From Azospirillum oryzae (GTDB taxonomy: Bacteria; Pseudomonadota; Alphaproteobacteria; Azospirillales; Azospirillaceae): 64,000 nt of DNA. The stretch spans positions 248,001-312,000 of the forward strand of contig NZ_FXAK01000004.1 of the NCBI RefSeq assembly GCF_900177515.1, in the 5' to 3' direction. Position numbers and translations under genes: made by a program. Of the stretch, positions 1-64,000 are shown in pieces (the first letter of the stretch is position 1; each line of letters starts with the position of its first letter). Under the pieces are notes generated by a model that worked only from the letters and a program-made list of their open reading frames with translations, had not been told where the DNA came from and ran no database searches.

Positions 1-1164
1 GGTCAGGGTCTCGATCGCGCCGACCGTGACGGTGTTGCCGCCGGTGCCCAGCGTGACGACGTCGGTGCCGACACCGCCGGTGATCGTGTCGATGGCGTTG
101 ATCAGCAGGGTGCTGCCGGTCGTGCCCAGCGTGACCACGTCGAGGGCGGTTGTGCCGGTCAGGGTCTCGATCGCACCGACCGTGATGGTGCTGCCGCCGG
201 AGGTCAGGATGATCGCATCGGTGCCGATACCGCCCGTCAGGGCCTCGATACCGCCGATCAGCAGGGTGTTGCCCACGCTGTCGAGCGTGATGACGTCGGT
301 GCCAACACCGCCCGTCAGGGTTTCCAGAGCCGAAACCAGCAGGGTGTTGCCGGCCGTGCCCAGGGTGACGATGTCGGTGCCACCCTGACCGAACAGCGTC
401 TCAAGGCCGCTGGCCAGAATGGTGTTGCCGGACGTGCCCAGCGCAACGGCGTCGGTGGCCGTGCTGCCAATGATCGTGTCGATCGCGTTGATCAGCAAGG
501 TGCTGCCGGTCGTGCCCAGCGTGACCACGTCGAGGGCGGTCGTGCCGGTCAGGGTCTCGATCGCGCCGACCGTGATGGTGCTGCCGCCGGTGGCCAGGGT
601 GATGACGTCGGTGCCCACGCCGCCGGTGACGGCTTCGATGCCGCTGATCAGCAGGGTGTTGCCGGCCGTGCCCAGGGTGACGACATCGGTGCCGACGCCG
701 CCGGTGATCGTCTCGATCGACGAAACCAGCAGGCTATTGCCCGCGGTGCCCAGGATGACGACGTCGGTGCCCACGCCGCCGGTGATCGTCTCAAGCAGGT
801 TCACCAGCATGGTGGCACTGGACGAGCCGACCGTGATCACGTCGGTGCCCACGCCGCCGGTGATCGTCTCAAGCAGGTTCACCAGCATGGTGGCACCGGA
901 CGTGCCGACCGTGATCACGTCGGTGCCCACGCCGCCGGTGATCGTCTCAAGCAGGTTCACCAGCATGGTGGCACCGGACGTGCCGATCGACACCACGTCG
1001 GTGGTGTTGCTGCCCACCAGGGTTTCCAGCAGCGAAACCTGGAGGGTAGAACCGGCAGTCAAGGTGATGAAATCGGTGCCGGTGCTGCCGATCAGGGTCT
1101 CAAGCGTCGAGATAGACACCGTGTTACCGGCAGTCCCGAGCGTGATGACATCGGTACCAACGTT
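1..1164 (-). repeat. 78-bp tandem repeat array (15 units, 26 codons each)
   Basis: The period is 78 bp: the same phrase begins at 781 and again at 859. The three units at about 781-1000 are almost identical, and units towards the 5' end are more diverged. One early unit is 25 codons instead of 26. A two-unit block is itself duplicated 390 bp (five units) apart, around 121-200 and 511-590, showing expansion by block duplication. Confidence 0.9.
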
Positions 1165-1239
1165 ACCGATAATTGTATCGAACTGCCCCAATGTTAGGGT
1201 TGAACCCGTAGTTACGCCTACGGTGTAGGGTCCAGCCAT
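1..1239 (-). CDS. RTX-like 26-residue tandem-repeat protein (N-terminal part, cut by window edge)
   Basis: The minus strand is open from an ATG at 1239 to the left edge (413 codons, no stop). The start is preceded by AAGGGGATTACT, a good ribosome site. After about 25 residues the protein is fifteen copies of a 26-residue unit with consensus GGVGTDVITLG, then TxGNTLLxxxIETxTG. Each core fits the RTX nonapeptide rule GGxGxDxUx, so calcium binding and a beta-roll are plausible, though one nonapeptide per 26 residues is sparser than in classical RTX toxins. No signal peptide is visible, which suits type I secretion (inference). The protein is rich in Thr, Gly and Val, and the neighbouring TPR-glycosyltransferases make it a possible glycosylation substrate (inference). 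The function is unknown; a large surface or adhesin-like protein is most likely. The C-terminus is not in the window. Confidence 0.8.
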   Translation of the reverse strand, partial: MAGPYTVGVTTGSTLTLGQFDTIIGNVGTDVITLGTAGNTVSISTLETLIGSTGTDFITLTAGSTLQVSLLETLVGSNTTDVVSIGTSGATMLVNLLETITGGVGTDVITVGTSGATMLVNLLETITGGVGTDVITVGSSSATMLVNLLETITGGVGTDVVILGTAGNSLLVSSIETITGGVGTDVVTLGTAGNTLLISGIEAVTGGVGTDVITLATGGSTITVGAIETLTGTTALDVVTLGTTGSTLLINAIDTIIGSTATDAVALGTSGNTILASGLETLFGQGGTDIVTLGTAGNTLLVSALETLTGGVGTDVITLDSVGNTLLIGGIEALTGGIGTDAIILTSGGSTITVGAIETLTGTTALDVVTLGTTGSTLLINAIDTITGGVGTDVVTLGTGGNTVTVGAIETLT

Positions 1240-1866
1240 TAGTAATCCCCTTCAGGTTTGGTTCGCCGGCGGATGAACCATTCTAAGGTGTGCGTCACAC
1301 TGCCTGCAGGCAGACAGACTCAGTCCTAGCGCGGACTAACACACCATGCCCTTGTTATCCGAAGGAATGCGCCTATGGCAATCCGTTTCTACCGAAGTGG
1401 GTAGGCCGTAGTGGCCGATGCCGCGCGCACCTCTGGAAGGGGTGGCCAAACGGTGAGGCCACCTTTCTCCAAGCCTTTGCAATGCCTTGGAAAATGAGCA
1501 GTATGGCGAAATCGCCACAGGCTGCGCGAAGTTGGTGGCACCCACTATTCAGTTGGTGTTCAGGCTGGAGCTTGGCCGCAGGAAGGAGGCAGCACCCTCG
1601 AATCGAGTGAAAGACCACGAAGACTTGTGCGACTTGCACAACTTCGTCACCGATGACCGGCCAAGCCCTGGCTTCGATGCCGACCGCCCCGTTGTTACAA
1701 GTTGATAACACAACCTGTATTTCGTTTGTCGCCGCAGCGAGGATGCGCGTGCGCGGCGAGGATGCGCTTGGAGAATTCGGGAACAGCCGCTATTCCCTTG
1801 CGGCGACAGGCGCCGCCGGACAGCCACCACACATGACATCCAAGGGCCAGGGACGACCGATCGAGC
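1240..1866. other. Divergent intergenic region with two adjacent palindromes
   Basis: This 627-bp gap separates the leftward repeat-protein gene from the rightward TPR gene. Two abutting palindromes lie at 1288-1300 (GTGTG-cgt-CACAC) and 1301-1312 (TGCCTGCAGGCA), about 50-75 bp upstream of the repeat-protein start. They could be operator sites. Short reading frames exist in several frames, but none has a recognisable family signature or a ribosome site. I see no RNA gene here. Confidence 0.5.
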
Positions 1867-4053
1867 ATGGCGACCATTCAGGATGCGCTCGCCGCAGCGG
1901 TGCGGCATCATCAGAGCGGCCAGCTGGCCGCGGCAGCGCGGATCTACCGCCGTATTCTGGAGATCGCGCCCGACCAGCCCGACGCCCTGCATCTGCTGGG
2001 ACTGGTCGCCCGGCGCGCCGGCCAGTGGGCGGCAGCGCTCCGCCTGATCGCCCGCGCCCTGCGGATCGATCCGGCCATGGCGGAAACGCGGCTGAACCTG
2101 GGCAACCTGCTGCGCGACCGGGGGCATGCGGCCGGGGCGGTGGCGACCTATGCCCGCGCCATCGCCCTGCGCCCGGACTTCACCGCCGCCTATGAGAATC
2201 TGGGTGGGTTGCAGCGCGGGCTGGCCCGTCTGGCCGATGCCGAACACGCTTGCCGCCGGGCGGTCAAGCTCGCCCCCGCCGGGGTGGAGGGCCATGCCGG
2301 GCTGGCCAACGTCCTGCAGGAACGCGACGCCCTGCCGGATGCCGTTGCCGCCTATGCCCGCGCCCTCGCCCTCGACCCCGCCCACATGGCGGTCTGCAAC
2401 AACCTGGGCATCGCGTTGCGCGGGCTGGACAAGGCGGGATCCGGAGCGGAAGCGGCCGCGGCGTGGCACCGCCGCGCCGTGGCGCTCGACCCGTATTTCG
2501 CCGCCGGCTACAGCAGCCTGGGCCTGGCCCTGCAGGAACAGGGACGGCTGGAGGAGGCGGCGGGCGCCCATGCCCGCGCCGTCGCCGTCGATCCGGGCTT
2601 CGCCGGCGCCTACGCCAACCATGGCAACGCCCGGCTGAACCAGAACCGGCCGGATGAGGCCATTGCCGGTTTCCGCCGCGCCGTCGCCATCGACCCGGCC
2701 AGCCCGGATGCGCGCCGCAACCTCGGCATGACCCTGCTGGTCGCCGGCCGGTTCGAGGAGGGGTGGCAGGAATATGAGTGGCGACTGCGCTGCAAGGATG
2801 CCCCCACCCACGCCGTCATGCCCAAACCGCGCTGGGCGGGCGAGCCGCTGGACGGCCGCCGCATCCTGCTGCACGGCGAACAGGGGCTGGGCGACGCCCT
2901 GCAGTTCTGCCGCTACGTCCCCCTGGTGGCGGCCCGCGGCGGCCGGGTGATCCTGGGCCTGCCGGCAGCGCTGGAGCGGGTGATGGCCGGCCTGCCGGGC
3001 GTGGAGCGCTTCGTCAGCGGCCAGCTTCCCACCGACGCCTTCGACCTGCATCTGCCGATGCTGAGCCTGGGCGAGGTGTTCGGCACCCAGATGGACACCA
3101 TCCCGCACCGCGTCCCCTACCTGACGGCGGAGCCCGATCTGGCGGCGCGCTGGAGCGAGCGGCTGAAGGGGTTGGACGGCCTGAAGGTCGGCATCGTCTG
3201 GGCCGGATCGCCGACCCACGGCAACGACAAGAACCGCTCCATTGGCCTCGCCCCCTTCGCGCGGCTGGCCTCAATTCCCGGCGTCAGCCTCGTCTCCATC
3301 CAGAAGGGGCCGACCGAGGGGCAGGCCGCCGACCCGCCCGGCGGCTTCCCCCTGCTGAACCTGTCGCCCGACATCAAGGACTTCGCCGACACCGCCGCCA
3401 TCATCGCCGGGCTCGATCTGGTGGTCTGCGTCGACACCTCCGTCGCCCATCTCGCCGGCGCGCTCGGCGTCCCGGTCTGGGTGATGGTCCCCTTCGCCCC
3501 CGACTGGCGCTGGATGCTCGACCGCGACGACAGCCCCTGGTATCCGACCATGCGCCTGTTCCGGCAGGACCGGCCCGGCTCCTGGGACGACGCCTTGCAC
3601 CGGCTGGAGCAGGCCCTGCGCAGCCATGCCGCTCATTCCACCCACACCCGGACAGGACCTTCCGACATGCCGATCCTGGCGCCCGTCTCCTGGGGCGAAC
3701 TGCTGGACAAGATCACCATCCTCGACATCAAGGCGGAGCGCATCGCCGACGCCGACAAGCTGGCCAATGTCCGGCGCGAGCGCGAGGCGCTGGTCGCCGT
3801 GGCGGCGCAGGCCGACACCGCGCGGCCGGAGGTGGCGACGCTGATCGACGACCTGCGCGCGGTCAACACCACCCTGTGGGAGGTCGAGGACGAGATCCGC
3901 GACTGCGAGCGCGCGAAGGATTTCGGCCCGCGCTTCGTCGAGCTGGCCCGGCAGGTCTACCACACCAACGACCGCCGCGCAGCGCTGAAGCGCGATCTGA
4001 ACCAGCTGCTCGGTTCCGAGCTGGTCGAGGAAAAATCCTACCAGGCCTATTGA
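1867..4053 (+). CDS. TPR - GT9-like glycosyltransferase - DUF6165 fusion protein
   Basis: 728 aa. Residues about 5-300 are TPR repeats with alternating RAxALDP-type signatures. Residues about 310-590 are a heptosyltransferase-like (GT9/GT-B) domain; its donor-site signature DTSVAHLAGALGVPVWV lies near residue 522. From about residue 601 the protein continues without a stop into a DUF6165 domain (PILAPVSWGELLDKITILDIK) that is often a separate protein. An internal Met at 3667 would be its natural start, so this is a fusion or read-through of two formerly separate genes. TPR-GT proteins of this type are thought to modify proteins or surface glycans in the cytoplasm; acceptor and sugar are unknown. 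It is followed 43 bp later by another TPR gene, probably in one operon. Its GT domain is almost identical in DNA to that of the gene at 23747-25306. Confidence 0.85.
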   Translation: MATIQDALAAAVRHHQSGQLAAAARIYRRILEIAPDQPDALHLLGLVARRAGQWAAALRLIARALRIDPAMAETRLNLGNLLRDRGHAAGAVATYARAIALRPDFTAAYENLGGLQRGLARLADAEHACRRAVKLAPAGVEGHAGLANVLQERDALPDAVAAYARALALDPAHMAVCNNLGIALRGLDKAGSGAEAAAAWHRRAVALDPYFAAGYSSLGLALQEQGRLEEAAGAHARAVAVDPGFAGAYANHGNARLNQNRPDEAIAGFRRAVAIDPASPDARRNLGMTLLVAGRFEEGWQEYEWRLRCKDAPTHAVMPKPRWAGEPLDGRRILLHGEQGLGDALQFCRYVPLVAARGGRVILGLPAALERVMAGLPGVERFVSGQLPTDAFDLHLPMLSLGEVFGTQMDTIPHRVPYLTAEPDLAARWSERLKGLDGLKVGIVWAGSPTHGNDKNRSIGLAPFARLASIPGVSLVSIQKGPTEGQAADPPGGFPLLNLSPDIKDFADTAAIIAGLDLVVCVDTSVAHLAGALGVPVWVMVPFAPDWRWMLDRDDSPWYPTMRLFRQDRPGSWDDALHRLEQALRSHAAHSTHTRTGPSDMPILAPVSWGELLDKITILDIKAERIADADKLANVRREREALVAVAAQADTARPEVATLIDDLRAVNTTLWEVEDEIRDCERAKDFGPRFVELARQVYHTNDRRAALKRDLNQLLGSELVEEKSYQAY

Positions 4054-4096
4054 GACTCGACAGCCCTCCTCCCCTCCAACCGAAGGGTCCTGTTCC

Positions 4097-7000
4097 ATGA
4101 CCGCCGCCGAAACCGCCACCGGGACCGTCAGCCTTCCGACCGAGCAGAGCGCCCCGGATCGTCTCGCCGTGGAACAGCGCCTGTCGCAGGTTCTGGAGCT
4201 GTGCCGGACCGGCCGGCCGGAGGAGGCGGAGGGGCCCTATCGCACACTGTGCGGCAACCCGCCGCGCGATGCCGCCGGGCTGCTGTCGATGGCCGAAGCC
4301 GCCCGCATCCTGGCCCGGCCGGCCGACGCCGTGGCCTGGGCCGAGGCGGCGGTGCGGGCGCAAGCCGACAGGGCAGACGGCTGGAGCGTGCTTGCCCTGG
4401 CATTCATCGCCGCCGGCCGTGCCGACGACGGCTATGCCGCGGCGGCCGAGGCTCTGCGGCGGACGGGGACTTGGAAGCCGGGGAGCGGGGAGCCGGGGGC
4501 CGGAACGGCGGCCATCCAGGCCCACCGCGCCCAGGCGCTCGCCCGGCTGCGCCGCGGCCAGCTGGCCGAAGCGGCGGCGGCCTGCGACACGGCGCTGCGC
4601 CTTGCCGACGCGGTCGCGCAAGCCCCCCAGGCCGTGCGTCAGGCGCGGGCCGAGACGCTGGGCACCCTGGCGCTGGTCCGCATGCTGGAAGGCCGGGCGG
4701 AGGAGGCCGAGGCGCTGTTCCGCCGGGCGCTCTCCCACCGGCCGGTCCTGCCGGAGATCCTGGGCAACCACGCCTCGCTGCTGGCGCGGCTGGGCCGCGA
4801 CGGAGAAGCGCTGGAACAGGCCGAGCAGGCGATGGCGCTGCGCCCGCGGCTGACGGGAACCCTTCACCTGATCGGTACCCTGCACCACCGCGCCGGCCAA
4901 CTGGAAGCGGCCATCGCCGCCTTTCACCGGGTGCTGGCGGTCGATCCCGGCCACCTCGATGCCCGGCTGCGGCTGGCCGACAGCCTGCGCGTCGCCGGCC
5001 ATTGGCAGGAGGCGGCCACCGTCTGCCGCGACGGGCTGGCCCGCATCGCCAACCCGGACGATCCCAACCGCACGCCGCTGCTGGCCAATCTGGGCGCCGC
5101 CCTGCAGACCGGCGGCGATGCCGCGGGCGCGCTGGAGGCTTACCGCGAGGCGCTGCGCCTCTCTCCCGACCTGCCGGAGGTCCATAACAACCTCGCCCGC
5201 CTGCATCAGGAGACCGGCAACCCCGATGCCGCCATCGAAGAGCTGCGCCGCGCCACCGCCGGCCGTCCGGCCAGCCAGCCGCTGCCCCTGGCGCTGCGCC
5301 ACGCCCTGTTGTCGCTGCTGATCGCCGCCGGCCGCACCGCAGAGGCGGAGGCCGAGGCCTTCGGCATCGCCCGCACGGCACCGGAGGACGCGGAGCTGTG
5401 CTTCGGCATCGCAGCCCTGTTCCTGCAGGGTGGATGGCGCGACCAGGCCCTGCCCTATGTCCGCAAGGCGATCCGTCTCGCCCCCGACATGCCGCGCAAC
5501 TGGATCGCCTTTGTCGAGGCGCTGCGCGACGCCACGCCGCCGCAGCCCGACACGGGGCTGGACGAAGGATTGCGCGCCGACCTGCTGGCCGCGCTCGGCC
5601 GGCCGGAAGTGGAGAGCGCCGGGCTGACGCGCGCCATCGCCGGCGTGCTGCTGGCCTCGCCCGTCATCAGGACCCTGGCCGCCCTGCCGGAGGATGCCGG
5701 CCCCGCGCTGGACGATGCCAGCCGGACCCTGCTGGCCGACGGGTCGCTCGCCGGGCTGGCGGAGGATGTGCTGCTGCTGGCCCATCTGCGCGCCGCACCG
5801 GTCTGCGATCCCACCCTGGAACGGGCGCTGACCCGGCTGCGCCGGGTGCTGCTGCTGGCGCTGACCGGCCCCGGCCTGCCCGACCGGCCGTCCTGGCGCG
5901 CCCTATGCGCCGCCATCGCCGAACAGGGATTCCTCAACGAATACGTCTTCGCCGAGACCGACGGCGAGTTCCAGGTCCTGGCGGTGCTGCTCCGCGCGGC
6001 GGAAGCGGCACTGGCGAGCGGCGAACAGCCGCCGGCGGTGCTGGTCGCCCTGCTCGGCGCCTACCGGCCGCTCTACCGCTGGGAACGGGCGGAAGCCTTG
6101 CAGGCCCTGTCCTGGCCGGAGGAGATCGCCCGGCTGCTGGAGCGGCAGGTCGCCGAGCCGCTGGCCGAGGCGGCGATCCAGGCGGAGCTGCCGGCGCTGA
6201 CGCCGATCAGCCACCCGGTGTCGGTCGGCGTGCGCGCCCAATATGAGGAGAACCCCTATCCCCGCTGGATGACCACCGGCCTGCTGCCGGAACCGGTGCC
6301 GCTGCCCCGTTTCCTGCACGCGCTTTTCCCGCATGCCGCCCTGCCCGCCTCCCCCGCCTGGCCCTCCGCTTGGGAAGCGCCGGGCTGGGAGGCGCCGGAG
6401 GTGCTGGTCGCCGGCTGCGGCACCGGGCGCGAGGCGGTGTGGGCCGCCTCCACCTTGAAGAACGCAAAGGTGCTGGCGGTCGACCTCAGCCGCCGCAGCC
6501 TCGCCTACGCCACGCGGCAGAGCCGGCGGCTGGGGCTGAAATCCATCGAGTTCGCCCAGGCCGACCTGCTGGAGCTGGGGACGCTGGACCGCCGCTTCGA
6601 CGTGATCCACAGCGTCGGCGTGCTGCACCACATGGAAGACCCGATGGCGGGGTTGCGGGTGCTGCGCGGGCTGCTGCGCCCGCATGGCGTGATGGAGGTG
6701 GGCTTTTACAGTGCCGCTGCCCGCCGGCCGGTTCTGGCCGCCCGCCAGTTCATCGCGGAGCGCGGCCACCCGCCGACCCTGGACGGCATCCGCCACGTCC
6801 GCCGCGACATCCAGGATCTGCCGGACGGCCATCCGGCGCGCGCCGTCGTCCATTCCCCGGACTTCTACGGCACCAGCGCCTGCCGCGACCTGCTGATGCA
6901 TGTCCATGAGCTGCACGTCACCCTGCCCTGGCTGGCCGGTGCGCTCGAAGCGTTGGGCCTGGAGTTCCTGGGCTTCCGCCTGGCCGATCCGGCGGTGGCC

Positions 7001-7123
7001 GCACTCTACCGCAAGCGCTTCCCCGAAGACCCGGCGATGACCTCGCTCGGGCGCTGGGACCGGCTGGAGGCGGAGCATCCGATGATCTTCGGCGGGCTGT
7101 ACCAGGCCTGGGTGCGCGGATAA
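4097..7123 (+). CDS. TPR protein with C-terminal class I SAM methyltransferase
   Basis: 1008 aa. The N-terminal half (about 30-480) is a TPR array. A helical region without a recognised family follows. Residues about 765-900 form a SAM-dependent methyltransferase: motif I VLVAGCGTGREA, then an acidic residue in VLAVDLS, and FDVIHSVGVLHHMEDP as post-motif signatures. The segment RAQYEENPYPRWM just before it is typical of this TPR-methyltransferase family. The start ATG is preceded by GAAGGG. It probably forms an operon with the upstream TPR-GT. The methyl acceptor is unknown; a glycan or glycosylated protein fits the neighbourhood. Confidence 0.85.
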   Translation: MTAAETATGTVSLPTEQSAPDRLAVEQRLSQVLELCRTGRPEEAEGPYRTLCGNPPRDAAGLLSMAEAARILARPADAVAWAEAAVRAQADRADGWSVLALAFIAAGRADDGYAAAAEALRRTGTWKPGSGEPGAGTAAIQAHRAQALARLRRGQLAEAAAACDTALRLADAVAQAPQAVRQARAETLGTLALVRMLEGRAEEAEALFRRALSHRPVLPEILGNHASLLARLGRDGEALEQAEQAMALRPRLTGTLHLIGTLHHRAGQLEAAIAAFHRVLAVDPGHLDARLRLADSLRVAGHWQEAATVCRDGLARIANPDDPNRTPLLANLGAALQTGGDAAGALEAYREALRLSPDLPEVHNNLARLHQETGNPDAAIEELRRATAGRPASQPLPLALRHALLSLLIAAGRTAEAEAEAFGIARTAPEDAELCFGIAALFLQGGWRDQALPYVRKAIRLAPDMPRNWIAFVEALRDATPPQPDTGLDEGLRADLLAALGRPEVESAGLTRAIAGVLLASPVIRTLAALPEDAGPALDDASRTLLADGSLAGLAEDVLLLAHLRAAPVCDPTLERALTRLRRVLLLALTGPGLPDRPSWRALCAAIAEQGFLNEYVFAETDGEFQVLAVLLRAAEAALASGEQPPAVLVALLGAYRPLYRWERAEALQALSWPEEIARLLERQVAEPLAEAAIQAELPALTPISHPVSVGVRAQYEENPYPRWMTTGLLPEPVPLPRFLHALFPHAALPASPAWPSAWEAPGWEAPEVLVAGCGTGREAVWAASTLKNAKVLAVDLSRRSLAYATRQSRRLGLKSIEFAQADLLELGTLDRRFDVIHSVGVLHHMEDPMAGLRVLRGLLRPHGVMEVGFYSAAARRPVLAARQFIAERGHPPTLDGIRHVRRDIQDLPDGHPARAVVHSPDFYGTSACRDLLMHVHELHVTLPWLAGALEALGLEFLGFRLADPAVAALYRKRFPEDPAMTSLGRWDRLEAEHPMIFGGLYQAWVRG

Positions 7124-7198
7124 GCACGCGTCCGGCTTTGAATTCCACCGCCGTGAGACCGATCGCTTCCAGAGTCCGACCTGTCTCATATCGTTTTT

Positions 7199-7238
7199 TA
7201 CAGCGTCGTGCGTTTAATATGAAGCGCACGACGCTGTA
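7199..7238 (+). terminator. 14-bp stem hairpin after the TPR-methyltransferase gene
   Basis: ACAGCGTCGTGCG (7200-7212) pairs perfectly with CGCACGACGCTGT (7225-7237), and the flanking T/A at 7199/7238 extends the stem. The downstream T tract is weak (CTTTATGTTTG), so it may be a poor intrinsic terminator or a protein-binding palindrome. It sits 75 bp after the stop codon. Confidence 0.5.
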
Positions 7239-7314
7239 GCTTTATGTTTGTCGATCAGATTCACGCTCCAAATCGATTCCGATTTTACGCGATCCGATCT
7301 AAAAGAGGTGCGGC

Positions 7315-8160
7315 ATGGATGAAGAGATCGGTCTTCTCCGGTACAATTCGATCCCTCTCCTGTGCGATCATATCCTGGATTGCACAAAGGAATATTATGA
7401 GCAGTTTGGAGTCCTGCCCCTCCACTCGAACCCGCCTTTCCGTCCTCACGAAGTGAAGGCGGGGGATACCGTCTTCGTGAAGACGGATCTTCTGCCGTTC
7501 TTCGAGAGCAACGTCCTGCGCCTGATCGACAATCCCTTCGTTCTGGTCACCGGCGTGAGCGACATCACGCCAGACGCCCACCGCCATCTGCTCGACGACC
7601 CCAGGATACGGGAATGGTGGGGCTGCAATCTGCCGAAATGGTCATCGTCCGTTCATCAGCTTCCGATCGGATTCACCGAGAAGCAGCGGCCCTATGGCCG
7701 GCAATCCCTGATCCTCGACCATGCGGGCGGATTGCCCTGGAATGATCGCCCCATCGAGATCCTATGCACCTTCCTGTCCAAGACATCGGTGGACAGAAGC
7801 GAACTCCCCAGCGATGGCGTGTTCATCTGCGAGAACCGGATGGATTATCGTTACTATCTGGCTCTCATGGGAATGTCCAAGTTCGTTCTCTGTCCCCAGG
7901 GCAACGGGGTGGACACGATCCGTGTGTGGGAGAGTCTGGCAACGGGCGCCATTCCGATCGTCACCTCGGGCATCCTGGATCCGCTCTACCAGGATTGCGG
8001 ATGCGCCGTGATTCCCGACTGGTCCCGGATACGGACCGCCACGGAAATCCGCGGTGGAGAGGACAGGCGCCAGAGAACGATGGAAGGATTCGCCAAGCGC
8101 GATGGCATCCTGTTCCTGGCCCATTGGCGCGACAGGATGAAACGTCTCAAGACGCTCTGA
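7315..8160 (+). CDS. Exostosin-like (GT47-type) glycosyltransferase
   Basis: 281 aa. The ATG is preceded by GAGGTG at good spacing. The C-terminal half carries the exostosin-like block: KFVLCPQGNGVDTIRVWESL followed by GAIPIVTS, the usual nucleotide-sugar-binding region of bacterial exostosin-family proteins. The N-terminal half has no motif I can name. No signal peptide is visible, so it should act in the cytoplasm. GC is lower than in the preceding TPR genes. It is followed closely by two more transferase genes on the same strand. Confidence 0.7.
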   Translation: MDEEIGLLRYNSIPLLCDHILDCTKEYYEQFGVLPLHSNPPFRPHEVKAGDTVFVKTDLLPFFESNVLRLIDNPFVLVTGVSDITPDAHRHLLDDPRIREWWGCNLPKWSSSVHQLPIGFTEKQRPYGRQSLILDHAGGLPWNDRPIEILCTFLSKTSVDRSELPSDGVFICENRMDYRYYLALMGMSKFVLCPQGNGVDTIRVWESLATGAIPIVTSGILDPLYQDCGCAVIPDWSRIRTATEIRGGEDRRQRTMEGFAKRDGILFLAHWRDRMKRLKTL

Positions 8161-8216
8161 TCCCGATCCGCCTCCGAACAAAATACGATAAGTATTGCAC
8201 ACCCATGGAGATGTTG

Positions 8217-9257
8217 ATGCTTCACTTTTTCTGGTCACCATACATCTTCAGGGAAGACTCTTATAGCAAGTACGAAGCGAACAATGCCGAAATCTGCAAG
8301 TATGCGCGCAAGGTTCTTGGGAAACACACCGACGTCCATCTGGACAGCTTCACCGCTTCCAGGGTGACCCGCAATCCGTCCGATATACTTCTTGGGCACA
8401 CCACCTTCGATCCGGTCGGGGGGTTGAGCGACGATTGGGTCCGTGACAACGCCCTAGCGCCCGGCGAACCCTGCCACCCCAACACCTACCTCATGGTGCC
8501 GATCCTGCCCGTGCAGATCGCCGAGCACAAGAAATGGTCCCCTTTCGTCGACAGCCAGTTCGACGCCGCCCGGCTGATCTTCGGCATCTGCGGCGATTAC
8601 TGGTACGAGCAGATCCAGGCGCTGCCGACCGATACGCCGATCGGCCGGATCAAGCACAAGCTGGTCCGCATCGACATGGGGTGCGAAGCCCGCCTGTTCG
8701 GAGCGCCGCGCCGCTACAGCCCGGAAAGCATGAACGGCCTGCTGCATCTGAGCGACCTCCAGCCGCACAAGGGGTTCGACATGCTGCTGGACAGCATCGA
8801 CCCGGCCCTGATGCGGCTGCATCTGGGCAGCGGCAGCCTGCGCAACCACGCCAACCAGCGGGTCCGCATCCGCGACAAGGAGGTCATCTCGCTGGGCTGG
8901 ATGGACAACAGCAATCCGCAGGTGGACCGCTTCGTCAAGGAGCAATGCGCCTTCTACATCCACACCAGTTCCCTGGACGCACAGGCCACCGCGATCCTGG
9001 AGAATTGCGCGCGCGGACTGGTGCCCATCGTCACTCCGGAAAGCGGCTTCCGCTCCCCCCATGCGATCTATCTCACCCAGGATCCCGCCAGAAACCGTGA
9101 GATCATCCTTGCGGCGATGGCGATGAGCCCGGCGGAATACGAGGCACGCAGCACCGGCGTGGTCGAACAGATCCTGACGAATCACGCTTGGGAAACCGTC
9201 TTCGGCACGGTATGGGAAACCATCCAGGCCGACATACGGCACCGGCATACGGCGTGA
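8217..9257 (+). CDS. GT4-like glycosyltransferase
   Basis: About 346 aa from ATG 8217, which has GGAG six bases upstream; in-frame ATGs at 8205 and 8211 are alternatives. The middle holds a GT-B-like pattern: LLHLSDLQPHKGFDMLLDSI, then VISLGWMDNSNPQVDRFVK, then YIHTSSLDAQATAILENCAR with GLVPIVTP, which matches the C-terminal donor domain of GT4 enzymes (E in the EGxxxxxxEA position is replaced by a Q/A-rich segment). The reading frame is open further upstream, but that part overlaps the preceding gene and looks like its mirror. The stop overlaps the GTG of the next gene. Confidence 0.7.
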   Translation: MLHFFWSPYIFREDSYSKYEANNAEICKYARKVLGKHTDVHLDSFTASRVTRNPSDILLGHTTFDPVGGLSDDWVRDNALAPGEPCHPNTYLMVPILPVQIAEHKKWSPFVDSQFDAARLIFGICGDYWYEQIQALPTDTPIGRIKHKLVRIDMGCEARLFGAPRRYSPESMNGLLHLSDLQPHKGFDMLLDSIDPALMRLHLGSGSLRNHANQRVRIRDKEVISLGWMDNSNPQVDRFVKEQCAFYIHTSSLDAQATAILENCARGLVPIVTPESGFRSPHAIYLTQDPARNREIILAAMAMSPAEYEARSTGVVEQILTNHAWETVFGTVWETIQADIRHRHTA

Positions 9258-11245
9258 GCAGTCCCACGATGACCACAGTCCCCACCAGTGCCTGCCGGCT
9301 GTGCGGCGGCAGCGCGATCCGTGTCTTCGAGACGGTGCTTCTCGGCCGGCATCAGGTCGGCTATTGGGAATGCACCCAATGCGGTTCCCTGCAGACCGAT
9401 CCTCCCCATTGGCTGGACGACGCCTATACGCCGGACTGCATGATGCAGGACGTCGGCATCGTGCAGCGCAGCATCCTGCTGTCGCTCACGGTCCCGCCCC
9501 TGCTGGAGCAACTCGGCGTCGGGGCGGGAACCCCGTGCCTGGATTGGGGCGGAGGCAACGGCCTGTTCACCCGCATGATGCGGGATCGGGGCTTCGCCTT
9601 CTTCCTGCACGACAAATACGTCGACAATCATTATGCGCTGGGGTTTGCGCGCAAGGACACGGAAACCTCGGTGTTTCCGGTCACCACGGCGTTCGAGGTG
9701 CTGGAACATCTGCCGAATCCGGCCGAGGACCTCGACGGCATTTTCGCCGCGGACTCCGACATCATCATCACCACGACCCAGCTTTACCGCGGGGAGGGGC
9801 CGGACTGGTTCTACCTGTCCCCCGACAACGGCCAGCACGTCTTCTTCTATTCGCTGCGTGCCCTCGACATGGTGGCGCAACGCCATGGCATGCGGCTGCA
9901 CAGCAACGGCCAGACCCATGTCTTCTACCGGGAGCAGCCCAGGCATCTGCGCTATTCGCCGGACCGGATCCATGCGATGGGCAAGGCGCTCTCCGATCCG
10001 GCGGGATTGCTGGACAGCGGCCTTCGCGGATTGCAGAGCCATGTCCGGCAGGCCCCCTATCAGCATGTCGCCACCGACGCGCAGGCCGTGCTGGAGCGTT
10101 TGCGCTCCACCCGTCCCGCAGCCGCGCCGGCCCGGGATCGCCTGCGCTTCCAAATCCGCCGCTCCCCGGCCAAGCCGCGGGTGATGATCGACTCCGTCTT
10201 CTTCCAGCTTCAGCGCACCGGCATCGCCCGCGTCTGGCACAGCCTGCTGAAGGAGTGGAGCGGCACCGACTTCGCCGAGCGGCTTCTGGTCCTGGACCGC
10301 AACGGCTGGGCACCGCGGGTGCCGGGCATCGCCTACCGGATGATCGAGCCGCACGACTATGCCGATCCGCAGCGCCAGCGGCGGCTGATCGAGCAGTGCG
10401 GCCTGGAGGAGAAGGCCGGGGTCTTCATCTCGACCTACTACACCGCGCCGCTCACCATCCCGTCGGTGATGATGGTGTACGACATGATCCCGGAGATGCT
10501 GAACATGAACCTGGCACAGCCGATGTGGGCCGAAAAGCGGGCCGCCATCGCCTATGCCCGACGCTATATCTGCATTTCCGAAAGCACCCGCAGCGATCTG
10601 GAGCGCCTGCACACGGAAGCGGCGGGGCGGACCAGCCTTGCCTATCCGGGCGTCGATTCCTCCTTCCGCGTCCTGCCGGACACCGACCGGCAGGCCTTGC
10701 GGGCCGAGGTGCGCTGTCCCAACGGCTTCTTCCTGCTGGTGGGCGGCCTGCACGAGCACAAGAACGGCGTGGCCCTGGTGCATGCCTTGGCACGGATGCC
10801 GCCGGAAGAACGCCTGCCCGTCCTGTGCTCCAGCCGCCACGCGTCGCCGGATCAGCTGAACGGCCTGCCGGAGGGAGTCGAGGTCCGGCTGGTGCGGGCG
10901 GAGGACGATGCGCTGGTCCGCCTGTACAATGCGGCGACCGCCCTGGTGTTCCCGTCCTTCTACGAAGGCTTCGGGCTGCCGCTGATCGAAGCGATGGCCT
11001 GCGGGTGCCCGGTCGTCGCCTCCGACCTGCCGGTGCTGCGCGAGGTGGGCGCCGAGGCGGCGCTCTACATCGACCCGCGGTCCCCGGACAGCATCGTCCC
11101 CGCCCTGCGCGCCGTCCGCCAGCCCGCGACACGAAACGCCCTGATCCAGGCCGGCTTCGACCGGAGCAGGCGCTTCACCTGGCAGGGGATGGCCGCCGCG
11201 GTTCGCGAGGTTCTGGAACAGGAGGCGGACCGGGCGGAGGCCTGA
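9254..11245 (+). CDS. Methyltransferase-GT4 glycosyltransferase fusion
   Basis: About 663 aa from GTG 9254, which overlaps the previous stop (GTGA); ATG 9269 is an alternative. The N-terminus has a zinc-ribbon-like pair of cysteine motifs, CRLC near residue 14 and CTQC near residue 41, then a class I methyltransferase with motif I CLDWGGGNGLFT near residue 95. This order is typical of sugar C-methyltransferase-like proteins. From about residue 305 it becomes a GT4 enzyme: PSVMMVYDMIPE, GVDSSFRV, LLVGGLHEHKNG and FPSFYEGFGLPLIEAMACG (residues about 566-585). A methyltransferase joined to a GT4 suggests coupled transfer and methylation of one sugar on a surface glycan (inference). Confidence 0.8.
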   Translation: MSSPTMTTVPTSACRLCGGSAIRVFETVLLGRHQVGYWECTQCGSLQTDPPHWLDDAYTPDCMMQDVGIVQRSILLSLTVPPLLEQLGVGAGTPCLDWGGGNGLFTRMMRDRGFAFFLHDKYVDNHYALGFARKDTETSVFPVTTAFEVLEHLPNPAEDLDGIFAADSDIIITTTQLYRGEGPDWFYLSPDNGQHVFFYSLRALDMVAQRHGMRLHSNGQTHVFYREQPRHLRYSPDRIHAMGKALSDPAGLLDSGLRGLQSHVRQAPYQHVATDAQAVLERLRSTRPAAAPARDRLRFQIRRSPAKPRVMIDSVFFQLQRTGIARVWHSLLKEWSGTDFAERLLVLDRNGWAPRVPGIAYRMIEPHDYADPQRQRRLIEQCGLEEKAGVFISTYYTAPLTIPSVMMVYDMIPEMLNMNLAQPMWAEKRAAIAYARRYICISESTRSDLERLHTEAAGRTSLAYPGVDSSFRVLPDTDRQALRAEVRCPNGFFLLVGGLHEHKNGVALVHALARMPPEERLPVLCSSRHASPDQLNGLPEGVEVRLVRAEDDALVRLYNAATALVFPSFYEGFGLPLIEAMACGCPVVASDLPVLREVGAEAALYIDPRSPDSIVPALRAVRQPATRNALIQAGFDRSRRFTWQGMAAAVREVLEQEADRAEA

Positions 11246-11251
11246 ACCGCC

Positions 11252-12061
11252 TCACTGCCACCAGGCGTGATCGTCGGTGATCTCGGGCTCGGGGATGTGG
11301 ATGTCGCTGCCCGGCGGCAGGGCGATGAGGTTGACGGCGCCGACCCCGCCGAACAGGTCGGTGGGGTTGCCGGCGAAGTTGCCGGGATGGAACAGGCGGG
11401 CGGTGTGCCACCAGACCCGGTAGCCCATCGACCGGATCAGCCCGATCAGGGCGGGCGAGCGGTCGCGCCGGTCGTTCTCCACATACAGCACCGGCCGGTG
11501 GCGCGCGATCAGTTTGGAGGCCCCGCGCAGCACCGCCTCCTCCATGCCCTCCACGTCGGCCTTCAGCAGGCGGCAGGACGGCAGGTCCAGGCTGTCCAGC
11601 GTCACCAGCGGAACCAGTTCGCCATAGTCCCAGCCGCCGAGACCGAGGGCGCCGAAATTGTTGGAACGGCTCGGGTCGAGCGTCGGCACCCGGATGGCGC
11701 CGGCCTCGCCACCCACCACCATGCGCCGCGCCCGCACATTGGTAACGCCGTTCAGGGCCAGATTGGCGCAGAGAAGGTTGAACAGCATCTCCTGCGGTTC
11801 GAAGGCGATGACGGAGCCGGACGACCCGACCATGCGGGCCAGCGGCAGGGTCTGGGCGCCGATGTTGGCCCCGACCTCGACCACGACGTCACCCGGACGC
11901 ACGACCGAGCGGAACAGGGCCACCTCATGCTCGGCATATTCGCCGTAGAGATCGAGGGAGCGGCCGACATAGCGGTCGTTGCGGTTGTAGACCATCAAGC
12001 CGTGACGGCACGGCCGCATGCGGTTGAAGCCGCCTTCCAGATCCACTGGCCCACCGATCAT
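11252..12061 (-). CDS. FkbM family methyltransferase
   Basis: 269 aa from ATG 12061, chosen because GGGAG lies seven bases upstream; the frame is open to an ATG at 12202, but the extra 47 residues look non-coding. FkbM signatures are present: GDVVVEVGANIGAQTLPLA (motif I), VIAFEPQ, and LLKADVEGMEEAVLRGA, the usual acidic/EG post-motif. These enzymes O-methylate sugars or related hydroxyls; the acceptor is unknown. It converges with the preceding methyltransferase-GT4 gene, only six bases between stops, and is divergent from the amidotransferase gene. Confidence 0.8.
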   Translation of the reverse strand: MIGGPVDLEGGFNRMRPCRHGLMVYNRNDRYVGRSLDLYGEYAEHEVALFRSVVRPGDVVVEVGANIGAQTLPLARMVGSSGSVIAFEPQEMLFNLLCANLALNGVTNVRARRMVVGGEAGAIRVPTLDPSRSNNFGALGLGGWDYGELVPLVTLDSLDLPSCRLLKADVEGMEEAVLRGASKLIARHRPVLYVENDRRDRSPALIGLIRSMGYRVWWHTARLFHPGNFAGNPTDLFGGVGAVNLIALPPGSDIHIPEPEITDDHAWWQ

Positions 12062-12276
12062 CCGCCTGCTCCCATCCGGCCCGACCGGAACGGCCGCACC
12101 CCACGGCCTCTGCTGTAACCAAAGCAGGAATTGGAAGCCACGACTTTCCGCCCGCGCACCCTGTCGCCGCTCTCCGGCAGTCCGGGTTCGGCATTTCGCC
12201 ATGGCACCCGGCCGGGGGAGGCGCTACACCTAGCCCCCGTCGCCACCTTCGGCAGTCCCCTCGGGAGAGCAGCCCC

Positions 12277-14202
12277 ATGTGCGGTTTCGCCGGCTTCGCC
12301 GGACCCGGCGGCGAGCGCGACCTCGCCGTCATGACCAGCATCATCCGCCACCGCGGCCCCGACGACGACGGCGTCTATGCCGATCATGGCAGTGCCGATC
12401 ACAGCGGCGCCTTGCCGGTCCATCTGGGCTTCCGCCGCCTCGCCATCATCGACATCGAGGGCGGCCACCAGCCGATGGCGACGGCGGAGGGCGATCTGGT
12501 CATCGTCTACAACGGCGAGATCTACAACGCGCCTGAGCTGCGCCGCGCGCTGGAGCAGGCCGGCCACCGCTTCCGAACCGACCATTCCGACACCGAGGTG
12601 CTGCTGCACGGCTACCGGGAATGGGGCCTGGACATGCTGGAGCGGCTGAACGGCATGTTCGCCTTCTGCCTCTACGACCGCCGCCAGGGCCGGCTGGTGT
12701 TCGGCCGCGACCGCTTCGGCAAGAAGCCGCTGTTCTATGCCGAGACGCCGGACGGGCTGGTTTTCGCGTCGGAGGCCACCGCCGTCCTGTCGCACCCGTC
12801 GGTGCCGGACGGGCTGGACCGCACCGCGCTGGTCAAGTATTTCGCCTACGGCTTCATCCCGGCGCCGCTGACCGCCCATGCCGCGGTGCGCAAGCTGCCG
12901 GGCGGTTGCAGCATGGTCTACGACCTGACCAGCCGCCGGCTGTCGGTCAGCCGCTACTGGGAATACCGCATGGTGGTGGACGACCAGCCGCCGGGCGGCC
13001 CCGATGAGTGGGCGGAGGAGCTGCGCGAGCTGCTGGACCGCGCGGTGGAGCGCCGGATGCTGAGCGACGTGCCGGTCGGCTTCTTCCTGTCCGGCGGCAT
13101 CGACAGCGCCGCCATCGTGGCGCTCGCGGCCCGCCACCGCGACCCGGCGTCGATGAAGACCTTCACCATCGGCTTCGACGAGCCGAGCTTCGACGAGAGC
13201 GGCTATGCCGCCGACGCGGCGCGCCATTACGGCACCGACCATGCCTGCCGCACGCTGAACCTCGACACCGCGGCGGGGATGCTGCCGGAACTGCTGGGCC
13301 GGCTGGACGACCCGATCGCCGATCCGTCGATCCTGCCGACGCACCTGCTGTCGCGCTTCGCCCGCGAACGGGTGACGGTGGCGCTGACCGGCGACGGCGG
13401 CGACGAGCTGTTCGCCGGCTACGACACCTTCGACGCGCTCAAGCCCGCGCGGCTCTACCACCATGCCGTCCCCCGCCCGCTGCACCGGCTGGCGGAAGCG
13501 GTGGCCCACCGGCTGCCGCGCTCGGACCGCAACATGAGCTTCGACTTCAAGCTGCGCCGGGCGCTGCGCGGGCTGGGGCACCGGCCGGCGCACTGGATGC
13601 CGGCCTGGCTGGGACCGGCCTCTGTGGAGGAGGTGTCGCGGCTGTTCGGCACCGACCTCTCCGCCGACGATCTCTATGACGAGGCCGACGCCCTGTGGCG
13701 GTCGGGCGCCAGCCGGAACGACGTCGACCGCTCCATCGAGTTCTACGGCCGCTTCTATCTGGGCGAGAATTTGCTGATCAAGGCCGACCGCGCCAGCATG
13801 TTCTGTTCGCTGGAGACGCGCTCGCCCTTCCTCGACCGCGACCTCGTCGCCTTCGTCAGCCGGCTGCCGGCCGGCGTGAAGCTGCAGCCGAACGGCATCC
13901 GGGGCGGGACGCGGAAATGGATCCTGAAGAAGGCGATGGCGCCGCTGCTGCCGCCGGCGATCCTGTCGCGGCCCAAGAAGGGCTTCGGCATCCCCTTGAG
14001 CCGCTGGCTGCGCCACCTGCCCCAGCCGCCGCTGGAGACCGCGGCGCGCATCGGGGTGGACGGCGCCTGGCTGGCGGCGCGCTGGGACGAGCACCGCAGC
14101 GGGCAGGCCGACCACCGCGGCCTGCTGTGGGCCTGGACCGCACTCGCCACCGCGCTGGACCGCCCGGCCCAGACCCCGGCACCGATGGAAAACGCAGCAT
14201 GA
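12277..14202 (+). CDS. asnB: Asparagine-synthase-type glutamine amidotransferase
   Basis: 641 aa. The catalytic Cys is residue 2 (MCGFAGF), as required for an Ntn-type class II glutaminase; residues 1 to about 220 are this domain (RHRGPDDDG, YNGEIYN). The synthetase domain carries the PP-loop LSGGIDSAA near residue 270 and GDGGDELFAGY. The start is preceded by GGGAGAG. Its setting in a glycan cluster fits the amidotransferases found in exosortase or polysaccharide loci, which transfer glutamine nitrogen to sugar acids or peptides, more than housekeeping asparagine synthesis; the sequence alone does not decide this. Its stop overlaps the next start (ATGA). Confidence 0.85.
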   Translation: MCGFAGFAGPGGERDLAVMTSIIRHRGPDDDGVYADHGSADHSGALPVHLGFRRLAIIDIEGGHQPMATAEGDLVIVYNGEIYNAPELRRALEQAGHRFRTDHSDTEVLLHGYREWGLDMLERLNGMFAFCLYDRRQGRLVFGRDRFGKKPLFYAETPDGLVFASEATAVLSHPSVPDGLDRTALVKYFAYGFIPAPLTAHAAVRKLPGGCSMVYDLTSRRLSVSRYWEYRMVVDDQPPGGPDEWAEELRELLDRAVERRMLSDVPVGFFLSGGIDSAAIVALAARHRDPASMKTFTIGFDEPSFDESGYAADAARHYGTDHACRTLNLDTAAGMLPELLGRLDDPIADPSILPTHLLSRFARERVTVALTGDGGDELFAGYDTFDALKPARLYHHAVPRPLHRLAEAVAHRLPRSDRNMSFDFKLRRALRGLGHRPAHWMPAWLGPASVEEVSRLFGTDLSADDLYDEADALWRSGASRNDVDRSIEFYGRFYLGENLLIKADRASMFCSLETRSPFLDRDLVAFVSRLPAGVKLQPNGIRGGTRKWILKKAMAPLLPPAILSRPKKGFGIPLSRWLRHLPQPPLETAARIGVDGAWLAARWDEHRSGQADHRGLLWAWTALATALDRPAQTPAPMENAA

Positions 14203-16148
14203 GTTTAGACAGTCTGGATCGTCCGCTTCCTCAGACGCATGGGGGAGCGGACATGCATGCCGCTGCCCGCGCCGGTTCCCGCGCCTCGTCGTTCGCCCGC
14301 ATCCTGGTCCGGCTTCTGCTGGGGCTGGGGACGCTGATCGTCGTCTATCAGTTCGGCCGGAACATGCAGGCGAGCAGCGGCCTGCCCTATTGGGACGACT
14401 GGGGCTATTTCTTCGGCACCGCCCAGGGCGTGCAGCAGCCGCTGACCTTCCATTCGATCTTCGCCAAGGACAGCGACCATGTCGCGCCCTTCTTCAAGCT
14501 GCTGACCCACGGGCTGTGGCATGCCATCGGCGTCGATTTCATCGCCTTCCGGCTGGTCGGCTGGCTGGCCTTCGCCGCGATGCTGGCCACTTACGCGCTG
14601 GTCCTGCTGCGGGACTGCATGCGGTCGGCCTCAGATGCGGTGCCGGTGGTGGCGGCCGGACTGTTCCTGACCGGCACGCTGAACAACGAGTATTTCTATT
14701 ACCAGCACATGGGGCTGGCCCAGCCGATCTTCTTCACCTGCCTGTTCCTGTTCCTCCACACGCTGGCCCGCGGGCGGCTGGTGCTTGCCACGCTGTTCCT
14801 GCTGGCCTTCGGCTCCACCGGAGTGTTCGGCGCCAGCTATGCGCTGGGAGCGGCGGGGGTCGGGGCGGTGCTGGCCCTGCGCCGAAAGGCAGGCTGGCGG
14901 GAAAGGCTGACGGAGGGCCGCACGCTGCTGGCGGTCGGCGGCGGGCTGCTGCTGACGGTGGCGATGCTATGGATGACCTTCCACGGCTCCTACGCCAACC
15001 ACACCGGCCAGCCGCTGGTGCTGCCCTGGCATCGGGAGTTCTGGGCCTTCCTGTTCGGCGCCTTCGCCACCGCCGCCGGCCTGCCGGTGGAGACAGTGGG
15101 AGCGCCGCCGTCCCTGGCGGTGGGGGCCGTGGCGTTCGCGCTCTGCCTGATCCCGGCGGTGCTGCTGCCCTTCGGCCGGGCGGGCGTCGAGCGGCGGCAC
15201 GCCGTCTTCTGCATCGCCTCGCTGATTGCAGGGGCGGTGATCGTCACCATGACCACCGCCCTGGGCCGGGCCGGGCTGTGCGGCGACGGCATCGCCGCCG
15301 CGATGCGTTGCGGCACCATCCCGCGCTATGCCTATCCGGTCCTGCTGGCCTTCCCGGCGGCGGTCGCCGGCTGGACGGTGCTGATGGCCGGCCGGGCAGG
15401 GGTCGGGAGAATGAACCGGGGAACCGCCGCCGGGCTGCTTCTGGCCGCCCTGCTCGTCCTCGGCCACAGCGTCGGCGGCTCCCTGCTGCGGCATTGGAAA
15501 GTCGCTGATCTCAACCGCATGGTGGCGGAACGCGACAGCGAGGCGCAACGCTGCATCGCCAGCCACCTGCAGGCCATCAGGACAGCGGACGGGCTGGACT
15601 GGCAGCAGCCGCTGGTCTGCCCGTCCAGCTCGCCGCGCAACATCGCCCCCTTCCTGCACGCGGCCTACGACCTGAAGGCCGACTTCCTGGCCCCGACCCT
15701 GAACGATGCGGCCAACCGGCCGGAGCGCCCGATCCTGCAGACCCTTCTGCGCAACGGGACGCTCGATGACGGGACCGGTGTCCTGCGGCTGAGCATGGCG
15801 GTGCGGACGGCCGAGACGGGGGACGGGGTGAACGGCTCCCTCGACCGGATCGAGCGGATTCCCAACGGTCCGCTCGCCCTGGCGGGATGGGCCGCCGACA
15901 TGACCGTGCCGGCGCCGGCGGCTTTCGTCCTGGCGGCGGTCGGCGACCGCATCGTCGCCACCGGCTCCACCGGCAGTGCGCGGTCCGACGTCGTCAACGC
16001 CTTCCACGAGGAGCGGCTCCTCAACAGCGGCTTCATCCTGCCGCTGCCGGCCGAGGTCGCCGGCCAGCGGGTCCGGCTGTTCGTCATGGCCCATTCCGGC
16101 GCCTTGAAGGAACTGACGCCCCCCGGCGGTGTGGTGGCGGCGCCCTGA
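14199..16148 (+). CDS. Polytopic membrane protein, possible GT-C-type glycosyltransferase
   Basis: 649 aa from ATG 14199, overlapping the amidotransferase stop by ATGA. Roughly ten hydrophobic segments lie between residues 25 and 440, starting with ILVRLLLGLGTLIVVYQF, followed by a soluble C-terminal part of about 200 residues. After the first helix, YWDDWGYFF gives an acidic pair in the first periplasmic loop, the arrangement seen in GT-C lipid-sugar-dependent enzymes. I do not recognise a named family. The overlap suggests tight coupling with the amidotransferase. A role in transferring or polymerising glycan at the periplasmic face is inference. Confidence 0.65.
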   Translation: MSLDSLDRPLPQTHGGADMHAAARAGSRASSFARILVRLLLGLGTLIVVYQFGRNMQASSGLPYWDDWGYFFGTAQGVQQPLTFHSIFAKDSDHVAPFFKLLTHGLWHAIGVDFIAFRLVGWLAFAAMLATYALVLLRDCMRSASDAVPVVAAGLFLTGTLNNEYFYYQHMGLAQPIFFTCLFLFLHTLARGRLVLATLFLLAFGSTGVFGASYALGAAGVGAVLALRRKAGWRERLTEGRTLLAVGGGLLLTVAMLWMTFHGSYANHTGQPLVLPWHREFWAFLFGAFATAAGLPVETVGAPPSLAVGAVAFALCLIPAVLLPFGRAGVERRHAVFCIASLIAGAVIVTMTTALGRAGLCGDGIAAAMRCGTIPRYAYPVLLAFPAAVAGWTVLMAGRAGVGRMNRGTAAGLLLAALLVLGHSVGGSLLRHWKVADLNRMVAERDSEAQRCIASHLQAIRTADGLDWQQPLVCPSSSPRNIAPFLHAAYDLKADFLAPTLNDAANRPERPILQTLLRNGTLDDGTGVLRLSMAVRTAETGDGVNGSLDRIERIPNGPLALAGWAADMTVPAPAAFVLAAVGDRIVATGSTGSARSDVVNAFHEERLLNSGFILPLPAEVAGQRVRLFVMAHSGALKELTPPGGVVAAP

Positions 16149-16165
16149 CGCGAGACGGCGACGCG

Positions 16166-16203
16166 AAAAGGCCCCGCACCGGGAAGGGTGCGGGGCCTTT
16201 TTT
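16166..16203. terminator. Strong bidirectional rho-independent terminator
   Basis: AAAAGGCCCCGCACC (16166-16180) pairs with GGTGCGGGGCCTTTT around a six-base loop, with an A tract before and a T tract after. It therefore works in both directions and sits between the convergent genes at 14199-16148 and 16217-17266. Confidence 0.9.
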
Positions 16204-16216
16204 CTGATCGGGACCG

Positions 16217-17266
16217 TCAGTCGCGGATGCTGCGGTCCACGGGCGGCGGTTCGTCGAAATTCAGCATGGTCTTGATCGAATAGTGGCTCTTGCCCTGGCT
16301 CTCGAAATAGATGCGGACCAGCAGCTCGGCCAGCAGCCCCATCAGGATGCACATCACCCCGGTGACCAGCCCCATCGTCACCAGAAGCGGCAGCGGCGTC
16401 AGGATGAAGGAGATGCCGTCGACCAGCTTCAGATAGATCGCATAGATGCCGGCCAGCACCGACAGCCCCATGAACATCAGGCCGGCGAAGCCGAAGATGT
16501 AGATCGGCTTGGTCTCGTACTGGGTCAGGAACTTCACGACGACGAGGTCGAGGACGACCTTCAGCACCCGCTCCAGCCCGTATTTCGACTGGCCGTGGCG
16601 GCGCGGGTGGTGGCGCACCGGCATCTCGGTCAGCCTGGCGCCCTGCCAGCGGGCGTAGATCGGCACGAAGCGGTGCATCTCGCCATAGAGCCGGTAGCCC
16701 TGCAGCATCTGCCGCCGGTAGGCCTTCAGCGTGCAGCCATAGTCGTTCAGCTTCACGCCGGAGATGGTGGAGATCAGCTTGTTGGCCATCTTGCTCGGCA
16801 GCGTGCGCAGCAGGAAGCCGTCCTGCCGGTCGGCGCGCCAGCCCGACACCACGTCATACCCCTCGTCCAGCTTGGCGAGCAGGCCTGCGATGTCCTGCGG
16901 GTCGTTCTGCAGGTCGCCGTCCATCGGCACGATGACGTCGCCGCGGGCATGATCGATGCCGGCCATCATCGCCGCGGTCTGGCCGACGTTGCGGCGGAAG
17001 TTGATGACGCGGATGCGGCTGTCCGACGCCACGCGCTGCAATTCCGCCTCCGTCCCGTCGGTGGAGCCGTCATTGACGAAGATGACCTCGAAGCTCCGCC
17101 CCAGCCCGTCGAGCGCCGGGATCAGCCGGCCGCACAGGGGGGCGATGTTGTCCTCCTCGTTGTAGACCGGGATCAGGACCGAGACGGAAACCGTGCCGGT
17201 GTCCATGGCGGCGGATCCGGGGGTGAGCAGGAGGGTCATCGAACGGGTCCGGAGGCTGCGGGTCAT
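16217..17266 (-). CDS. GT2 glycosyltransferase, polyprenyl-phosphate type (GtrB/DPM1-like)
   Basis: 349 aa from ATG 17266; in-frame ATGs at 17239 and 17206 also fit, and the domain begins just after the last one. It has VSVLIPVYNEEDNI at the N-terminus, EVIFVNDGSTDGT, PMDGDLQNDPQDI (the DxD) and VVSGWRADRQDGF, all typical of enzymes that load a sugar onto undecaprenyl or dolichyl phosphate. Two C-terminal membrane helices (around residues 260-285 and 300-325) complete the GtrB-like layout. The lipid-linked sugar would be used by a membrane GT such as the polytopic protein next door. Confidence 0.85.
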   Translation of the reverse strand: MTRSLRTRSMTLLLTPGSAAMDTGTVSVSVLIPVYNEEDNIAPLCGRLIPALDGLGRSFEVIFVNDGSTDGTEAELQRVASDSRIRVINFRRNVGQTAAMMAGIDHARGDVIVPMDGDLQNDPQDIAGLLAKLDEGYDVVSGWRADRQDGFLLRTLPSKMANKLISTISGVKLNDYGCTLKAYRRQMLQGYRLYGEMHRFVPIYARWQGARLTEMPVRHHPRRHGQSKYGLERVLKVVLDLVVVKFLTQYETKPIYIFGFAGLMFMGLSVLAGIYAIYLKLVDGISFILTPLPLLVTMGLVTGVMCILMGLLAELLVRIYFESQGKSHYSIKTMLNFDEPPPVDRSIRD

Positions 17267-17541
17267 CTATCGTGGGCGATGCCGGGCCATGGTATGGCCG
17301 CTGGGTCCAGCAAGCGCAACGGATAATTGGATCACGGGCCAGGGACGGGCGCTCGATCGACGGCCATGACATCGGCGATGCCGTTGTCCCTGCTGTGTCT
17401 TGCCAAGGCCCATGCCACTGTGGGATGACGTGCGGACAAACGGCGGGGCATGCGGGAAGCCGGGCGGATGCCCGTCGGCGGCCGCCTGCCGGCAGGCCGT
17501 TCAGCCCGACATGCTCCCCGACCGGAACCGGCCCACCCCCG

Positions 17542-18318
17542 ATGAAACTCTCCCTCGTCATCCCTTGCACCCATCGGGACGTCGTCCTGGTTCCGGATCT
17601 GCTGGAAGCCTATGCGAGCGGCACCGAACTGCCGGATCAGGTCATCGTATCGATCAGCAACGCGCACATGGCGGACGAGGCGGTCCTGGCGCGGGTCGCC
17701 GCCATCGGCGTCACCCGCTTCCCCGAGATCCTCATCCTCAAGCACCACCGGCGCATGTTCCACGGGCCGAACCGCCAAGCCGCCTCGGAACGGGCGATCC
17801 ATGAGCTGATCTGCTATCAGGACGCCGACGACACCCCGCATCCGCAGCGCATCCAGATCGTCAAGCGCCTGTTCCAGCAGTACGACATCATGCACCTGAA
17901 CCACACCTGCTGCTTTGCAGGGGGGGAGTTTTATCAGGTCCATGGCGCTCTCCAGTTCATGATCTGGCACCAGAGCGCCATCGCCGAAGGCTGCTTCCCG
18001 CAGGGCCGGCTGCGTGACTGCGTCCAGGTGCAGCAGTCCTACGGCGCCTTCACCGAACGCCCCGTCCATGCCGGGCAGCCGGTGATCCGGAGAGAGGTGC
18101 TGAAGCAGGTGCGCTGGAAGGATTGGGGGGAGCTGGCCTTCGGCATCTCCGAGGATTACGAGTTCAGCATGGAGTGCGTCTATGTCTGGCGCAAATCGAT
18201 GATCGTCGACATCCCGCTGATCCGCTACACCCCCTTCGCAGGCCGCGAGACGGTGGAGGAGATGCTGGGGCTCGTCCCGGACGGCGCGTCCTCCACGGCC
18301 CCATCCTCCCAGCCCTGA
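17542..18318 (+). CDS. GT2-like (GT-A) glycosyltransferase
   Basis: 258 aa from ATG 17542; the frame is open further upstream, but homologous-looking sequence begins at MKLSLVIPCTHRD. A DxD-like metal site is visible in LICYQDADDTPHP. The later part (FGISEDYEFSMECVYVWRKS) carries the ED pair that usually supplies the catalytic base in GT-A enzymes. No membrane helices. It is divergent from the GT2 gene to its left and convergent with the FkbM-like gene to its right. Substrate unknown. Confidence 0.7.
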   Translation: MKLSLVIPCTHRDVVLVPDLLEAYASGTELPDQVIVSISNAHMADEAVLARVAAIGVTRFPEILILKHHRRMFHGPNRQAASERAIHELICYQDADDTPHPQRIQIVKRLFQQYDIMHLNHTCCFAGGEFYQVHGALQFMIWHQSAIAEGCFPQGRLRDCVQVQQSYGAFTERPVHAGQPVIRREVLKQVRWKDWGELAFGISEDYEFSMECVYVWRKSMIVDIPLIRYTPFAGRETVEEMLGLVPDGASSTAPSSQP

Positions 18319-18356
18319 CCGGGGCGGACGGCTTCAGCCGGAGCGGCAGTTCCTGT

Positions 18357-19220
18357 TCAAAGGGAACTGCCGATCCTCAGCAACTCGTCATTGTCCCACG
18401 GGGCATAGGCCGTCATGTAGGCCAAAGAGGGATCGTTGATCAGTTCCTCGGGAAGGCCAAGGGCTTCGACAAGATCCGATCTGACGCAGATCGCGTTGCC
18501 GGTGTGGCAAACCACCGTATACCCTTTTTCCTTCGCAAGATCGGCAACGGCCATGAAGCTTGAGCCGGATGCTTCTCCGCCATGGACATATCGTTCCGGG
18601 GGCGGCAGGTAGCTGTTCACCTCGATGATGACGATTTTCGGCGAGTATTCCTTGATGGATGCCCAAACCTGATAATCGCTGCTGTCGATGTCGATGCTCA
18701 GGATATCGAAGTCCTTCGGCATGGAGGTCGCGCCGAGGATGTCGTCGACCCGCTTTCCCGGAACATCCGGAGAGACGAAAGCGAGAACAGGCAGAACCTT
18801 TTGGTCGGGCAGCTTCGAACAGGTGGTGACGAGATCCTTGTATTTCTCGGCATCCCCCTCGATATAGACGCCGCTCCAGCCGGCCTCCGCCAGAGAGTAT
18901 GTGTTGCTGAGATGAATGCCATCCCAGGCGCCGAACTCGCAGAAACTGCCTGAGGATATCCGCAGCCTCAGAAGAATTTCGGCGATGATACCGTCCTCTC
19001 CATTCTGGCTGTATTTATTTCTTGCATAGGAATTGAGTGGAGATTTTGCTTTACGCAAAGCCTGCTTATCATTGGCGATATTGAGTATTCTTTTCGCCTC
19101 ATCATACCACGGATACGCGTATATGATATTTTCGCACATCTCCGCAGCAATGTCATACCGCCCGACAGCGATGGCGCCATTGGCGATCTTCACCGCATCG
19201 TCCACTGTGATCTGGCCCAT
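18357..19220 (-). CDS. FkbM-like methyltransferase-fold protein with short N-terminal helical region
   Basis: 287 aa. AGGA lies just upstream of the ATG. After about 60 helical residues resembling one TPR hairpin comes NKYSQNGEDGIIAEIL, then GSFCEFGAWDGIHLSNT (motif I-like), GVYIEGD, FDILSIDIDSSDYQVW and IVIIEVNSYLPPP. This is the pattern of FkbM-related methyltransferases in glycan clusters. The base composition is clearly less GC-rich than the flanking genes and uses more A/T-ending codons, a sign of recent transfer. Acceptor unknown. Confidence 0.7.
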   Translation of the reverse strand: MGQITVDDAVKIANGAIAVGRYDIAAEMCENIIYAYPWYDEAKRILNIANDKQALRKAKSPLNSYARNKYSQNGEDGIIAEILLRLRISSGSFCEFGAWDGIHLSNTYSLAEAGWSGVYIEGDAEKYKDLVTTCSKLPDQKVLPVLAFVSPDVPGKRVDDILGATSMPKDFDILSIDIDSSDYQVWASIKEYSPKIVIIEVNSYLPPPERYVHGGEASGSSFMAVADLAKEKGYTVVCHTGNAICVRSDLVEALGLPEELINDPSLAYMTAYAPWDNDELLRIGSSL

Positions 19221-19324
19221 TCTTCCTGATCCTCTCCATGATCACGACCCACGACATCCCGTGTCCGGTGTAGCGGGAAAGGATCGTGATCGCATCCCTC
19301 CTGAACGCCCCCCAGAACGGCCGA

Positions 19325-20326
19325 TCAATCCGGCGAGCGACCGGCAGCCTCGTCCACACAGGCCCGCCGCTCCCGCAGGACCGTCAGGTCGATGACCGCG
19401 CCCAGCAGGGCCACCATCACCTGGAAGGCGAGGATGCCGAAGCCCAGCGCCAGCGACTGGGCATGCGGCACGCCGACCAGATCGAGCAGGCCGACCAGCG
19501 ACGCCTCGCGCAGGCCGATGCCGGCGACGGTGACCGGCATCAGCACGATCACCGACATCAGCCCGATCACCGCGCTCCACACCGAAAAGGGCTGGTCGAT
19601 GCCGACCGCCAGCCCCAGCGCCTGGCTGCCGGTGACCGCCGCCACCTGCACCGCGATCCCGCCGGCGACCGACAGCAAGGCCCGCCCCGGCCGGCGCGTC
19701 TGGTCGCGCCAGGCCTCCAGGAAGCGGCGCAGCGGACCGAGCAGCAGGGCCTCACGCTTCGGTCCGGCACGCCAGCCGAGCAGGGCCAGCAGCAGGGCGC
19801 GGGCCGGCGCCCAGGCCAGCAGAACGGTCGCCGCGACCAGACCGGCCAGCACCAGCCCCACCCCGACCAGCAGCCCGTCGCCGAAGCGCGCCGATTGCAT
19901 CGACAGCCCGCCGCCGGTCAGCAGCAGCAGCCCGGCGATCCCCGTCACCTTGTCGAAGGCCACGGCCGAGACGATGCGGCCGCCGCCGATTTCTCCCTGG
20001 CCCTGCCCGTGCCCCTGCCCCCGCCCTTCGTCGCGGCTGAGCCGGTAGGCCTTCACCGCCTCCCCCGCCAGCTGGCCCGGCAGCACCAGCGCATAGAGCT
20101 GCGCCACCAGCGTGTAGGCGAGCAGCCGCCCCGCCCGCAGCTCCGGCAGCAGCACCCGCAGCTTCAGCGCGTTCAGCACATGCATCAGGAAGAACAGCAG
20201 GCCGGCGAGCGCCATCAGCCCCGGCGACGCCACCGCCAGCACCCGCCCGACCTCCGCCACATCGACCCGCCACAGCAGCAGGGCGACCAGCAGCGCGCTG
20301 ACCAGGGCTTTCAGGCCGGGACGCAT
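19325..20326 (-). CDS. Flippase-like integral membrane protein (LPG synthase TM / UPF0104 family)
   Basis: 333 aa with about eight membrane helices. The segment LAGLLFFLMHVLNALKLRVLLPEL followed by LVAQLYALVLPGQLAGEAVKAYRLSR matches the conserved core of the lysylphosphatidylglycerol-synthase transmembrane / AglD-like family. Such proteins occur in glycan and lipid clusters and are often described as flippase-like; the activity here is not proven. It is probably transcribed with the methyltransferase genes to its right. The last residues before the stop are charged and cytoplasmic. Confidence 0.8.
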   Translation of the reverse strand: MRPGLKALVSALLVALLLWRVDVAEVGRVLAVASPGLMALAGLLFFLMHVLNALKLRVLLPELRAGRLLAYTLVAQLYALVLPGQLAGEAVKAYRLSRDEGRGQGHGQGQGEIGGGRIVSAVAFDKVTGIAGLLLLTGGGLSMQSARFGDGLLVGVGLVLAGLVAATVLLAWAPARALLLALLGWRAGPKREALLLGPLRRFLEAWRDQTRRPGRALLSVAGGIAVQVAAVTGSQALGLAVGIDQPFSVWSAVIGLMSVIVLMPVTVAGIGLREASLVGLLDLVGVPHAQSLALGFGILAFQVMVALLGAVIDLTVLRERRACVDEAAGRSPD

Positions 20327-20402
20327 TTAAAGACGCCTTTTCATGAAGTCATGAAGTGATGTGGTGTTTCCCCCTCTTCCAGAAGAGGGAGAGGGAGGCT
20401 TT

Positions 20403-21176
20403 TCACGACCCCGGCCGGCGGGCCAGCACGTAGATGTAGTCGCCGTGCGACCAGGAATTCAGGCGGAAGATGTGGTACAGCGCCTCGGCAAGGAAGCGCC
20501 GGCCGGGGCCGTAGTCACCCTCGGTGCCCTGGCCGCTGGCGGCGCCCAGCACGTTGCGGTAGAGCGGCGAGAAGAAGGGGAAGCCCCACTCCACCACCCG
20601 CTCGATCTCCAGCCCGACCGACTGGATCTTGGCCTGCAACTCGCCGCGGGCATAGTTGCGGTGGTGGCCGACCGTGCGCTCGAAATCGCGCATCCGGCCC
20701 TGCAGGGTGGAGACCAGCAGGTAGCGGCCGGTCATGGCGGCGAGGTTGCGCAGCGCCGCGACGTCATCCTCGATATGCTCGACGACATCGGTGCAGACCA
20801 CCAGGTCGAAGCGGCGGTCGAGATGGCCGGCGGCGACGTCGAGCAGGCCGAACTCGGCGTTCGGCGCGCGGCGGCGGGCGACGTCGATCGCCTTGGCGGC
20901 GAAATCAAGACCGGTGTAGCTGGCCTGCGGCTTCAGCGGCATCAGCGTGGCGAGCAGCGAACCCTGGCCGCAGCCGACGTCAGCCAAGCTGTCGTAGTTC
21001 AGCGGGCGCACCATCTCGGTGACGATGCGGCGCAGATGCCGGCCGGTCGGGCCGTATTTGCGCATGTCGTTCCAGCGCCGCTCCCAGCTGTCGTCGTAAT
21101 CGACGCCGCCGGGATGGTCTGCCGCCGCCGCGGGAAGGGGGGTGTGGGTGGCGGACTTGAATGCGTCGTCGCTCAT
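20403..21176 (-). CDS. Class I SAM-dependent methyltransferase
   Basis: 257 aa. Motif I is LADVGCGQGSLLATL, with YTGLDFA next and FDLVVCTDVVEHIEDD as the post-motif, typical of Methyltransf_11/12 enzymes. VSTLQGRMRDFERTVGHHRNY resembles sugar or lipid-glycan methyltransferases. The start ATG overlaps the stop of the upstream methyltransferase (ATGA), so the two are translationally coupled. Upstream of the next gene, around 20339-20362, there is an A/T-rich TTTTCATGAAGTCATGAAG stretch. Confidence 0.8.
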   Translation of the reverse strand: MSDDAFKSATHTPLPAAAADHPGGVDYDDSWERRWNDMRKYGPTGRHLRRIVTEMVRPLNYDSLADVGCGQGSLLATLMPLKPQASYTGLDFAAKAIDVARRRAPNAEFGLLDVAAGHLDRRFDLVVCTDVVEHIEDDVAALRNLAAMTGRYLLVSTLQGRMRDFERTVGHHRNYARGELQAKIQSVGLEIERVVEWGFPFFSPLYRNVLGAASGQGTEGDYGPGRRFLAEALYHIFRLNSWSHGDYIYVLARRPGS

Positions 21177-22042
21177 GCGGGCCTCCGGCGCAGGATGAAT
21201 TCGTTGCAGCCCGTCGGCACGCGCGGCGGACGGACCTCCAGCATGTCGAAGCCGAGCGCGTCCATCCGCGCCCGCACCTCGTCGGCACTGGCATATTCGT
21301 AGGGGTAGCCGCCGAGCCAGTCGGTCACGTCCACCCAGAACTCCATGCCGCGCTCCTTGCGCAGCGGGTTGGAGCCGGTGATCGCCCAGGTCGCCAGGAA
21401 CATCAGCGAGCCCAGCGTCCAGTCCCAGAATTTCCGAAGGAAGCCCGGCGACAGATTGTAGACGATCTTGATCAGGGTCCAGATCGGCGAGGTCCAGTGG
21501 CGGTTGTAGAGCGCCAGCACGAAGGTGCCACCCGGTGCCACCAGCGGGGCCACCGTCTCAATCGCCGGCCACATCGATCCGGTGTGATGCAGCGAGCCCC
21601 AGGCATAGACCACGTCGAAGCGGCCGAGCGAGCCGACGAAGCCGCTGTCCAGTGCCGAGCCGCGGCGGAACTCGATGCGCTCGGCCAGTTCGGGCGCGAA
21701 GCGGCCCAGGTTGCGGCGGGCGACCTCGACCCCGGTGGGGTTGACGTCGAAGCCCAGCGCGCGGGCGACGCCCAGCTTGCCGGCGGCGATGGTGAACAGG
21801 CCGGAGCCGGAGCCGACGTCGCAGAAGCTGGCGCCCTTCAGCCGGTCGGTCCCGACCAGCCCCTTCAGGCTGTCGATGGCCGCCACCAGCCGCGGCTCGT
21901 CCAGCACGGTGCGCGAGTAATGGTCCCAGTTCTCGCCGAAATTGAAGGCCAGGGCGGGTGTCCCGGCCGGGGTTCCGCCCCCGCCTTCCGCCGTCTTCAC
22001 CGGTTCCGCCACGCTGTCCGATCCCTTGCTGTCCAAGCCCAC
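21173..22042 (-). CDS. Class I SAM-dependent methyltransferase
   Basis: 289 aa from a GTG at 22042; no strong ribosome site is visible, and the first 25 residues are low in conserved signal. Motif I is SFCDVGSGSGLFTIAAG, followed by ALGFDVNPTGVEVARRN and FDVVYAWGSLHHTGSMW. The later region, with SPIWTLIKIVYNLSP and DWLGGYPYEYASADEV, matches a methyltransferase family common in bacterial LPS and glycan clusters. It is coupled by a 4-bp overlap to the next methyltransferase, suggesting both act on the same product. Confidence 0.8.
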   Translation of the reverse strand: MGLDSKGSDSVAEPVKTAEGGGGTPAGTPALAFNFGENWDHYSRTVLDEPRLVAAIDSLKGLVGTDRLKGASFCDVGSGSGLFTIAAGKLGVARALGFDVNPTGVEVARRNLGRFAPELAERIEFRRGSALDSGFVGSLGRFDVVYAWGSLHHTGSMWPAIETVAPLVAPGGTFVLALYNRHWTSPIWTLIKIVYNLSPGFLRKFWDWTLGSLMFLATWAITGSNPLRKERGMEFWVDVTDWLGGYPYEYASADEVRARMDALGFDMLEVRPPRVPTGCNEFILRRRPA

Positions 22043-22153
22043 TCTGCCGCGCCGCCATACGCTCCCGAAAGCCGCCGGATGTCAACAGGACGTCAAGCGG
22101 GAGGCGTGGCGGCATGTATCCTTGGACGGGCGGAGAGCGGTGGGCAAGATGAA

Positions 22154-22286
22154 CACGGATGTCACGGATTTAGACACGGATGTCACGGATATGGCGTTGC
22201 GAGGCGGCGTCTTCATGAAGGAGCGGGGGCGCCGCCAAGATCAAAAAAAATCCGTGAAATCCGTGTGTTCATCCGTGACATCCGTG
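22154..22286. repeat. ATCCGTG/CACGGAT symmetrical palindrome (eight heptamers)
   Basis: Four copies of CACGGAT begin at 22154, 22163, 22175 and 22184. Four copies of ATCCGTG begin at 22250, 22259, 22271 and 22280. The spacing is 9-12-9 on both sides, so the two 37-bp arms are inverted copies with 33 of 37 positions matching and a 59-bp centre. It lies between two minus-strand genes and would form a long hairpin in the transcript. Function unknown: candidate mobile palindromic repeat, terminator or protein-binding site. Confidence 0.85.
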
Positions 22287-22331
22287 GAGATCTTGTCAGA
22301 CACCCCTGAACGTCGCAGGAATCCAAACGCC

Positions 22332-23528
22332 TCACTCCGCCTGCGCCGACCGGACCCGTCCCGCCGCGGTGCGACCGGCGAGCGCCAGATCGCGGTAGGC
22401 GGTGGCGACGGCGCGCCAGGAGAAATGATCGACCACCCGTTGCCGGCCGCCCTCGCCCAGGCGGCGGCGCAGGGCCGGATCTTCGGCCAGACGGGCGATG
22501 GCGGCGGCAAGCGCCGGCGTGTCGTCGGCGTCAAGCATCAGGCCGGTCTCCTCCTCCACCACCAGATCGCGGTTGCCGGCGATGCGGGTCGCCACCACGG
22601 GCAGGCCGGCGGCCATCGCCTCCAGAACCACGTTGGGCATGCCCTCGTCGCGCGACGGGAAGACGAAGGCGTCGGCGGCGCGGTAGGCGGCCGGCAGCTC
22701 GTCACGCCCCAGCCAGCCGCAAAACGCGATGCGCTCCGACAGCCCGAGCCGGGCGGCCTGCGCCTCCAGCTCCGGCCGGGCAGGGCCATCGCCGACGATG
22801 GTGAGGCCGATGCGCTCGCGCAGAGCCGGCGACAGGCTGGCGAGCGCCTCGAACAGCACGTCCAACCCCTTCTGCCGCACCACCCGGCCGACGAACAGCA
22901 AGGACAGGCGGTCGCCGTCACCCGCCGCATCGGCGGGCGAGAAACGGGCGGCATCGACGCCGTTGGGGATGATGGCGATGGGCTGGTCGGGAGCGAAGCG
23001 GCGGGCGAGGTCGGCCAGCCCCTTGCTGTTGGCGACGACGGCGGAGGAGCGGCGCCACAGCCAGCCGATCACCGGGCCGGCCAGCCGGTGATAGAGCGAG
23101 ATGCCGTCATACTGGAAGCCCGGCACGTCGCCGCCGCGCAGGCTGACGACATAGGGCACGCCGGACAGCGCCTTCACCATCCAGGCCGCCGGGCCGCAGG
23201 GCAGGCCGAAATAGGCGATGGTGGCGTCCGGGCGCCAGCGGGCGGCGATCCAGGGCGCCATCACCAGCGAACTGGCGAGGAAGGCCAGCATCTCCACCAC
23301 CGAACTGCGGTCGCGGCGGCGGCGCAGGGTGGGGATGCGGCGGATCTCCACCCCGTCGGCCCGCCGTTCCATCCGCGACAGATCGCCGAAGGCGGAGGTC
23401 AGCACCAGCACCTGTTCGCCCAAGGCGGCCAGCTCGCGCGCGGTGTTGTCGGTGGCGTTGGCCGCCCCGCCGCCCAGCGGCGGAAATTCGTAATTGATCA
23501 GCAGAAGCCGTGCCATGCCGCGCGCCAT
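22332..23528 (-). CDS. GT4 glycosyltransferase
   Basis: About 398 aa from ATG 23528, with GGGGA close upstream (ATG 23516 is an alternative). The upstream open frame to 23726 lacks family signal. N-terminal domain: LLLINYEFPPLGGGAANAT. C-terminal donor domain: LLFVGRVVRQKGLDVLFEAL, IVGDGPARPELEAQA and FPSRDEGMPNVVLEAMAAGLPVVAT, the GT4 EGxxxxxxEA signature. It would act at the cytoplasmic face on a lipid-linked glycan. It is divergent from the TPR-GT gene starting at 23747, and the ATCCGTG palindrome lies just after its stop. Confidence 0.85.
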   Translation of the reverse strand: MARGMARLLLINYEFPPLGGGAANATDNTARELAALGEQVLVLTSAFGDLSRMERRADGVEIRRIPTLRRRRDRSSVVEMLAFLASSLVMAPWIAARWRPDATIAYFGLPCGPAAWMVKALSGVPYVVSLRGGDVPGFQYDGISLYHRLAGPVIGWLWRRSSAVVANSKGLADLARRFAPDQPIAIIPNGVDAARFSPADAAGDGDRLSLLFVGRVVRQKGLDVLFEALASLSPALRERIGLTIVGDGPARPELEAQAARLGLSERIAFCGWLGRDELPAAYRAADAFVFPSRDEGMPNVVLEAMAAGLPVVATRIAGNRDLVVEEETGLMLDADDTPALAAAIARLAEDPALRRRLGEGGRQRVVDHFSWRAVATAYRDLALAGRTAAGRVRSAQAE

Positions 23529-23746
23529 ATTCCCCGTTCGACGAGCGCCATTGATGGGCGGTGAGCGGCGGCGATGCAAGCGGTCAGCCAACTCCACTTG
23601 CCGGCCCCACCTGTCATCACGCTGGCCGCCCCACCTCCATCCGGCCGGTGCCGGTCCTTTGCAGCATCGGCCATCTCTGCTACTGATCGCGCCGGTTTCC
23701 GATGCTGTCCGAAACCAGTTCCTCAACCGGGGCGATGCGGTCCTTC

Positions 23747-25306
23747 ATGAACATCCAGCAAGCCTTCGCCACGGCTCTCGGGTTCCAGCAGAGCGGCCAG
23801 GCCGGGGAGGCCGACCGGCTGTATGGCGAGATCGTCGCCGCCGATCCGCAGTTCGCCCCCGCCGTCAACAATCTGGGGCTGCTGCGTGCGGATGCCGGCC
23901 GCGATTGGGAAGCGGTGGCGCTGTTCCGCCGCGCCCTGAGCCTGACGCCGCACTCGCTGAACGGCTGGATCAACCTGGGGGCGCTGCTGGTCCGTCTCGG
24001 CCGGCCGGAGGAGGGGGTCAGGGCCTACCGCGCCGCGATCCGGCTGAAATCCGATCAGCCGGCCCTGCTCAACGAGCTGGGCGTCCAGTTGGAACGGCTG
24101 AAGCGGCCGGAGGAAGCCTGCGACGCCTTCGGCCGCGCCGTCGTCCTGGCGCCCGACGATGCGGAGATCGCCAACAACCACGGCGCCATGCTGCGCATGG
24201 ACCACCGGGTGGACGAGGCGGCGGCACGCTTCCGCCGCGCCATCGTGCTGGATCCTCGCTATGCCGGGGCCTACAGCAACCTGGGCTCCGCGGTAAAGGA
24301 CAAGGGCATCTTCTGGGAGGCGCTGCTGGCTTTCCGGCGGGCGACCCGGCTGGACCCGGATTTCGCCGGCGCCCATTGGAACGAATCCCTGGTCCGGCTG
24401 CTGCTGGGCGACTTCGTCAAGGGCTGGCGGGGCTATGAATGGCGCTGGAAGCATGGCCGGCTGCCCTCGCCGCAGCGCAGCTTCGAGAGGCCGCGCTGGG
24501 ACGGCTCGCCGCTGAAGGGCCGGCGGCTGCTGGTCTATTGGGAGCAGGGCTTCGGCGACGTGCTGCAGTTCGTGCGCTACCTGCCGCTGCTGGCTCAAGC
24601 GGCCGGCGGGCAGCCGGTCTATCTGGAATGTCAGCGGGCATTGCTGCCGGTGCTGCGCAGCCTGCCCGGCACCATCGCGGTGGAGACCGGCGGGCCGCTG
24701 CCCGACTTCGACGTCCAGATCCCGGTGCTGAGCCTGCCGGCGCTGTTCGGCACCCGACTGGAAACCGTGCCGTCCCGCGTTCCTTACCTGTCGGCGGAGC
24801 CCGATCTGGCGGCGCGCTGGGGCGAGCGGCTGGCAGGCTTGAGCGGTCTGAAGGTCGGCATCGTCTGGGCCGGATCGCCGACCCACGGCAACGACCGCAA
24901 CCGCTCCATTGGCCTCGCCCCCTTCGCGCGGCTGGCCTCAATTCCCGGCGTCAGCCTCGTCTCCATCCAGAAGGGGCCGACCGAGGGGCAGGCCGCCGAC
25001 CCGCCCGGCGGCTTCCCCCTGCTGAACCTGTCGCCCGACATCAAGGACTTCGCCGACACCGCCGCCATCATCGCCGGCCTCGACCTCGTCGTCTGCGTCG
25101 ACACCTCCGTCGCCCATCTCGCCGGCGCCCTCGGCGTCCCGGTCTGGGTGATGGTCCCCTTCGCCCCCGACTGGCGCTGGATGCTCGACCGCGACGACAG
25201 CCCCTGGTATCCGACCATGCGCCTGTTCCGGCAGGACCGGCCCGGCTCCTGGGACGACGCCATGGACCGCCTGGAGCGCGCCTTGCGTGAGCGCGCTGCC
25301 GGATAA
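23747..25306 (+). CDS. TPR - GT9-like glycosyltransferase
   Basis: 519 aa from ATG 23747, chosen because NIQQAFATALGFQQSGQ aligns with the start of the TPR-GT at 1867; ATGs at 23702 and 23735 are alternatives. Residues about 5-250 are TPR repeats. Residues about 260-510 are the GT9-like domain ending with DTSVAHLAGALGVPVWV and WYPTMRLFRQDRPGSWDDA. The DNA at 24848-25261 is about 98% identical to 3181-3594, while the TPR half is diverged, so the domain has been homogenised. Unlike the gene at 1867 it has no DUF6165 tail. Its stop almost meets that of the convergent FkbM gene. Confidence 0.85.
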   Translation: MNIQQAFATALGFQQSGQAGEADRLYGEIVAADPQFAPAVNNLGLLRADAGRDWEAVALFRRALSLTPHSLNGWINLGALLVRLGRPEEGVRAYRAAIRLKSDQPALLNELGVQLERLKRPEEACDAFGRAVVLAPDDAEIANNHGAMLRMDHRVDEAAARFRRAIVLDPRYAGAYSNLGSAVKDKGIFWEALLAFRRATRLDPDFAGAHWNESLVRLLLGDFVKGWRGYEWRWKHGRLPSPQRSFERPRWDGSPLKGRRLLVYWEQGFGDVLQFVRYLPLLAQAAGGQPVYLECQRALLPVLRSLPGTIAVETGGPLPDFDVQIPVLSLPALFGTRLETVPSRVPYLSAEPDLAARWGERLAGLSGLKVGIVWAGSPTHGNDRNRSIGLAPFARLASIPGVSLVSIQKGPTEGQAADPPGGFPLLNLSPDIKDFADTAAIIAGLDLVVCVDTSVAHLAGALGVPVWVMVPFAPDWRWMLDRDDSPWYPTMRLFRQDRPGSWDDAMDRLERALRERAAG

Positions 25307-25309
25307 GGA

Positions 25310-26116
25310 TCAGAGCGCGGCGTAGGGGCCGTCGCGGTGGACCAACACCAGATCGACCTGCCACATCCGCTCGTCACCGGGGCGATAGAGGGGATCGACG
25401 ATGTCCCAGACCTGGAAACCGTAGGGCGCCATGGCGTCGATGATGCGGGCCAGCCGCGCGTCCTCGCCGGCCAACGTCGCCTCGATCACGAAGACGCTGG
25501 CCGGCTCCATCAGGGTGGCGGCGCCGGCCAGCACCTCCAGCTCCAGCCCGTCGACATCGATCTTGACCAGCAGGGGGTGGGCATAGCCACGCTCGGCGCA
25601 CAGCCCGTCCAGCGAGACGGCCAGCACCTCGCGCAGGCTGCGCAACGCATGGTCCGGCTCCACCCGATGGTCCGCCGCGACGACGGAGGAATAGAGCCGG
25701 TCGTCGGACACCGCCAGCCGGCTGGTGCCGCCCTGCCGCGCAACGGCGGCGATGCGGTATTCGGCGCTGCGCAGCTCCGCGCACAGCCGTTGCAGCGCCG
25801 GTTCGTTCTCCACCACCGGCTCGATCAGCACATGGTGGGCGTCGGGGAAGACCTCGTAGAGCGGCGGCGTGCCGGTCTGGGCCCCGACATCGATCACCGT
25901 GGCGGGTCGGAAGCCCCGGCCGCGCAGCAGGGCCAGCGTCTTGTGCTTGCTTTGGCGGACCATCGTCCGCTGGGACCGGATCAGCCCCAGCAGCGTCGCC
26001 GCCATCGGGTGGCCCGGGCTGACGCGCAGGATGGCTTGGTAGAACTCCTCCGCCCGCTCCAGATCGCCGGACAGATGGACGTCGAAGGCGATCTTAAGGC
26101 CGTCGGCGATGCTCAC
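25310..26116 (-). CDS. FkbM family methyltransferase with N-terminal TPR-like segment
   Basis: 268 aa from a GTG at 26116 with GGAG nine bases upstream. Residues 1-45 form one TPR-like hairpin (AEEFYQAILRVSPGHPMAA). The FkbM domain follows: TVIDVGAQTGTPPLYEVFP, HVLIEPV, then LLVKIDVDGLELEVLAGA, the standard acidic post-motif. Acceptor unknown. It converges on the TPR-GT gene with three bases between stop codons. Confidence 0.8.
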   Translation of the reverse strand: MSIADGLKIAFDVHLSGDLERAEEFYQAILRVSPGHPMAATLLGLIRSQRTMVRQSKHKTLALLRGRGFRPATVIDVGAQTGTPPLYEVFPDAHHVLIEPVVENEPALQRLCAELRSAEYRIAAVARQGGTSRLAVSDDRLYSSVVAADHRVEPDHALRSLREVLAVSLDGLCAERGYAHPLLVKIDVDGLELEVLAGAATLMEPASVFVIEATLAGEDARLARIIDAMAPYGFQVWDIVDPLYRPGDERMWQVDLVLVHRDGPYAAL

Positions 26117-26485
26117 GGCTCACACTCCGGTCACGGTCCCACCGTCGCTTCGGCGGTGCGAATATAAAAGTGCCACGCCGGAGCGACCGGCGTGGCACAG
26201 TTTCGGCTGGAACCCTTTCCCGGGTCCATACAGACATTTGATGATATTCAGCGAGCTGTTCAAGCGCGTTCTCCTCGAACGGCCATGTTTTGGCTTGGCA
26301 TCGCCTTAATATTTTCGCAGGACGGTTGCGGACCCGTATTCAGAGCATCGGCCATCCTCCCGGGATGGCGCATTCGGGCTCCGCAGACCGCGACTCGGGG
26401 AGGAGACGGCAGGGATGCGCCGGCAGCTTGTCAGGGACGGGGCGTCATGGGATGAAACCCGCCCCAGCCTGCGAGGCCGATCCCG
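26117..26485. other. Divergent intergenic region with 11-bp perfect hairpin
   Basis: TGCCACGCCGG (26171-26181) pairs perfectly with CCGGCGTGGCA (26187-26197) around a five-base loop. On the minus strand the stem is followed by CTTTTATATT, so it could stop leftward transcription before the FkbM gene or act as an attenuator. The rest of the gap holds a short rightward frame (26192-26455) with no family signal and no ribosome site. Confidence 0.5.
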
Positions 26486-27883
26486 ATGCCCCCTGTCCCT
26501 CCCTCCACCGCATTCGCCGACCTGCAGGCGGCCCGCGACGCCGAACGGGCGGGCGAGCGCGAGACCGCCATGGCGCTCTACCGCCGGGTTCTGGAGCTTG
26601 GTGGCGAGGCCGAAGCGGCGGCGGCGCATGACGCGCTCGCCAGGATTCTGGTGGGGCAGGACATGGCGGAGGCGGCCGGCCATGCGCTCGCCTCCTGGCG
26701 GCTGGCGCCGGCCGATCCGACCCGACGCTCCAACCTGTGGCAACTGCTGACCCATCTGGGCGATGCCGGCGACGTCGCCCGCTTCCAGGGCCGCGAGGAT
26801 TGCGTCGGGCTGGTGGCGCTGGGCAACGCGCTGCGCCGCGACGGCCAGGGGCTGCGCGCCGAACGCGCCTACCGCCGGGCGCTGGATCTCTATCCGGAGG
26901 TCTCCTTCACGCTGAGCCGGCTGGCCTGCCTGTGCGCCGAACAGCATCGGCTGGAGGAGGCCGACGCCCTGTTCCTCCAGGCGGCGGAACGCCATGGCGG
27001 ACGCGATGCCGTCACCCGCACCGCTCCCGCCTTTCTTGCCTGCCTGCGCGAGGGACCACCGGCCGCCGGCATCCGCGCCACGCTCGCCGAAGGAAAGGCA
27101 AGCGCCGACCGGCCGCTGGTGGTCTACGCATCCTGCGACGCGGTCTATGCCCGCAAGTTCCTGCCGACCATGGTGCGGTCGATCGTCGAGGACAGCGGCC
27201 TGGACTGCGCCATCGCCCTGCACCTGATCAACCCGGACGCGGAGGCCGAGGCGACGGTGGCGTCCCTGGCCGCCGCCCACGGCGCCGGGCGCTTCATCGT
27301 CCTGCGCGAGACCATCGACCTGACGCCACTGGACGACAACGCCAAGACCTATTACGCCTGCAGCCGTTTCCTGGTGCTGCCCGACCTGCTGGCCCGCTGG
27401 AAGCGGCCGATCTTGATGCTGGACGTCGATCTGCTGGCGGTCCGCGACCTGAACCCGCTGCTGGCGACCTCCGCCCAGTCGGATTTGGGCATGATGAGCC
27501 ATGCGCTGAAGCGGCTGGACATCTGGAGCCTGCTCTACGCCGACGTGTTGCACATCCGGCCGACCACGGGGGCTTGGCGCTTCCTCGACCTCGCCCGGCG
27601 CTACATCCGCCATTTCCTCGACCGCGGCATGCCGGTCTGGTTCCTCGACCAGGCCGCACTCGCCGCCGTGCATCTGGCCGGCTTCACGACGGAGGCGGCG
27701 CCGCGCCTGACCGTCTATCCGGCCGACATCCACAGCAGCACGGTGATGGTCGATGGCGAGGGCCGCTACTGGACCGACGACAGCGCCTATTTCTATTCGG
27801 TCCGCGCCACCGGCGGCGGCCAGCATGCGGTGGACCGGCTGAAGCGCCGGGCCGGCACCACCGCCGACCTGAAGCAGGGGTGA
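26486..27883 (+). CDS. TPR protein with GT-A-like glycosyltransferase domain
   Basis: 465 aa. Residues about 5-190 are TPR-like helices (ERETAMALYRRVLELGG). From about 210 a GT-A-like nucleotide-sugar domain follows: PLVVYASCDAVYARKFLPTM, then RPILMLDVDLLAV, where DVD is the probable metal-binding DxD, and VWFLDQAALAAVHLA as the late acceptor-side signature. I cannot assign a CAZy family with certainty. It converges with the GT17-like TPR gene and fits the local set of TPR-fused transferases. Confidence 0.7.
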   Translation: MPPVPPSTAFADLQAARDAERAGERETAMALYRRVLELGGEAEAAAAHDALARILVGQDMAEAAGHALASWRLAPADPTRRSNLWQLLTHLGDAGDVARFQGREDCVGLVALGNALRRDGQGLRAERAYRRALDLYPEVSFTLSRLACLCAEQHRLEEADALFLQAAERHGGRDAVTRTAPAFLACLREGPPAAGIRATLAEGKASADRPLVVYASCDAVYARKFLPTMVRSIVEDSGLDCAIALHLINPDAEAEATVASLAAAHGAGRFIVLRETIDLTPLDDNAKTYYACSRFLVLPDLLARWKRPILMLDVDLLAVRDLNPLLATSAQSDLGMMSHALKRLDIWSLLYADVLHIRPTTGAWRFLDLARRYIRHFLDRGMPVWFLDQAALAAVHLAGFTTEAAPRLTVYPADIHSSTVMVDGEGRYWTDDSAYFYSVRATGGGQHAVDRLKRRAGTTADLKQG

Positions 27884-27895
27884 TTTCGGCCGGCC

Positions 27896-29818
27896 TTACC
27901 GGATCCAGCCCATCGTCCGGAAGCGGTCGAGATTGTCGCGCACCAGCCGGGGATGGCGGTCGACCGGCACGACCTCATACTCCTCGCGGGCGCCGGGCGC
28001 GCCTTCGGGAATGGCGCTGCCGCCGTCGAGGAAGCTGGCGACGCCGGCCATGTTGCCTTCACCGAAGGACTGGGCGTGCTCCTGGTGAGCGTAGGCGTTC
28101 AGCTTGGCGGCGAAACGCTTCAGATCGCCCATCCAGCTGAAATGCCAGCCGGCGTCGCGGATGAGGTGGCCGATGTCCTGCTTGGCGAGGTAGCGCACGG
28201 CATTGGGGCCGGTCTGCCGGATGAAGCGGAACGGAGCGGCCCCGGCGGCACGCCAGTTGCGGGCGAAGCGGTAATTCAGCCGGTAGAAGAACAGGTCGAG
28301 TTCGGCGGTGAAGACGGTGTCGAAGGCCGGTCCGCCGCCGCGCAGGCGTTCCACCACCTCGCGCCGCAGGATCTCGTCGACGTCGGAGACGATGACCATG
28401 TCTTCGTCGCGGCAGCCATCCAGCCCGCGCAGGATGGCGTCGCGCTGGTAGGCCTCCCGCTGCCAGGAGAAGGTGCCGACGAGTTCGTCCACCACCACGT
28501 AGCGGACCTTGTCCATATAGGGCCGGAACCGCTCATGATGGTCGCCGAAGGTCAGCGCCTTGGGTTCGCCGGAATGGGTATGGGTCGCTTCCACCACGAC
28601 GAAGCGCTCGACCACGTCGTAGAGTTCGGCCATCCGGATTTCCAGGATCTCGGCCTCGTTGAAGAAGGTGCAGCAGTCGAAGATTCGCCGGGATGCCGGT
28701 TCCGCCGGAACTGCCGGTGCCGCTTCGGCGAAGGGGTTGCCGCCGGACGGCGGATGAACGGGGTTGCGGCCGAGCGCCGTCGCATAGCCGACGAGGGCGC
28801 GCAGGCCGAGCAGGGTGGTCCAGCGCTGCGTGCGGGTCCAGTTGTCGATGCCGGGGGCCTCCAGCAGGCGCTCCATCGTCGCGGACAGGCTGTCGAAGGA
28901 GGCCCGCGCGGCGCCCTGCGCCGCCATGTCGTAGACGTAGGCATAGGCGAAGCCCTTCAGGCTTTCCAGCAACGCCTCGATGACGAGATACTGCTGCGCC
29001 TGCGCCCTGCGCTCCAGCCCGGCCGGGCTGTTCCACAGATCGAAGGCCTGGCTGTGGGCCTCCAGTGCCTCGCGGTAGCACTGCCGTTCCTGGCGCAGCG
29101 CTCCCAGCCAGTGCAAGGTGGCGGAGGCCGCCTGACGCAGAACCTCCGCCCTGCCGGCCTCCCGCCAGTTCATCGCTTGAAGCGCCGTCGCCCGGCAACG
29201 GGCAAGGGCCGCCGTCTGGCCGGGTGGGCACAACCGGTCCAGCAGGCCGAGCAGAGGGCCGGTCGGACGATCGCGCACCAGCAGGTCCGCAAGAGCGCGG
29301 ATGCCCTCCTGCAGGGCGGTGTCGCGCAGGCGGTCGGCCTGTTCCGTCGCAGGGGCGAGCAGCAGTCCCCGGGCGATCGCCATGGCCGCGGCCGCTCCGT
29401 TGCCATCGGTGCCGCGTTCGAGCTGTCCGGCGACCAGAAGCGCCTCGGGGTTCGCCGGATCGAGGGCCAGCACCTGACGGCAGGCGCGCCGGGCATCGCC
29501 GTTGCGTCCGGCATTCGCATCCTCCGCAGCCCGCCGAAGCATCATGGCGACCAGGGCGTCGCGGTTGGCGCGAAGGGGATCGCGCGGCGCTCCATGGTCC
29601 GCGAGAAGAGTGAAGCACCAGGCCGCGAGCCCCAACTGGCCCTTTGCGTAGGCCTCGTTCCCCTTCGTGAAGACAGCGGTCAGCACCGCCTTCGACAGGG
29701 CGACAGCATCGGCGTTCGCCGGGTCGCGCCCCAGGATGCGACGCAGCCCTTCGATTGCGTGCCATGCGCGCCCCGCTTCGGCATCGGCACGGGCCTGGTG
29801 AAGGCTGGGGGCTGTCAT
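27896..29818 (-). CDS. TPR protein with GT17-like N-acetylglucosaminyltransferase domain
   Basis: 640 aa from ATG 29818, preceded by AGGA; the frame is open to 29941, but the extra residues look non-coding. The N-terminal 390 residues are helical TPR-like sequence. From about residue 400: RIFDCCTFFNEAEILEIRMAE, VERFVVVEATHTHSGEPKAL, MVIVSDVDEILRREVV (DxD) and GWHFSWMGDL, which are hallmarks of family GT17, known in eukaryotes as the bisecting beta-1,4-GlcNAc transferase and common in bacterial clusters. A joined TPR array suggests that it docks onto a protein substrate or partner (inference). Confidence 0.8.
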   Translation of the reverse strand: MTAPSLHQARADAEAGRAWHAIEGLRRILGRDPANADAVALSKAVLTAVFTKGNEAYAKGQLGLAAWCFTLLADHGAPRDPLRANRDALVAMMLRRAAEDANAGRNGDARRACRQVLALDPANPEALLVAGQLERGTDGNGAAAAMAIARGLLLAPATEQADRLRDTALQEGIRALADLLVRDRPTGPLLGLLDRLCPPGQTAALARCRATALQAMNWREAGRAEVLRQAASATLHWLGALRQERQCYREALEAHSQAFDLWNSPAGLERRAQAQQYLVIEALLESLKGFAYAYVYDMAAQGAARASFDSLSATMERLLEAPGIDNWTRTQRWTTLLGLRALVGYATALGRNPVHPPSGGNPFAEAAPAVPAEPASRRIFDCCTFFNEAEILEIRMAELYDVVERFVVVEATHTHSGEPKALTFGDHHERFRPYMDKVRYVVVDELVGTFSWQREAYQRDAILRGLDGCRDEDMVIVSDVDEILRREVVERLRGGGPAFDTVFTAELDLFFYRLNYRFARNWRAAGAAPFRFIRQTGPNAVRYLAKQDIGHLIRDAGWHFSWMGDLKRFAAKLNAYAHQEHAQSFGEGNMAGVASFLDGGSAIPEGAPGAREEYEVVPVDRHPRLVRDNLDRFRTMGWIR

Positions 29819-30020
29819 GGGACTGGTCCTGGCGATGGGGTGGATGGAGGGATCGGAAACGGCGGCGCGGCTTCGCCTGCCGCTCCCGCCGGTGATGTCC
29901 GCAGCGCCGGACCGGGCCGCCGGATGGGGTGCGTATGCCATGACGGAGCCGGGGCTGACAAGCGTGGGGCGGACGGGCCGCCACCGTTCCGGCTGCTCCC
30001 ATCACCACATCCTATGTTTT

Positions 30021-30058
30021 ATTATCATGATTTCATGCTTCTTCTTCATGACGTGAAA
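30021..30058. promoter_or_regulatory. TCATGATTT-type motif cluster upstream of parA-like gene
   Basis: TCATGATTTCATG (30025-30037) is followed by a second TCATGA at 30046 and TGAAACC, about 95-125 bp before the ParA start. The same core recurs downstream of parA at 30907 and before the small proline-rich gene at 32651, which suggests a shared operator or a parS-like partition site. The remainder of the gap 29819-30150 shows no gene. Confidence 0.5.
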
Positions 30059-30150
30059 CCACTTCCCTCTTTCCTGATCTTGCGTGTAAATCCGCGAAGC
30101 TCCCGCTCGGGTCAGCCCGCTTTCCATCCTCTGCTACCGGGAACCACCGC

Positions 30151-30828
30151 ATGGCTCGGATCATCAGTTTCGCCTCCACCAAGGGCGGCGTCGGCAAGAC
30201 CAGTCTGGTCATGGCGCTCACCTCCGAACTGCGCCGGCGCGAGGCGAGCGTGCTTCTGCTCGACTGCGACCCCAACCGGCATCTGGCCGAATGGGCGCGG
30301 CGGCGCAACGATGCCGGCGTGCGGGTGCTGGACGAGATCACGGAATCGAACGTCCGCCAGACGGTGCAGGAGAATGCGCCGAGCTTCGACTACACGCTGA
30401 TCGACCTTGCCGGCTTCGGCAACCTGACCATGCTCTACGCCTTCTCGGTCAGCGACGGGGTGCTGATCCCGACCCAGCAATCCTTCATGGACGTGAAGGA
30501 GACGGTGCGCACCTTCAAGGTGGTGGCGGACTCCGTCGGCGTGCTGAAGCACACGCCGGCCTCCAGCGTGGTGATCGTCCGCACCCAGGCGGCCATCGAA
30601 TCCCGCGTCGACCGCCATGCCCGCGGCCTGCTGGACGAGCATGGCGTCCCGGCCTTCCGCACCGAACTGATCGAGCGCTCGCTCCTGAAGGAGATGACCT
30701 ACACCGGCCACGGACCGGGCGAGGTCAATCCCGACAGCAACGCCGACCTGAACGTCCGCGCCCTAACCGACGAGTTCGTCGCCTTCCTGGAAGCCTCCCC
30801 GGCCAACCCGCTGATCCCGCGGGGGTGA
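30151..30828 (+). CDS. parA: Orphan ParA/MinD-type ATPase (VirC1-like)
   Basis: 225 aa. The deviant Walker A motif KGGVGKTS is at residues 11-18, the A' motif VLLLDCDPN near 33, and a Walker-B-like YTLIDLAGFGN near 85. This is the short ParA class without an N-terminal DNA-binding domain, like VirC1 and small plasmid ParAs, which need a separate small DNA-binding partner. No ParB lies next to it. The small basic-tailed protein at 32854-33264 is the nearest candidate partner. Related TCATGATTT palindromes lie on both sides. It may partition a plasmid or position a protein cluster; the sequence does not decide. Confidence 0.85.
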   Translation: MARIISFASTKGGVGKTSLVMALTSELRRREASVLLLDCDPNRHLAEWARRRNDAGVRVLDEITESNVRQTVQENAPSFDYTLIDLAGFGNLTMLYAFSVSDGVLIPTQQSFMDVKETVRTFKVVADSVGVLKHTPASSVVIVRTQAAIESRVDRHARGLLDEHGVPAFRTELIERSLLKEMTYTGHGPGEVNPDSNADLNVRALTDEFVAFLEASPANPLIPRG

Positions 30829-31280
30829 GGGGACGGGATTGGTATTCAAGCATGTCAGGGAAGCCGGCCCAGCGAGCGGAGATTGAAAATATGCCATGAA
30901 CCGTTATCATGATTTTATGAAATCATTTAATCCTCATGCGGCCAGCGGCCCGTGGTTGTCCAGCGGGTTGATCCCCGTTCGAGAAAGGGTTGGAACCGCA
31001 GCTGGGTTATAAAGCGGCATGGGGCCGAAGCGACGTATGGCCGGATAGCCAAGCGCCGTCTTCGGGCACATGATACAGACCGCAATGGCGAGCCCGCCGC
31101 TCCGACGGGTCTGGCACTGAAGCGATTGTCAAAGAGATCCTGACTGCAACGGCCTGTTACAAGATTTCTCCTATGACATTATGGAATTGCACCCTCTACC
31201 ATCCATCGATCCAATATGATATTTTTCTCAACCATTGCTCAAGCTTCAACGCTCATCCTGAGGAAAGGCCATCCTTCTAA
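30829..31280. other. Intergenic region with 18-bp palindrome
   Basis: At 30909-30926 ATGATTT-tatg-AAATCAT forms a palindrome that includes the TCATGATTTTAT core also seen before parA and at 32651. A 63-residue open frame at 30952-31143 has no recognisable features. The rest of the 452 bp is not coding by any sign I can see. GC falls from here into the next gene. Confidence 0.5.
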
Positions 31281-32033
31281 ATGTCGAAGAACACTGGTTT
31301 CTACGAAGCCTTAAATAGCGTCGGCATTCTCAATTCGGGAAGCATGGAGCAGACTGGCGAAAAATACTTCCTGGAACGTTATTTGCCGATCCGGCAAAAT
31401 CCCGTTGTTTTCGATGTGGGAGCATGCGACGGCGGCTATTCATCCGCCGTGCACAGCATTAGCCCTTCCGCCCGCCTGTTTGCCTTCGAGCCGCATCCGA
31501 GTTCTTTCGAACGTCTGAAGTCCATTCTGGCTGGAACCGGCGCCACTCTGATTCCGAGCGCGCTAGGCGACGAAAACGGAACGACACGCTTCTACGATTA
31601 CGCTGATCAGGATGGCACTTCGCACGCAACCCTATACAAAGACATCATCCACCAGATCCACAAGGGCACATCAAAGGCGATTGATGTTTCAATCCGTAGG
31701 CTTGACGATCTGCTGCCCCAGTTAGGAGTGGAGCATATCGATTTCTTGAAGATCGATACCGAAGGGCACGAACTGTCCGTACTTCGTGGTGCGACCAAGG
31801 CCATTGCCGACGGCCGAATCGATGCCATTCAATTCGAATTCAATGAAACCCACGTCATCTCGCGGACTTTCTTCAAAGATTTTTGGGACTTTCTTCCCGA
31901 CTATCTATTCATGCGCCTGCTCCCCAACGGCGTGATCAAAATCACGGATTACAATCCGAATTTCTGCGAAATCTTTGCATTCCAGAATATCGTTTGCGTC
32001 CGCAAGGAGGTTTACGCCAGATACTTCCGCTAA
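31281..32033 (+). CDS. FkbM family methyltransferase, low-GC
   Basis: 250 aa. PVVFDVGACDGGYSSAV (motif I), LFAFEPHPSSFERL, IDFLKIDTEGHELSVLRGA and IDAIQFEFNETHVIS are textbook FkbM motifs. The base composition is far lower in GC than the flanking genes, with many A/T-ending codons. It sits between the ParA gene and its possible partner, so it looks like an insertion into that locus. GAGGAAAGG lies upstream of the ATG, rather far away. Acceptor unknown. Confidence 0.8.
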   Translation: MSKNTGFYEALNSVGILNSGSMEQTGEKYFLERYLPIRQNPVVFDVGACDGGYSSAVHSISPSARLFAFEPHPSSFERLKSILAGTGATLIPSALGDENGTTRFYDYADQDGTSHATLYKDIIHQIHKGTSKAIDVSIRRLDDLLPQLGVEHIDFLKIDTEGHELSVLRGATKAIADGRIDAIQFEFNETHVISRTFFKDFWDFLPDYLFMRLLPNGVIKITDYNPNFCEIFAFQNIVCVRKEVYARYFR

Positions 32034-32853
32034 GGACGGCGGCAGGCGGAGCAGGAGCATAAAGCACAGCTGCTCTTCAAATCTGTGCGCGCGCCGTCAT
32101 CCAACGGCGCCGCCACTGGTGCTCGGTACAAAGACAGTTTTGTTGTCCGGCCGACGTCAATCACCTGCCCTGCCGCAGGTGGATCGGTCAGTCACAGCGC
32201 AAGAGCGCCGCATGGCGTTTTGCGGATCGAACAGCCCAATCGGCTTTGATGAGGTCGAACTTTCCCGGGTAAAAGGCGGTCGTGCCCCAAGCGGGTGCCA
32301 CTCACGACAAAACACCAAAAGCATCTCAAGCAATTGCTCTTCAGTTCCGCCGTCCACGAGCCGGCTGCGGAACTCGCTCAATCCGAGGCACCAAAGCCGG
32401 GACGACACAATCCTGGTCATAATGACAACACATTTTAATGATTTATGTTCATTATTTACATTCATGATTAAAATCGTGCACTTGCCTCTTGTCACGGTCC
32501 CGTGGAGGCCATGCCAGCCTTCAGGTCATGCCTGAGTTCGGGCATCAGCAATGCGTCCCTTTGACCGAGGCAGGCAAGGTCAGTTCCTTGCCAAAGGTAC
32601 AGTTGGCGGCATGCCTCATCCCCATGAGCGATCACGCACGCTACCATTTTTCATGATTTTATTTCATGTCTCTATACGCTGCCATAACTTCTTTCTCCGC
32701 CCCCCCCTGTGTTTCCCGCGCCACGCCGGCCGGCTTTCCGTCATGGCACGCATCGCACCCGCCACATGTCGCAAAGACAGGACAGCAAGTCATGATATTG
32801 CTTCATGGCTTATCCAGCCGGCCCATGCCGGTGCCGCCCTGACCGGAGTGCCC
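32034..32853. other. 820-bp gap with three TCATGA motif copies, no gene recognised
   Basis: TCATGATTAAAAT begins at 32462, TCATGATTTTATTTCATG at 32651 and TCATGATATT at 32790, the last about 60 bp before the next gene. A small hairpin GGCAAGG/CCTTGCC lies at 32573-32592. Open frames in this stretch have no family signal. The motif copies match those around the parA gene and are good candidates for a binding site of the local DNA-binding protein. Confidence 0.5.
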
Positions 32854-33264
32854 ATGTCGACCGAAAGCCCCGCCAAGCCCCCCCTGAAGCCTGCGGCCAA
32901 GCCGGCCCGTCCTCCGCTGGGCGGGATCGGGATCGGCGGGCTGGGGGCGGGCGACGTCGACCCGATCCGCCAATACGGGTTGAGCAAGGGTTTCCTGCCG
33001 ACCGAGACGGAGCCGTCCGCAGCATTCGCCCCTTCTCATCCGCAGGCCCCCACTCCGCAGCCCCAGCCGGCGCCGGCCCCCACCATCGTCCGTCCGGCGC
33101 CGACCCGGCCGTGGCAGGCGATGCTGCCGGACTATCTGGTGGAGGAGCTGCGGCAGGCCGCCGCACGCGAAGGCACCGCCCAGAAGGTGATCGTGCTGAA
33201 GGCCCTGCGGCAGGCCGGCTTCCGGATCGACGACATCGACCTGCAGGACCTGCGGCGGCGCTGA
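32854..33264 (+). CDS. Small Pro-rich protein with possible ribbon-helix-helix C-terminus
   Basis: 136 aa from ATG 32854 (GGAG six bases upstream). The first 90 residues are Pro/Ala/Lys-rich and probably disordered. The last 48 residues (PDYLVEELRQAAAREGTAQK, then KALRQAGFRIDDIDLQDLRR) have the strand-helix-helix spacing of RHH DNA-binding domains and resemble the C-termini of small ParA-associated proteins such as VirC2-like factors. That match is by eye only. With an orphan ParA 2 kb upstream and TCATGATTT motifs in between, a partition-type partner is a reasonable hypothesis. Confidence 0.6.
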   Translation: MSTESPAKPPLKPAAKPARPPLGGIGIGGLGAGDVDPIRQYGLSKGFLPTETEPSAAFAPSHPQAPTPQPQPAPAPTIVRPAPTRPWQAMLPDYLVEELRQAAAREGTAQKVIVLKALRQAGFRIDDIDLQDLRRR

Positions 33265-33391
33265 GCCCGCCCCAAGAAGCGCACAAGCGCGGCCGAAGGC
33301 ACGGTTTGACTCTCCTTGAGGAGCCGTCTATGCCCTAACCGCGCTCTGCCCCTGCTCCAAACCGACTGCAGACCACCAGCGACGACGAGAG

Positions 33392-34843
33392 ATGAAGGCA
33401 AACATCACCCAGGCGGCCCCGGCGCCATCCTCCCCGGCAGCCTTGCCCCTTCAGGCCTCGCCCCGTCCGGTGTCTGCCGTCCCGACCCCCGCCCCGACCC
33501 CGACCCCGGCCCCGGCCCCGCCTCCCGCCCAGCCCCAGGGTTCCCACGGCCTCAGCATCGACATGCTGGAACGGATGCTGGAACAGCAGCCCAACGACCC
33601 CAACGTGTGGAGCGCGCTGGGCGCCCTGCTGCGGCAGGCCGGCAAGCCGGAGGCGGCGATCGCCTGCCAGCGGCGCGCGCTGGAGATCGACCAGCGCCAT
33701 GTCGGCGCCTGGACCAATCTGGGCAACGTGCTGGGCGATGTGGAGCGTTATGACGAGGCCATCGCCGCGCAGGAGCATGCGGTGGTGCTGTCGGGCGGCA
33801 ACGCCAATTTGCTGTCCAATCTGGTGGTGGCGCTGCGCCACGGCTGCCGGTTCGGCCGCGCGCTGGAAATCCTGGACGTCGCCCTGCGCGCCCGGCCCAA
33901 CGACCCGCAGCTGCTGTGGGACCGCGCCCTGACGCTGCTGCAGGTCGGCCGCTATGCCGAGGGTTTCCGCGACTACGACTCCCGCCTGTCGCTGCCCGTC
34001 TATCAGAACCGCATCGCCGAAGGGCCGATGTGGGACGGCGGGCCGCTCGACGGCAAGACCATCCTGCTGACCACCGAACAGGGCTTCGGCGACGTGCTGC
34101 TGACCGCGCGTTATGTGCCGATGGTCAAGGCGCGCGGCGGCCGGGTCCTGCTGGAATGCCATCCGGAACTGCAGCGCCTGCTGTCCGGGCTGGAGGGTAT
34201 CGACGGCTTCGTGCGCGCCGGCACCGCCTACCCGGCCTACGACGTCCATTGCCCGCTGATGAGCCTGCCGCACCGGCTGGGCACGACCATCGAGACGGTG
34301 CCGCCGCCCACCCGCCTGACCGTCCCGGCCGAAGCGCGCGAGAAGGCCGCCCGGCTGGTGCCCGGCAATGACGGCACGATCAAGGTCGGCATCATCTGGT
34401 CCGGCCGCGTCACCTTCAAGGACAACGCGCGCCGCGCCACCACGCTGAACCGCTTCCTGCGCTTCCTCGACGTGCCGAAGGTGCGGCTCTACAGCATCCA
34501 GAAGGGACCGCCGGAGGCGGAGCTGGAAACGCTCGGCACCTCGACCCTCATCACGCCGCTGGGGCCGCATTTCAACGACTTCGCCGACACCGCGGCGGTG
34601 CTGGAACGGCTCGATCTGGTGATCATGACCGACAGCTCGGTCGCGCATCTGGCCGGCTCTCTCGGCCGCCCGGTGTGGAACCTGCTGCAGTTCATGCCCT
34701 ACTGGGTCTATGGCGATAAGGGAGAGACCACCCCCTGGTACCCGTCGATGCGCCTGTTCCGCCAGACCACGCCCGGCGACTGGGACAGCGTCTTCGCCGC
34801 CGCCGAGCAGGCCCTGCGTCAGGTGGTGGCGCTCAGGAGCTGA
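33392..34843 (+). CDS. TPR - GT9-like glycosyltransferase with Pro-rich N-terminus
   Basis: 483 aa. Residues about 25-50 are a PTPAPAP-type proline linker. Residues about 55-215 are TPR repeats (NVWSALGALLRQAGKPEAAI). The GT9-like domain follows: ILLTTEQGFGDVLLTARY, IKVGIIWSGRVTFKDNARR, DSSVAHLAGSLGRPVWNL and WYPSMRLFRQTTPGDWDSV. Same family as the genes at 1867 and 23747 but more diverged, with no shared identical DNA tract. It converges with the next TPR-GT gene. Confidence 0.85.
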   Translation: MKANITQAAPAPSSPAALPLQASPRPVSAVPTPAPTPTPAPAPPPAQPQGSHGLSIDMLERMLEQQPNDPNVWSALGALLRQAGKPEAAIACQRRALEIDQRHVGAWTNLGNVLGDVERYDEAIAAQEHAVVLSGGNANLLSNLVVALRHGCRFGRALEILDVALRARPNDPQLLWDRALTLLQVGRYAEGFRDYDSRLSLPVYQNRIAEGPMWDGGPLDGKTILLTTEQGFGDVLLTARYVPMVKARGGRVLLECHPELQRLLSGLEGIDGFVRAGTAYPAYDVHCPLMSLPHRLGTTIETVPPPTRLTVPAEAREKAARLVPGNDGTIKVGIIWSGRVTFKDNARRATTLNRFLRFLDVPKVRLYSIQKGPPEAELETLGTSTLITPLGPHFNDFADTAAVLERLDLVIMTDSSVAHLAGSLGRPVWNLLQFMPYWVYGDKGETTPWYPSMRLFRQTTPGDWDSVFAAAEQALRQVVALRS

Positions 34844-34861
34844 AGACGGACGCCCGTCAGG

Positions 34862-36571
34862 TCACAAGGCTCGTCCCGTGCGCTCACCGGTCATGGGGGA
34901 GGCCATCCCGATGGACCGCAACGCCTTGGCCACCTCGACCAGCACGCCGATCCAATCTCCGGGAATGGCTTGGCGGAACAGCCGTAAATTTGGGTACCAG
35001 GGGGTTGAGGGTCCGGTTACCCCCCAGAACCATGCCGGCACGAACGGCAGCAGCACCCAAGCCGGAACCCCCAGCCCGCCGGCGATGTGCGCCGTGGTGT
35101 TGTCGATGGTGATGACCAGATCCATGGCGGCCACCAGAGCCGCGAAGCCGTCGATGTCGCTGGAGGGGTCGATGCTCGTCTCATGGAAAAGGCCGGCAAA
35201 GCGCCGCTCCTGATCGTTGATGCCGTATTGCAGGCTGATGAGGCGTCCTCCGGCCGCCGCCAACCCCGGAGCGAGAGCCGTTGCGAGTTGCTCCAGCGCA
35301 AGCGAACGGCTTTCACTGGCAACCGAGCGCCAGGAAAGACCAACGCACAGCCGCGCATCGCCGTGGCGGGCGCGCAAGGCGGCAACCCTGTGCGGATCTG
35401 CGGCCAGATAAGGCCGCTGTCGGACGAAATCCTCCGGCCTGCGCCGCAGATGGCGCGGCAAGTCACTGACCGGGACTTGCGCCACGCTGTCCGCCACCAG
35501 CGCAGGCGCCGCCATGGCAGACGGGCTATCCGCTCTCGCCACCACCTCCGTCCCAGGCAAAGAGCGCCGCAACAAGGGGACGAGACGGGGGTCGCATGCA
35601 AGACGGCAGGCGATGCCGGCCTCGGTCAGGTCCGGAATCAGGCTGGCGAACAGGATTTCATCTCCCACCCCCGGTTGCCCCACCACCAACAGCCGGCCGG
35701 CCGGTATGGCCGCCCCCGACCAGTGCGGCAGGCTACCCCCCACTTCCGGCGGCGCACCGGTCTGCCAGCGGGTTGCCAGATCGTCCCATCCGCCGGTCAT
35801 GTCTCCCAGCAAAAGCCGGGCGACTCCCCGGTTCACCCGCAGCCCGGAATTGTCCGGCTCGATTTGCAGAGCCCGGTCGTACAGGGCGATCCCCCCCTGC
35901 GGCCTGCCCTGATGCACCCGCGCATTGGCGACAAGCGCATAGCCCTGGACCGAGTTGGGCGCCAGAACGATCACCCCGCCGCCATGCCGCTCCACATCGG
36001 ACAGCCGCCCCTGCGCCATCGCCACCAGTGCGCTGTCGAGCACGGCTTCCATCGCATCGGGGGCCAGGCGGCGCCCGCGCGCCAAAGACAACTCGGCAAC
36101 CTCGTGACACCCCTGGGCGTGCAGGACGGCGCCGCGATTGATGTACGCCATCGCCAATTCCGGCACGAGCAAGGCAACCATCCGGAATGCCGCCTCGGCT
36201 TGCGTCAAGGCGCCTTTCCGGTACAAGAGCATCCCGCGCCGGAAAGCGACGTGCGCCATCAGCGGATCACAGCGCAACGCCATCCCATAGGCCGCGACCG
36301 CGCCGGCCTCATCGCCCTGGTCTGCCAGCAGGGCCGCACACTCGGCAAAGGCGGAGGCATCGGCAGGGCATAAGGCGATGAGGCGTCTCAGGCAAGCCAG
36401 CCCGGCCTTACGATCACCGGCCGCTGTCACGGCCTTGCCCAGCAAGCGCCACCCATCGGTGTTCACAGGGTCGGCACGCAGGACGAGGCGATACAGCGCC
36501 ATCGCCTCGTTCAGACGCCCGGCGGTATGATGGTCCGCCGCCAGACGCAGAACGTCACCGGTCGTCGCCAT
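34862..36571 (-). CDS. TPR - GT9-like glycosyltransferase
   Basis: 569 aa from ATG 36571, where MATTGDVLRLAADHHTAGR aligns with the first TPR of the other members; the frame is open to 36679. Residues about 5-290 are TPR repeats. The GT domain carries LLVVGQPGVGDEILFASLI, LCVGLSWRSVA, TIDNTTAHIAGGLGVPAWVL and WYPNLRLFRQAIPGDW. It is the fourth TPR-GT9-like protein in the window. Target unknown. Confidence 0.85.
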   Translation of the reverse strand: MATTGDVLRLAADHHTAGRLNEAMALYRLVLRADPVNTDGWRLLGKAVTAAGDRKAGLACLRRLIALCPADASAFAECAALLADQGDEAGAVAAYGMALRCDPLMAHVAFRRGMLLYRKGALTQAEAAFRMVALLVPELAMAYINRGAVLHAQGCHEVAELSLARGRRLAPDAMEAVLDSALVAMAQGRLSDVERHGGGVIVLAPNSVQGYALVANARVHQGRPQGGIALYDRALQIEPDNSGLRVNRGVARLLLGDMTGGWDDLATRWQTGAPPEVGGSLPHWSGAAIPAGRLLVVGQPGVGDEILFASLIPDLTEAGIACRLACDPRLVPLLRRSLPGTEVVARADSPSAMAAPALVADSVAQVPVSDLPRHLRRRPEDFVRQRPYLAADPHRVAALRARHGDARLCVGLSWRSVASESRSLALEQLATALAPGLAAAGGRLISLQYGINDQERRFAGLFHETSIDPSSDIDGFAALVAAMDLVITIDNTTAHIAGGLGVPAWVLLPFVPAWFWGVTGPSTPWYPNLRLFRQAIPGDWIGVLVEVAKALRSIGMASPMTGERTGRAL

Positions 36572-36756
36572 AAATCTGCTGTTCCAATGCCGTTGTGCAG
36601 CCCGATGCGCATCCATAATGCGGCACGGAGAGGCTGACCAGGGCAATTCACCATTTGGACAGCCGCACCACGTGAGCATCGGTCCATGCGGTCGAGCAGG
36701 GCACGGGACGACTGATGATCTGGCGACCAGGGCCGGCGATCATGCCCCCCGGTCCA

Positions 36757-37566
36757 TCACCTACCGTTTTCCCCAGCCCGGCCATAGCGGGCCAGCAGCG
36801 GGTCCTGCCGTTTCAGGATGCGCTCCAGGTTGGCGAGCGCATCGTCCACCCCCTCGGCCGGCTCCACCCAGCGGTCGGGCTCCGGCGACATCGGGGGCGC
36901 TTCCTTTGGCGATGCCGCCGGACGGGGCAGGGAAGCGGCACGCGGCGCCACCTCCCCCAGCATCGGTGCCAGATCCTCCGCCACAAAGGTGCGGTGGCTG
37001 CGCCGCCGGGTGATCTCCACCGCGATCTCCAGGCGCGGCAACTCCTCCAGCAGGTCGGTGGCCGCACTGGTGGCACAGCGCAGCCGCGCTGCCAGACGGG
37101 CCGGGCCGATCACCTCTTCGGCCGCCACCGCGTCGACAGCGCGGCGGATGCGGGCGTCGCTGCGCCGGTCGCCCACACGCCGGCGCCAGCTGCGCCAGCA
37201 GTGGAGCAGGGCGATGAGCCGGTCATCCCCCTCCTCCGCCTGCCGAGCCATGCCGTCGAGAAAGGCAAGTAGCCAACCCCCCTGGGGCTCTGCGCGGCGA
37301 ATTGCTCCCACCCCATTCAAGCAGGGTAGCGGCAGCGGCGTCATTCCCTGAGCGGCGAGGAAGTGGGAAACCGCAAGGCAAGCGCCGCTGCGGTCGCCGC
37401 CAGCTTCCAGGTGGGCAAAGAAGCCAATGCCGCAAGCGATCAGCGCTGCCGAGCCTACTGCGGCGTGGGCCTCGTCCATCTGCGCATGCGCGTCATCTGT
37501 GCCGGTCGGGGCGAGAGCGGCTGTCGCTTTCTCCTGAAAATTTTCTCTTGGTTTGACGTGCATCAT
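36757..37566 (-). CDS. Fic-C-terminal-like / RHE_PE00001-type winged-helix protein
   Basis: 269 aa; the start is uncertain. The middle (AFLDGMARQAEEGDDRLIAL) and the winged-helix part (IGPARLAARLRCATSAATDL, then EITRRRSHRTFVAEDL) resemble the C-terminal half of Fic-family proteins. The region where Fic enzymes carry HPFxxGNGR reads EAGGDRSGACLAV, so the AMPylation motif is lost. Similar plasmid proteins in Rhizobiales are annotated RHE_PE00001/DUF1612. A DNA-binding role is inference. It resembles the protein at 43184-44416 in layout. Confidence 0.55.
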   Translation of the reverse strand: MMHVKPRENFQEKATAALAPTGTDDAHAQMDEAHAAVGSAALIACGIGFFAHLEAGGDRSGACLAVSHFLAAQGMTPLPLPCLNGVGAIRRAEPQGGWLLAFLDGMARQAEEGDDRLIALLHCWRSWRRRVGDRRSDARIRRAVDAVAAEEVIGPARLAARLRCATSAATDLLEELPRLEIAVEITRRRSHRTFVAEDLAPMLGEVAPRAASLPRPAASPKEAPPMSPEPDRWVEPAEGVDDALANLERILKRQDPLLARYGRAGENGR

Positions 37567-37929
37567 CTAGACGAATCAACGGCTTGGGCGAAATTCTTGC
37601 GGCTCAGAAATTTCTTGCAGCCGAACGCTTTCATGGCCCAGCAGTCAACACTCGGCAAACCCAGCTCTAGCCCGTTTGACGGTCGGAACGGTCGAGATTT
37701 CCCTGAGCGGTTCCGGAACCTGCCCGCCGCTGGTCGAATCGCCCAAGGATATGCTGCCGCTTCCGGAGCCGGTGTCACTGCGTCATCCGCACAGACCGCA
37801 GCTTTCGCCCCGCGCTCGTGTCTTCATCAAATGTCTTCATCAAATGTCTTCATCAACGGGATGACCAGCCGGTTCGCCGCTCGGGATCGCGCCGCTCGTG
37901 GAAGCGGCGAGCCGGAATTCCGATGAATT
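37567..37929. repeat. Gap containing a 13-bp triplicated tandem repeat
   Basis: TCTTCATCAAATG occurs three times in a row at 37821-37857 (the third copy ends in CG). The rest of this 363-bp gap between the winged-helix gene and lysR has no gene I can support. The repeat lies just past the lysR stop codon. Confidence 0.7.
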
Positions 37930-38835
37930 CTAGAGGCTTCGAACGATCCCGTCGCAATAGTCGATGAATGCCCGGACCTTGGCCGGCGGATGCTGGCGCG
38001 AGGGATGGTAAACGAAAAGCGGGAAGCGCTCGCCGTGCCAATCGGGGAACAGATCGATCAGCGCGCCCGACGTCAGCCGCGCACCGACACCCCATCCGAT
38101 CACCTGCGCGATGCCGGTGCCTGCCAGACACTCCTCCAACAGCGATTTGGGATCGGTGAAGGTCAGCGGTCCTGTCGTCGGCACCTCGATCGCTTCGGTG
38201 CCGCGGATGAACTCCCAACCGAAGGGGCGTCCCGAGGAAGGGTCGATGAACTGCAGGCAGCGATGCCCGGTGAGGTCCGATGGATGCGCGGGCTTGCCGT
38301 ACCGGCCGAGATAGGCGGGTGACGCCACGGTGAGGATCGGCGCCTCGACCAGCAGGCGCGAAATCAAGCTTGCCCCGCGCGGCTGACCGAACCGGATGGC
38401 GAGATCGATGCCGTCCGCCACCAGATCGCCGAAATGGTCGCGCGTCACAAACTCGACGCTCAGCTCAGGGTGGCGCTCGCAGAACGGGCCGAGCCGTCCG
38501 GCAAGCACCAGCGGCAGGAAGAAGGGGTCGATATCGACCCGCAGACGCCCCCGCACCGCCGAAGCGGCGCCGGAGGCCGATGCCGCGGCGTCCTCGATGG
38601 CATCGAGATGAGGTTTCGCCTCCTCATAGAAGCGCCGGCCTTCGTCGGTCAGCGTGACTGACCGCGTCGTGCGATCGAGCAGGCGAACGCCCAGCCGTGC
38701 TTCAAGCCGGCTGATCGACCGGCTGACCCCGGAATCGGTGAGCCCGATCAGTTCAGCGGCTTTGACGAAGCTGCCCGCTTCGACCACAGCTGTCAGCACG
38801 CTGACCCCGGACAGGATCCGTCCATCAAAGGGCAT
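37930..38835 (-). CDS. LysR-family transcriptional regulator
   Basis: 301 aa from ATG 38835, which has AGAGG seven bases upstream (the frame extends to 38895). The N-terminal winged helix is clear: VLTAVVEAGSFVKAAELIGL, then SGVSRSISRLEARLGVRLL. The C-terminal effector domain follows (VRGRLRVDIDPFFLPLVLAG). It is divergent from the amidohydrolase operon, with one inverted repeat between them, and so very probably controls that operon and itself. The inducer is unknown. Confidence 0.9.
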   Translation of the reverse strand: MPFDGRILSGVSVLTAVVEAGSFVKAAELIGLTDSGVSRSISRLEARLGVRLLDRTTRSVTLTDEGRRFYEEAKPHLDAIEDAAASASGAASAVRGRLRVDIDPFFLPLVLAGRLGPFCERHPELSVEFVTRDHFGDLVADGIDLAIRFGQPRGASLISRLLVEAPILTVASPAYLGRYGKPAHPSDLTGHRCLQFIDPSSGRPFGWEFIRGTEAIEVPTTGPLTFTDPKSLLEECLAGTGIAQVIGWGVGARLTSGALIDLFPDWHGERFPLFVYHPSRQHPPAKVRAFIDYCDGIVRSL

Positions 38836-38867
38836 GCGACGCCTCTTCTTATCCTTATCTGATTTTC

Positions 38868-38886
38868 TGTCAGGAATGATCTGACA
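38868..38886. promoter_or_regulatory. LysR-type operator TGTCAG-N7-CTGACA
   Basis: A perfect inverted repeat of six bases with a seven-base spacer lies in the 132-bp divergent gap, 33 bp from the lysR start and 82 bp from the amidohydrolase start. The size and placement match LysR-type binding sites. Confidence 0.75.
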
Positions 38887-38967
38887 CAATCTCACTTAAT
38901 TCAAGAGTGGTTCCGGGCGATATCGCTTGCGAGGCATCAAGGCCCCAAGCCACGAAAGGACCGGATC

Positions 38968-40308
38968 ATGACGCAGAGCAATTCCCGCACGCTTTTCAAA
39001 GGCGGCACGATCATCACCATGGACAGGGCGACGGCCGCGCCGCCGGTGGGCGACGTGCTGGTCGAGGGAGACCGGATCGCCGCCATCGGGGCGAACCTGT
39101 CCGCCGCGGACGCCCAGGTCATCGACGCCGCCGGCAGCATCGTCATGCCCGGCCTGATCGACGCCCACCACCACATGTGGCTCGGCGTGATGCGGCGGAT
39201 GATGCCGGATGTCGATGATCTCTTCGCCTATATCGACGTCGTCGCCGAGACGCTGGGGGCTCATTACCGACCGCTGGACATGTATCTGAGCACCAAGCTG
39301 ACGGCACTCGCCTGCCTCGATGCCGGCATCACCACGGTCATCGATGCCTGTCACAGTTCGCGCAGCCCGGAACATACCGACGCGGCGCTGGACGCACTCG
39401 ACGACAGCGGTATCCGCGCCCTCCACATGGTCGGGGCCGCGATGGACAAGGGGGCAACGGGCGCGCATATCCCCGCCGATCTGAAGCGTCTGGCCGACAA
39501 TTGGAACCAGGGCGACGGGCTGGTGCGGGTGGGGCTGTTCGGCCAGTTCAACATCGACTGGTGGCGGGCTGCCCGCGCGCTCGACATGCGCATCCTCACC
39601 GAATTCATCGGCGATCTGGCGACGCTGGGACCGGCGTTCGACGAACCCGGCCTGCTGGGCAGCCACAATATCTTCAATCACTGCACGCGTCTGCCGGAGG
39701 AAACCTGGAAGCGCCTTGCCGCCGCCGGCGTCAACGTGACGGTCAATCCGCGGTCCGACGCTCTCTTCGGCTTCGACGACGAGGGCTTCGCCTGGCAGCA
39801 GGCGGTCGACCACGGACTGGCGCCCGCGCTCGGCATCGATCTCGACACCGCCTTCGGCAGCGACCTGTTCGGCGAGATGCATGCGCTGTTCGGCCAGCAG
39901 CGCTCGGCCATGCGCTATCGCCGGTTCCGTGGCGAGGAGACCGCGCCCGCACCGATCTCCGTCGAGGCCGTGCTCCAGTCCGCCACTGTCAACGGCGCGC
40001 GTGCTGCCGGCCTTGAGGATCGGATCGGCAGGTTGGCGGTCGGCTGTCAGGCCGACATCGTCATGGTGCGCACCGACGACGTCGCCGTCTTCCCCGTCAC
40101 CGACGCGGTCGGGACCATCGTCCAGGCGGTCGAACGCTCCAACGTCGACACGGTCATGGTGGCGGGCGGCATCCGCAAGCGCGGCGGCACGCTCGTCGGC
40201 GTCGATCTGCCGAAGCTGCAGGCGGAAGTGAACGGCTCGCTCGGCCACCTGCTCCAGGCCAGCGGCTATCGGCCGGGGCGCTCCGGCACGGGCACAAAGG
40301 CAGCCTGA
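38968..40308 (+). CDS. Amidohydrolase (TRZ/ATZ, cytosine-deaminase-like)
   Basis: 446 aa; AAAGGA precedes the ATG. It starts with TLFKGGTIITMD and IVMPGLIDAHHHMW, the metal-binding HxH motif of this superfamily. Later HNIFNHCTRL, the ALGIDLDTAFG acidic motif, and the C-terminal RIGRLAVGCQADIVMV, the hallmark of TRZ/ATZ-type hydrolases, are present. They remove amino or chloro groups from nucleobase or triazine-like rings; the substrate here is unknown. First gene of an operon with an MFS exporter or importer and an SDR, under a divergent LysR. Confidence 0.85.
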   Translation: MTQSNSRTLFKGGTIITMDRATAAPPVGDVLVEGDRIAAIGANLSAADAQVIDAAGSIVMPGLIDAHHHMWLGVMRRMMPDVDDLFAYIDVVAETLGAHYRPLDMYLSTKLTALACLDAGITTVIDACHSSRSPEHTDAALDALDDSGIRALHMVGAAMDKGATGAHIPADLKRLADNWNQGDGLVRVGLFGQFNIDWWRAARALDMRILTEFIGDLATLGPAFDEPGLLGSHNIFNHCTRLPEETWKRLAAAGVNVTVNPRSDALFGFDDEGFAWQQAVDHGLAPALGIDLDTAFGSDLFGEMHALFGQQRSAMRYRRFRGEETAPAPISVEAVLQSATVNGARAAGLEDRIGRLAVGCQADIVMVRTDDVAVFPVTDAVGTIVQAVERSNVDTVMVAGGIRKRGGTLVGVDLPKLQAEVNGSLGHLLQASGYRPGRSGTGTKAA

Positions 40309-40379
40309 TCGAGCGGGGACGCCGCCTCCCTTGTGGGCGGCATCTCCTTCCACATCTGCGAACCCTCACGGAGGATGGC

Positions 40380-41579
40380 ATGTCGGCAACTGCCGTCAAG
40401 GATGCGGGCCGGCCCGATGCCGTACCGCAATTCCTTTCCCGCCCTGCGCCGGGCATCATCGCAGCACTGTTCTGCGGCTATCTCGCCGTCGGGCTGCCGC
40501 TGCCGGTGCTCCCGCTCTTCATCCACGACAAGCTGGGCTTCAGCACCTTGATCGTCGGGCTGGCGATCGGCATCCAGTTCCTGGCGACCGTGCTGACGCG
40601 CGGCTATGCCGGCCGTGTCACCGACCAGCATGGCGGCAAGCGCTCGGCGTTGCAGGGTGCCGCGATCAGCGCATTCGCCGGCCTGCTCTATCTCGTCGCG
40701 TTGCTGCCGGGGCTTTCACCCGGGCTAAGCCTGGCGCTCCTGGTGGGGGGCCGACTGGCGGCCGGTCTTGGCGAAAGCCAGTTCGTCACCGGCTGCGTCT
40801 CCTGGTCGATCGCCTCGGTCGGACCGCAGCGGGCCGGCATGTCGATGTCCTGGACCGGCATCGCCATGTTCGCCGCGCTCGCCATCGGTGCACCGGTCGG
40901 CATGCTGCTTTACCAGGGCTATGGTCTCGAGGTGGCGATGGTCGCCTGCATCGTCGCGCCGCTCACCGCCGTCGCCATAGCAATGCGCGAGACCTCCTAT
41001 GCCACGCCCGCCGGTCCCCGGCTGCCCTTCCACAAGGTGGTCGGCCAGATCTGGCGCGAGGGAGTCGGCCTGATGCTGCAGGGGGTCGGCCTGTCGGGAC
41101 TGACGGCCTTCGCCTCGCTCTATTTCGCGGCACGTCACTGGAACAGCGCCGGTCTGGTCATGACCGCCTTCGGCGTCGGTTTCATCGCGGTGCGCGTCGT
41201 TTTCGGCAGCCTGCCCGACAAGATGGGCGGCTATCGCGTCGCGCTGTGGTCGCTCGTGATCGAGGCCGTCGGACAGGCGATAATCTGGTCGGCGCCGACC
41301 GATGTCATGGCGCTCGCCGGTGCCCTGGTGACGGGTCTCGGCTGCGCCCTGGTCTTTCCGGCGCTCGGCGTGGAAGCCTTGAAGCGGGTGCCGCCCGCCA
41401 ATCGCGGCAGCGCCATGGGCGCCTTCGTCGCATTCCTCGACATCGCCTATGGCATTTCGGGGCCGGCGGCGGGCGTGATCGCCGGGCAGTTCGGCTATGC
41501 CGCCGTGTATCTGTTCGGCGCGGCCTGCGCATTGGCCGGCGCGGCCCTGACCATCACCGCGCATGGCCCACAATCCTGA
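40380..41579 (+). CDS. MFS transporter
   Basis: 399 aa; GGAGG is upstream of the ATG. Twelve hydrophobic segments are expected. The MFS loop motif appears as GYAGRVTDQHGGKRSALQGA after helix two, in the manner of the YhhS/AraJ-type drug or sugar efflux subfamily. It lies 71 bp after the amidohydrolase and 28 bp before the SDR gene, so it probably moves the substrate or product of that pathway. Confidence 0.85.
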   Translation: MSATAVKDAGRPDAVPQFLSRPAPGIIAALFCGYLAVGLPLPVLPLFIHDKLGFSTLIVGLAIGIQFLATVLTRGYAGRVTDQHGGKRSALQGAAISAFAGLLYLVALLPGLSPGLSLALLVGGRLAAGLGESQFVTGCVSWSIASVGPQRAGMSMSWTGIAMFAALAIGAPVGMLLYQGYGLEVAMVACIVAPLTAVAIAMRETSYATPAGPRLPFHKVVGQIWREGVGLMLQGVGLSGLTAFASLYFAARHWNSAGLVMTAFGVGFIAVRVVFGSLPDKMGGYRVALWSLVIEAVGQAIIWSAPTDVMALAGALVTGLGCALVFPALGVEALKRVPPANRGSAMGAFVAFLDIAYGISGPAAGVIAGQFGYAAVYLFGAACALAGAALTITAHGPQS

Positions 41580-41607
41580 ACATTCCCCATCGGAAGGAGA
41601 AAACTCC

Positions 41608-42378
41608 ATGTCCCGCATCTTTATTTCCGGCTCATCGACCGGGCTCGGCCTCATGGCAGCCGGGTTGCTCACCGGAAAGGGCCATCAGGTCGTCCTGCAT
41701 GCCCGCAACGCCGACCGGGCCGAGGATGCCCGCAAAGCCTTGCCACGGGCCGAGGCGGTCGTGGTCGGCGACGTTTCGACCATCGCCGGCACCAAGGAGG
41801 TCGCCGCCCAGGTCAATGCGCTCGGCAGGTTCGATGCCGTCATCCACAATGCCGCCGTCGGCTATCGCGAGGCGCATCAATCGACGGCCGACGGTCTGCC
41901 GCACGTCTTCGCGATCAACACGCTGTCGGCCTACATCCTGACGGCGCTGATCGACCGTCCGAAGCGGCTCGTCTATCTGTCGTCGGGCATGCACCATCGT
42001 GTCGACGCCAATCTCGACGACATCCTGTGGAAGAAGCGCCGCTGGAACGGCTCGGAAGCTTACGCCGAGAGCAAGCTGCACGACGCGATGCTGGCCTTCG
42101 CCATCGCCCGCCGCTGGCCGGAGGTTTTCAGCAATTCCCTGGAGCCAGGGTGGGTACCGACCAGGATGGGCGGCCCCGGCGCGCCCGACGACATGGATCA
42201 GGCGCATCTGACCCAAGCATGGCTTGCCGCAGGTGACGATCCCAGGGCGGATGTCACGGGAGACTATTTCTATCACATGAAACGCATGCCCCCCAACCCG
42301 CAGGCGCTGGATCCCGATCTTCAGGATCGGCTGACCGCCCTCTGCGCCGAAACCTCCGGCGTCACGTTGCCGTCCTAG
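41608..42378 (+). CDS. Short-chain dehydrogenase/reductase
   Basis: 256 aa from ATG 41608, preceded by a strong GGAAGGAG. The cofactor motif is FISGSSTGLGLMAAG, the structural motif is NAAVG, and the catalytic YxxxK is in EAYAESKLHDAM. The usual catalytic Ser is in LVYLSSGMHH. NAD(P) preference is not decided. Third gene of the LysR-controlled operon, so it probably acts on the product of the amidohydrolase. Confidence 0.85.
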   Translation: MSRIFISGSSTGLGLMAAGLLTGKGHQVVLHARNADRAEDARKALPRAEAVVVGDVSTIAGTKEVAAQVNALGRFDAVIHNAAVGYREAHQSTADGLPHVFAINTLSAYILTALIDRPKRLVYLSSGMHHRVDANLDDILWKKRRWNGSEAYAESKLHDAMLAFAIARRWPEVFSNSLEPGWVPTRMGGPGAPDDMDQAHLTQAWLAAGDDPRADVTGDYFYHMKRMPPNPQALDPDLQDRLTALCAETSGVTLPS

Positions 42379-42558
42379 CACGACGGCCGGGCAGACAGCC
42401 GCTACTCCGCTCTGGTAGTGGCCATTCCGTAGCCCACTCCAATGGCGACCAGCCTACATCACTGAGGTGTATCGGAACCTGGAGCCGCACCGTCACCCGG
42501 GCCGACGTGACGGCCACCGTGGCGAGAGCCCGGTGAGGTCGATAGCTGGCAGGCTGGG

Positions 42559-43003
42559 TTAGGAGTGTCGGTGGGCCAGAGGGAGCGACGCTCGCCCCGC
42601 AGGCTCTGATAGGTCCGGCGCCCCGGCAGGGGTGTCGTCGAGCACACCGGTATCGGCCAGCCCCATCGCCTGCAGGTCGTCCAGATCGGGTAGGTCGGCC
42701 AAGCTCTCCAAACCGAACTGGTCGAGGAAGGCGTCGGTGGTCACGAAGGTCAGCGGGGCGCCCGGACGCGGACTCCGCGGCCCCGGCCCCACCAGCCCCC
42801 GCCGCGCGCAGGCGGCCGACGGCGTCGGCATCGACGGTGCGGCCGAGCAGGCGATCAAGGCCGCGCCGGCTCACCGGCTGGTGATAGGCGATGTTGGCGA
42901 GCAGCAGTTGTTCGTCGACGCCATCCTCACCGTTCTGGTGGTAGAGGCCGCGTTGGAAGATCAGCTCCACACTTTTCTGCGGGCGTTCCGACAGGCGGTC
43001 CAC
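42559..43003 (-). pseudogene. scpB: Frameshifted, truncated scpB remnant
   Basis: One frame reads LLLANIAYHQPVSRRGLDRL, matching the ScpB second winged helix (usual LAIIAYHQPVTR). After a shift near the C run at about 42796-42810, the next frame reads LTFVTTDAFLDQFGLESLAD and LPDLDDLQAMGL, the usual ScpB C-terminus. The N-terminal half of ScpB is missing. ScpB works with ScpA and SMC in chromosome condensation. This copy is almost certainly inactive. Confidence 0.75.
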
Positions 43004-43183
43004 TAACGGTATCTTCTAGGGGAAGCCCAAGCCTTGAATGCTGGGGTCTCGCCGAGCCGGGTCGTCCTGCTTGGCGGCGTCATGGAGAGGCGCCTTACCG
43101 GTTTGCCTGCGATTTCCTCAGGACGCCGCGTCACGGTCCGCCGGTTCGCAGGCGCCACGGCCTGCTGGATGAGGCCTTGCCGC

Positions 43184-44416
43184 TCAGCGGCCGGGTGGCA
43201 GAAAGCTGAGGTCGCAGGCCCAGAGCCGCTCGCCGCCGCGGTCGGCGATGTCGCGCACCACGCCGGCCTTGGCGAGCTGCTCCACCAGCAGATGCACCCC
43301 GCGCAGCGACAGGCCGCACCGCCCCTTCAGTTCGCCCGCCACCCGGCTGATGGTGAAGGCCGGGCGGTCATGCAGCCAGTCCAGCACATCGGGCAGCCGC
43401 GAGCTGCTGCGCCGCGGCGTGGCGGCCAGCCGTGCCTCCCAGTGCTCCTGGACCAGATCGAGATGGCGCAAGCGCTCCAGCTCATGCGCCACCAGCTCGG
43501 GAATGCTGTCGAGGACCCAGCGCGTCCAGGCGCCTTCCGTCCCGGCCAGGGCGAGCCGGTAGCCGGTGACGTCGCGGGCGAGCGCCGCCGTCAGCGGTGG
43601 TCCGGCATGATGCAACCGGCAGGCCCCGCGGACCAGGTCGGGGGCGGCAAGCCACACCACCACACTCCACCACGAGGTCGGCGGCCGTTCCGCCGCAACC
43701 GCGGCCCGCAAGGCAGCGCTCTCGGCATCATCGTCCGGACCGCGGCGCTGCGGCGCTCCCGGGTCGGGCCGCAGCGCCAGGGCGCGGATCGCCGCGGCAG
43801 CCCCGAGCAGGCCGGGCGCGGCCGCCAGGGCCTCCGCCACCGCCTCCAGCGCCGGACCGGCATCGGCGGCGCGGGCCGCGCCGAGGCCGACCGGACGGCC
43901 GCCCTGGGCAACACTCCAGCGCCGGTGCAACTCGTCCAGCCAGGGGTGGGTCCAGGGCGTCAGCGGCGGCGGGGTAGTACCGGCCGCATCGCCTTCCACG
44001 TCGTCCAGTTCTTCGCCGCCCCCGAGGTCGACCGCTTCCAGGGCGGCAATCGAGGCGCGCACCGCGGCCACGACGTCCCCCGACTCCTCCTCCCTGTCCG
44101 GGGTCGCCGCGGACCGGACGGTCGCGCATTCCGGCGGCAGGGCGGCAGTCAGACCGGCCGGCAGCTGGGCGAACAGCGGCACCAGCAGGGCGGCGCGGGC
44201 GGCCTCGCCCCGGGCATGCTCCGGGGCGGCGAGGGCGCGTTGGAAGTCGTGGGCGTCGAGGCGGTGGCCGTCGAGGCGGATCACCGCAGCGGCCGCACGG
44301 CGGGCGGCATCGGCGGCGAGGCGCCGGCGCCGCGCCGGATCGGCGAGCGCCTGGTCGAGGCGGCCGAGCGCACGTTCGGCGGCGAGCAGGGCGGGAAGAA
44401 GGGAGAGGAGGATCAT
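43184..44416 (-). CDS. RHE_PE00001/Fic-C-terminal-like winged-helix protein
   Basis: 410 aa from ATG 44416 (GGAG six bases upstream; frame open to 44488). The N-terminus is a long helical, Ala-rich region with LDQALADPARRRRLAADAAR and HRLDAHDFQRAL. The end has a Fic-C-terminal-like winged helix: LDWLHDRPAFTISRVAGELK, then LLVEQLAKAGVVRD. No Fic catalytic motif is visible. It lies just upstream of the scpB remnant on the same strand, a pairing known on alphaproteobacterial plasmids. The function is unknown. Confidence 0.55.
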   Translation of the reverse strand: MILLSLLPALLAAERALGRLDQALADPARRRRLAADAARRAAAAVIRLDGHRLDAHDFQRALAAPEHARGEAARAALLVPLFAQLPAGLTAALPPECATVRSAATPDREEESGDVVAAVRASIAALEAVDLGGGEELDDVEGDAAGTTPPPLTPWTHPWLDELHRRWSVAQGGRPVGLGAARAADAGPALEAVAEALAAAPGLLGAAAAIRALALRPDPGAPQRRGPDDDAESAALRAAVAAERPPTSWWSVVVWLAAPDLVRGACRLHHAGPPLTAALARDVTGYRLALAGTEGAWTRWVLDSIPELVAHELERLRHLDLVQEHWEARLAATPRRSSSRLPDVLDWLHDRPAFTISRVAGELKGRCGLSLRGVHLLVEQLAKAGVVRDIADRGGERLWACDLSFLPPGR

Positions 44417-44999
44417 CGCGGCTCCGGAAAAGCCGCGCCAGGATAGCCGGTTGCAGCGATCATTGCTAACTGCACCGACATCGCACATCCAGAATACCGG
44501 GTATCGATAACGTCCTGATAATGACAGTTATCAGGGCGTTATCGTTGCGATAGACCCCGGCACTTGTCAGTTTTCCGGGATCGGTGGACACGTTCCGTCC
44601 CTCAGACCCTCCCGGCACCCCCTTCAGGACCGCATTTCCGCCCCGGCTGAATGAGATGCCCGCAATTTGTGCGAAAAGTCCGCCCTGCGTGCTTCCGCGG
44701 CTGCTTCATCCCATCAAAAACAAGCGAACAATCCTGAGCGGTGCGGTCACTGTCCCAGTGCGACCTGCTCCCATGACAGCCTTGATCACAGGGCACAAGG
44801 CGAGGGAGCGGTTTGGCGTCTTGTCGCGTGGCATCGGCCGGCTGCGGATGTAAGCGGCAGGAGCAATGCACCCCAGCCCGACCGGTCCCACTCCGGCGAG
44901 CACCTGTAAAGGAAATGGACTGCTCTGAAACGGTCGTTTACTCATATGCCCTGAAACTTTACAAAGGCGTTTCCGTCCCCGTCCTGCCTGGACTCCGCC
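44417..44999. promoter_or_regulatory. Intergenic region with 17-bp inverted repeat (possible recombination site)
   Basis: CGATAACGTCCTGATAA (44505-44521) and TTATCAGGGCGTTATCG (44528-44544) pair at 16 of 17 positions around six bases. Nearby ATAACG/TTATC blocks repeat. It lies about 455 bp before the serine recombinase gene and 90 bp before the start of the winged-helix gene. It could be a res-like recombination site or an operator. No gene is visible in the other 500 bp. Confidence 0.5.
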
Positions 45000-45983
45000 A
45001 TGGCGCTCATCGGCTACGCCCGCGTCTCGACCGACGATCAGACCACCGCCGCCCAGATCGATGCGCTGCGCGCCGCCGGCTGCGCCACGATCTTCGAGGA
45101 GAAGGCCTCCGGCGCCTCGCGCGCCCGGCCCGAGCTGGCACGCACCCTGGCCGGCCTGACCAGGGGCGACACGCTGGTGATCTGGAAGCTCGACCGGCTC
45201 GGCCGCTCGCTGGCCCACCTGCTGGAGGTGATCGAGGATCTGCGCGGCCGCGGCTGCCATTTCCGCTGCCTCACCAGCCCGATCGACACCGCAAGCCCGC
45301 ACGGCACGCTGGTGCTGCAGATGCTGGGCGCGGTGGCCGAGTACGAACGCTCGCTGATCCGCGAGCGGACGAAGGCCGGGCTGAAGGCGGCCAAGGCGCG
45401 GGGCCGGGTCGGCGGCAATCCCAAGCTGAAGCAGGGCGACACGGCGATGGCGCGGCGTCTGGCCGAACGGCAGCGCCAGCTCTACCTGCTGGAATTGACC
45501 CGCACGGCGGAGGAATGGCTGCCCACCGTGCGGCGGCTCCGGCTGGCCCACTCCCCGGCCCGCTCCTGGGCGGCGGTGACGCGGGCGGTGAACGCCAGGC
45601 TGCCGCCGGGCCGGCATTGGACCGCCGAGCGGCTGCGCCGCGCCGTCCGCGCCTTCGTCGAGGAAGGGCTGGCGGAAAGGGCACTGCTCGACAAGGCGCC
45701 TGCGGTGCGCGGGGACGACCGGCTGATGGTGCTGGTCGCCGGCATCGCCCGGGCGAACCCGACGCTGTCGCTGCGGGCCATCGGCGCCCAGCTGGAGGCG
45801 ATGCGGGAGACCACGCCGCGCGGCGGGCACAGTTGGGCGGCGGCCTCGGTCAAGAACCTGCTGGACCGTGCCCGCGCCCAGGGGCTGCTTCCCGCCGGCC
45901 CGGCAAGCCCCGCCGCTCCGGCCGACGCCTCAAGCGCCGGCCTCCCGGAAACAGTCCGGCCGCCGCGGCGAACCAGGGGATAA
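45000..45983 (+). CDS. Serine recombinase (resolvase/invertase family) with extended C-terminus
   Basis: 327 aa. The catalytic serine is in IGYARVSTDDQT (Ser about residue 10). The resolvase domain (1 to about 140) shows LVIWKLDRLGRS and GAVAEYERSLIRERTKAGL. Known resolvases are about 185 residues, so about 140 residues are added after the usual helix-turn-helix position (RLRRAVRAFVEEGLAERALL and further). It resembles Tn3-type resolvase or invertase relatives. No transposase lies nearby. The inverted repeat at 44505-44544 is a possible site. Confidence 0.85.
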   Translation: MALIGYARVSTDDQTTAAQIDALRAAGCATIFEEKASGASRARPELARTLAGLTRGDTLVIWKLDRLGRSLAHLLEVIEDLRGRGCHFRCLTSPIDTASPHGTLVLQMLGAVAEYERSLIRERTKAGLKAAKARGRVGGNPKLKQGDTAMARRLAERQRQLYLLELTRTAEEWLPTVRRLRLAHSPARSWAAVTRAVNARLPPGRHWTAERLRRAVRAFVEEGLAERALLDKAPAVRGDDRLMVLVAGIARANPTLSLRAIGAQLEAMRETTPRGGHSWAAASVKNLLDRARAQGLLPAGPASPAAPADASSAGLPETVRPPRRTRG

Positions 45984-46043
45984 ACCACGGGTGGGGCCGG
46001 AGGCCGGGAGTTTGTCGTTGCGTCCGGCACCGGCGCCGCTTAG

Positions 46044-47981
46044 ATGCCGGGAATGTCCGCCCGTCCCGGGAGGCCCCAACAGCCGCGCTCCGCCATGTCC
46101 CTGCCCCCCATTCCCCTCCTTCCCAGACGGAAGGACACGGACGACCGGCAGTCCGAACATCCCGGGTCCGCGCATCCCGCTCCGGAGGGCCGTCACGGCG
46201 GCTGGTTGCGCAGCCGCCTGTTCCTGCTCCGCGCCCTGGCCAGCCGGAATGTCCGCGACAATGATTTCGCCATCGTCGCCCTCGGGGTGCTTGCCGCGGC
46301 GCTGATCGCCGGCGGGGTCGCCTTGCTCCAGAAAGCCGTCGGGCTGCTGCATTCGGTGCTCTTCGATCTTCCGCGCGGCGCCCATCTGAGCGCGGGGGTG
46401 GCCATCGGCCCCTGGCAGCCGCTGGTCATCCCGATGGTCGGCGGGCTGGCGCTGGGCATTTTCGGCAGCTTCGCCCGGCGCCTGCGGGCGAAGGACATCG
46501 TCGACCCCATCGAGGCGAATGCGCTCTACGGCGGCACGATGTCCCTGCTCGACAGCCTTCGGCTGGCCGCCTCCACGCTGATGTCCAACGCCTTCGGCGC
46601 CTCGGTCGGCATGGAGGCGGCCTACACCCAGGTCGGAGCGGGCGTCACCTCCACGGCCGGGCAGGCCTTCAAGCTTCGCCGCGCCGACCTGCGGATCCTG
46701 GTCGGCTGCGGCGCCGCCGCCGCCATCGCCGCCGCGTTCAACGCCCCGCTCGCCGGGGCCTTCTATGCCTTCGAACTGGTGATCGGCAGCTATACGCTCG
46801 CCGCCCTGGCGCCGGTCAGCCTGTCCGCCATCACCGCCGGCATCATCATCCGCTGGACCAGCGGCCACGACACCATCTTCGCCGTCTACGACCCCGTCAG
46901 CGTGGGGCCGAGCGACTATCCCTTCTTCGTCCTGGTCGGCATCGGCGCCGCCATCCTCGGCATCGCCACGATGAAGGCGGTGACGCTGGCGGAGCGCCTG
47001 TTCCGGGCGGCGCATGTCCCCGGCTGGCTCAGGCCGGCCGTCGGGGGGCTGCTGGTCGGGGCCATCGCCATGCTCTACCCGCAGGTGCTGGGCAGCGGCC
47101 ACGGCGCGATCCAGCACAACATCGTCCTCGGCTATGACGGGATCGTCCTGGCGGGCCTGCTGGTCGCCAAGGTCGTCGCCTCGTCCATCTCCCTCGGCGC
47201 GGGCTTCCGCGGCGGGCTGTTCAGCTCCTCGCTGTTCCTGGGCAGCCTGTACGGCAGCCTCTTCGTGAAGATCGCCGGCTGGCTGCTGCCCGACGTCGGC
47301 ATCCACTATACCGCCTTCATCCTGGTCGGGATGGGGTCGGTCGCCGCCGCCATCGTCGGCGCCCCGCTCACCATGGTCATGCTGGTCCAGGAGGCCACCG
47401 CCGACTTTCCCGTCACCCTCGGCGTGCTCACCAGCGTGGCCGTCGCGACGATGATCGTGCGCCGGATGTTCGGCCACTCCTTCGCCACCTGGCGTTTCCA
47501 CCTGCGCGGCCTGCCCATCCACGGCGCGCACGACATCGGCTGGATCGAAAACCTGACGGTGGGACGGATGATGCGCCGCGACGCCAAGAGCGTTCCCGCC
47601 TCCATGAAACTGGCCGACCTGCGCCGCATGTTTCCGCTGGGCAGCGCCAAGCAGGTGTTCGTGCTCGACGAACGCGGCGCCTATGCCGGCATCGTCATGC
47701 TTTCCACCGTGCATGATCCGACCCTGCAGGAGGACATGGAGCAGCGCACCGCCGGTGATCTCGCCCGCTCGGCGGATGCCGTCCTTCTGCCGGGACAGAA
47801 TGTGCGCAGCGCTCTCAAGCTCTTCACCGACACGGAGGAGGAGAGCCTTCCGGTCGTGGAGAGCGCGACGACGAAGCGGCTGGTCGGCTATCTGACGGAA
47901 GCCTACGCGCTGCGCCGCTACAACCAGGAACTGGAACGCAAGCGCGCCGAGGAGCTGGGAGAACGGCACCTCTTCGGCTGA
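46044..47981 (+). CDS. CLC-type chloride channel/antiporter with CBS domains
   Basis: 645 aa (ATG 46095 is an alternative start). Ten or more membrane helices lie between about residues 75 and 480, followed by two CBS-like domains ([20 protein letters not shown], then [13 protein letters not shown]). CLC motifs are variant: the usual GREGP is GMEAAYTQ near residue 190, still with the gating-type Glu; GSGIP is not recognisable; GKFxxP reads [11 protein letters not shown]. Many high-GC bacterial CLCs differ at these sites. Chloride or proton/anion exchange at the inner membrane is likely; selectivity is uncertain. Confidence 0.8.
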
Positions 47982-48153
47982 TCGGTGGGCCGACCGGCCG
48001 GCTGATCTGTGGGCATCCTCCGTCCCCCCTGTTCTTCTGCCACGTCCCCCTCTCCGAACGCGCGAAGCCGTGCCTGCCGGCGGCGGATTTATGCTCGTGT
48101 CCATACCGGCGTCCACCGGCCTTCGGCAACCTTGGCAGCAGTGGGAGGTTGGC

Positions 48154-48897
48154 ATGAGTATGATAAGGCGCAGCTCCGCCGAGTTTCTCGGGACATTCTG
48201 GCTGGTCTTCGGTGGCTGCGGCAGTGCCGTGCTCGCCGCCGCCTTTCCGCAGGTCGGGATCGGGCTGCTCGGCGTCTCCCTCGCCTTCGGCCTCACCGTC
48301 CTGACCATGGCCTATTCCATCGGCCACATCTCCGGCTGCCACCTGAACCCGGCGGTGACCGTCGGGCTGTGGGCGGGCGGACGGTTCCCGGCCAAGGACA
48401 TCCTGCCCTACGTGCTGGCCCAGCTGGTCGGCGCCTTCGCGGCCGCCCTGGTCCTGTATGTCATCGCCACCGGCAAGGCCGACTACAGCCTGGCCGTCAA
48501 CGGCCTCGCCGCCAACGGGTACGAGGCGCATTCGCCCGGCCAGTACGGCATCACCTCGGCCCTGGTGATCGAGCTGGTGCTGACCTTCTTCTTCGTGCTG
48601 GTGATCCTGGGCTCCACCGACCGCCGGGCGCCGGCCGGCTTCGCGCCGCTGGCCATCGGCATGGCGCTCGTCCTCATCCACCTGATCAGCATCCCGGTGA
48701 CCAACACGTCGGTGAACCCGGCGCGCAGCACCGGTCCGGCGCTGGTGGTCGGCGGATGGGCGCTGCAGCAGCTCTGGCTGTTCTGGATCGCCCCGCTGGC
48801 CGGCGGACTGGCGGGCGGACTGGCCTACCGCGCGCTTGCCGAGGAGGCACCGGCGAAGCCCGCCATCACCGGGCAGGCGGAAAGCTCCTCCACCTGA
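48154..48897 (+). CDS. aqpZ: Aquaporin Z
   Basis: 247 aa from ATG 48154, with GGGAGG five bases upstream (the frame is open to 48070). It has six hydrophobic segments and both water-channel motifs, HLNPAVTVG near residue 64 and SVNPARSTG near residue 189, with [19 protein letters not shown] at the N-terminus as in AqpZ proteins. The pore is selective for water across the inner membrane. It has no obvious operon partner. Confidence 0.9.
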
Positions 48898-48911
48898 TCC
48901 TGACGCGATCG

Positions 48912-48953
48912 AGGGACCGGTTCGCAGGGACCGGTTCGCAGGGACCGGTCCCG
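48912..48953. repeat. 14-bp repeat, three tandem copies
   Basis: AGGGACCGGTTCGC occurs at 48912 and 48926, and a third copy begins at 48940 and diverges at its end (AGGGACCGGTCCCGG). It lies just after the aquaporin stop, in the 190-bp gap before the insertion sequence. Confidence 0.75.
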
Positions 48954-49019
48954 GATGGCACGCCCCGGCCCCCTTATGGCTCCGCAGATGTCGCAACGCC
49001 CCGCCGCCGTCCACCATTT

Positions 49020-49072
49020 GGCGCATGGGGGCTCCCTTCAATCCTCTGGATTGGCTGGAGGGGAAATGCGCC
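49020..49072. repeat. Nested palindrome near the left end of the IS605-type element
   Basis: GGCGCAT (49020-49026) pairs with ATGCGCC (49066-49072). Inside, CTCC pairs with GGAG and ATCC with GGAT around a three-base loop. The overall 53-bp imperfect hairpin lies just before tnpA's stop side. It could be the left end of the insertion sequence, which is recognised as a hairpin, or the terminator of aqpZ. Confidence 0.6.
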
Positions 49073-49088
49073 GCGCTACCCGGTACGT

Positions 49089-49502
49089 TCACGCACCGGC
49101 GCCGGCTTGGCCCTTGATGTAGCACTTCAGCGCCTCAAACGGCGTGCCGACAACGGACATCACGCAGTACGAGCGCGACCAGAACGCGAGCTTGCTGTCC
49201 CAGCGGTTCACCTCGTCCGGGAACTCCGCCCGTAAGCGGCGGCTCGTCCCAGTCTTCAGCGCGTTCACGAACTCAGACAAAGCGGTGGTCGGCGGCAGCG
49301 TGACGAGCAGGGGCACATGGTCCAGTTCGTCATTGCACTCCAGCATCCGCCCGCCCCAGGCGTTGCACCGCTCCCCGGCGGGCTCGCCAAAGGGTGTCAG
49401 CATGTCCACCGTCAGCACACGGCGACGGTATTTCGTCACCAGAACAAGATGGTCGTTCAGGCTGTAGATGCGGTAGTTCTCGTCTTTGACTAAAACAACC
49501 AA
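49089..49502 (-). CDS. tnpA: IS200/IS605 TnpA (Y1 transposase) with altered HUH motif
   Basis: 137 aa from a TTG at 49502; no ATG fits the start. LNDHLVLVTKYRRRVLT and WSRSYCVMSVVG with the catalytic-type Tyr are typical of Y1 transposases, as is YIKGQ near the end. The metal-binding HUH motif, normally HVHLLV, reads DHVPLLV: the second His is Pro (codon CCC). That should weaken or abolish nicking, since both His ligate the metal. The rest is complete. Confidence 0.8.
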   Translation of the reverse strand: MVVLVKDENYRIYSLNDHLVLVTKYRRRVLTVDMLTPFGEPAGERCNAWGGRMLECNDELDHVPLLVTLPPTTALSEFVNALKTGTSRRLRAEFPDEVNRWDSKLAFWSRSYCVMSVVGTPFEALKCYIKGQAGAGA

Positions 49503-49539
49503 AACTTGCTATTTCCGCGGAACTACTTATAATATCGGC

Positions 49540-50769
49540 ATGAAAATGCCAGTGCGCAAGGTCACTTACCGCCTCTATCCGTCGCGGACTCAATCCGTGG
49601 CCTTGAGCGCTGCCTTGCGTCTGCACCAACAGCTGTACAACGCTGCCCTGGAGCAGCGGATCGACGCCTACCGTCGCCGTGGCGTGTCGCTGACCTATGC
49701 CGACCAGTGCCACGACCTGACCGCCCTGCGTCAGGAGTGTCCGGAGTTCGCGACGCTTAACTGCTCCTCGCAACAGGTCACGCTGCGCCGGCTCGACAAG
49801 GCCTTCAAGGCGTTCTTCGAGCGCGTGAAAACCAAGGGTGCGGCGGCGGGCTTTCCGCGTTTCAAGAGTTTGGCCCGCTTCCCCGGCTTTGGCTTTAAGT
49901 CGCACGGCGACGGCTGGCGCTTTACGCCCGGCGTGGAGTGGCGCCATGGCAAGCTGCGCCTCCAGGGCGTCGGCACGATCAAGGCGCGCGGACAGGCCCG
50001 CCAGGGTGGCCTCATCAAGGCGAGCGAACTGCTGCACCGTGACGGCGCCTGGCATCTGTCGCTGACCCTGGAGTGCCCCGACATCACCCGCTCGTCCGGG
50101 ACTGAGGCGGTCGCCTTCGACTGGGGTACGGAGACCTTCGCCACGCTGGCCGTCGGCGAAGAGGACGCACCCACGATGGAGACAGTCGAGAACCCGCGAT
50201 GGTACCGTCATGAGCAGCAGCGCATCACCGACCTTCAGCAGGCGGTCAGTCGCAAGCGCCAGGGTTCGAACCGGCGCCGCAAGGCCGCACGCCGACTGGC
50301 GAAGGCGCGCGCCCGCACCGCACGTCGCCGTCTCGACTGGCAGCACAAGCTGTCGTCCGACCTCGTCAAGCGATTCGCCCTGATCGCGATGGAACAGCTG
50401 TCGGTCGCCGCCATGACCCGATCCGCCGCTGGAACCGTGGACGCACCCGGCAAGCGGGTTGCTCAGAAAGCGGGGCTGAACCGGGAGATCCTCGACACGG
50501 CTCCCTCTCAGTTCTTGTCGCTGGTGCGGTACAAAGTGCAGGAAACTGGCACCGCACGCCTGATCGAAGCGCCGACACGCCGGCTGAAGCCATCACAGAC
50601 CTGTCCATGCTGCGGCACGGTCCGAAAGAAGGCCCTCAGCGAGCGTGTGCACAGATGTGACGTGTGCGGGACGACCTTGCCCCGTGACTTCGCGTCGGCA
50701 TGGGTTGTCTTGAGGTACGCTCATGGCGTTCTCAAGGCGAACGGGTCGGAACGGCCCGATGCGGAGTAA
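49540..50769 (+). CDS. tnpB: TnpB (RNA-guided nuclease family)
   Basis: 409 aa from ATG 49540 (MKMPVRKVTYRLYPS). The RuvC-type triad is visible: D in AFDWGTETFATLA, E in LIAMEQLSV, D in TLPRDFASAWVVLRYA. A zinc finger with CPCCG and CDVCG lies in between. All of this is intact. The family uses a guide RNA overlapping its 3' end to cut the donor site and promote retention. It is divergent from tnpA with about 40 bp between. Confidence 0.85.
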   Translation: MKMPVRKVTYRLYPSRTQSVALSAALRLHQQLYNAALEQRIDAYRRRGVSLTYADQCHDLTALRQECPEFATLNCSSQQVTLRRLDKAFKAFFERVKTKGAAAGFPRFKSLARFPGFGFKSHGDGWRFTPGVEWRHGKLRLQGVGTIKARGQARQGGLIKASELLHRDGAWHLSLTLECPDITRSSGTEAVAFDWGTETFATLAVGEEDAPTMETVENPRWYRHEQQRITDLQQAVSRKRQGSNRRRKAARRLAKARARTARRRLDWQHKLSSDLVKRFALIAMEQLSVAAMTRSAAGTVDAPGKRVAQKAGLNREILDTAPSQFLSLVRYKVQETGTARLIEAPTRRLKPSQTCPCCGTVRKKALSERVHRCDVCGTTLPRDFASAWVVLRYAHGVLKANGSERPDAE

Positions 50770-50812
50770 TGCCCGCGAAACCACCTCCATTCGCGGAATG
50801 GGGGCGGTAGTT
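50640..50812 (+). ncRNA. Predicted TnpB guide (omega/reRNA) region and right-end hairpin
   Basis: In this family the guide RNA covers the 3' end of tnpB and the right end. A hairpin ACCaCCtCCATTC/GAATGGgGGcGGT at 50780-50808 follows the stop and fits the right-end structure. The 5' boundary is a guess; the guide sequence would be the bases just beyond the right end. Position is inferred from family knowledge, not from an RNA signal. Confidence 0.35.
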
Positions 50813-50854
50813 CATTGTTATTCAGGCAGGACAGACGGCGCAGAAGGCGTATCC

Positions 50855-50968
50855 ATGCGGCAGTTCGACCCCGATTCCAACCCGATGACCGAGGCCGATT
50901 ACGGCATCGTGCTGGGCCTGTTCATCGGCATCTATCTCGGCCTCCTGGTGGTGTCGGCGCTTCCCTGA
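50855..50968 (+). CDS. 37-residue predicted single-helix membrane protein
   Basis: The product begins MRQFDPDSNPMTEADYG and has one hydrophobic helix, IVLGLFIGIYLGLLVVSAL, ending at the C-terminus. AAGG lies seven bases before the ATG. The N-terminus is acidic. It lies next to the IS right end, just before a LuxR gene that converges on it. Function unknown; short membrane proteins like this are often regulators of larger complexes. Confidence 0.5.
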   Translation: MRQFDPDSNPMTEADYGIVLGLFIGIYLGLLVVSALP

Positions 50969-50986
50969 GCCTCATTGCCCTAACCA

Positions 50987-52189
50987 TTACGACCCCTCCG
51001 GCAGCATCAGACAGCGGTTGACCAGGTTCATCAGCTCGCTCTGGCGGGTGGTTCCGGTCTTGGCGAAGATGCTGCGCAACTGGCTGCGCACGGTGCTGAT
51101 CGCCACGCCGCGGCGGTCGCCGATCTCGGCCGGGGTCAGGTCGGCCAGCAGGTCGATGACCAGGGCGGCCTCCACCGGCGTCAGGCCGAACAGGCCGCCC
51201 AGCCGCACCCCCAGCCCCGGCGCCACGGCGGCCGGATCGACGATGTAGACCACCGCCCGGATGCGGGCGCCGTCTCCTCCCCCGCCGCCGGCATCGCCGA
51301 ACGGCCCCGCCGCCTCGGGCGACAGCGGCAGAACGGTCAGCAGATAGGGCGCCCGGCCGGACGGGCGCGACACCCGGAGGTCGGCCGCCTCGCCCCGGCG
51401 CGCTGCGGCGGTCCTGGCGCCGGCCGACACCGCCGCCTCCAGCGCATGGGCAAGCCGACGCGCCTCGGACGCCTGTTCGGCCTGCAGGCGCCCCTGCTGA
51501 AGCCGCAGCCCGTCCCGCGCGTCGGCCATCGCCTGTCCGGCCCGGTTCAGGCAGAGGATCCGTCCGGCGGCGTCGAGCAGCGCGACCCCCATCGGCAGGC
51601 GGTCGATCATCCGGCCGCTCCACAGGACCTCCTCCTCCCGGCCGTCCTGGCGTGACAGCAGCCTGACGCGCAGCCGGATCGCCCGCTGAAGATGCGGAGC
51701 GCAGCCCTGCAGGAGCCGCACCGTCTCGTCGGGGAAGGGAGAAGTGTCGGCCGGGCGGAACAGGCTCAGCACCGGCTGCATCGGCGTCAACTCGCCGCCG
51801 TCGGACAGGGAAACGGAACACAACCGCCCCATTCCCTGCTCCTCCAACATCTCGTTGAAGATCATCGAACGGCGCAGTTCCGCCTCCGGCACCAGTTCCT
51901 CTCCACGGCGAACCACGCAGCGGCTCAGCAGGCCGCGCGCCGCCGCCGCATTGGCCCAAAGGTCGCGATGGCGGAAATGGGTCATGTAATCGCCAAGCAA
52001 TGCGTCTGAGATGTTGTGGCGGGCCCACAGCGCCGCAGTCCGGCTGTCGTGATGGGGGGCGGTGGTGAACAGGAAGCCGTGCGTCGCATCGGTCAAGCCG
52101 CAGAGCCGTTCCAGGATGGCGGCCCAGCGCTCCGGAAAGGTCACCGCGTCGTAGATGTCCTCGATCAGCGAGTCCGCAGCTTGCGCCAT
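50987..52189 (-). CDS. LuxR-family transcriptional regulator
   Basis: 400 aa from ATG 52189 with GGAGG nine bases upstream (frame open to 52267). The C-terminal LuxR helix-turn-helix is clear: GLTPVEAALVIDLLADLTPA, then GVAISTVRSQLRSIFAKTGT. The N-terminal 300 residues are a sensor-like region including a PAS-like part (LPMGVALLDAAGRILCLNR). The ligand is unknown. It is divergent from a degenerate receiver-domain gene, which suggests a common response pathway. Confidence 0.8.
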   Translation of the reverse strand: MAQAADSLIEDIYDAVTFPERWAAILERLCGLTDATHGFLFTTAPHHDSRTAALWARHNISDALLGDYMTHFRHRDLWANAAAARGLLSRCVVRRGEELVPEAELRRSMIFNEMLEEQGMGRLCSVSLSDGGELTPMQPVLSLFRPADTSPFPDETVRLLQGCAPHLQRAIRLRVRLLSRQDGREEEVLWSGRMIDRLPMGVALLDAAGRILCLNRAGQAMADARDGLRLQQGRLQAEQASEARRLAHALEAAVSAGARTAAARRGEAADLRVSRPSGRAPYLLTVLPLSPEAAGPFGDAGGGGGDGARIRAVVYIVDPAAVAPGLGVRLGGLFGLTPVEAALVIDLLADLTPAEIGDRRGVAISTVRSQLRSIFAKTGTTRQSELMNLVNRCLMLPEGS

Positions 52190-52379
52190 GGGGGAAATCC
52201 TCCGCTCGACAACAATTCCCCGTAGGCAATCGCCCACGCTCAAGACCAACTGGTTGCGTATGACCATCGGCCGAGTGTTTCGTCCGTCATGTGAAGGATG
52301 CGGTCGCTGGGATTTTCCTCAAAAGTTGTTGGATCACCCCTGCCGGAAACAGGAGCCATCGAAGCGGAGCAAGGCCCCC

Positions 52380-52868
52380 ATGACGGACGACTGCGGAATG
52401 GACGACGCCATCCTGCCGGCGGTCTGCCGGCCGGTCCTGTGCAGGATCGGGGACCGGGTGCGCTGGGCACTGGTCGCCGACCGCAATCCGCTGCTGCGCG
52501 AAGGGCTGCGGCTTTATCTGGAAACGCTGGGGTGGCGGGTCGTGGCGGGCGGCACGATGGACGAAGGGCTGGCGCTGCTGGCGCGGGGTCCCCTGGTTCC
52601 CGACCTGATCGTGGTGGGGGAGACGGGTCCGGAGCGCCGGGGAGCTTGCGGGCCGTGGCCCTCGGCCTTCGACCGGCTGGCGGCGATGCGCGGTGCCGTG
52701 CGCCCCGTCCTGCTGTCGATTGCCGCGGCGAATCACGACTTGACGGTCCGGGCCCGCGACCGCGGCTTGGAGGCCATCCACATCGACATGCCGCCGCTGA
52801 ACCTGGAGGAACTGCTGCTGAGCTGCGTCCGCCGGATCGAACGGGGCGAGGGTGCGGGGGTGAGATGA
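52380..52868 (+). CDS. Degenerate response-regulator receiver-like protein
   Basis: 162 aa from ATG 52380 (AAGG six bases upstream). WALVADRNPLLREGLRLYLE resembles the start of a receiver domain. The usual phosphorylated Asp site in DLVLLDL-type text reads PDLIVVGETGPE, with no Asp, and the conserved Lys before a Pro reads HIDMPPLN. It is therefore a pseudo-receiver that probably binds a partner rather than being phosphorylated. Divergent from the LuxR gene. Confidence 0.55.
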   Translation: MTDDCGMDDAILPAVCRPVLCRIGDRVRWALVADRNPLLREGLRLYLETLGWRVVAGGTMDEGLALLARGPLVPDLIVVGETGPERRGACGPWPSAFDRLAAMRGAVRPVLLSIAAANHDLTVRARDRGLEAIHIDMPPLNLEELLLSCVRRIERGEGAGVR

Positions 52869-52889
52869 CGGCGTGGGATGAAGATATAT

Positions 52890-52899
52890 TTTCATGAAA
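52890..52899. promoter_or_regulatory. TTTCATGAAA palindrome upstream of the Mut7-C gene
   Basis: A 10-bp perfect palindrome in an A/T-rich stretch, 44 bp before the next start. It shares the TCATGA core with the motifs around the parA region. Probable operator; function not proven. Confidence 0.4.
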
Positions 52900-52942
52900 C
52901 CATATCATCTTATCGATGCGTGATCTGCTTTGTTGACGGGGC

Positions 52943-53440
52943 ATGAATTGGTTCTGTGACGAGATGCTGGGCCGGCTCGCCCGCCTGCTGCGGGCTGCCG
53001 GCCACGACACCGCCCTGGCACCGGCCGGCACAGCCGACCGTGCGCTGCTCGACCGGGCGCGGGCGGAAGGGCGCATCCTGCTGACCCGCGACCGCCGGCT
53101 GGCAGAGACCGCCGGCCGACACGGATGCCTGCTGCGCGGCCAGTCGGTGGAGGAGCAGGCCCGCTCGCTGACCGCCGCCTACCCGGTCGATTGGCTGCAG
53201 GCCCCCTTCACCCGCTGCCTGATCGACAACTGCCTGCTGCGCCCGGCGCCGCCGGACAGGCTGGCGGAGGTTCCGCCGGGCGCCTGCGGCCTGACCGCTC
53301 CGTTCGGCAGTGCCTCCAACGGAAGTACTTTGACGAGTTGCCCCTGCTGCGGCCGGCTCTATTGGCCGGGCAGCCATGTCCGCCGCCTGACCGGCACCCT
53401 CCGGCGGCTGGCGCAGGCTGAAAGGCCGCATCCGGGTTGA
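52943..53440 (+). CDS. Mut7-C domain PIN-like RNase protein
   Basis: 165 aa. The N-terminal FCDEMLGRLARLLRAAGHDT and ILLTRDRRLAE follow the Mut7-C PIN-like pattern, with acidic residues in place for a metal site. A zinc ribbon follows (CPCCGRLYWPGSHVRRL), the usual end of this family; the first half of the ribbon has SNGSTLTS rather than a second CxxC, so it may be incomplete. Predicted nuclease; target unknown. The stop is close to the phosphatase frame. Confidence 0.75.
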   Translation: MNWFCDEMLGRLARLLRAAGHDTALAPAGTADRALLDRARAEGRILLTRDRRLAETAGRHGCLLRGQSVEEQARSLTAAYPVDWLQAPFTRCLIDNCLLRPAPPDRLAEVPPGACGLTAPFGSASNGSTLTSCPCCGRLYWPGSHVRRLTGTLRRLAQAERPHPG

Positions 53441-53562
53441 GCATCCGGGTTGACAACGGCGGCTCCTGGGCGGCTTTTCAACCGGACCGAACCGCAAGTT
53501 TGCCACCGCGAGAAAGACGGTCCGTCTCCATCATGCCCGCCTCCATCATGCCCGCCTCCATC

Positions 53563-54150
53563 ATGTCCGACGAGTCACACCCGGCCCCAAACGCCGATCG
53601 CCGCAGAGCCGCCTTCTTCGACCGCGACGGCGTGCTGAACGAGGACATCGGCTTCGCCCACCGCCCCGACCAGATCACCTGGATGCCGGGGGCGAGGGAG
53701 GCGGTGAAGCGGCTGAACGACGCCGGCTTCCTGGTCTTCGTCGTCACCAACCAGGCCGGCGTCGCCCGCGGCCTCTACGGCGAGGAGCATGTGCGGACCC
53801 TGCATCGCTGGATGCAGCAGGAACTGCAGGCCGTCGGCGCCCATGTCGACGCCTTCTACCATTGCCCACACCATCCCGAGCATGGCGAGCCGCCCTATCG
53901 GACCGACTGTGCCTGCCGCAAGCCGGAGCCCGGAATGCTGCTGCAGGCGATGGCCGAGTGGCCGGTGGAACCGAAGGGCAGCTTCCTGATCGGCGACCGC
54001 GACACCGACCTGCAGGCGGCGCAGCGGGCGGGCATCGAAGGCACGCTCTACCGCGGCGGCGACCTCGACGCCGTCGTCGCCGGGATCCTGACGCGCTCCA
54101 CGGAGGACGTGACGGAACGTGTCAATGCGAATGAGACAGCTGGGATTTGA
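53563..54150 (+). CDS. gmhB: D,D-heptose 1,7-bisphosphate phosphatase (GmhB-type HAD)
   Basis: 195 aa from ATG 53563; the frame is open from 53437 and earlier ATGs at 53533 and 53548 lie in a 15-bp triplicated TCCATCATGCCCGCC tract (53527-53571). AFFDRDGVLNED has the two catalytic Asp, then VVTNQAGVARG, HCPHHPEHGE and CRKPEPGMLL with the GmhB-type zinc loop, and LIGDRDTDL as motif IV. It makes ADP-heptose precursor for LPS cores. The last ten residues (VNANETAGI) lie in the inverted-repeat element at 54110-54335, so the natural C-terminus was replaced. Confidence 0.8.
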   Translation: MSDESHPAPNADRRRAAFFDRDGVLNEDIGFAHRPDQITWMPGAREAVKRLNDAGFLVFVVTNQAGVARGLYGEEHVRTLHRWMQQELQAVGAHVDAFYHCPHHPEHGEPPYRTDCACRKPEPGMLLQAMAEWPVEPKGSFLIGDRDTDLQAAQRAGIEGTLYRGGDLDAVVAGILTRSTEDVTERVNANETAGI

Positions 54151-54335
54151 GTTCAAGCTCGGGATCGGGACCCACCCCAAGGGGTGGGACGGAAGGGCCT
54201 TGTGCGACCTGAGCTCGCCGGCATCCTGAAAGCGGACGGACGCGGCGACCAGCTTGCTGGCGCCTCCGATCACGCAAGTGTCCCGAGCTTGAACTGAAAT
54301 CCCGTCTGTTTCATTCGCGTTGACACGTACCGTCA
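54110..54335. mobile_element. 226-bp element bounded by 55-bp inverted repeats (MITE-like)
   Basis: 54110-54164 and 54281-54335 are near-perfect inverted copies, for example CGTGTCAATGCGAATGAGAC against GTTTCATTCGCGTTGACACG, with about 48 of 55 positions agreeing. The 116-bp centre carries no gene. Both arms would encode VNANET in opposite directions. No transposase is inside, so a non-autonomous element or a transposon-end remnant is likely. It truncates or extends gmhB. Confidence 0.7.
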
Positions 54336-54623
54336 TGTGCTTCTGGGGATGATGACCTTGGCATTTCTCCAACACCTTCGGCTCGCTGCAGCACCGGAGC
54401 GGGGGAAAAAGGCGCAGCAACGGACCGCCACCGCAACCGGCGCTGCCCGCCGTATGCCGAGCCATTCTCGCGCATATTCATCAGACCGCGCCGATCCGAT
54501 GTCCCTGTTGTCGGTGCTGGCTCGGGCTGCGTCCCGCGAGGTGGTGTACGAGCTGTGGGTAAGCGGCCCGCCGAAGCGCCCCCAAAAGCTGGCGTAGGCG
54601 GGCCGCTTATCCACAGCGGGGCG
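54336..54623. repeat. Gap with a 20-bp arm hairpin before the IS256 element
   Basis: CTGTGGGTAAGCGGCCCGCC (54554-54573) pairs at 19 of 20 positions with the inverse at 54598-54617 around 24 bases. It ends seven bases before the IS256-type left end. GTAAGCGG starts are also known from IS66-family ends, so these may be relic IS tips. GTGGTGTACGAGC at 54541-54553 recurs inverted at 55923-55935 on the other side of the IS. No gene is supported in this gap. Confidence 0.55.
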
Positions 54624-55912
54624 GTCATCGAAGATCTCCGGTAGGTTCGGGTTGCAACACCTTGAACGCTGCTGGAGAGAACCTCGATGACCATGGACAG
54701 AATGGCGCTTCACGAGCTTCTGGAGAAGGGCTCGGATACGGATCTTCTGCGCGAAATGATCGGCTACGTCGCGCAGAGCTTGATGAACCTGGAGGTGGAC
54801 AGCCTGTGCGGCGCCGAGCATGGCGAACGCACAGCCGAGCGCGTCAACCAGCGCAACGGCTACCGGGAGCGGGCCTGGGATACCCGGGCCGGAACCATCC
54901 CCTTGCAGATCCCCAAGCTGCGCAAGGGCTCCTATTTCCCTGGCTTTCTCGAGCCGCGCCGGACAGCGGAGAAGGCGCTCACGGCGGTCATTCAGGAAGC
55001 CTACATCCAGGGCGTCTCGACGCGCAGTGTCGATGAGCTGGTCAAGGCCATGGGGATGACCGGCATCTCCAAGAGCCAGGTCAGCCGCTTGTGCGCTGAC
55101 ATCGACGAGCGGGTGCAGTCCTTCCTGAACCGACCACTGGAGGGTGACTGGCCCTACCTGTGGATCGACGCCACCTACGTGAAGGTGCGCGAAGCCGGGC
55201 GCATCGTCTCGGTGGCGGTGATAATCGCGGTGGCCGTGAACACCGATGGGCGGCGCGAGGTGCTGGGCATGGACATCGGGCCTTCCGAGGCTGAGGTGTT
55301 CTGGACCAAGTTCCTGCGCGCGCTGATGCGGCGCGGCCTGCGCGGCGTGAAGCTGGTCATCTCGGACGCGCATGAGGGCCTCAAGGCGGCCGCCGCGAAG
55401 GTGTTCGGGGCGGCGTGGCAGAGGTGCCGGATCCATTTTTATCGCAATGCGATGGCACACGTGGCTGCACCGCAACGCACGATGGTGGCAGCGGCGATCC
55501 GCACGGCTTTCGCCCAGGAGACCGCCAAGGCCGCCCACCGGCAATGGCGCCAAGTCGCCGATAGCCTGCGCGAGCGCTTCCCCAAGCTTGCCACGCTGAT
55601 GGACGAGGCCGAACACGACGTCCTCGCCTACATGGACTTCCATCCCGACCATTGGACCAAGATCAGCTCGACCAATCCCCTCGAGCGCGTCAACGGCGAG
55701 GTCAAGCGGCGCACCGACGTCGTCGTCATATTCCCCAATGAAGCGGCGATCTTCCGACTGGGAGGGGCCATCCTGCTGGAGCAAAATGATGAGTGGGCGG
55801 CCAGCCGCCGCTACATGAGCTTGGAGACCATGACGCCGTTGGGGCATACTGACGTCTCCAGGTTGTCCGCTGTGGCAACCTGATCCGGCCCAACCTGCCG
55901 GAGAGCGATGAC
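54624..55912 (+). mobile_element. IS256-family insertion sequence
   Basis: GTCATCGAAGATCTCCGGTAGGTT at the left end is matched, inverted, by AACCTGCCGGAGAGCGATGAC at the right end, with imperfect pairing. One transposase gene fills the centre. I could not find a clear 8-bp direct repeat outside the ends, so the exact ends are approximate or later changed. Confidence 0.75.
54687..55883 (+). CDS. IS256-family (mutator) transposase
   Basis: 398 aa, full length for the family. GGAGAG precedes the ATG. The DDE triad fits WIDATYVK (D about 160), [11 protein letters not shown] (D about 225) and [17 protein letters not shown] (E about 331). [16 protein letters not shown] is the usual N-terminal DNA-binding region. 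Intact by eye. It lies between the older genes and the exopolysaccharide cluster. Confidence 0.9.
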
Positions 55913-56061
55913 AAACCACTTCGCTCGTACACCACGTGCCGGGGCACGATCCTGGCTCGTCCCGCACAGGCGTCAATAGAACTGCCAAAGCAGTGCTAGC
56001 TTGGCGTTATTTGGCGAACACTGATCATGCTGCCCTCAAGATCCACCAAGACGGAGTAAGA

Positions 56062-56991
56062 TTACCTGCTTCCAGCTCCCCATACGCGTACGAAGTCCAC
56101 TTCCATAGAAAGGTGGTCGGGGGTTGATGCGCTTGAGCGCCGCCACGGTGGGAACATGTCACCGTCCATTGCGTAGTTCAGCCTAATTCCCATAGGCACG
56201 TTGAACCACGCGGCGTCTTCACCTTCAATTGAGCCCGCCGGCTGCCCGTCCAACAGTAGAGTGATGCGACATGGACTCCAGTCAATGCTGTAGCTCCGCC
56301 ACTCTTCTGGGTCAAGAGTCGAGGAGAGGAGGCGGATCTCCCGGCCGTTTCCTAGATAATCGCGAAGATGTAAAGTCGCCTCCCATGGGCGGCCGTCGGC
56401 ATGCCCGGAGACCTCAAAGAGGTCGATTTCGGCACCGCTTTTCTCTGCCCGTCTGCGTCCGTCGGCAACGTAAAGCCAAATCGCCGGGAACATGCCGCGA
56501 CCGGTACCGACAAGCCTCGCTCGCACCTCAACGCGACCGTAGAGGAACGAAAAGCGGTCCTTGTCCGTGATCAGGATTCCACCGCTCCATTTGGGGGATG
56601 GCACGATGCCGCGCGACGCAAGGTCGCGGGCCAGGTCTGCCGGCGTGCGAAATGCCGATATCTTTAGTACGCCATTCGCGACCTCGAATGGACTGTAGGA
56701 CGGGTGTTCATTTGGGTTGACGTTCCAAGATGAACCGCCAAAATCAACATACCCGGTGAGAGGGTCCTGCCAAAAATCGTTGGCTCGCCACTTGCCTGCC
56801 TGTCTCTGAGTAGTAAAATCAAGCGGCGTATCGAACTCCTCGGCAAAGAGAAGGGGACCTAGCCTAGGAGACGGCCCTGGGCACACTCCGCCAGTTGCCG
56901 GGTGAAGTGGTAGGAGAATAAAAATTGCCAAAGCTGCGAATGCTCTGGCGAGAAATGCGGTGAATTCGGCGTGGCCGTGTTGGCGTCCCAT
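56062..56991 (-). CDS. Secreted GH16 family glucanase (ExoK-like)
   Basis: 309 aa. A signal-peptide-like hydrophobic stretch, AFLARAFAALAIFILLPL, is near residues 12-29. The catalytic motif ExDxxE is in GAEIDLFEVSG near residue 187. GH16 text such as FFAEEF-like LLFAEEFDTPLDF and WSGGILITDKDRFSFLYGRV is present. Such enzymes cut beta-1,3/1,4-glucan-type polymers; in exopolysaccharide clusters they trim chain length. Here it lies at the downstream end of the operon, next to the GT2 gene. Confidence 0.85.
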   Translation of the reverse strand: MGRQHGHAEFTAFLARAFAALAIFILLPLHPATGGVCPGPSPRLGPLLFAEEFDTPLDFTTQRQAGKWRANDFWQDPLTGYVDFGGSSWNVNPNEHPSYSPFEVANGVLKISAFRTPADLARDLASRGIVPSPKWSGGILITDKDRFSFLYGRVEVRARLVGTGRGMFPAIWLYVADGRRRAEKSGAEIDLFEVSGHADGRPWEATLHLRDYLGNGREIRLLSSTLDPEEWRSYSIDWSPCRITLLLDGQPAGSIEGEDAAWFNVPMGIRLNYAMDGDMFPPWRRSSASTPDHLSMEVDFVRVWGAGSR

Positions 56992-56994
56992 CGT

Positions 56995-57828
56995 TCAGGT
57001 GCGCTCCACGGCTATGCGCCGCGATTTCATCCCTTCGACCAAAGATGTCGGCACAAGCAGGCGGACGGTGCTTCGAACTATCCCTGCCCAGGCTTGCCAG
57101 CGCCACGCCCGCTCCGGAAAGTAGCGGAGTTGGACACGCAGCCGCGCCCGCCTCTGAGCGTTGATTCCGGCCCGCGAGAGTCCCGTACGGCACAGGCGGA
57201 AATCGACCAGGATCTCGGGAAGATTGGCTAAGTCGAAACGGGCAGCCAAGCGACAGAAGAGATCGTAGTCCTCCGCCGTGCGGAGCCGTTCATCCCATAA
57301 GCCGACCTCGCGCAGAGCGTCGACACGGAACATTACGCTTGAGTTCACGATCGGGCTGTCGAAGCAGAGATCTCGGCGGACCGTCTCTGGGTCGGAGGAA
57401 GGATAAAGCACACGCCGCACGACGGCTAGAGTGTGCTCGTCAACCGCGTTTGCCCAGGATCCGACTGCGGCAACACACGAGTGAGTATTCAGATATGCGG
57501 CCTGCTTTTCGAAACGTTCCGGGTGCGCGATATCATCAGCATCAAGGACCGCGGCGTAGCGGTAGCCTTCCGCGAGAATATGTCGGAGCGCGCGGTTACG
57601 GGTAGCGGAGACACCCAGGTTGCAGTGGTTGCGGATCACCTCCACCCAATCTGGCACGCACCCAAATGCGTTGCGCAGCACCATCTCTGCCGGGGTTCCG
57701 CTGGCATCGTCAACTACAAAAAGATGCACGGGAACTGTGCTCGCGAGAACGCTTGCTACGGCGTCTGGCAGGGTGCCGTCGGCGTTATAAGCGGCCATGA
57801 TTACCGCTATGTCGGGAGTCTTAACCAT
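56995..57828 (-). CDS. GT2 glycosyltransferase
   Basis: 277 aa from ATG 57828 (the ATG at 57855 overlaps the upstream gene). IAVIMAAYNADGTLPDAV, VHLFVVDDASGTP, LGVSATRNRAL and YAAVLDADDIAHPERF (DxD) are GT-A family 2 signatures; TAEDYDLFCRLA holds the ED base. It should build the repeat unit of the polysaccharide at the cytoplasmic face. It lies between the polymerase gene and the GH16 gene, with short gaps. Confidence 0.85.
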   Translation of the reverse strand: MVKTPDIAVIMAAYNADGTLPDAVASVLASTVPVHLFVVDDASGTPAEMVLRNAFGCVPDWVEVIRNHCNLGVSATRNRALRHILAEGYRYAAVLDADDIAHPERFEKQAAYLNTHSCVAAVGSWANAVDEHTLAVVRRVLYPSSDPETVRRDLCFDSPIVNSSVMFRVDALREVGLWDERLRTAEDYDLFCRLAARFDLANLPEILVDFRLCRTGLSRAGINAQRRARLRVQLRYFPERAWRWQAWAGIVRSTVRLLVPTSLVEGMKSRRIAVERT

Positions 57829-57836
57829 GTTCCGTC

Positions 57837-59207
57837 TCACAGATTCGTGGGGCATTTAGCGTCGTTCGGGTGAGCGACGGCGGTAGCCAGACGGGCAGTC
57901 CGCGCTGCGGCTGGTCCTAGAACGCGACCGGAATGCTCTGCGGTCGACCGGAGCTGAGTCGGCAGGCCGGACCGGCCGGGAAAGTGCACGCCGAGCGTAA
58001 GAACGGCGACGACCATCAGCGCCCAGAGCGCGCCGGTTCCTTGCAGGAGAGAGGATTCTAAAGCGTTATGGCCGATGCCAAAGGCGAGTAGTGCCATCGC
58101 AAGCAGGACCACATCTTGAGACTCGGACGTCAATGCGCCTGGACGGTAGCTCCAAATGCCAATGAAGGGGCGGAAGAGCGCCGCAACGCTCAGAGCAAGC
58201 CCCACTGTGCCCACGGAAACCATCACATCAAGGAAGCCGTTGTGCGCCTCGGTGTAGCGCGCGACTTGTTCGGAGGCTTCCCTCAAAGCCGGTGCCTTGT
58301 CCCCGACCGCCCAGAACGATCCATATCCGAACCCGGTTAACGGTGCTTCCATCGTCTTGCGCCAGACAAAGCTCCAGATCTCTGTCCGCCCGGTGAAGGT
58401 CACATCTCCAAAGGTTCCGCTCAGGACCACTGTCGCCGCATACACCGCTGGCGCCATCCCAACCGCTACGGCCACCAGCACCAATGCAAAGAGCCCTCGG
58501 TCAAAACCACGGCGCAATCCGGCGAGAAACACGGGGATCAGAGCCGCGGCCGCGGCAAACATGCCGAGACTGGTCCGCGATCCTGTCAGCACCAGAGCGG
58601 CGCCCCAAGCAAGACCACCGGCTACCAGCCAGCTGTTTCGCCGGGAAAGCCCGACAGACAGCCAAATCAGGGACGACACAGCGCAGGCGTACCCAGCGAC
58701 ATTCTTCTGTGGGTGCAATCCTTCGAGATGGCCTTCGTGGTCGAACGCCAAACCCGGCACGAAAAGTGCTCCCAGCAGGTTGGCTGCCATCACCCCGCCG
58801 GTGACCCCTAACAGTACACCCACCAAGCTGCGCGGCGACAGCGAAGCGCATAATAAGGCAAGTGCCCCGACTAGGCCGCCCGCGAGCACCCGGCGCGCTG
58901 CCAGATCAGGGACCGGCGACCACAGCACGCTGACAGCACACCACATTGCAAGAATAACAAGAAAAGGGTTCGAAGAAAGGATTGGCCCAAGCCGGCGTGC
59001 GCGGACGAGCAGGAGAGGGACGGCTAGAGCGAAGAGGCCGCTTATTAGCACTTGGCGCAGACCGTCGACCGCTCCAGACTTGTCGATCGACTCCGTGGAC
59101 TCGGCTCCGAACGGTGTGCTTCCTACCATAAGGACGGCAAGAAAAGCGAAGCACACCACAGTCGCGAAGGGATCGCGCCGAGGTGACTGCAAGGCATCGT
59201 TCTGCAT
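57837..59207 (-). CDS. Wzy-like polysaccharide polymerase / O-antigen ligase family protein
   Basis: 456 aa with ten or more membrane helices. GLHPQKNVAGYACAV and FTGRTEIWSFVW with GFGYGSFWAV match the ligase/polymerase domain (Wzy_C) of O-antigen ligase and ExoQ-like enzymes; AHNGFLDVMVSVGTVGL is the typical late motif. It would join repeat units at the periplasmic side. It lies between the Wzc-like gene and the GT2 gene, which supports a Wzx/Wzy-type system. Confidence 0.85.
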   Translation of the reverse strand: MQNDALQSPRRDPFATVVCFAFLAVLMVGSTPFGAESTESIDKSGAVDGLRQVLISGLFALAVPLLLVRARRLGPILSSNPFLVILAMWCAVSVLWSPVPDLAARRVLAGGLVGALALLCASLSPRSLVGVLLGVTGGVMAANLLGALFVPGLAFDHEGHLEGLHPQKNVAGYACAVSSLIWLSVGLSRRNSWLVAGGLAWGAALVLTGSRTSLGMFAAAAALIPVFLAGLRRGFDRGLFALVLVAVAVGMAPAVYAATVVLSGTFGDVTFTGRTEIWSFVWRKTMEAPLTGFGYGSFWAVGDKAPALREASEQVARYTEAHNGFLDVMVSVGTVGLALSVAALFRPFIGIWSYRPGALTSESQDVVLLAMALLAFGIGHNALESSLLQGTGALWALMVVAVLTLGVHFPGRSGLPTQLRSTAEHSGRVLGPAAARTARLATAVAHPNDAKCPTNL

Positions 59208-59214
59208 GGTGCGC

Positions 59215-61449
59215 TCACACCTTGTAATACCGTTTTAGCGCACGGTGGTAAGCCGCAGCGTCACCGCGTTCATAGTGGGGGAGATCGCGCACGTTGGCGC
59301 GCGTGACCACAACTCCAGAGACCCGACCGCCGAAGTCTTGAACACGGTCAATGCTGCTACGCACCAACTCGCGATCCGTTCGATTCCAGCGCACTAGGAA
59401 GACGGTCTCGTCGGCAAGGCGCAGCACGTTCAGAGTCTCGGACGCTGCGGCGACGGGTGCCGTGTCGACGATCACCAAGTCATAGCAACGACGAAGTGCA
59501 GTGTAGACATCAGCGAGCCGCTCGGAGGACGCGACCAGCACGCCCGCCGCTTCAGATGTCATAGATCCAGAGAGTAGGACATCAATTCCGCACGAAGCGG
59601 TCACCACCGCATCCACCGGATCTATCCCCCTGCACAAGCACTCCGAGAGCCCGGAATGCGAGTTAGCAAGACGGACGATTCTGTGCAGGTCGGGCTTACG
59701 CAGGTCAGCGTCCACAACAACAGCGCGCCGTCCAAGCGCGGCCATGATGATGGCGAGGTCCACCGCTGTTGAAGTCTTAGCTTCGCCAGAAAGCGAGGAT
59801 GCCACGGCAACGACGCGGCCGGACACAGGGCCGTCTACGCGCAGCATCAGCGTGAGCGCAAGCCGGCGCAGTCCTTCGGCATAGACTGGATCCCGCTCGA
59901 TGACATCGGTACCGGCCCGCCGGGCGCGCCCAGAGATAGCTGGCATAATAGCCATCGGAGTCACAGTTGCCACCTCTGCAACATCAGAGGCGCTACGGAT
60001 CGAGGTACAGGTGCGGTCGCGCAGAAAGGCCACCATGAAGGCCAGTGCGGCTCCAAGTGCGCCCCCCCCGGCTGTCAATAGCCTGGTGCGTGGAAAGGAC
60101 GGCACGCTTGGGGGCTCAGCCGTCGAAATGACGCGAGCGGGCAACTGTCCGAGGCTCATCCCGGCCACCACCTCCTTGGAGCGCGTCAGGAAATTCTCAT
60201 AAAGCGTCCGCATGGCGCTAGTGCGCCGCTCCAAAGCGTTGATTTCAACAGCAGCCTGAGGATCGTATGCGATCTCCTGCGCGGCACGTAGCGCTTCTTC
60301 GGCTTGAACCCGCCAACGTGAGGCGCTTGCTGCCGCCAAGCGGGCTGAGGCGGCAATCCGCGTTATCTCGGCTGCTTGAGATGCCCGATTGGCTTCGAGC
60401 TGACGCAGGATACCCTGGCGGTCCGGATGGCGCTCGCCCAGGCGAGTAGCCATGTCCGCCGCTTGTCTCTTGAGTGATTGTTCCTGATCGCGTAGGCGGG
60501 CCATCGCCTCCGATGCGACTACACTCGGGTGTTCGGCCGCGCCACTAGGTGTAGCTGCCAAATTCTCGAGCTGGGTGGCTTGGTCCAGAGCCATTGCCTC
60601 GCGAGCTTGTGCCTGAACAAGCTGACGAACGAGAGCATCAATGCGCCGTGCCGCCGTGTCGTCGCCGAGCGTCCGGACTAGGCCAGCACGCGCACGGTAA
60701 GTTTGGAGTTCACGATCGGCTGTAGCGACCTGCTCTTGGAGTTCATTGACCTGCTTGGACAGCCAACGTGCAGCGTTTTCTGAAGCTTTGCGTTTTGCGG
60801 CGACCTCGGCTTCAGCGTAGAGCGCAACGAGGCGGTTAGCAATCCGCGCAGCCTTGTCTGGATCGTGTGAAGATACAGAAACCCGAACCACTTTGGAACG
60901 CCCCACCGGCTCGACCGCGATGCGCTGAGCAAGAGTCGTATGAACACTTTGCGAGGGAGAGGACAGCCCTTGGACGGGTCCAGCGCCAATGAGTTCGCGC
61001 AGCGCGCTGGAAACGGCCCATGCAGCCTGCGTCAAAGAAGCTGGCTCCCGAAGTAGCGAGTTGAACTCTGGGTCACGCTCAAGCGTCAGGTCGGCAGCGA
61101 GCGTCGCCAGCAGATCTCGGGAATGGAGCACGGCAACCTTCGAAGCGAAGGCCTCCGGGTCTATTTCCGCTTCATCCGGAACCCCAGGAAGGACACGAAC
61201 GGCCGTTTCGGGTTCTAAGACAATTTCAGTTGAAGCCGTGTAAAGGGGCTGCACCGCCCCTGCCCACAAGCCAGCCAGCAAGGCCCCGACGACAGCGGAA
61301 ACCGCGATCATAACCCGAGCGCGCCACGCCAATCTCCAGAGGCGCCGCACGTGCCAAAATAGATCTTCGCCGCCGTCGGGAGAGCCGCGCCCAGTCCCTT
61401 GGACGCACGCTTGTAGGATTGGCCCCCGTGTGCCGAATGCGTCGGTCAT
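59215..61449 (-). CDS. Wzc-like polysaccharide co-polymerase and BY-kinase
   Basis: 744 aa from ATG 61449, with AAGGAG nine bases upstream (frame open to 61584). A Wzz domain with a first membrane helix (VMIAVSAVVGALLAGLWAG) is followed by a long periplasmic coiled-coil region, a second helix near AALAFMVAFL, and a cytoplasmic kinase: Walker A SGEAKTST (about residue 550), A' VVDADLRKPDL, Walker B LVIVDTAPV. The C-terminus YHRALKRYYKV carries the usual tyrosine cluster. It controls chain length and export. Confidence 0.9.
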   Translation of the reverse strand: MTDAFGTRGPILQACVQGTGRGSPDGGEDLFWHVRRLWRLAWRARVMIAVSAVVGALLAGLWAGAVQPLYTASTEIVLEPETAVRVLPGVPDEAEIDPEAFASKVAVLHSRDLLATLAADLTLERDPEFNSLLREPASLTQAAWAVSSALRELIGAGPVQGLSSPSQSVHTTLAQRIAVEPVGRSKVVRVSVSSHDPDKAARIANRLVALYAEAEVAAKRKASENAARWLSKQVNELQEQVATADRELQTYRARAGLVRTLGDDTAARRIDALVRQLVQAQAREAMALDQATQLENLAATPSGAAEHPSVVASEAMARLRDQEQSLKRQAADMATRLGERHPDRQGILRQLEANRASQAAEITRIAASARLAAASASRWRVQAEEALRAAQEIAYDPQAAVEINALERRTSAMRTLYENFLTRSKEVVAGMSLGQLPARVISTAEPPSVPSFPRTRLLTAGGGALGAALAFMVAFLRDRTCTSIRSASDVAEVATVTPMAIMPAISGRARRAGTDVIERDPVYAEGLRRLALTLMLRVDGPVSGRVVAVASSLSGEAKTSTAVDLAIIMAALGRRAVVVDADLRKPDLHRIVRLANSHSGLSECLCRGIDPVDAVVTASCGIDVLLSGSMTSEAAGVLVASSERLADVYTALRRCYDLVIVDTAPVAAASETLNVLRLADETVFLVRWNRTDRELVRSSIDRVQDFGGRVSGVVVTRANVRDLPHYERGDAAAYHRALKRYYKV

Positions 61450-61453
61450 GGTC

Positions 61454-62740
61454 TCAATCTCCTTGCGCTGCGTCGAGTTGGTCTGCTTGCAGGCATTCCG
61501 TTGCAGGCAGCGTGCGCAGTCGCAACCACCCGGAAATAGTAAAAGCCAGCGCCGCGGCGGCCCCTGCACCGGCAATTCCAGCAACGGGCACGAGAATTGT
61601 GAGGAATGTTGCTGACATCACTGCGGTCGCTAGGTTGCACATGGCCATTGCTGCATCGAGTCCTGCGGTGTATTGCGCCATTGCCCCGAAGTCAGACAGG
61701 GTCCGTACAACCGTGCCGGCCATGACTGCCCAGAAGATGGTGGAGATGTTGGTATTGACGGGAAGCACACCGGCGAGTGGCGCTCCCACCTGGAATGCAA
61801 GGCCGATTGCCGTGGAGATCGCCACAGCCGCCACAGCCGTACGGTTGGCAAACGATCTAGCCAACCTTCGGTGCGAAGCTGCGCCGCCGATCCGCCACGC
61901 GCGGATAAGCCTCGGACGCTGGATCTGCATCACACCCATAGTGACCAGGGTGTTAGCTGCGTTTGCCACGGACCAGAACAAGAAATACGTGCCCGCGGCC
62001 TCAATCCCAAGGAATAGCGAAACAAGGTAGCGGTCCAGGTAAAGCCCAGACACTGCCGCCAGGTCAGCAGCATAGAGAAGCCGAGCGCGCCACAGGGCGT
62101 CCGTGATTGTGGAACGCCGCAGCGCAGTCCTGGCGGCCGAACGCCAGAGCCAACGCCTTGTCACTGCAGCGAAGATCGCAACGCCGGCGAACCCGCCACA
62201 AGCCCATAAAACGAGCACCCATTCCAAAGAGCGAAACTGGGGAAAAGCGACCGCAACCGCTAAGTAGATGATCACCCAAGCCGCCGAGCGCACGAACATC
62301 GCAACGTTGGCGAGGAGGGGGCGCGAACGGTTGCTGAGGACATGGAAGATATCATTGTTGATGTGCTCTAAGAAGGTGACAGCCACCGCCAAACACAACC
62401 AGTCCGGCGCCGCTCCAGCCGCACAGAACCCTATGCCAACGACCAGAATTGCGGTGTAGCCGATCCCAGCGATTCCCCAAGCCCGGCACATGGCGCCAGC
62501 CACCGTTCCGCCGTCTTGCGCTTCTGCGTCGCGGGCGATTAGGTGTGTCAATCCTAGCCCTAAGAGCACAGGCCCGACAGCGGCCCCCCCCGCAACTAGG
62601 CCGTATGCTCCTAAGGCCTCTAGGTCGAGATAGCGCGCGAGGAACATGACAAGCAGCAGCCGGCACCCCATTGCTGCGCCTCGTGTCACCGCTATGAAAC
62701 TTGCGGCGGCGGATGATCGATGGTCCCAGGAGGCGGTCAC
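61454..62740 (-). CDS. Wzx-like polysaccharide flippase (MATE/MVF-type)
   Basis: 428 aa from a GTG at 62740 that overlaps the stop of the upstream GT4 gene (GTGA). About twelve hydrophobic segments. LVMFLARYLDLEALGAYGL and DRYLVSLFLGIEAAGTYF are typical of the polysaccharide transport (RfbX/Wzx) family. It should flip lipid-linked repeat units across the inner membrane. Four bases separate its stop from the Wzc-like start. Confidence 0.85.
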   Translation of the reverse strand: MTASWDHRSSAAASFIAVTRGAAMGCRLLLVMFLARYLDLEALGAYGLVAGGAAVGPVLLGLGLTHLIARDAEAQDGGTVAGAMCRAWGIAGIGYTAILVVGIGFCAAGAAPDWLCLAVAVTFLEHINNDIFHVLSNRSRPLLANVAMFVRSAAWVIIYLAVAVAFPQFRSLEWVLVLWACGGFAGVAIFAAVTRRWLWRSAARTALRRSTITDALWRARLLYAADLAAVSGLYLDRYLVSLFLGIEAAGTYFLFWSVANAANTLVTMGVMQIQRPRLIRAWRIGGAASHRRLARSFANRTAVAAVAISTAIGLAFQVGAPLAGVLPVNTNISTIFWAVMAGTVVRTLSDFGAMAQYTAGLDAAMAMCNLATAVMSATFLTILVPVAGIAGAGAAAALAFTISGWLRLRTLPATECLQADQLDAAQGD

Positions 62741-63990
62741 TGGACCTCCTCCGCTGCAGCCCCACCGACGGTACGAACACGCACCATACGCGGGGCTGCA
62801 AGAAGGCGCGTGTAGAGGTCGTTAGTTGCGGCTATGCAGGCGTCAGCCGAGTAATTCGCTGCCACATGCGCCTTGGCGTGTGCGCCGAGCTCAAGCCAAC
62901 GTTTGCGGGGCGTCCTCGCAAGCAGATCGGCCAGAACATTTGGGTCGTCGGCTTCGAACAAAAGGCCCGTTTTACCGTCGATAACAAGTTCAGGGAGACC
63001 TCCCACCGCACGAGCAAGCACCGGGCATCCGTACGACATGGCCTCGGCGGCGGACAGCCCAAAAGCTTCCCAACGCGATGGAACGACCACCACGTCGGCG
63101 TTGGCTAGGTAAGAACGGATTTGCTCGGCGTTGAGCCAGCCTGTCAAAGTGACATTCGGCAGTGTCGGCGGAGTCCACCGCGGATCATCCGCGGCCCCGA
63201 TCGCGATTAGGCGGACGGGGGCATGCTCTAGCCGCTCCATCGCCGAAAATAGCAAATCTGTGCCTTTAGCGTTGTCGAATCGACCTACATAGAGGACATC
63301 AACCCAATCTGGACCCGAACGATCAAACGGCAACCATGGTGCCGTATCCGCAGGGATCGGCACACCGTTGGGAATAACGGCTAGTTTTCCGGCTGAAAGC
63401 CCAGCGCGGAGGCCGACTGCTTGTTCATTGCGGCTAACACAAATAATTGCGTCGCATAAGGATTCAAGAACCCGCTCTGCAGCCTCGTAGGCGATTTGAC
63501 GCACGCGATCAACCTTCATAATGAACGGCCAACCGTGGGGACAGTAGACCACCTTAGGGTGCCGGATTGGCCGCATGCACGCGAGAACCACCCGTCCCAC
63601 AGCGCCAGCGAATGTGCTGTGCAGGTGGACCACGTCAGGGTCTTCTCTCCACACCGTCACGGCAAGCCGCACGGCAAAGCGGAATAGAGAGGAGGGGTTT
63701 CGCCCCGATCGTCGGAAGGTCTCGACCCGCACACTGAGCCCCCGCATCTCATCAATCTGCTCCTCAGGGACAAGGAGGACGGCGTTGTTTTCGCAGTATA
63801 TCTTTAACTGTGATGTAAGGAGGCGGAGTACTGTTGCCACCCCCCCTTTTACTGTTTCTGCCGCATGTAGGACTTTCACAGCAGGTGTGTCTGGGGAAGG
63901 AGGGTTGGGGAGAACCGATCTTGGCAGGCTCCCCGGAGCTTTAGTGCCCGGCATTTGATCGCAAAGAAGGGGAACTTGCACAGCCGCCAC
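62737..63990 (-). CDS. GT4 glycosyltransferase (5' end may extend past the window)
   Basis: 417 aa from a GTG at 63990; the frame is open to the right edge, and ATG 63954 is also possible. VLHAAETVKGGVATVLR, CPHGWPFIM, VLYVGRFDNAKGTDLL and VPSRWEAFGLSAAEAMSYGCPVLA carry the GT4 donor-domain signature. It would add a sugar to the lipid-linked repeat unit. It is coupled to the flippase gene by a 4-bp overlap. Confidence 0.85.
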   Translation of the reverse strand: MAAVQVPLLCDQMPGTKAPGSLPRSVLPNPPSPDTPAVKVLHAAETVKGGVATVLRLLTSQLKIYCENNAVLLVPEEQIDEMRGLSVRVETFRRSGRNPSSLFRFAVRLAVTVWREDPDVVHLHSTFAGAVGRVVLACMRPIRHPKVVYCPHGWPFIMKVDRVRQIAYEAAERVLESLCDAIICVSRNEQAVGLRAGLSAGKLAVIPNGVPIPADTAPWLPFDRSGPDWVDVLYVGRFDNAKGTDLLFSAMERLEHAPVRLIAIGAADDPRWTPPTLPNVTLTGWLNAEQIRSYLANADVVVVPSRWEAFGLSAAEAMSYGCPVLARAVGGLPELVIDGKTGLLFEADDPNVLADLLARTPRKRWLELGAHAKAHVAANYSADACIAATNDLYTRLLAAPRMVRVRTVGGAAAEEVQ

Positions 63991-64000
63991 CTGTTGTTGT

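Follow-up and report, generated by a model that had tools for sequence, protein, structure and literature searches.

Eight heptamers clustered within 133 bp of the window (the whole 64,000-nucleotide stretch of Azospirillum oryzae DNA that was analyzed) form an element that almost certainly belongs to a dispersed repeat family linked to genes of the GxxExxY type. We favor the reading that it represents a two-part repeat system, composed of one putative GxxExxY nuclease and its dispersed cognate arrays, and that this copy is gene-less and hence non-autonomous; a shade less confidently, comparative analysis suggests that the GxxExxY protein mobilizes the elements.

The window element and its family

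CACGGAT starts at positions 22154, 22163, 22175, and 22184 of the left array (22154 to 22190, forward strand), and ATCCGTG starts at 22250, 22259, 22271, and 22280 of the right array (22250 to 22286, reverse strand), which is an inverted copy of the left one. Start-to-start spacing is 9, 12, and 9 in each arm. A sequence-only reading had reported these eight heptamers and their 9-12-9 spacing at 22154 to 22286, and every position was confirmed exactly; the exact symmetry that it described holds for heptamers and spacing but not for the whole sequence, because linkers differ between the arms and the palindrome is thus imperfect. The arrays are flanked by a left outer box (22145 to 22153, forward strand; part of the consensus GGCAAGATNNA, from a profile of 36 arms of 18 locus clusters) and a right outer box (22287 to 22295, reverse strand; the reverse complement of the left box, from arm comparison and the arm profile). 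The arms extended in this way (22145 to 22190 and 22250 to 22295; 46 nt) are 85% complementary. The interior spacer (22191 to 22249) holds no recognized gene, and a sister copy carries a GxxExxY gene at this place. ATCCGTG occurs 15 times in the 64-kb window (shuffle mean, 10.2), and at least 15 copies were reached in 7 of 100 shuffles, so the total is not unusual; what is unusual is the clustering of eight. No Rfam match at the gathering score was found in the window.

Two host genes lie outside the element on the reverse strand, both named from A. oryzae orthologues: a class I SAM-dependent methyltransferase (21173 to 22042) and a glycosyltransferase family 4 gene, whose true start is probably inside its open reading frame (22332 to 23726). 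Several frames run open through the arrays and give probably spurious reading frames at 21942 to 23564 (forward) and 22241 to 22534 (reverse), with TDVTD/HTDFTD motifs.

Genome-wide, ATCCGTGWNATCCGTG (at most one mismatch) gave 24 + 24 matches (reversed control pattern, 0 + 0), and these 48 matches group into 13 elements, each with a pair of arrays that face inward; L021 is degenerate, and heptamers are worn or missing in a few. The common outer box GGCAAGATNNA surrounds the heptamers, with weaker G-rich conservation to ∼46 bp. There are 13 elements in this genome, and 36 of the genus's 45 genomes contain the half-array CACGGATNNCACGGAT, so the repeat is not unique; uniqueness was what the sequence-only reading had said would count against it. 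Its guess of a mobile palindromic repeat fits, since copies are dispersed and relatives have sites without the element. Its argument from a spacing near one helical turn did not generalize: relatives have spacings of 8, 9, 10, 9/10, or 9/12, and helical phase as a general rule was rejected on the spacings of 8. Many gene-less copies are common to several species, as seen in the arm clusters (18 clusters of the arm profile, built on shared 14-mers, with L175 joined wrongly). Composite arrays with CACAGAT and CACGGAT words were observed at L293, L294 (partly outward-facing), and L295.

At the window locus, the element is present in G000, G022, G024, G032, and G036 and clearly empty in G013, G018, G026, G029, and G044. 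These five empty relatives match the window at ∼21650 to 22100 and 22330 to 22821, with 4 to 33 bp between, which places the whole inserted segment at about 22101 to 22328 (ends uncertain by ∼10 bp). The empty count excludes G020 and G030, where the two flanks lie apart, and G016 (∼80% identical, diverged), whose locus is without arrays; G034 has apparent outer ends and no arrays. The left array of the orthologues L053 (G022) and L056 (G032) is shorter by exactly one 21-bp unit (two heptamers). Six plasmid records match the locus, all from Azospirillum, four of them 91.5 to 95.8% identical over 42 to 100% of the query; A. oryzae KACC 14407 carries a copy there; both flanks also match in A. lipoferum 4B and A. 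ramasamyi, with no heptamer between them.

A second locus, L018 (13 genomes), has the element in G000, G013, G018, G024, and G036, a remnant in G033, and empty sites in G020, G021, G022, G029, G030, G032, and G044. All four combinations of presence and absence occur at the two loci, which calls for one or more additional gains or losses. About 16 to 20 bp of the empty site is replaced at L018. No target-site duplication was recognized at the two empty-site loci, where the relatives are diverged and the ends not base-exact. Of the five copies at this locus, L287 and L288 (from G024 and G036) have the 110-bp interior in the opposite orientation to that in L018, L285, and L286 (inverted alignments, z 7.9 to 11.1; direct, z −0.8 to 0.9); in other clusters, 23 of 27 pairs have the same orientation and four are ambiguous (L016 versus L183 and L186, L019 versus L188, and L020 versus L209).

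The GxxExxY gene and its arrays

Within the window, it is true that no gene explains the palindrome, as the sequence-only reading had stated, but another site of the genome has a GxxExxY gene enclosed by the same arrays. The sole PF13366 gene of the genome sits between the arrays of one element (C5, 91579 to 92038; inter-array distance, 386 bp), and this copy shares its ends with the gene-less elements. The gene matches PF13366 at 123.4 bits (cut-off, 22) and TIGR04256 (NCBIfam name, GxxExxY) at 127.6 bits (cut-off, 35; E value, 3e-37). An AlphaFold2 model of an A. soli relative (L082, aligned with 16 others) has a confident PD-(D/E)XK fold (pLDDT, 93.6). Its best solved structural match is SSO0001 (4ic1; Z, 10.5; rmsd, 3.2; 98 aligned), a Cas4-like protein, and the many nucleases at the tool's "common" level include Holliday-junction resolvase Hjc with a Z of 7.5; searched by sequence, solved structures gave a single chance-level match (E value, 0.95). 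From the model, the protein is predicted to have a PD-(D/E)XK nuclease fold with a putative catalytic D...ExK. Neither alignment shows any variation at residues D75, E85, and K87 (15 sequences in A1, from the 30 genus loci; 17 in A2 and the model, from 21 named loci, excluding L093 [stop] and L100 to L102). In PMC8934634, GxxExxY is described as a domain that accompanies a CRISPR-like RT.

In 19 of the genus's 45 genomes, the gene-bearing copy is found at one shared position next to cobS, so the gene is not a hopping transposon. Judged by dN/dS (0.03 to 0.24 for the printed gene pairs with unsaturated dS), the gene is evidently under purifying selection at its one locus. Truncated GxxExxY genes occupy the cobS site in G005 and G043; in 20 other genomes (G043 included), the site is empty, filled with longer unrelated sequence, or left with worn remnants. 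Where the gene is absent (L152 to L159 and L162), only single worn heptamers are left, so arrays decay there. The gene is old and vertically kept, whereas the gene-less copies are patchy.

Such arrays accompany GxxExxY genes, and this association, which prompted the PF13366 test, may in part be known to curators. PF13366 was found in 26 of 45 genomes of the genus (34 matches, of which 30 were fetched at first). Runs of CACGGAT- or CACAGAT-like heptamers surround the gene at 23 of these 30 loci (the near left array worn at L042), the remaining 7 have arrays of CACCAAG, CACAAAG, CACGAAG, or CACAGAG, and all four later-fetched genes have arrays on both sides, the left one worn in one case.

A wider set of 80 GxxExxY loci comprised the 30 from the genus, 29 of 42 non-own phylum matches, and 21 named contigs (Desulfobacterales, Bacteroidota, and Caldilineaceae included; two of the named proteins, both from Azospirillum, have the same sequence as genus rows in the set). 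A motif detector that imposes C at positions 1 and 3 and purines at 5 and 6 found inward-facing arrays at 50 of 80 loci, of several phyla, versus 3 of 1,094 shifted windows (25 of 30 genus loci, 15 of 29 phylum loci, and 10 of 21 named contigs), with direct arrays at 6 of 80 and outward arrays at 0 of 80; 30 of 80 loci failed the motif test. An unconstrained detector gave scores of at least 4 at 55 of 80 loci versus 0 of 314 shifted windows and at least 3 at 67 of 80 versus 35 of 314, and its words were mostly of the imposed-motif kind (exceptions include L089, L094, and L098).

Genes of PF05635 (23S_rRNA_IVP, four-helix-bundle) were also observed between inverted tandem arrays of 7- to 8-mers, with scores of at least 4 at 13 of 30 loci and 0 of 120 shifted windows (L216, L222, L230, L231, L235, L241, L244, and six more); AGGCAGT, present six and eleven times, is an example. 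Both kinds of locus hold a small orphan gene between such arrays, but the PF05635 protein is unrelated to GxxExxY, its heptamers are different, and its arrays are often pure tandem. Since an unrelated protein occurs in this setting, a nuclease may be unnecessary for such architecture.

Gene type, repeat type, and heptamer conservation

Array type was compared with a quick tree of 34 proteins, which has few strong branches (50 of the 80 loci, with both arrays found and the top word present at least three times, minus 16 close Azospirillum rows). Whole-heptamer changes numbered 16 (shuffled mean, 25.8), array-spacing changes 8 (shuffled, 19.3), and last-letter changes 4 (shuffled, 16.4), and 0 of 500 shuffles were as low. 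That array type follows the protein tree could, alone, be explained by co-inheritance of the gene with its own ends. Gene-less copies are the stronger test, and abundance of CACAGATNNNCACAGAT was predicted before the search for G002, G011, G012, G016, G041, and maybe G028, whose gene was verified as CACAGAT type only after it. Copies numbered 51, 36, 12, 26, and 33 in the first five and 29 in G028, versus 0 in the other 39 genomes of the genus except G027 (4) and G010 (1) (Fisher, 1.2e-7). This bore out the prediction: of the 45 genomes, only the six that have a CACAGAT-type gene are rich in CACAGAT arrays.

The gene-to-repeat link is weaker for CACGGAT. Pairs are more numerous in the 20 genomes with this gene type than in the 25 without (Mann-Whitney, p 3e-4; p 0.002 after subtracting two for the gene's own ends), and nine genomes have no CACGGAT pair at all, eight of them being without PF13366 and the ninth having a fragment. 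G002, G011, and G025 hold 2 pairs each despite the gene, almost none beyond its own ends. CACGGAT half-arrays are abundant without any PF13366 in G031 (55), G013 (31), and G034 (29), and G001 has 21 CACGGAT pairs with a GxxExxY gene of another type; so many pairs without the matching gene require gene loss or another mobilizer. The ends might instead be moved by an IS transposase, recombination, or replication slippage, with GxxExxY as a cargo or defense gene. Such gene-free genomes rich in copies, the missing target-site duplication at two loci, and the PF05635 genes in similar arrays (13 of 30 loci) all speak for this explanation, which we nevertheless regard as improbable, because gene type and repeat type match and because the GxxExxY protein matched no PADLOC family at an E value of ≤0.1 and none of 50,697 phage records.

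Substitution was compared in orthologous copies chosen by their flanks. Heptamer columns (those with an exact heptamer in at least two rows, a mild bias) differ in 12 of 462 comparisons (2.6%) and 13 of 532 (2.4%), linkers in 57 of 140 (41%) and 46 of 160 (29%), the outer 55 bp at 17% and 23%, and the DNA beyond at 8.5% and 11%; heptamers thus change ∼10 times less than linkers. These tests replace earlier ones on arms (L175, mis-clustered, removed; heptamers, 79 of 2,856; linkers, 258 of 918), which are biased because the arms were picked for intact heptamers. As two L018 interiors are inverted, the interior difference of 41 to 43% is inflated, and weight is put on linkers and the window locus. 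Heptamers are kept far more than linkers, as if protein-bound, which fits the cooperative binding guessed from the sequence alone.

The RNA folding check proposed by the same reading showed that one strand could fold strongly (−87.6 kcal/mol; z, −10.8), as would suit inverted arrays that are transcribed as a terminator, attenuator, or processing site, and the L018 copy lies, by eye, between a gene end and an apparent terminator hairpin. Linkers of the two arms of an element, however, agree at 98 of 162 positions versus 96.2 permuted (p 0.38), no better within than between elements, and the linkers thus lend no support to hairpin selection. A terminator scan, which counts loops of 3 to 8 only and could miss this one, called none at the arrays, and the association with the gene would be left unexplained, so that a role as an RNA hairpin is very improbable. 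With conserved heptamers and linkers without maintained pairing, the heptamers rather than a hairpin look like the kept part.

Their long conservation in gene-less copies would not be expected of purely selfish debris. It could mean that a domesticated GxxExxY DNA-binding nuclease or regulator uses the arrays as working sites (in repair, chromosome organization, or regulation) and that movement is rare and incidental. Heptamers in gene-less orthologues that change less than flanking DNA as well as linkers, and a gene at one locus under purifying selection, are in keeping with a host function; we think it unlikely, though less so than transport by another agent, since copies are patchy between related species, gene-less genomes keep only worn single heptamers at the cobS site, and some genomes are without both gene and arrays (PF13366 is absent from 8 of the 9 array-free genomes).

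Proposed mechanism and related systems

In the two-part system that we favor, GxxExxY is encoded once in the genome, between two inward-facing arrays of its own heptamer, with gene-less copies of the same ends scattered elsewhere. The protein would bind heptamers in double-stranded form, with several subunits on each array, and may cut at or near the element ends; this would allow low-frequency copying or movement of elements in trans, as has been proposed for REPINs and their RAYTs. The gene stays at its old chromosomal site beside cobS and does not hop. More tentatively, and a little short of an even chance, GxxExxY proteins may be the founding enzymes of a phylum-spanning repeat class, in which each member recognizes its own heptamer (approximately CRCNRAN) in inward arrays, gene-less pairs are amplified, and heptamer and spacing co-evolve with the protein; PF05635 may represent a parallel class.

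REPIN-RAYT systems have repeats beside the gene. Two sources describe, for these systems, a vertically inherited nuclease gene with dispersed inverted doublets, diverse spacers, and decaying singlets (PMC8049555) and co-evolution of enzyme and repeat (PMC8266576). The elements reported here resemble such a REPIN-RAYT system (REPtron) in a vertically inherited nuclease gene (cobS site, 19 of 45 genomes) with cognate dispersed doublets. They differ in that the enclosed gene encodes a TIGR04256 protein with the predicted PD-(D/E)XK fold, not an HUH/Y1 tyrosine transposase, and in that spaced-heptamer arrays, with linkers that lack maintained pairing, take the place of a stem-loop with a GTAG-type tag; the consensus of 36 arms is GGCAAGATNNA plus four heptamers, and the GTAG tag is absent. 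With neither HUH enzyme nor stem-loop, the system is closest to REPIN-RAYT in manner of life, yet we do not count it as a member. Like MITEs, the elements are short gene-less insertions with long terminal inverted repeats, and relatives have sites without the element; unlike MITEs, they have ends made of heptamer arrays and no known IS partner. A target-site duplication, as in MITEs, was not recognized at the two empty sites, where relatives are diverged and ends fuzzy. The Beggiatoaceae TAACTGA heptamers (PMC4679880) are likewise present in many intergenic copies, of unexplained origin, but unlike the inverted GxxExxY arrays they repeat directly, head to tail, and most precede start codons (one inverted case in 170 sets); the word "nuclease" is absent from that text. 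No description of such arrays was found among the literature matches listed, from a search that left most subscription papers and all preprints outside.

These results give a widespread protein family, known only by a motif name, a concrete candidate substrate in DNA, and they offer a likely origin for one class of heptamer palindromes found between genes. If the protein acts on the arrays, the REPIN-RAYT way of life would have a second enzymatic basis, and the match of protein to heptamer would be a code open to binding assays at once. Conservation of the heptamers in gene-less copies makes it directly testable whether such repeats serve the host.
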